Origin: Verrucomicrobiota bacterium
Lineage (GTDB): Bacteria; Verrucomicrobiota; Verrucomicrobiia; Opitutales; Seribacteraceae
Reading direction: 5' to 3'
Assembly: GCA_014382645.1 (NCBI GenBank)
Contig: JACNJI010000287.1
Location: forward strand, 1-12,044
Length of the DNA stretch: 12,044 bases
Within the stretch, counting starts at the first letter, position 1, and every line of letters starts with the position of its first letter. The notes beneath the pieces are model-generated. The model saw only the letters and a list, made by a program, of their open reading frames with translations. It was not told the origin of the DNA and did not search any database. Made by a program: the position numbers and the translations under genes. Below, piece by piece: positions 1-12,044 of the stretch.

Positions 1-1
1 G

Positions 2-622
2 ACGCTCACCAAGGGCTTTTACTTGGGCAAGTACGAGGTGACGCAGGCCCAGTACGAGGCGGTGATGACGGGGAACAGCAACCAATTGAGCGCTACGCCG
101 AGCCAGTACACGGGTAACGACCGTCCCGTGGAGAAGGTGAGCTGGGACGACGCGCAAATCTTCCTCACCCGCCTGAACGCCGCCGAGCAGGCGGCCGGCA
201 GGTTGCCTGCAGGTTGGAGTTACGTTTTGCCGACGGAGTCGGAATGGGAGTACGCCTGCCGGGCGGGCACCACTACGGCGTACTCATGGGGTGCCTCGAT
301 CGCCGCCTCGAATGCGAATTACGGCCAAAGCGGGATAGGCCAGACCCGCGACGTGGGTCAGTATGCGGCGAACCCATGGGGCTTTTTCGACATGCACGGC
401 AACGTTTGGGAATGGACGGCGGACAGGTACTTAGCGGCTTACCCGACAGGATCGGTCACGGATCCCACGGGACCGGCGGACGGCTCCGACCGCGTCACTC
501 GCGGTGGTTCCTGGGGCAGCCCGGCGAACTTCGCCCGTTCCGCGATTCGGATCAGGGACGAGCCCGCCTTCAGCAGCTACAACCTGGGCTTCCGCCTCAG
601 TCTCCGACCGGCCAGCCAGTAG
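2..622 (+). CDS. FGE-sulfatase-fold protein (SUMF1/PvdO/EgtB-like), 3' part only
   Basis: The reading frame is open from the window edge, so the 5' end lies outside; 206 codons are visible and no true start is seen. The C-type-lectin-like FGE-sulfatase fold is recognised from the opening YLGKYEVTQAQYEAVM, then VEKVSWDDAQIFLTRLN, LPTESEWEYACRAG, DMHGNVWEWTADRY and the closing RVTRGGSW...NLGFRLSL. True formylglycine-generating enzymes carry two cysteines five residues apart after the GGS motif; here those positions are Ser (codon 518-520) and Ala (codon 533-535). It therefore should not have the classical sulfatase-activating chemistry and belongs to the large cysteine-less group of this fold, whose functions vary and are mostly unknown. 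Codons are strongly G/C-ending, unlike the neighbours. The fold is clear; the function is not. Confidence 0.9.
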   Translation, partial: TLTKGFYLGKYEVTQAQYEAVMTGNSNQLSATPSQYTGNDRPVEKVSWDDAQIFLTRLNAAEQAAGRLPAGWSYVLPTESEWEYACRAGTTTAYSWGASIAASNANYGQSGIGQTRDVGQYAANPWGFFDMHGNVWEWTADRYLAAYPTGSVTDPTGPADGSDRVTRGGSWGSPANFARSAIRIRDEPAFSSYNLGFRLSLRPASQ

Positions 623-696
623 CGGAGTGAGCCGTAGGGAGCCGCCGGGCAGAGCGGAGCCTGCGCGGGGAGCGACCGGAGCCGAACGGAGCTCCG
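621..696 (+). repeat. Irregular GGAG-rich tandem motif downstream of the FGE-like gene
   Basis: GGAG recurs six times, at 624, 638, 656, 669, 678 and 688, at intervals of 9 to 18 bases, mostly inside CGGAGC-like words. The tract begins at the stop codon of the FGE-like gene and ends in the terminator-like hairpin. The units are too degenerate to call a clean tandem repeat. Several can pair alternatively with the single GCTCCGCT at 691-698, for example AGCGGAGC at 653-660. Confidence 0.4.
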
Positions 697-702
697 CTTT
701 TT
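677..702 (+). terminator. Probable intrinsic terminator of the FGE-like gene
   Basis: CGGAGC (677-682) and GCTCCG (691-696) form a 6-bp GC-rich stem with an 8-base loop, followed by CTTTTT (697-702). A longer-range alternative stem of 8 bp pairs 653-660 with 691-698. It lies 55 bases after the stop codon at 620-622. The stem-plus-T-tract layout is that of a Rho-independent terminator reading rightward. Confidence 0.6.
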
Positions 703-916
703 CGCTTACGCCTACAATACCGCGAAGCAAGCTAAGATCGGATAGCCGCCGAACCTGGATTCCGGTTTGCCGGCGCTTCGGTACCGAGCTAATAAGCCGT
801 TACACGATGTTACGCCCAGCAGGAGGATTCCCCGTGAGGGCTGGAAATGATTCGGGGTAGAGTAGGGTGGCTTTGTGGATGCCCGCACCCCATGTAATCT
901 TTTGTTGAGGAAACGG
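703..916. other. Intergenic stretch without recognisable gene
   Basis: Together with the terminator tract this makes nearly 300 bases between the FGE-like stop and the peroxiredoxin stop. Frames crossing it overlap known genes out of frame and show no family motif. No tRNA-like cloverleaf or strong hairpin for the leftward peroxiredoxin transcript was found. Confidence 0.4.
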
Positions 917-1414
917 CTAGTTCAGTTTAGCGAGCGTTTCTTTAATTGCATCGAAATTCGGTAATTCCATCGGTGTGGCGGTCTGTTCCGCGTATTGGAC
1001 GATGCCTTCTTTGTCTATCACAAACGCTGCCCGGGCGCTTACGCTGCCCACCCCAATGAGATCATCGAGCAATACGCCGTAGTCTTTCGCCGTTTGCTTG
1101 TTCAGGTCGCTGGCAATGGTTATGCCGATACTTTCCTTTTCCGCCCATTGCCCTTGGGCAAACGGGCTGTCGACGCTTATTGCAATCACCTCTGCATTCA
1201 GCTCGCCGTAGGCAGCCAAACCAGAGGTGACGTCGCAAAGCTCTTGTGTGCAAACCCCTGTGAAAGCGAGTGGAAAGAACAAAATCACGGTGTTTCTTTG
1301 GCCAACGTTGGTTGCCAGATTTACGTCACTCAGTCCGAAATCGTCCTTTTCACCGGGAGCGTTTATGGATTTCAGGGTGAAGTCGGGAGCCTTGGAGTTA
1401 ATTTCGAGGGTCAT
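917..1414 (-). CDS. Peroxiredoxin (AhpC/TSA-type thiol peroxidase)
   Basis: This 165-residue protein reduces hydrogen peroxide and organic peroxides through a reactive cysteine, probably in the cytoplasm, as no signal peptide is present. The fold starts with APDFTLKSIN, then VILFFPLAFTGVCTQELC holds the family signature PxxxTxxC (P48, T52, C55). C55 is the expected peroxidatic cysteine, and R128 in SARAAFVID matches the conserved active-site arginine. A second cysteine, C60, lies four residues further along the same helix, the C-x4-C spacing of BCP/PrxQ-type enzymes, which form an intrahelical disulfide. Length is normal for a single-domain peroxiredoxin. The start ATG (1412-1414) has no Shine-Dalgarno sequence and sits behind an A/T-rich leader. 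The gene appears monocistronic. The reductant and exact subfamily cannot be fixed from sequence alone. Confidence 0.92.
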   Translation of the reverse strand: MTLEINSKAPDFTLKSINAPGEKDDFGLSDVNLATNVGQRNTVILFFPLAFTGVCTQELCDVTSGLAAYGELNAEVIAISVDSPFAQGQWAEKESIGITIASDLNKQTAKDYGVLLDDLIGVGSVSARAAFVIDKEGIVQYAEQTATPMELPNFDAIKETLAKLN

Positions 1415-1690
1415 CGTAATATATTTTTATTTGGTTGGGTTCTGTGTATGCCATCGATTCGGCGACAGCGACTTATCAAACCTTAAAAAAAAATAAAAGG
1501 CAACTCTTTGCATGGAGTCCGGGGCCACGGGGTGAGGGGCCTAGAATCAGCCGGAGGAAGAAAGCTCCATTCGAGTGGCTGACTATCCCATACGCAACGA
1601 CCACCAGTGATTACATTTCCCCATGATCTCTTTTTTCTCTAACAACGGTGTGGCCTGCCGTGCGTCCCCTAAAGGTCGCTTTGCCTAACC
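1415..1690. other. Intergenic region between symporter stop and peroxiredoxin start
   Basis: This 276-base stretch should carry the leftward peroxiredoxin promoter. It is A/T-rich next to the start codon and has an A9 tract at 1485-1493 (T9 on the transcribed sense strand). I could not find a convincing -35/-10 pair. Short palindromic bases around the symporter stop (1683-1696, GCCTAA-CC-TTAGGC) leave too small a loop for a terminator. No small gene or structured RNA was recognised. Confidence 0.4.
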
Positions 1691-3298
1691 TTAGGCGGTG
1701 GCGCCTTCCGGTTCCGGGTTTTCGTCGAGAAGTGCATCGCCTTCTTCCATGACGCCGTCCACGATGGCGGCTCCGACTGAATCGCCGAAGCAGTTGACCG
1801 CGGTGCGGAATCTATCCAGCAGCCAGTCGACCATGAGTATCAGGCCTATTGCCTCGACGGGGAGTCCGGCGGCATTCAGGACGATCAGCATGGTGACCAG
1901 ACCGGCCTCGGGGATTCCGGCCGCCCCGATTGCCGCCAAGGTGGCCGTGATTGCGATGGTGATCTGGGTTGTCATGGTGAGTTCCTGGCCTGTGATCGGG
2001 AAATAAATTTGGGCTATGAATATGGCGGCGGCAGCCTCGTAAAGGGCGGTGCCGTCCATGTTGATGGTGGCCCCCAAGGGGAGAACGAACTTTGTGGATT
2101 TTTCCGAGATTCCGGCCTTGTCGATGGCGCACTCCATGGTGATGGGGAGGGTAGCCGAGGAGCTAGCCGTGGAGAACGCCGTGAGCACGGCTTGAGACAT
2201 ATTCTTAAAGAAGGTAATGGGGTTTTTCTTGGTGAACAGCCAGTAGATCAAGAACAAGGTGACAAAGGCATGGAAGCCCAGTCCCGTGAGAATCGTCAGG
2301 ATATAGTAACCCTGCTGACCGGCCATTTCCGCCAACTTGCCCTCTAGGTTGGCATGACCGAACTTCCCCGCCACCAGACAGAAGATGCCCAATGGGGCAA
2401 TGTTCATGAGGAGCATCACGAAAGACATCAAGGCATCGTTGGCTTGCCCGATCATTCTGGTGATGGCGAAGACCTTTTTGCCCATAGTGGTAAGCATGGC
2501 GGCAAAAATAATGCTGAAAACAATAAGGGGAAGCAGGTTCATCTCCGCCGCGGCCTTGAACAAGTTGTTTGTGACAAGCATGAGGAGAATGTTCTCGAGA
2601 ATGTCGGCCAGACCTTTTTCTTCACCGGCCTTCTTCTTTTGGGCCACTGCCTTGGCGTAAGCTTTGTCTGCGGTATCCTTATCGGTCTGGGCCATCTCGA
2701 CTTGCGTCTTTAGGGTCTCGTCTTGAGGTGATTTCTTTAGGGCGGTTTCGGCATCCGCGAGGGCCTTTGCCGCGATGGACAAATCCTCCTCGGCTTTTTG
2801 TTGCACCTCGATCGCCTCTTTTCGCTTTTTCTGCTCTTCCACGGCTTTGGACGCCTCTTCATTGGCTTCGTTTTTCTCTTCAACCTTGGCCTTGATCTTC
2901 TCCTTCAAGGCTACCAGTTCGGCCTCGGCCTCCTTTTTCTCCGGGCCGGCTGCCGCTTCGTACTTGGCCTTGGCTGCCTCCAGCTCCGGCTTCATGATGT
3001 TGACTATGATTAGCCCGACAATCACAGCCAACACGGTCGTGGACATGTAATAGCCAATCGCATAGGCGCCCGGTTTTCCCGGCTTCCGGACATCGCCGAG
3101 TCCCAGAATGCCGCTCATTACCGACATCACCACGAGGGGCACGACCATCATCATCAAAAGGCTGAGAAAGACTTCGCCGCCAACTTCGAATTTAACGGCA
3201 ATTTCGGGAGCGAAGTACCCCATCGCGATCGCTGCAACGATAGCGGCAATGATGTAATAAGTTAGGTTTCCGTGACCTTTGGGTTTCTTTTTACTCAT
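1691..3298 (-). CDS. Dicarboxylate/amino-acid:cation symporter (SDF/DAACS) with long helical insertion
   Basis: A 535-residue inner-membrane transporter of the glutamate/aspartate symporter family (GltPh/GltP/EAAT fold). The core signatures are intact: the HP1 serine motif STASSSATLPIT (376-387), NMDGT in TM7 (413-417), the HP2 loop AAGIPEAG (459-466), and the TM8 motif with D491, D495, R498, T499, N502 and D506. The arginine equivalent to GltPh R397 is kept, which favours an acidic amino acid or dicarboxylate substrate. About 126 residues (104-229) are inserted between TM3 and TM4. They are almost entirely K/E/A/Q/D with no membrane segment and are predicted helical. Typical bacterial members have about 400-440 residues, so the insertion explains the extra length. 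Cotransported ion (Na+ or H+) is undecided. The start ATG (3296-3298) lacks a Shine-Dalgarno sequence. The gene stands alone. Confidence 0.93.
   Translation of the reverse strand: MSKKKPKGHGNLTYYIIAAIVAAIAMGYFAPEIAVKFEVGGEVFLSLLMMMVVPLVVMSVMSGILGLGDVRKPGKPGAYAIGYYMSTTVLAVIVGLIIVNIMKPELEAAKAKYEAAAGPEKKEAEAELVALKEKIKAKVEEKNEANEEASKAVEEQKKRKEAIEVQQKAEEDLSIAAKALADAETALKKSPQDETLKTQVEMAQTDKDTADKAYAKAVAQKKKAGEEKGLADILENILLMLVTNNLFKAAAEMNLLPLIVFSIIFAAMLTTMGKKVFAITRMIGQANDALMSFVMLLMNIAPLGIFCLVAGKFGHANLEGKLAEMAGQQGYYILTILTGLGFHAFVTLFLIYWLFTKKNPITFFKNMSQAVLTAFSTASSSATLPITMECAIDKAGISEKSTKFVLPLGATINMDGTALYEAAAAIFIAQIYFPITGQELTMTTQITIAITATLAAIGAAGIPEAGLVTMLIVLNAAGLPVEAIGLILMVDWLLDRFRTAVNCFGDSVGAAIVDGVMEEGDALLDENPEPEGATA
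2612..2989 (-). other. Coiled-coil-like insertion in the TM3-TM4 loop of the symporter
   Basis: This segment encodes symporter residues 104-229, between the TM3 end (IIVNIMKP) and the TM4 start (LADILENILLML). It is alanine-, lysine- and glutamate-rich, and proline occurs only near residues 119 and 191, where turns would let helices fold back on each other. By GltPh topology this is the 3L4 loop, which faces outside, so the insertion should lie in the periplasm. The fold and its role are inferred; nothing in it matches a domain I can name. Confidence 0.7.
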
Positions 3299-3316
3299 GA
3301 AATTACTTAATAAACT

Positions 3317-3505
3317 ATGATCTGGTTACTCTGTCGGTTGGCCTTTTTGCTCTTTGTTGCTATAGCCGTGATCTCGCTTTGGCGGATTATGTTCGAAGGC
3401 CCCACTTTTACCGGAGTTCGGTTCGTAGCAAGAACGTACATTCATCGAGGCAGTATAGAACCCGTTCGCGATTTCGGCTATTATAAGATTTCACCGATTT
3501 TATAA
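3317..3505 (+). CDS. Possible small single-pass membrane protein, doubtful
   Basis: A 62-codon frame starts 18 bases from the divergent symporter start. It begins with a hydrophobic stretch (LAFLLFVAIAVISLWRIMF, about residues 8-26) that could be one membrane helix, followed by a basic, soluble tail. No homologous family is recognised, no Shine-Dalgarno sequence precedes it, and codon use gives no clear verdict. T-rich DNA easily yields hydrophobic frames by chance, so it may not be a gene. The rest of the 3299-3571 gap holds nothing else I can support. Confidence 0.22.
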   Translation: MIWLLCRLAFLLFVAIAVISLWRIMFEGPTFTGVRFVARTYIHRGSIEPVRDFGYYKISPIL

Positions 3506-3571
3506 TGGCCGGGGGATCAAGTCCGATTGCGAGCGTTTCCACGACTAGTATTTCTGCGGCATCGAGTTGCT

Positions 3572-4264
3572 TCAGTCGAGGCTGACAATACAGTCGGGAA
3601 GGGCTTCCTTGAGCATAATTTTTTGACTCTCGTTGATTGAATTGCCGCCGAGGGTCAAAACCTTCAATCCTTTCAATTTCGCAAGCGGCGAGGCATCGGT
3701 GATTTGGTTTTGGTGGAGGTACAATCTCGTCAACTTGGTCAAATCCGTTAGTGGCGCGATGGCCGTGATCTTGTTGTTGCCGAGGTACAGCTTCGTAAGG
3801 GACGTCAATCCTGCGAGCGGTGCGACGTCGGTGACTTGGTTGTCGTTGAGGGCAAGCCACTTCAGTTTGGGCAGTCCCGCCAGTGGAGCAAGGTCGGTGA
3901 TTTGATTGTCGAGGAGGCTGAGATTGGTCAACTTGGTCAGTGTGGCTAGTGGACCAAGAGTGGTGACCTTGTTGTTGTAGAGGGCCAAGTTGGTCAAGTT
4001 GGTTGCGTATTCGAGACCTGTGAGGTCGCTGATTCCGGCATTGTTCGCTTTCAGGGTTTCCAGTGACGCGATTTCCTTACGGGTGATGACGCCTTGTGGT
4101 TTGTTAAGGGCTGCCCGGACGACTGCCTCTAAGTTGGTGTCCTTGAAGGCCACAGGTCCATTCGGAACCGTCGGGTTGCCCGCGGGTTTCACCTCGCTGC
4201 TTCTTTGGGTAACGCATGATGCAAGAAGCAAGGCGGCGGCCGGAGCGACGAACAATTTCCTCAT
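3572..4264 (-). CDS. Leucine-rich-repeat lipoprotein (internalin-like repeats)
   Basis: A 230-residue exported protein. The N-terminus MRKLFVAPAAALLLASC is a lipoprotein signal with lipobox LASC, so C17 should be lipidated and the protein anchored to a membrane facing the periplasm or outside. A spacer follows, then a cap region (about 38-77, FKDTNLEAVVRAALNKPQG) seen in front of bacterial LRR arrays. Six consecutive 22-residue repeats begin at residues 78, 100, 122, 144, 166 and 188 with the consensus ITDLxPLAxLTKLTxLxLxxNx. The C-terminal cap (NESQKIMLKEALPDC, from 211) closes the array. LRR arrays of this type bind proteins; the ligand is unknown. The start ATG (4262-4264) has no Shine-Dalgarno sequence. 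It is divergent from the ABC-F gene and convergent with no neighbour. Confidence 0.88.
   Translation of the reverse strand: MRKLFVAPAAALLLASCVTQRSSEVKPAGNPTVPNGPVAFKDTNLEAVVRAALNKPQGVITRKEIASLETLKANNAGISDLTGLEYATNLTNLALYNNKVTTLGPLATLTKLTNLSLLDNQITDLAPLAGLPKLKWLALNDNQVTDVAPLAGLTSLTKLYLGNNKITAIAPLTDLTKLTRLYLHQNQITDASPLAKLKGLKVLTLGGNSINESQKIMLKEALPDCIVSLD
3638..4033 (-). repeat. Six in-frame 66-bp LRR units
   Basis: These bases encode the six contiguous 22-residue LRR units (residues 78-209) of the lipoprotein. The spacing is exactly 22 codons throughout. The units differ in DNA sequence but share words such as those encoding NxxIT and PLAxL. Regular 66-bp periodicity makes the array prone to unit gain or loss by recombination. 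Confidence 0.8.
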
Positions 4265-4293
4265 CGGGACAGCTCAACATTCAAAGCTTTTTG

Positions 4294-4315
4294 GGTCAAG
4301 CGCATCGAATTGACC
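4294..4315. promoter_or_regulatory. Inverted TTGACC pair between divergent LRR and ABC-F genes
   Basis: GGTCAA (4294-4299) and TTGACC (4310-4315) form a 6-bp inverted repeat separated by 10 bases. Read on each strand, TTGACC resembles a sigma70 -35 box pointing outward toward each gene. Matching -10 boxes at 16-18 bases are weak on both strands (3 of 6 at best), so this could instead be an operator or chance. Confidence 0.35.
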
Positions 4316-4385
4316 TTTATTCGCGAAAACTGCATGTTCCTAATCGAGTTGCCTCCGAGGCGGACTTGTTCATTGTTCGCCGGCG

Positions 4386-6011
4386 ATGATTCAAATTCAA
4401 GAAGTTAGTCTTGCCTATGGTCCGCAGTCCTTGTTCAAGGAGATCTCCGAGGTAATCGGTCCTCTTGACCGGATTGCCTTAGTGGGCTCGAACGGTTCGG
4501 GTAAGACCACCTTGTTGCGCATGCTTATGGGCGAGGTGGAACCGGATTCGGGATCCATTGAGAAACCCGATTACACAACCATCGGTTACTTGCCGCAGGA
4601 TGGTATTTCGGTGAAGGGGAGTACTTTGGCCGAAGAGGCGGGGAAAGCCTTTGCCGACGCCTTGGCCTTGCGAGAGCGTTTGGGCGAGGCCGATGTCCGG
4701 TTGGGTGAGATGGAACCGGATGCGGAGGAGTTTTACGATTTGATCGACTTGATGGGAGCTTGGGAGGAGCAATTGGCTGCTTACGAGCCGGAGAAGATGA
4801 AGTTCCGTATCGAGAAGGTTTTAACGGGAATGGGATTTGCCCTGTCCGATATGGATCGCGACGTCGGCGAGTTCTCTGGAGGTTGGCAGATGCGGATTGC
4901 CTTGAGCAAACTGTTGCTTCAGGCTCCTTCGCTCCTAATCTTGGACGAGCCGACAAACCATATGGACATTGTTTCCCAGCACTGGTTGGAGCATTATTTG
5001 AAGCGTTACCAAGGCGCCCTGATCGTGATTTCGCATGATCGGGCATTCCTCGAGACGGTGACCGAACGCACATTGGAACTAACGCTCGGCAAGCTCAATA
5101 GCTACAAGGGAAATTATACCTTTTATCTGAAGGAGAGTGTGGCTCGCAAAGAACGCCAGCAAAAGGCTTCCAACAACCAAAAGAAAGTAATCCAAAAGGA
5201 AAAAGAGTTTATCAATCGCTTCCGTTCGAATGTAAAGAAGGCGGCTATGGTGCAGAGCCGGATAAAGGCTTTGGATAAGATGGAAATCGTGAAACCGGAG
5301 GCGGAGGAGAAGAAAATGTATTTTCGTTTTCCGCCGTCGCCGCCCGCAAGTCACAAGGTGATCGAGGTGGAGAATATGAAAAAAGCTTACGGAGACATCC
5401 AAGTGTTCGATGGTTTGGATCTTCGGATAGACAAGGGCGATCGCATTGCCATCGTGGGCGTTAACGGGGCGGGCAAGTCGACCTTGGTTCGCATCCTAGC
5501 GGGAGTGGAACCTTTTCAAGAGGGTGAGCGCGACGTCGGGGTGAATACGGTTATCGGTTATTTCGCCCAGCATCAGTCCGAAGAATTGAATCCCGCCAAT
5601 GACGTACTGACGGAAGTGGAGGAAGTCGCGGAAGGTCACCCCGAATCAAACCCTCGAGCAGCATTAGGCGCCTTGCTCTTCAGCGGGAAAGAGGCGTTGA
5701 AGAAGACTTCCGTTCTTTCGGGGGGGGAGCGCAATCGAGTGGCGTTGGCGAAACTTTTGATGAAGCCTTGCAACTGCCTTATAATGGATGAGCCCACGAA
5801 TCACTTGGACATTCGCAGCAAGGAGGTGCTGCAGGAGGCCCTCAACTTGTTCGAAGGGACCGCCATTATCGTGAGTCACGACCGTTCTTTCTTGGACGGG
5901 GTGGTTACGAAGGTTCTGGAGGTCTCGCCTCAGAAAACTAGAATGCTCACCTGTAATGTGAGCGAGTACATTGAGAGGTTGGACAGGGAAATGGCCGAGG
6001 CTCGTGGTTAA
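4386..6011 (+). CDS. ABC-F family ATPase (ribosome-associated type)
   Basis: A 541-residue cytoplasmic protein with two ATP-binding cassettes and no membrane segment. Cassette 1 has Walker A GSNGSGKT (34-41), signature FSGGW (163-167), Walker B with LILDEPTNHMD (184-194) and SHDR (216-219). Cassette 2 has GVNGAGKS (358-365), LSGGE (444-448), LIMDEPTNHLD (465-475) and SHDR (497-500). Both catalytic glutamates are present. The charged linker (about 240-325) is the ABC-F P-site tRNA interaction region. EttA's arm insertion and Uup's C-terminal coiled coil are not visible. Family members act on the ribosome to rescue stalled translation or give antibiotic protection; which role applies here cannot be told. 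The second signature codons include a G8 run at 5720-5727. There is no Shine-Dalgarno sequence before the ATG. It converges on the yqaA-like gene with 21 bases between stops. Confidence 0.92.
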   Translation: MIQIQEVSLAYGPQSLFKEISEVIGPLDRIALVGSNGSGKTTLLRMLMGEVEPDSGSIEKPDYTTIGYLPQDGISVKGSTLAEEAGKAFADALALRERLGEADVRLGEMEPDAEEFYDLIDLMGAWEEQLAAYEPEKMKFRIEKVLTGMGFALSDMDRDVGEFSGGWQMRIALSKLLLQAPSLLILDEPTNHMDIVSQHWLEHYLKRYQGALIVISHDRAFLETVTERTLELTLGKLNSYKGNYTFYLKESVARKERQQKASNNQKKVIQKEKEFINRFRSNVKKAAMVQSRIKALDKMEIVKPEAEEKKMYFRFPPSPPASHKVIEVENMKKAYGDIQVFDGLDLRIDKGDRIAIVGVNGAGKSTLVRILAGVEPFQEGERDVGVNTVIGYFAQHQSEELNPANDVLTEVEEVAEGHPESNPRAALGALLFSGKEALKKTSVLSGGERNRVALAKLLMKPCNCLIMDEPTNHLDIRSKEVLQEALNLFEGTAIIVSHDRSFLDGVVTKVLEVSPQKTRMLTCNVSEYIERLDREMAEARG

Positions 6012-6016
6012 GCCTT

Positions 6017-6033
6017 GAGCGGTCGTTCCGCTC
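6017..6033. terminator. Hairpin between convergent genes
   Basis: GAGCGG (6017-6022) and CCGCTC (6028-6033) pair perfectly around a 5-base loop in the 21-base gap between the ABC-F stop and the yqaA-like stop. The position suits a bidirectional terminator. There is no T-tract on either side, so termination would be weaker than canonical or Rho-assisted. Confidence 0.45.
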
Positions 6034-6638
6034 TACAGCAATTTAAGCACGGCGAATCCACCTAGGAGAAGCACACCAAAAGCGAGGGCGAGTTTGTTGA
6101 AGTGCTTGTCGATGAAGACCTTCATAGGTTCGCCGAATTTGGCGATTAGTACGGCGACTATGAAGAAGCGGGCGGAACGACTGATGGCGGAAGCGAGCAA
6201 GAATTGAGGAAAAGCCATGCCTAGAACACCGCTGGCAATGGTGAAGATCTTGTACGGAATAGGTGAAAATCCAGCGAGAAATACGAGAGGCCAACCCCAT
6301 TCCTTATACCAAGAGGTAAGGTGTCTGAATTTCTCCTCGGTGAAACCGGGTACGTATTTGTAGAAGATGTCTTGGACGGTCTCCCAGCCAAAGGCTCCAA
6401 TGGCGTAACCGGCGGCTCCCCCTAGCACGGAGGCGATGGAACAGATGAGGGCGAACTTTAGCGCCTTTCTTAGGGCGCCGAGGCAGAGCGGAATTAGAAG
6501 TACGTCGGGCGGGATGGGGAAAAAACTGGCTTCGGCAAAGGATATCGCGGCAAGCCATCCCCCAGCTGATTTCCTTTCGGCGAGGGTGAGCGTCCAATCG
6601 TAGACACGGCGTAAAAGGTTTGGCTTGGCTTGGCTCAT
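6033..6638 (-). CDS. VTT-domain (DedA/YqaA-type) membrane protein
   Basis: The start is placed at ATG 6636-6638, giving 201 residues, because it has the clearest Shine-Dalgarno in the window (AAAGGAG, 6644-6650, 5 bases away); a longer frame would need a TTG further upstream. The protein has several hydrophobic segments: ISFAEASFFPIPPDVLLIPL, the following FALICSIASVLGGAAGYAIG, a central GWPLVFLAGFSPIPYKIF and a C-terminal LALAFGVLLLGGFAVLKLL. The paired E-x-FFPIPPD and F-SPIPYK re-entrant-type motifs match the VTT superfamily (DedA, YqaA, TMEM41/VMP1), linked in studied members to lipid scrambling and membrane homeostasis. Its substrate here is unknown. It is the last gene of the leftward operon, 27 bases after hpt. 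Confidence 0.85.
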   Translation of the reverse strand: MSQAKPNLLRRVYDWTLTLAERKSAGGWLAAISFAEASFFPIPPDVLLIPLCLGALRKALKFALICSIASVLGGAAGYAIGAFGWETVQDIFYKYVPGFTEEKFRHLTSWYKEWGWPLVFLAGFSPIPYKIFTIASGVLGMAFPQFLLASAISRSARFFIVAVLIAKFGEPMKVFIDKHFNKLALAFGVLLLGGFAVLKLL

Positions 6639-6643
6639 GTCGT

Positions 6644-6650
6644 CTCCTTT
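6644..6650 (-). promoter_or_regulatory. Shine-Dalgarno AAAGGAG for the YqaA-like gene
   Basis: On the minus strand AAAGGAG is followed by ACGAC and then ATG at 6638. It is unusual here because most other genes in the window lack such a site, and it settles the start choice. Confidence 0.75.
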
Positions 6651-6665
6651 GGGTTCAGATCTCAA

Positions 6666-7202
6666 CTAAGAGTAGACCTCGGGCTTGAGGAGAGCGACGT
6701 GAGGGAGTTGACGGTAACGTCCCGCGTAGTCGAGTCCGTAGCCGACTACGAAATGATCGGGTATGGAGAAACCTATCCAGTCCGCTTTGAATGGGGTTTC
6801 GCGGCGAGCGGGCTTGTCGAGAAGCACGCAGGAATGGACGGATGCGGGATTGCGAGAGAGGATTTCGTGTTGAACTCGGGACAAGGTGTTGCCGGTGTCG
6901 AGGATGTCGTCGACGAGAAGGACGTGCCGATTCTCCACTTCCGCTCGGAGGTTGCCCAAGATGCGAGGGCTCGACTCGGGAGAGGTGGAGTCCCCGTAAC
7001 TGGCAACGCGTATGCAGTCGAGACGTAGTGGGCGGCGCAGGTTGCGAATGAGATCGGCGGTGAATACGATAGCCCCGTCAAGTAAGGTAATGAGCAGGAT
7101 TTCCTCTCCTTCGTAATGAACGTCGATTTCAGCTCCTAGGGCCGTCACGCGCCGGCTGATGGTTTCTTCGTCGAGCAGGATTTCCTGTATGTCGTTGGTC
7201 AT
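6666..7202 (-). CDS. hpt: Hypoxanthine phosphoribosyltransferase
   Basis: A 178-residue cytoplasmic purine-salvage enzyme that joins hypoxanthine (and usually guanine) to PRPP, giving IMP or GMP and pyrophosphate. The PRPP-binding signature HVLLVDDILDTGNTL is near residue 93-107 with both acidic residues. The LLDGAIVFTADL segment supplies the pyrophosphate loop, VASYGDST the flexible loop, and LLDKPARRE plus the C-terminal IPDHFVVGYGLDY the purine-binding part. Length is normal for bacterial HPRT. The start codon overlaps the TGA of the upstream kinase gene in ATGA (7199-7202 on the minus strand), and no Shine-Dalgarno sequence is seen, so translation is probably coupled to that gene. Family assignment is secure; preference between hypoxanthine and guanine is not determined. 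Confidence 0.95.
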   Translation of the reverse strand: MTNDIQEILLDEETISRRVTALGAEIDVHYEGEEILLITLLDGAIVFTADLIRNLRRPLRLDCIRVASYGDSTSPESSPRILGNLRAEVENRHVLLVDDILDTGNTLSRVQHEILSRNPASVHSCVLLDKPARRETPFKADWIGFSIPDHFVVGYGLDYAGRYRQLPHVALLKPEVYS

Positions 7203-8071
7203 GGCGAAAAGGTGAGGAGATGATTGATGCTCGATTGGGCGGAGCGGGCATAGCCACCCCCGAAGAGATTGTAGTGGTTCAATTCGTGATAAAGGTTGTA
7301 CAGGGTTTTGCGAATTCCGAAGCCGGGGTCGAGAGGGAAAATCTCTTGATAGCCTTTATAGAATTCTTTTGAGAATCCTCCGAACATATAGGTGAAGGCA
7401 ATATCGGCTTCACGATCGCCGTAATAGCTTGCGGGATCGAATACATAGGGCTGACCCTCGGCATCGCAAGCGAAGTTGCCGCCCCATAGGTCACCATGCA
7501 AGAGAGATGGGATGGGCTTATATTCGCTGAAGAAATCGGGGAGTCGCTTGAGGAGTAATTCGGCTCCATGGAAAGATTGACCTTTTTTTTTGGCAAGGTC
7601 GAACTGGTGAATCAATCGGTGCTCACGGTAGAATGTGATCCAGTCGTCGGACGCCGGGTTGGGTTGGTGGGTGGCTCCTATGGCGTTGTCGATCTTCCAT
7701 CCGAAGTGAGGTTTTTCGATCCGGTGCAAATGTGCGAGGTCTTGACCTAGCTTGTGCTGGGCGGCACCTCCGACTCGGCCGGTTTCGAGGTACTCGAGTA
7801 CCAGAAAAGACCGGTTTCCCGATACCCCGTGACAGATCGTGGCAGGCACGCGAACAGTTCGAGTGGAGGCTATCTCCGCTAGGGCTTTGGCTTCCGCTTT
7901 AAAAAGTCTTAAGAAGTCTGCTGAATTCGCCTTTGCGAAATATACTTCGCCATTCGCACTCTCCAACCGTCGAGCATCGTTGATGCAACCACCGCCGATA
8001 TTGCTTTCACTATGGAGAACAAATGAAGTTTGCGTCTCCTTGGCAATGGCGGTTGCTATGTTTCCCCACAT
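7199..8071 (-). CDS. Fructosamine-kinase-family protein (probable ribulosamine/erythrulosamine 3-kinase)
   Basis: A 290-residue soluble kinase of the FN3K family. These enzymes phosphorylate the 3-OH of ketosamine adducts on lysine, making them unstable so that the amine is regenerated. Visible kinase-like features are GGGCIND (26-32, nucleotide loop), YFAK (K47), E60 in the following helix, LVLEYLE (90-96, hinge), the catalytic HGDLWGGN (192-199, D194) and the metal-binding FDPASYYGDREADIA (211-225). The C-terminal YNLYHELNHYNLFGGGY is characteristic of FN3K proteins. Most tested bacterial members prefer ribulosamines and erythrulosamines to fructosamines, so that substrate is the better guess. 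It lies 59 bases after the LMW-PTP gene and overlaps hpt by 4 bases. A run of nine A on the sense strand (7583-7591) encodes KKK around residues 161-163. Confidence 0.92.
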   Translation of the reverse strand: MWGNIATAIAKETQTSFVLHSESNIGGGCINDARRLESANGEVYFAKANSADFLRLFKAEAKALAEIASTRTVRVPATICHGVSGNRSFLVLEYLETGRVGGAAQHKLGQDLAHLHRIEKPHFGWKIDNAIGATHQPNPASDDWITFYREHRLIHQFDLAKKKGQSFHGAELLLKRLPDFFSEYKPIPSLLHGDLWGGNFACDAEGQPYVFDPASYYGDREADIAFTYMFGGFSKEFYKGYQEIFPLDPGFGIRKTLYNLYHELNHYNLFGGGYARSAQSSINHLLTFSP

Positions 8072-8130
8072 AGGCGTTTTTGATTTTGTTCAAAGATAAA
8101 GATGCGGAAGGCGAGGTGGCTTTATGTGGT

Positions 8131-8625
8131 CTATCCCAAGCGCTTTCTCAAGTCTTCGAGCAAAGCTCCGCAACCTTCTTCCAACAAATCCAGTACTTTC
8201 TCGAAACCACTGACCCCACCATAATAAGGGTCGGGTACTTCGCTGACTGTTCCGCTCACGTACTCGCAGAATGGTTGAATCTTCTTTCGTCCCTCATCGT
8301 TCGGAGCGAGTTTGTTCAATTCCGTGAAGTTGAAGTTGTCCATGGTGAGCAGGAGATCTGCATTGGCGAAGTCGTCATTATTGGCTTTCCGTGCTCCTCC
8401 ACCTGTTGGGATGCCTCTCGCTCCGGCTGCTTTTTGCATGCGTTGGTCGGGCGAGTTACCCGCATGTTGGTCAATGGTGCCGGCGGAATCGCAGGTGATG
8501 CGGTCGTCCAGTCCATGATCCATTAACAATTTGCGAAAAGTGGCTTCGGCGGCGGGAGAACGGCAGATGTTGCCCCAGCAAACAAAGACTATGTGTAGCT
8601 TTTCTTGAGCGGGTTGGTTTTGCAT
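8131..8625 (-). CDS. Low-molecular-weight protein-tyrosine-phosphatase-family protein
   Basis: A 164-residue cytoplasmic phosphatase. The P-loop VCWGNICRSPAAEA holds CxGNxCRS, with nucleophile C16 and phosphate-binding R22. The general-acid motif VPDPYYGG is present with its DPYY. Length and domain order match single-domain LMW-PTPs. In the family, substrates are phosphotyrosine proteins, and in some members also ribulosamine 5-phosphates and erythrulosamine 4-phosphates. Position directly upstream of an FN3K-family kinase suggests the latter role. It appears to be the first gene of the leftward operon. There is no Shine-Dalgarno sequence before the ATG. A role as an exopolysaccharide regulator (Wzb-like) is less likely because no capsule kinase or export gene is nearby. 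Confidence 0.93.
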   Translation of the reverse strand: MQNQPAQEKLHIVFVCWGNICRSPAAEATFRKLLMDHGLDDRITCDSAGTIDQHAGNSPDQRMQKAAGARGIPTGGGARKANNDDFANADLLLTMDNFNFTELNKLAPNDEGRKKIQPFCEYVSGTVSEVPDPYYGGVSGFEKVLDLLEEGCGALLEDLRKRLG

Positions 8626-8642
8626 TTCTAAAAAGGTCGTGC

Positions 8643-8702
8643 TTTACGCATGAAAATAACGAAGGAGTCAACCTTGACGTTTTACTCCTTTTTTACCATT
8701 AA
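8643..8702. promoter_or_regulatory. Putative divergent overlapping promoters, LMW-PTP operon and SDR gene
   Basis: GTCAA-CC-TTGAC (8667-8678) places a -35-like TTGACT on the minus strand (8666-8671) back-to-back with TTGACG on the plus strand (8674-8679). At 17-base spacing the -10 candidates are CGTAAA (minus, 8643-8648) and CATTAA (plus, 8697-8702), each only 3 of 6 to consensus. The rightward start would fall near 8709-8711, giving a leaderless transcript. Suggestive only. Confidence 0.35.
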
Positions 8703-8710
8703 TGTGTATT

Positions 8711-9574
8711 ATGAGCAAGAAGCTTGCAATATTTGGCTGTGGTTATCTTGGCTCCGAGCTTGCTCGGCAGGCTCTAAGTCTTGGGTGGGATGTTTCGGCT
8801 GTTACGCGTAATGCCGATACGGCTTCTTCATTGAGCGATTCGGGTGTCCAAAAGGTCGTGGCAGCGGAGCTGGGAGCTGATTCTTGGCAAGGCGAGATTG
8901 ATTCGACGCAGGATTTCGTGGTGAATTGCGTTGGAGCCGCCTCAGCCGACTTGGATGGTTACTTGAAATCCTATGTCGATGGTCAAGACTCGGTAGTGAA
9001 ATGGGCACGCGACGGGAAGGTGGGAACCTTTGTCTTTACGAGTAGTACTTCAGTGTATCCTCAAACAGAACGCCAACTTGTTGACGAAACCGCGTCTTCC
9101 GATGGTGTTTCCGAACGAGGAGGACTTCTTCTTGCTGCTGAGCAGTTGGGGTTTCCTGGCGGTGGTGGTATCGGTCGCTCCTTTATTTTACGCTTGGCAG
9201 GGTTATACGGGCCAGGCCGACACTTGTTTCTTGAAAATGTGAGAAATGGCAAAACCCAATCCGGTGACGGAGATCGTATTCTAAACTTGATCCATCGCGA
9301 CGACGTAGTCTCCGCTCTTTTTGCCGTGCTTCAGGCAGGTGACCAAAATATTGGCAGAATTTACAACGTATCCGATGGCAATCACTCTTCGCGAGCAGAG
9401 ATTGCAGTATGGCTTGCCGAAAAATTGGGAGTCGATGCACCTTCGTTTGCGGGTCGTGATGGATCCCATGCTTCCAATCGGAAGATCAGCAATAATCGCA
9501 TTCGTGATGAGCTGAATTGGTCGCCGGATTTTCCTTCTTTTCGAGAAGGTTATAATTCGATTCTGGAAAAATAG
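8711..9574 (+). CDS. Atypical NAD(P)-binding SDR protein (YeeZ-like epimerase/dehydratase family)
   Basis: A 287-residue protein from ATG 8711; an in-frame ATG at 8702 adds three residues and cannot be excluded. The Rossmann fold opens with LAIFGCGYLGSELA, dinucleotide motif G9xG11xxG14. VFTSSTSVYP (108-117) is the central SDR strand with its serine pair, RLAGLYGPGR (161-170) and NLIHRDDVVSAL (192-203) are typical of extended SDRs. The usual catalytic YxxxK is not present: the equivalent segment ERGGLLLAAEQL lacks both residues. This matches the atypical YeeZ-like branch, whose reactions are largely unknown, so an epimerase label should be read as fold only. It is divergent from the phosphatase operon and is followed by ybaB 66 bases later. 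Confidence 0.82.
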   Translation: MSKKLAIFGCGYLGSELARQALSLGWDVSAVTRNADTASSLSDSGVQKVVAAELGADSWQGEIDSTQDFVVNCVGAASADLDGYLKSYVDGQDSVVKWARDGKVGTFVFTSSTSVYPQTERQLVDETASSDGVSERGGLLLAAEQLGFPGGGGIGRSFILRLAGLYGPGRHLFLENVRNGKTQSGDGDRILNLIHRDDVVSALFAVLQAGDQNIGRIYNVSDGNHSSRAEIAVWLAEKLGVDAPSFAGRDGSHASNRKISNNRIRDELNWSPDFPSFREGYNSILEK

Positions 9575-9622
9575 GATCGGCCCTGTTTTGTTCTAGCATC
9601 TTTTCTTGTTTTTTTTTAACTT

Positions 9623-9632
9623 TATAAAAGGG
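9623..9632 (+). promoter_or_regulatory. Possible -10 and ribosome-binding elements before ybaB
   Basis: TATAAA (9623-9628) follows a T9 tract (9609-9617), and AAGGG (9628-9632) lies 8 bases before the ybaB ATG. No -35 is found at proper spacing, and the two elements overlap, so at most one is likely real. AAGGG as a modest Shine-Dalgarno is the better reading. Confidence 0.3.
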
Positions 9633-9640
9633 TTTTTCTC

Positions 9641-9949
9641 ATGGTCGGAGTCGGTAAGTTGCTCAAGCAAGCTCAGAAAATGCAGAAGAAGATGGAAGAG
9701 GCTCAAGAGGCTCTTGCCCAAGAAGTGTTTGAGGTTTCCGGTGGCGGCGGTGCGGTGACCGTCAAGATAAACGGGCAAGGCGAATTTCAAAATCTTAGCC
9801 TAGACCCGGAATTTCTTAAGGAAGATCCGGACTTTGTGTCCGAGGCTATCCTGCAAGCCATTCGAGATGCAGCTGAGGAAGCCAAGAAACGAAGTGAAGC
9901 TGCCATGGGTGATCTCACGGGAGGTCTTCAGATGCCCGGGCTTTTTTGA
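9641..9949 (+). CDS. ybaB: YbaB/EbfC family nucleoid-associated protein
   Basis: A 102-residue DNA-binding protein of the YbaB/EbfC family, which forms dimers and coats DNA. The N-terminal helix VGKLLKQAQKMQKKMEEAQ is the family hallmark. It is followed by the strand segment VFEVSGGGGAVTVKINGQGE and a C-terminal helical part AILQAIRDAAEEAKKRSEAAM. Length is standard. The gene lies 36 bases before recR, the most conserved neighbour of ybaB in bacteria, and is probably cotranscribed with it. Confidence 0.94.
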   Translation: MVGVGKLLKQAQKMQKKMEEAQEALAQEVFEVSGGGGAVTVKINGQGEFQNLSLDPEFLKEDPDFVSEAILQAIRDAAEEAKKRSEAAMGDLTGGLQMPGLF

Positions 9950-9985
9950 CGTTGGTATCCGATTCGTTGTTTTGCGGGCAATATC

Positions 9986-10582
9986 ATGACGCCCGGGTTC
10001 GAAAACTTACTCAAGGGACTCAAAAGTCTTCCCGGTCTAGGTCACAGGTCGGCCGAACGTATTGCACTTCACTTGCTGGTGGAGAAACCCGAAGGTCTCG
10101 ACGCTCTCATTGAGATTCTTCGAACCGCGGGAACCTCGGCCAGAGCTTGTTCCATTTGCGGCAACCTTTCCGAGGATGAAAAATGCTCTATTTGTGGGGA
10201 CGAGGAACGGGAGCAGGGAAAGATCTGCGTCGTCGAGCGAGTCCCAGACCTCTTCGCCATAGAGCGTTCGGGTGCTTTTCGCGGCCGCTATCATGTCCTG
10301 CACGGTAAGCTTTCCCCGATTCGGGGCATCGGTCCGGCAAAGCTGAACTTCGCTAGCCTTAGGGCCCGCATTGAAAAAGGCGAGGTGAACGAACTGATCC
10401 TTGCCATTGCTAACGACATCGAGGGTGAAGCGACCTGTCACTACTTGAGCGAAGAAATCGTGGGGGATAGAGACATGCAAGTAAGTCGCATTGGATTTGG
10501 CATTCCCAGCGGGTCCGGAGTCACTTATGCCGACGAGGTCACCTTGCGAAGCGCCTTGGATGCCCGTAGGGATTTTTCTTGA
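9986..10582 (+). CDS. recR: Recombination mediator RecR
   Basis: A 198-residue protein of the RecFOR pathway, which loads RecA at single-strand gaps together with RecO. The N-terminal helix-hairpin-helix contains LKSLPGLGHRSAERIALHLL. A C4 zinc finger follows with C55, C58, C67 and C70. The Toprim domain starts at ICVVERVPDLFAIERSG and includes LILAIANDIEGEAT, and the C-terminal IGFGIPSGSGVTYADEVTL is diagnostic for RecR. Length is typical. There is no clear Shine-Dalgarno sequence before ATG 9986. It follows ybaB, but dnaX, the usual first gene of this cluster, is not in front of the pair. Confidence 0.97.
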   Translation: MTPGFENLLKGLKSLPGLGHRSAERIALHLLVEKPEGLDALIEILRTAGTSARACSICGNLSEDEKCSICGDEEREQGKICVVERVPDLFAIERSGAFRGRYHVLHGKLSPIRGIGPAKLNFASLRARIEKGEVNELILAIANDIEGEATCHYLSEEIVGDRDMQVSRIGFGIPSGSGVTYADEVTLRSALDARRDFS

Positions 10583-10646
10583 TCAGTCATTTGAATGTTT
10601 GGAAAAAACTTTTCATTGTCTTCGAGGTCTCTATTCTTGGCACCCG

Positions 10647-11897
10647 ATGAACCATCTACTATTGGCGGCGGCGATATCGTTCGGGATTTCCTCGGTCTCG
10701 GCGGCGGTTTCGGTACTTGGCCAGAAGCCCGAGTGGTCTCGCTTGGATGCTTATCATAACAGCATCACGAGTTCGACGTTCGAGGAGTTGCTTCGAAAAG
10801 TTTACGTCCCACGGGAGTCTTGGTGGAAGGATTGGATTAAGATCGACGAGAAGGAAGCCCGTATCCGTAAGTTTGCGGGCAAGGAAGATTGGTATGTTTT
10901 GCCTTTTGCATCTTGTCCCGGAATTGCAGCGAAGAATCGCCGGCAAGAGTATTGGCGTCCCGCGGCGAACCTACGCGCCCTTGCCCGTAAAAAGCCATTG
11001 GCTGGTTTTTCCATCGCTTTGGACCCCGGCCATTTGGGTGGTAAATATTCGAAAATGGAGGGCCGACATTTTGTCATAGGCGAGGCTGCTGCAGTTAAGG
11101 AGGGTGACGTCGCTCTCTTGGTCGCCAAGCGTCTCTCCAGGCGTCTTAGCGGATTGGGAGCGAAGGTTTCGCTGGTTCGCAATCGAAAGAAGCCCGTGAC
11201 GATGGACACCCCCAAGACTCTACGCAAAGAGGCCGAGGCGTGGCAAAAAAGAATCGAAGGCGATGCCGTGCCCACGCAAACGAAGAAGGAACGCAAGAAG
11301 TCGGTTCGTCGGCGTGGAGAAATTCTGTTCTTTCGATCGAGTGAAATGATGGCGAGGGCATCAAAGGTAAACGAAAAGTTAAAGCCCGACCTAGTCGTAT
11401 GCATTCACTTGAATGCTGCGCCTTGGCCCACTCCTGAAAAGAATTCGTTGGTGGAGCGGAATGATTACCACGTTCTCACCAATGGAGCATATTTGGGAGG
11501 AGAGGTCGCACTCGACAACCAGCGACTCGAGATGCTCGTTAAACTTCTGAACCGTTCCCATAAGGATGAACTCTCCTTGGCCGAGTGCATGGCACAGTCA
11601 TTCAAACGGGCGACCGGACTTCCTGCATTCAATTACAAAGGACCTAACGCGGTAAAGGTAGGGGAGGTTCCCGGCGTCTGGGGGCGCAACCTAATGGCCA
11701 ATCGTTTGTACGAATGCCCCGTTGTTTTTCTCGAGCCTTACATCGCAAATTCCACGCAGGTTTTCGCCCGTATCCAGGCGGGGGACTATGACGGAGCCAA
11801 GATGGTGGCTGGAAAAATTCGTATCAGTCTTGTCGAGGAATACGTCGATGCCGTGGTTGCGGGCTTGGTCGCCCATGCGGCAAGTCACGCAAACTGA
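10647..11897 (+). CDS. N-acetylmuramoyl-L-alanine amidase (Amidase_3), exported
   Basis: The start is set at ATG 10647, because earlier in-frame codons run into recR; this gives 416 residues. The N-terminus MNHLLLAAAISFGISSVSA looks like a signal peptide, though its first residues lack Lys/Arg, with likely cleavage near residue 19. After an unassigned region (about 25-115) the zinc amidase domain follows: IALDPGHLGG with zinc ligand H129, a conserved glutamate at E146 or E152, DLVVCIHLNAA with H254, and VVFLEPYIANS with probable catalytic E363. Family members cleave the bond between MurNAc and L-Ala in peptidoglycan, during division or remodelling. A strongly basic stretch (about 179-224) separates the two halves. 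It lies 64 bases after recR and converges with the DUF1501 gene with one base between stops. Confidence 0.9.
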   Translation: MNHLLLAAAISFGISSVSAAVSVLGQKPEWSRLDAYHNSITSSTFEELLRKVYVPRESWWKDWIKIDEKEARIRKFAGKEDWYVLPFASCPGIAAKNRRQEYWRPAANLRALARKKPLAGFSIALDPGHLGGKYSKMEGRHFVIGEAAAVKEGDVALLVAKRLSRRLSGLGAKVSLVRNRKKPVTMDTPKTLRKEAEAWQKRIEGDAVPTQTKKERKKSVRRRGEILFFRSSEMMARASKVNEKLKPDLVVCIHLNAAPWPTPEKNSLVERNDYHVLTNGAYLGGEVALDNQRLEMLVKLLNRSHKDELSLAECMAQSFKRATGLPAFNYKGPNAVKVGEVPGVWGRNLMANRLYECPVVFLEPYIANSTQVFARIQAGDYDGAKMVAGKIRISLVEEYVDAVVAGLVAHAASHAN

Positions 11898-11898
11898 G

Positions 11899-12044
11899 CT
11901 AGGCCAAGATTTTCTTGGCCACGTCGCCAAAGACGTCGGTTAGACGGAAGTCGCGGCCTGCGTAGTTATCGGTCAGGGGTTCGTGGTCTCAACCCAGCAA
12001 ATGCAAGATCGTTGCGTGGAGGTCGTGGAAATGCATTTCATCCT
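11899..12044 (-). pseudogene. DUF1501-family protein, C-terminal end with in-frame TGA
   Basis: Read leftward from the edge, the frame gives DEMHFHDLHATILHLLG, then TGA (11989-11991), then DHEPLTDNYAGRDFRLTD and 11 more residues to TAG (11899-11901). The two halves together match the conserved DUF1501 C-terminus (HDLHATxLHLLGxDHxxLTxxxxGRDFRLTDVxG), with a single sense codon replaced by TGA and no length change. DUF1501 proteins are exported, sulfatase-like proteins common in Planctomycetes and Verrucomicrobia. Only this end lies in the window. Loss of the last 29 residues would remove a conserved tail, so the copy may be nonfunctional, or the base may be an assembly error. Several genes here stop at TGA (amidase, kinase, LRR protein), which argues against TGA reassignment. 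Confidence 0.7.
11902..11920. terminator. Perfect hairpin at the amidase/DUF1501 convergence
   Basis: GGCCAAGA (11902-11909) and TCTTGGCC (11913-11920) form an 8-bp perfect stem with a TTT loop. It lies 4 bases after the amidase stop and inside the last codons of the DUF1501 gene. Position suggests a shared bidirectional terminator. Neither strand has a T-tract after the stem, so this is tentative. Confidence 0.45.

Follow-up and report, generated by a model that had tools for sequence, protein, structure and literature searches.

The stretch of DNA analyzed here (the window, 12,044 nucleotides from a Verrucomicrobiota bacterium) encodes an SDF-family (SLC1/EAAT-like) symporter whose loop between TM3 and TM4 (loop 3-4) carries a 127-aa insert, probably a helical module. 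In related transporters, this loop holds inserts of several other kinds, some with putative EF-hand loops. Such modules may be handles on the elevator movement of the transporter, a reading that we favor tentatively.

An EAAT-like transporter with an insert in loop 3-4

The window protein matched the Pfam family SDF (PF00375) at 4.9e-112 in two stretches, with 375.2 bits for a curated cutoff of 27.9, and it has the elevator-transporter fold of the SDF/SLC1 proteins. The initial annotation had described the core motifs as intact, and we found the HP1 serine motif, the NMDGT motif of TM7, and the Asp and Arg of TM8 all in place (Table 1). The closest solved relatives by sequence are human EAAT1 to -3, followed by an ancestral aspartate transporter, ASCT2, GltPh, and GltTk; the window protein differs from the human proteins, GltPh, and GltTk by its helical insert. 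It scored far below the curated cutoffs of the NCBIfam models for DctA, GltP, and SstT (NF002461, 186.9 bits for a cutoff of 513; NF009587, 155.1 for 570; NF008440, 163.4 for 638; NF010151, 99.6 for 308). The position of the Arg in EAATs is known, and since TM8 reads as in the EAAT1 construct, the window protein, an EAAT-like member of the SDF/SLC1 elevator transporters, probably takes acidic amino acids as substrate. The window genome (88% complete) contains one further SDF gene, C370, whose 444-aa product is 44% identical to the window protein over query residues 228 to 521; this paralogue shares the Pfam family but has a loop 3-4 of 35 aa.

The insert is located between the end of TM3 (..IVNIMKP) and TM4a (DILENILL), and the alignment with EAAT1 resumes at residue 252 of the query. 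This agrees with the TM3-TM4 location proposed initially; the insert itself was confirmed, and its coordinates moved slightly, from 2612 to 2989 (about 126 aa) to those of Table 1. It is charged and almost free of proline, as had been noted: D, E, K, and R make up 44% of the residues, alongside 29 Ala, 2 Pro, 2 aromatic residues, and no Cys, a composition generic for helix. No Pfam domain was found in the insert at 1e-3, and an origin by tandem repetition was rejected, as no repeat was found.

Table 1. Features of the transporter gene, in window coordinates.
Feature	Coordinates	Strand	Basis
SDF (SLC1/EAAT-like) symporter gene, 535 aa	1691..3298	-	
TM1 to TM3, N-terminal core, model helices 10-101	2996..3271	-	AF2 helices 10-29, 31-71, 75-101
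12-bp (GVNK) absence relative to relatives	2986..2987	-	Six-gene codon alignment
Loop 3-4 insert, residues 105-231, 127 aa	2606..2986	-	Alignment borders; ordered AF2 helices
Insert helix 105-115 (base)	2954..2986	-	AF2/DSSP
Insert helix 119-145 (base)	2864..2944	-	AF2/DSSP
Insert helix 147-189, rising hairpin arm	2732..2860	-	AF2/DSSP; block pLDDT 72-89 from residue 151
Hairpin tip PQDETL, residues 191-196	2711..2728	-	Conserved Pro distance to insert end
Insert helix 194-224, descending arm	2627..2719	-	AF2/DSSP; block pLDDT 83-88 over 201-220
TM4 to TM8 core, residues 232-516	1751..2605	-	Pfam stretch 220-514 and AF2
HP1 motif SSSATLP, residue 379	2144..2164	-	
TM7 motif NMDGT, residue 413	2048..2062	-	
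TM8 DWLLDRFRT, EAAT-like, residue 491	1802..1828	-	Aligned with DWLLDRFRT of EAAT1 construct

The insert recurs in relatives and is under purifying selection

We then looked for the insert in other proteins. In a first protein search (the best 120 of 7995 scored, which with the window protein make 121 sequences), a homologous insert of 127 to 135 aa was present in 41 of the 121 sequences, including the window's. These 41 inserts are 37 to 50% charged and contain 0 to 3 prolines, and all stay within this length range despite about 50% identity to the Verrucomicrobiales members. Relative to the Verrucomicrobiales members L036 to L038, the window shows 49 to 50% identity in the insert and 86 to 88% in the core. 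The insert, with both of its borders, is also kept in L034/L006 and L035/L005, close relatives (92 to 94% identical) that come from other assemblies. Neither of the results that the initial annotation had named as refuting, a disordered segment absent from all close homologues or a chimera at the borders, was seen.

Selection was evaluated by comparing the codons of six genes in 15 pairs; two of the genes were partial. dN/dS was usable in six pairs, in which dS was measurable on both insert and core; in the other nine, dS had reached saturation in the insert, the core, or both. The values were 0.347, 0.212, 0.227, 0.163, 0.219, and 0.201 for the insert and, in the same order of pairs, 0.060, 0.042, 0.039, 0.019, 0.040, and 0.034 for the core, and dN of the insert was about three to ten times that of the core. 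With dN/dS of 0.16 to 0.35 against 0.02 to 0.06, the insert is thus translated and constrained, less than the core: it is under purifying selection, which is weaker than that on the core.

In the codon alignment, the other five genes contain 12 bp encoding GVNK at the start of the insert that the window lacks. The first residue of the insert is Gly in 181 of the 182 proteins surveyed below, the window protein being the sole exception, and position 104 is Pro in all 182; the 12-bp absence in the window is a strain variant or an assembly error. This absence and the simple composition of the insert are what an artifact (a chimeric assembly, a frameshift, or low-complexity filler without order) would have in its favor, but an artifact is extremely improbable, and a chimera was rejected, given the same insert and borders in other assemblies, the purifying selection, and an ordered AF2 model. 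In a search with the insert alone, covering proteins of 0.55 to 1.75 times the length with shared exact words, nine of 2554 candidates reached E values of 1e-3 or lower, and every one of them is an SDF protein of the same group. Borrowing from a known protein family was rejected, as this search found none outside SDF proteins.

Predicted structure of the insert

The initial annotation had called for a structure prediction, and AlphaFold2 returned ordered helices, not disorder, for the insert (helices 105-115, 119-145, 147-189, and 194-224 by DSSP), with a block pLDDT of 65 to 89 over residues 101 to 220. Confidence is low at the junction to TM4a (block pLDDT of 49 to 58 over residues 221 to 250) and moderate for the core model (mean pLDDT of 75.2). 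According to the model, the insert is probably an ordered helical module, consisting of a base plus a hairpin whose arms are about 31 to 43 residues long, and we consider this structural part of our explanation, taken alone, very likely.

A Pro marks the hairpin tip: among 46 sequences with the hairpin, 41 have it 40 or 41 residues ahead of the insert end, and 37 show the pattern P.[DNEK]..[LFM] there; the five sequences without the Pro keep a polar turn at this position. Four relatives with 101 residues in loop 3-4 (P0047, P0053, P0054, and P0062) all maintain the Pro distance of 40 to 41, and the 64- to 65-aa variants P0042 to P0045 retain only the base, i.e., the first part of the insert. 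Base and hairpin thus look like separate modules.

Helix 147-189 shows a hydrophobic periodicity of 3.4 to 3.5, reached by 117 of 5000 shuffles, which suggests a coiled coil in this helix. The coiled coil considered initially is thus only suggested, and the other segments did not beat their shuffles: 760 of 5000 were as high for helix 194-224, 3829 for 119-145, and 4951 for 105-115, with 578 for the whole insert. We use the term "helical hairpin" and do not treat a coiled coil as established, because a heptad-like periodicity is supported in helix 147-189 only.

Loop 3-4 is an insertion site in relatives

To the first set we added the best 120 of 7994 proteins from a second search with P0117 as the query, giving 186 proteins. 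Removal of the fragments P0046, P0048, P0051, and P0135 left 182; being the highest-scoring proteins from two queries, they are not a census. The search for further SDF proteins with an insertion between TM3 and TM4, advised by the initial annotation, was productive: 174 of the 182 have a loop 3-4 insert of 51 to 172 aa, and the remaining eight have 29 to 41 aa. Grouping by BLAST at 1e-5 yielded 112 helix-pair inserts (51 to 139 aa; a single-linkage cluster that includes members with unlike extensions), 49 of the window's kind (64 to 135 aa), and 13 beta-like ones (146 to 172 aa), with no match at 1e-5 between the three clusters among the 182 inserts. The best match to an insert of any other kind had an E value of 0.049 for the window's kind and of 0.033, over 14 residues, for the beta-like kind; a remote kinship among the helical kinds is possible. 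A protein from the window's order (L072, genome G683) has a different 121-residue insert in loop 3-4, strand-rich by eye, which gave no BLAST match at an E value of 10 among the other inserts. The borders are shared, with P104-G at the start and usually a [TSGN][ILMV][GW]-like end ahead of TM4a. By sequence comparison, at least four kinds of insert without detectable similarity are located between the same two borders, and the core is 63 to 75% identical to the window's in ten protein-search relatives compared.

The beta-like domain of 146 to 172 residues was found in P0050, P0055, P0059, P0074, P0095, P0098, P0102 (host named Planctomycetota), P0104, P0108, P0119, and three more proteins. For P0074, AlphaFold2 gave a block pLDDT of 69 to 93 over residues 141 to 260, and the Foldseek and VIA-align match lists for its fold were filled by the transporter core. 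P0005 has a hit to DUF4407 (PF14362; 36.9 bits for a cutoff of 31.3) over residues 14 to 232, TM helices and charged insert alike; this annotation is probably spurious, in P0005 as in others, and the window protein had no DUF4407 match at 1e-3.

We also compared the other loops and further SDF loci. Among the 182 proteins, the cytoplasmic loop 2-3 has 14 residues and loop 4b-4c has 6 in every case, and loop 5-6 has 14 or 15; outward loops 1-2 and 3-4 range from 10 to 122 and from 29 to 172 residues, respectively. The N-terminal stretch varies from 6 to 58 residues and the C-terminal stretch from 2 to 28, and alignment A2 shows a difference of about five residues in the loop that follows TM7. 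Animal EAATs carry their extracellular elaboration in loop 4b-4c, in contrast to the relatives studied here, where that loop has exactly 6 residues. In the 29 best-matching SDF loci of a phylum sample (L040 to L068), loop 3-4 has 18 to 44 residues in 27 and 75 and 76 in two, and in paralogues from the window's family it has 35 residues in all 28 loci read.

Putative EF-hand loops in some inserts

A canonical 12-residue EF-hand loop (D.[DNS].[DNS]G.[ILVFM]...E) was found in 26 of the 182 inserts and in none of the 182 cores, with 0.06 expected per survey from shuffled inserts. The 26 inserts form 10 groups at 80% insert identity and belong to P0140, P0145, P0148 to P0153, P0155 to P0161, P0163, P0166 to P0169, P0175, P0063, P0073, P0086, P0117, and P0122; the host of one of them, P0149, is named as a Planctomycetales bacterium. 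The loops of the carriers are often paired, and 23 inserts have two looser EF-hand loops. Ten EF-hand-like proteins, comprising P0154 and nine of the 26 carriers, were scanned with Pfam: P0145 alone exceeded a cutoff (PF13202, 26.0 bits for 25.9), eight had subthreshold hits, and P0167 had none. The inserts of some relatives likely bind calcium.

Three EF-hand proteins examined (P0149, P0160, and P0168, 605 to 654 residues) have an extra coiled-coil-like insert in loop 1-2. Within that of P0168, the helix pair of the protein's own loop 3-4 recurs almost unchanged, as if modules moved between the two outer loops.

Possible role of the loop 3-4 modules

Loop 3-4 joins TM3, in the moving transport domain, to TM4, in the fixed scaffold, so a rigid body grown there would be a handle on the elevator. 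Standing on the periplasmic face, the hairpin would pack on itself, on the neighboring protomer, or on an envelope partner and thereby bias or slow the outward-inward movement; we infer that it tunes the elevator. Sister proteins would use other modules for the same input, with EF-hands conferring calcium sensitivity on some. Taken as a whole, an ordered module in loop 3-4 that serves as a handle on the elevator and tunes it by packing or docking is our best explanation, to which we give somewhat less than an even chance. In its favor, the insert sits between TM3 and TM4a of an intact core, at a site that holds 51 to 172 aa of several kinds in 174 of 182 proteins while loops 2-3 and 4b-4c are constant and loop 5-6 nearly so. 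The ordered helices, the nearly fixed length and tip distance, the purifying selection, and the excess of EF-hand loops also speak for it. Against it are the three- to tenfold higher dN of the insert, its generic composition, the weak heptad signal outside helix 147-189, the low model confidence at the junction to TM4a and the moderate one of the core, the relatives for which 29 to 41 aa suffice, and the lack of a conserved neighbor gene outside the window's genus.

We give a passive spacer only slightly lower odds than a handle, and it explains the relaxed selection equally well. The outward loop would simply be permissive, with helical spacers that are harmless and kept insofar as they fold, which is consistent with inserts differing in length and kind between lineages, with loops of 29 to 41 aa within the same group, with the lack of relatives beyond SDF proteins in the insert-only search, and with the variable length of loop 1-2 and both termini. 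Passive elaboration accounts less well for the nearly fixed length of the coil group at about 50% identity to its distant members, for the tip distance fixed in most sequences, and for EF-hand loops far above chance. Moreover, the 35-residue loop in 28 of 28 paralogue loci argues that such loops do not simply lengthen by drift.

It is unlikely that the hairpin only docks the transporter, i.e., that it positions the transporter by attaching to peptidoglycan, to a substrate-binding protein, or to a protein of the outer envelope while the elevator is unaffected. Arms of 31 to 43 residues would reach about 46 to 64 Å at 1.5 Å per residue and present a charged surface, but the insert contains no Pfam domain at 1e-3, no neighbor gene shared outside the genus was found, and the dissimilar modules at one site in sister proteins make a single shared partner unlikely. 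Equally improbable is a clamp in which the hairpins of three protomers pack near the threefold axis and only stabilize the trimer. TM4, which directly follows the insert, belongs to the trimerization scaffold in GltPh, and the periodicity near 3.5 of helix 147-189 would suit such packing; the other insert segments lack this periodicity, and known SLC1 proteins form trimers without such an insert.

The handle that we favor concerns a loop that matters for transport. In GltPh, loop 3-4 reportedly changes conformation with substrate and its cutting nearly abolishes transport (PMC8490817, with reference to Compton 2010 and to Mulligan and Mindell 2013), an effect put as one on kinetics and not on ion coupling (PMC12668577). 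The role of this loop in SLC1 proteins, which the former paper calls largely unknown, has been studied by cutting and by cysteine mutants; the engineered or cut loop of GltPh is the same as here, but it is naturally short and has no inserted domain, unlike that of the window protein. Among titles and abstract starts of open-license literature, none described a domain insertion in loop 3-4 of an SDF protein, which is weak evidence of absence. Beyond the initial annotation, our survey reveals that the same loop carries other kinds of domain in relatives, including some with EF-hand loops. Possible, though more doubtful than the handle itself, is the broader idea that evolution has used loop 3-4 as a regulation port in EAAT-like bacterial transporters, where dissimilar periplasmic modules (a helical hairpin, beta domains, or pairs of EF-hands) in the one loop coupling transport domain to scaffold would let mechanical or calcium signals outside the membrane set the elevator rate. 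Homologues whose loop 3-4 has about 30, 58, 65, 101, 130, or 160 residues, together with the calcium-ligand form, are natural experiments, and on cores 63 to 75% identical to the window's in the ten relatives compared, these variants offer a direct test of the role of loop 3-4 in the elevator cycle.

Distribution and gene neighborhood

A core-only tree was built by a quick method from 98 rows, in which long outgroup branches meet; 30 rows were omitted (near-copies, fragments, and the short-loop proteins P0061 and P0066). The coil inserts, i.e., the form of the window protein, require one change on this tree (support of 90), and coil and base65 inserts fall on one side of a branch with a support of 100. 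Support was also 100 for the beta group and for the EF-hand group (2 rows), and the relative placement of the groups is weak, at 80 to 92. All insert labels together need 10 changes, compared with a mean of 57.4 after shuffling. The cores of the four 101-residue relatives branch earlier in the tree.

The hosts of the coil form are named as Opitutia/Opitutae and Verrucomicrobiales metagenome assemblies. A contig scan for the gene gave six loci, five of them with the insert. In the window's family, the full coil form was found in 3 of 42 genomes, all from the window's genus and including the window's own, and a fourth genome holds a 35-residue fragment of it. In a class sample, 4 of 384 genomes match at 1e-75, two with the coil form (G000 and G573), one with a 56-aa loop (G593), and one with the 121-aa insert (G683). 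In a phylum sample, some SDF match at 1e-20 was found in 152 of 387 genomes, and with P0117 as the query only the window's own genome matches at 1e-70. The coil form is thus patchy, from transfer or loss.

The search for a conserved gene neighbor found none outside the window's genus: in L036, L037, and L038, no gene of the window other than the transporter gene was found, L036 and L037 covering one flank only. In L034, most of the window genes tested recur beside the transporter gene, and the peroxiredoxin gene is found in L035 as well. A gene for a leucine-rich-repeat protein with a lipoprotein-like start (3572-4264, reverse strand) adjoins the transporter gene in the window, and only the first half of this protein was matched in L034, in two pieces.
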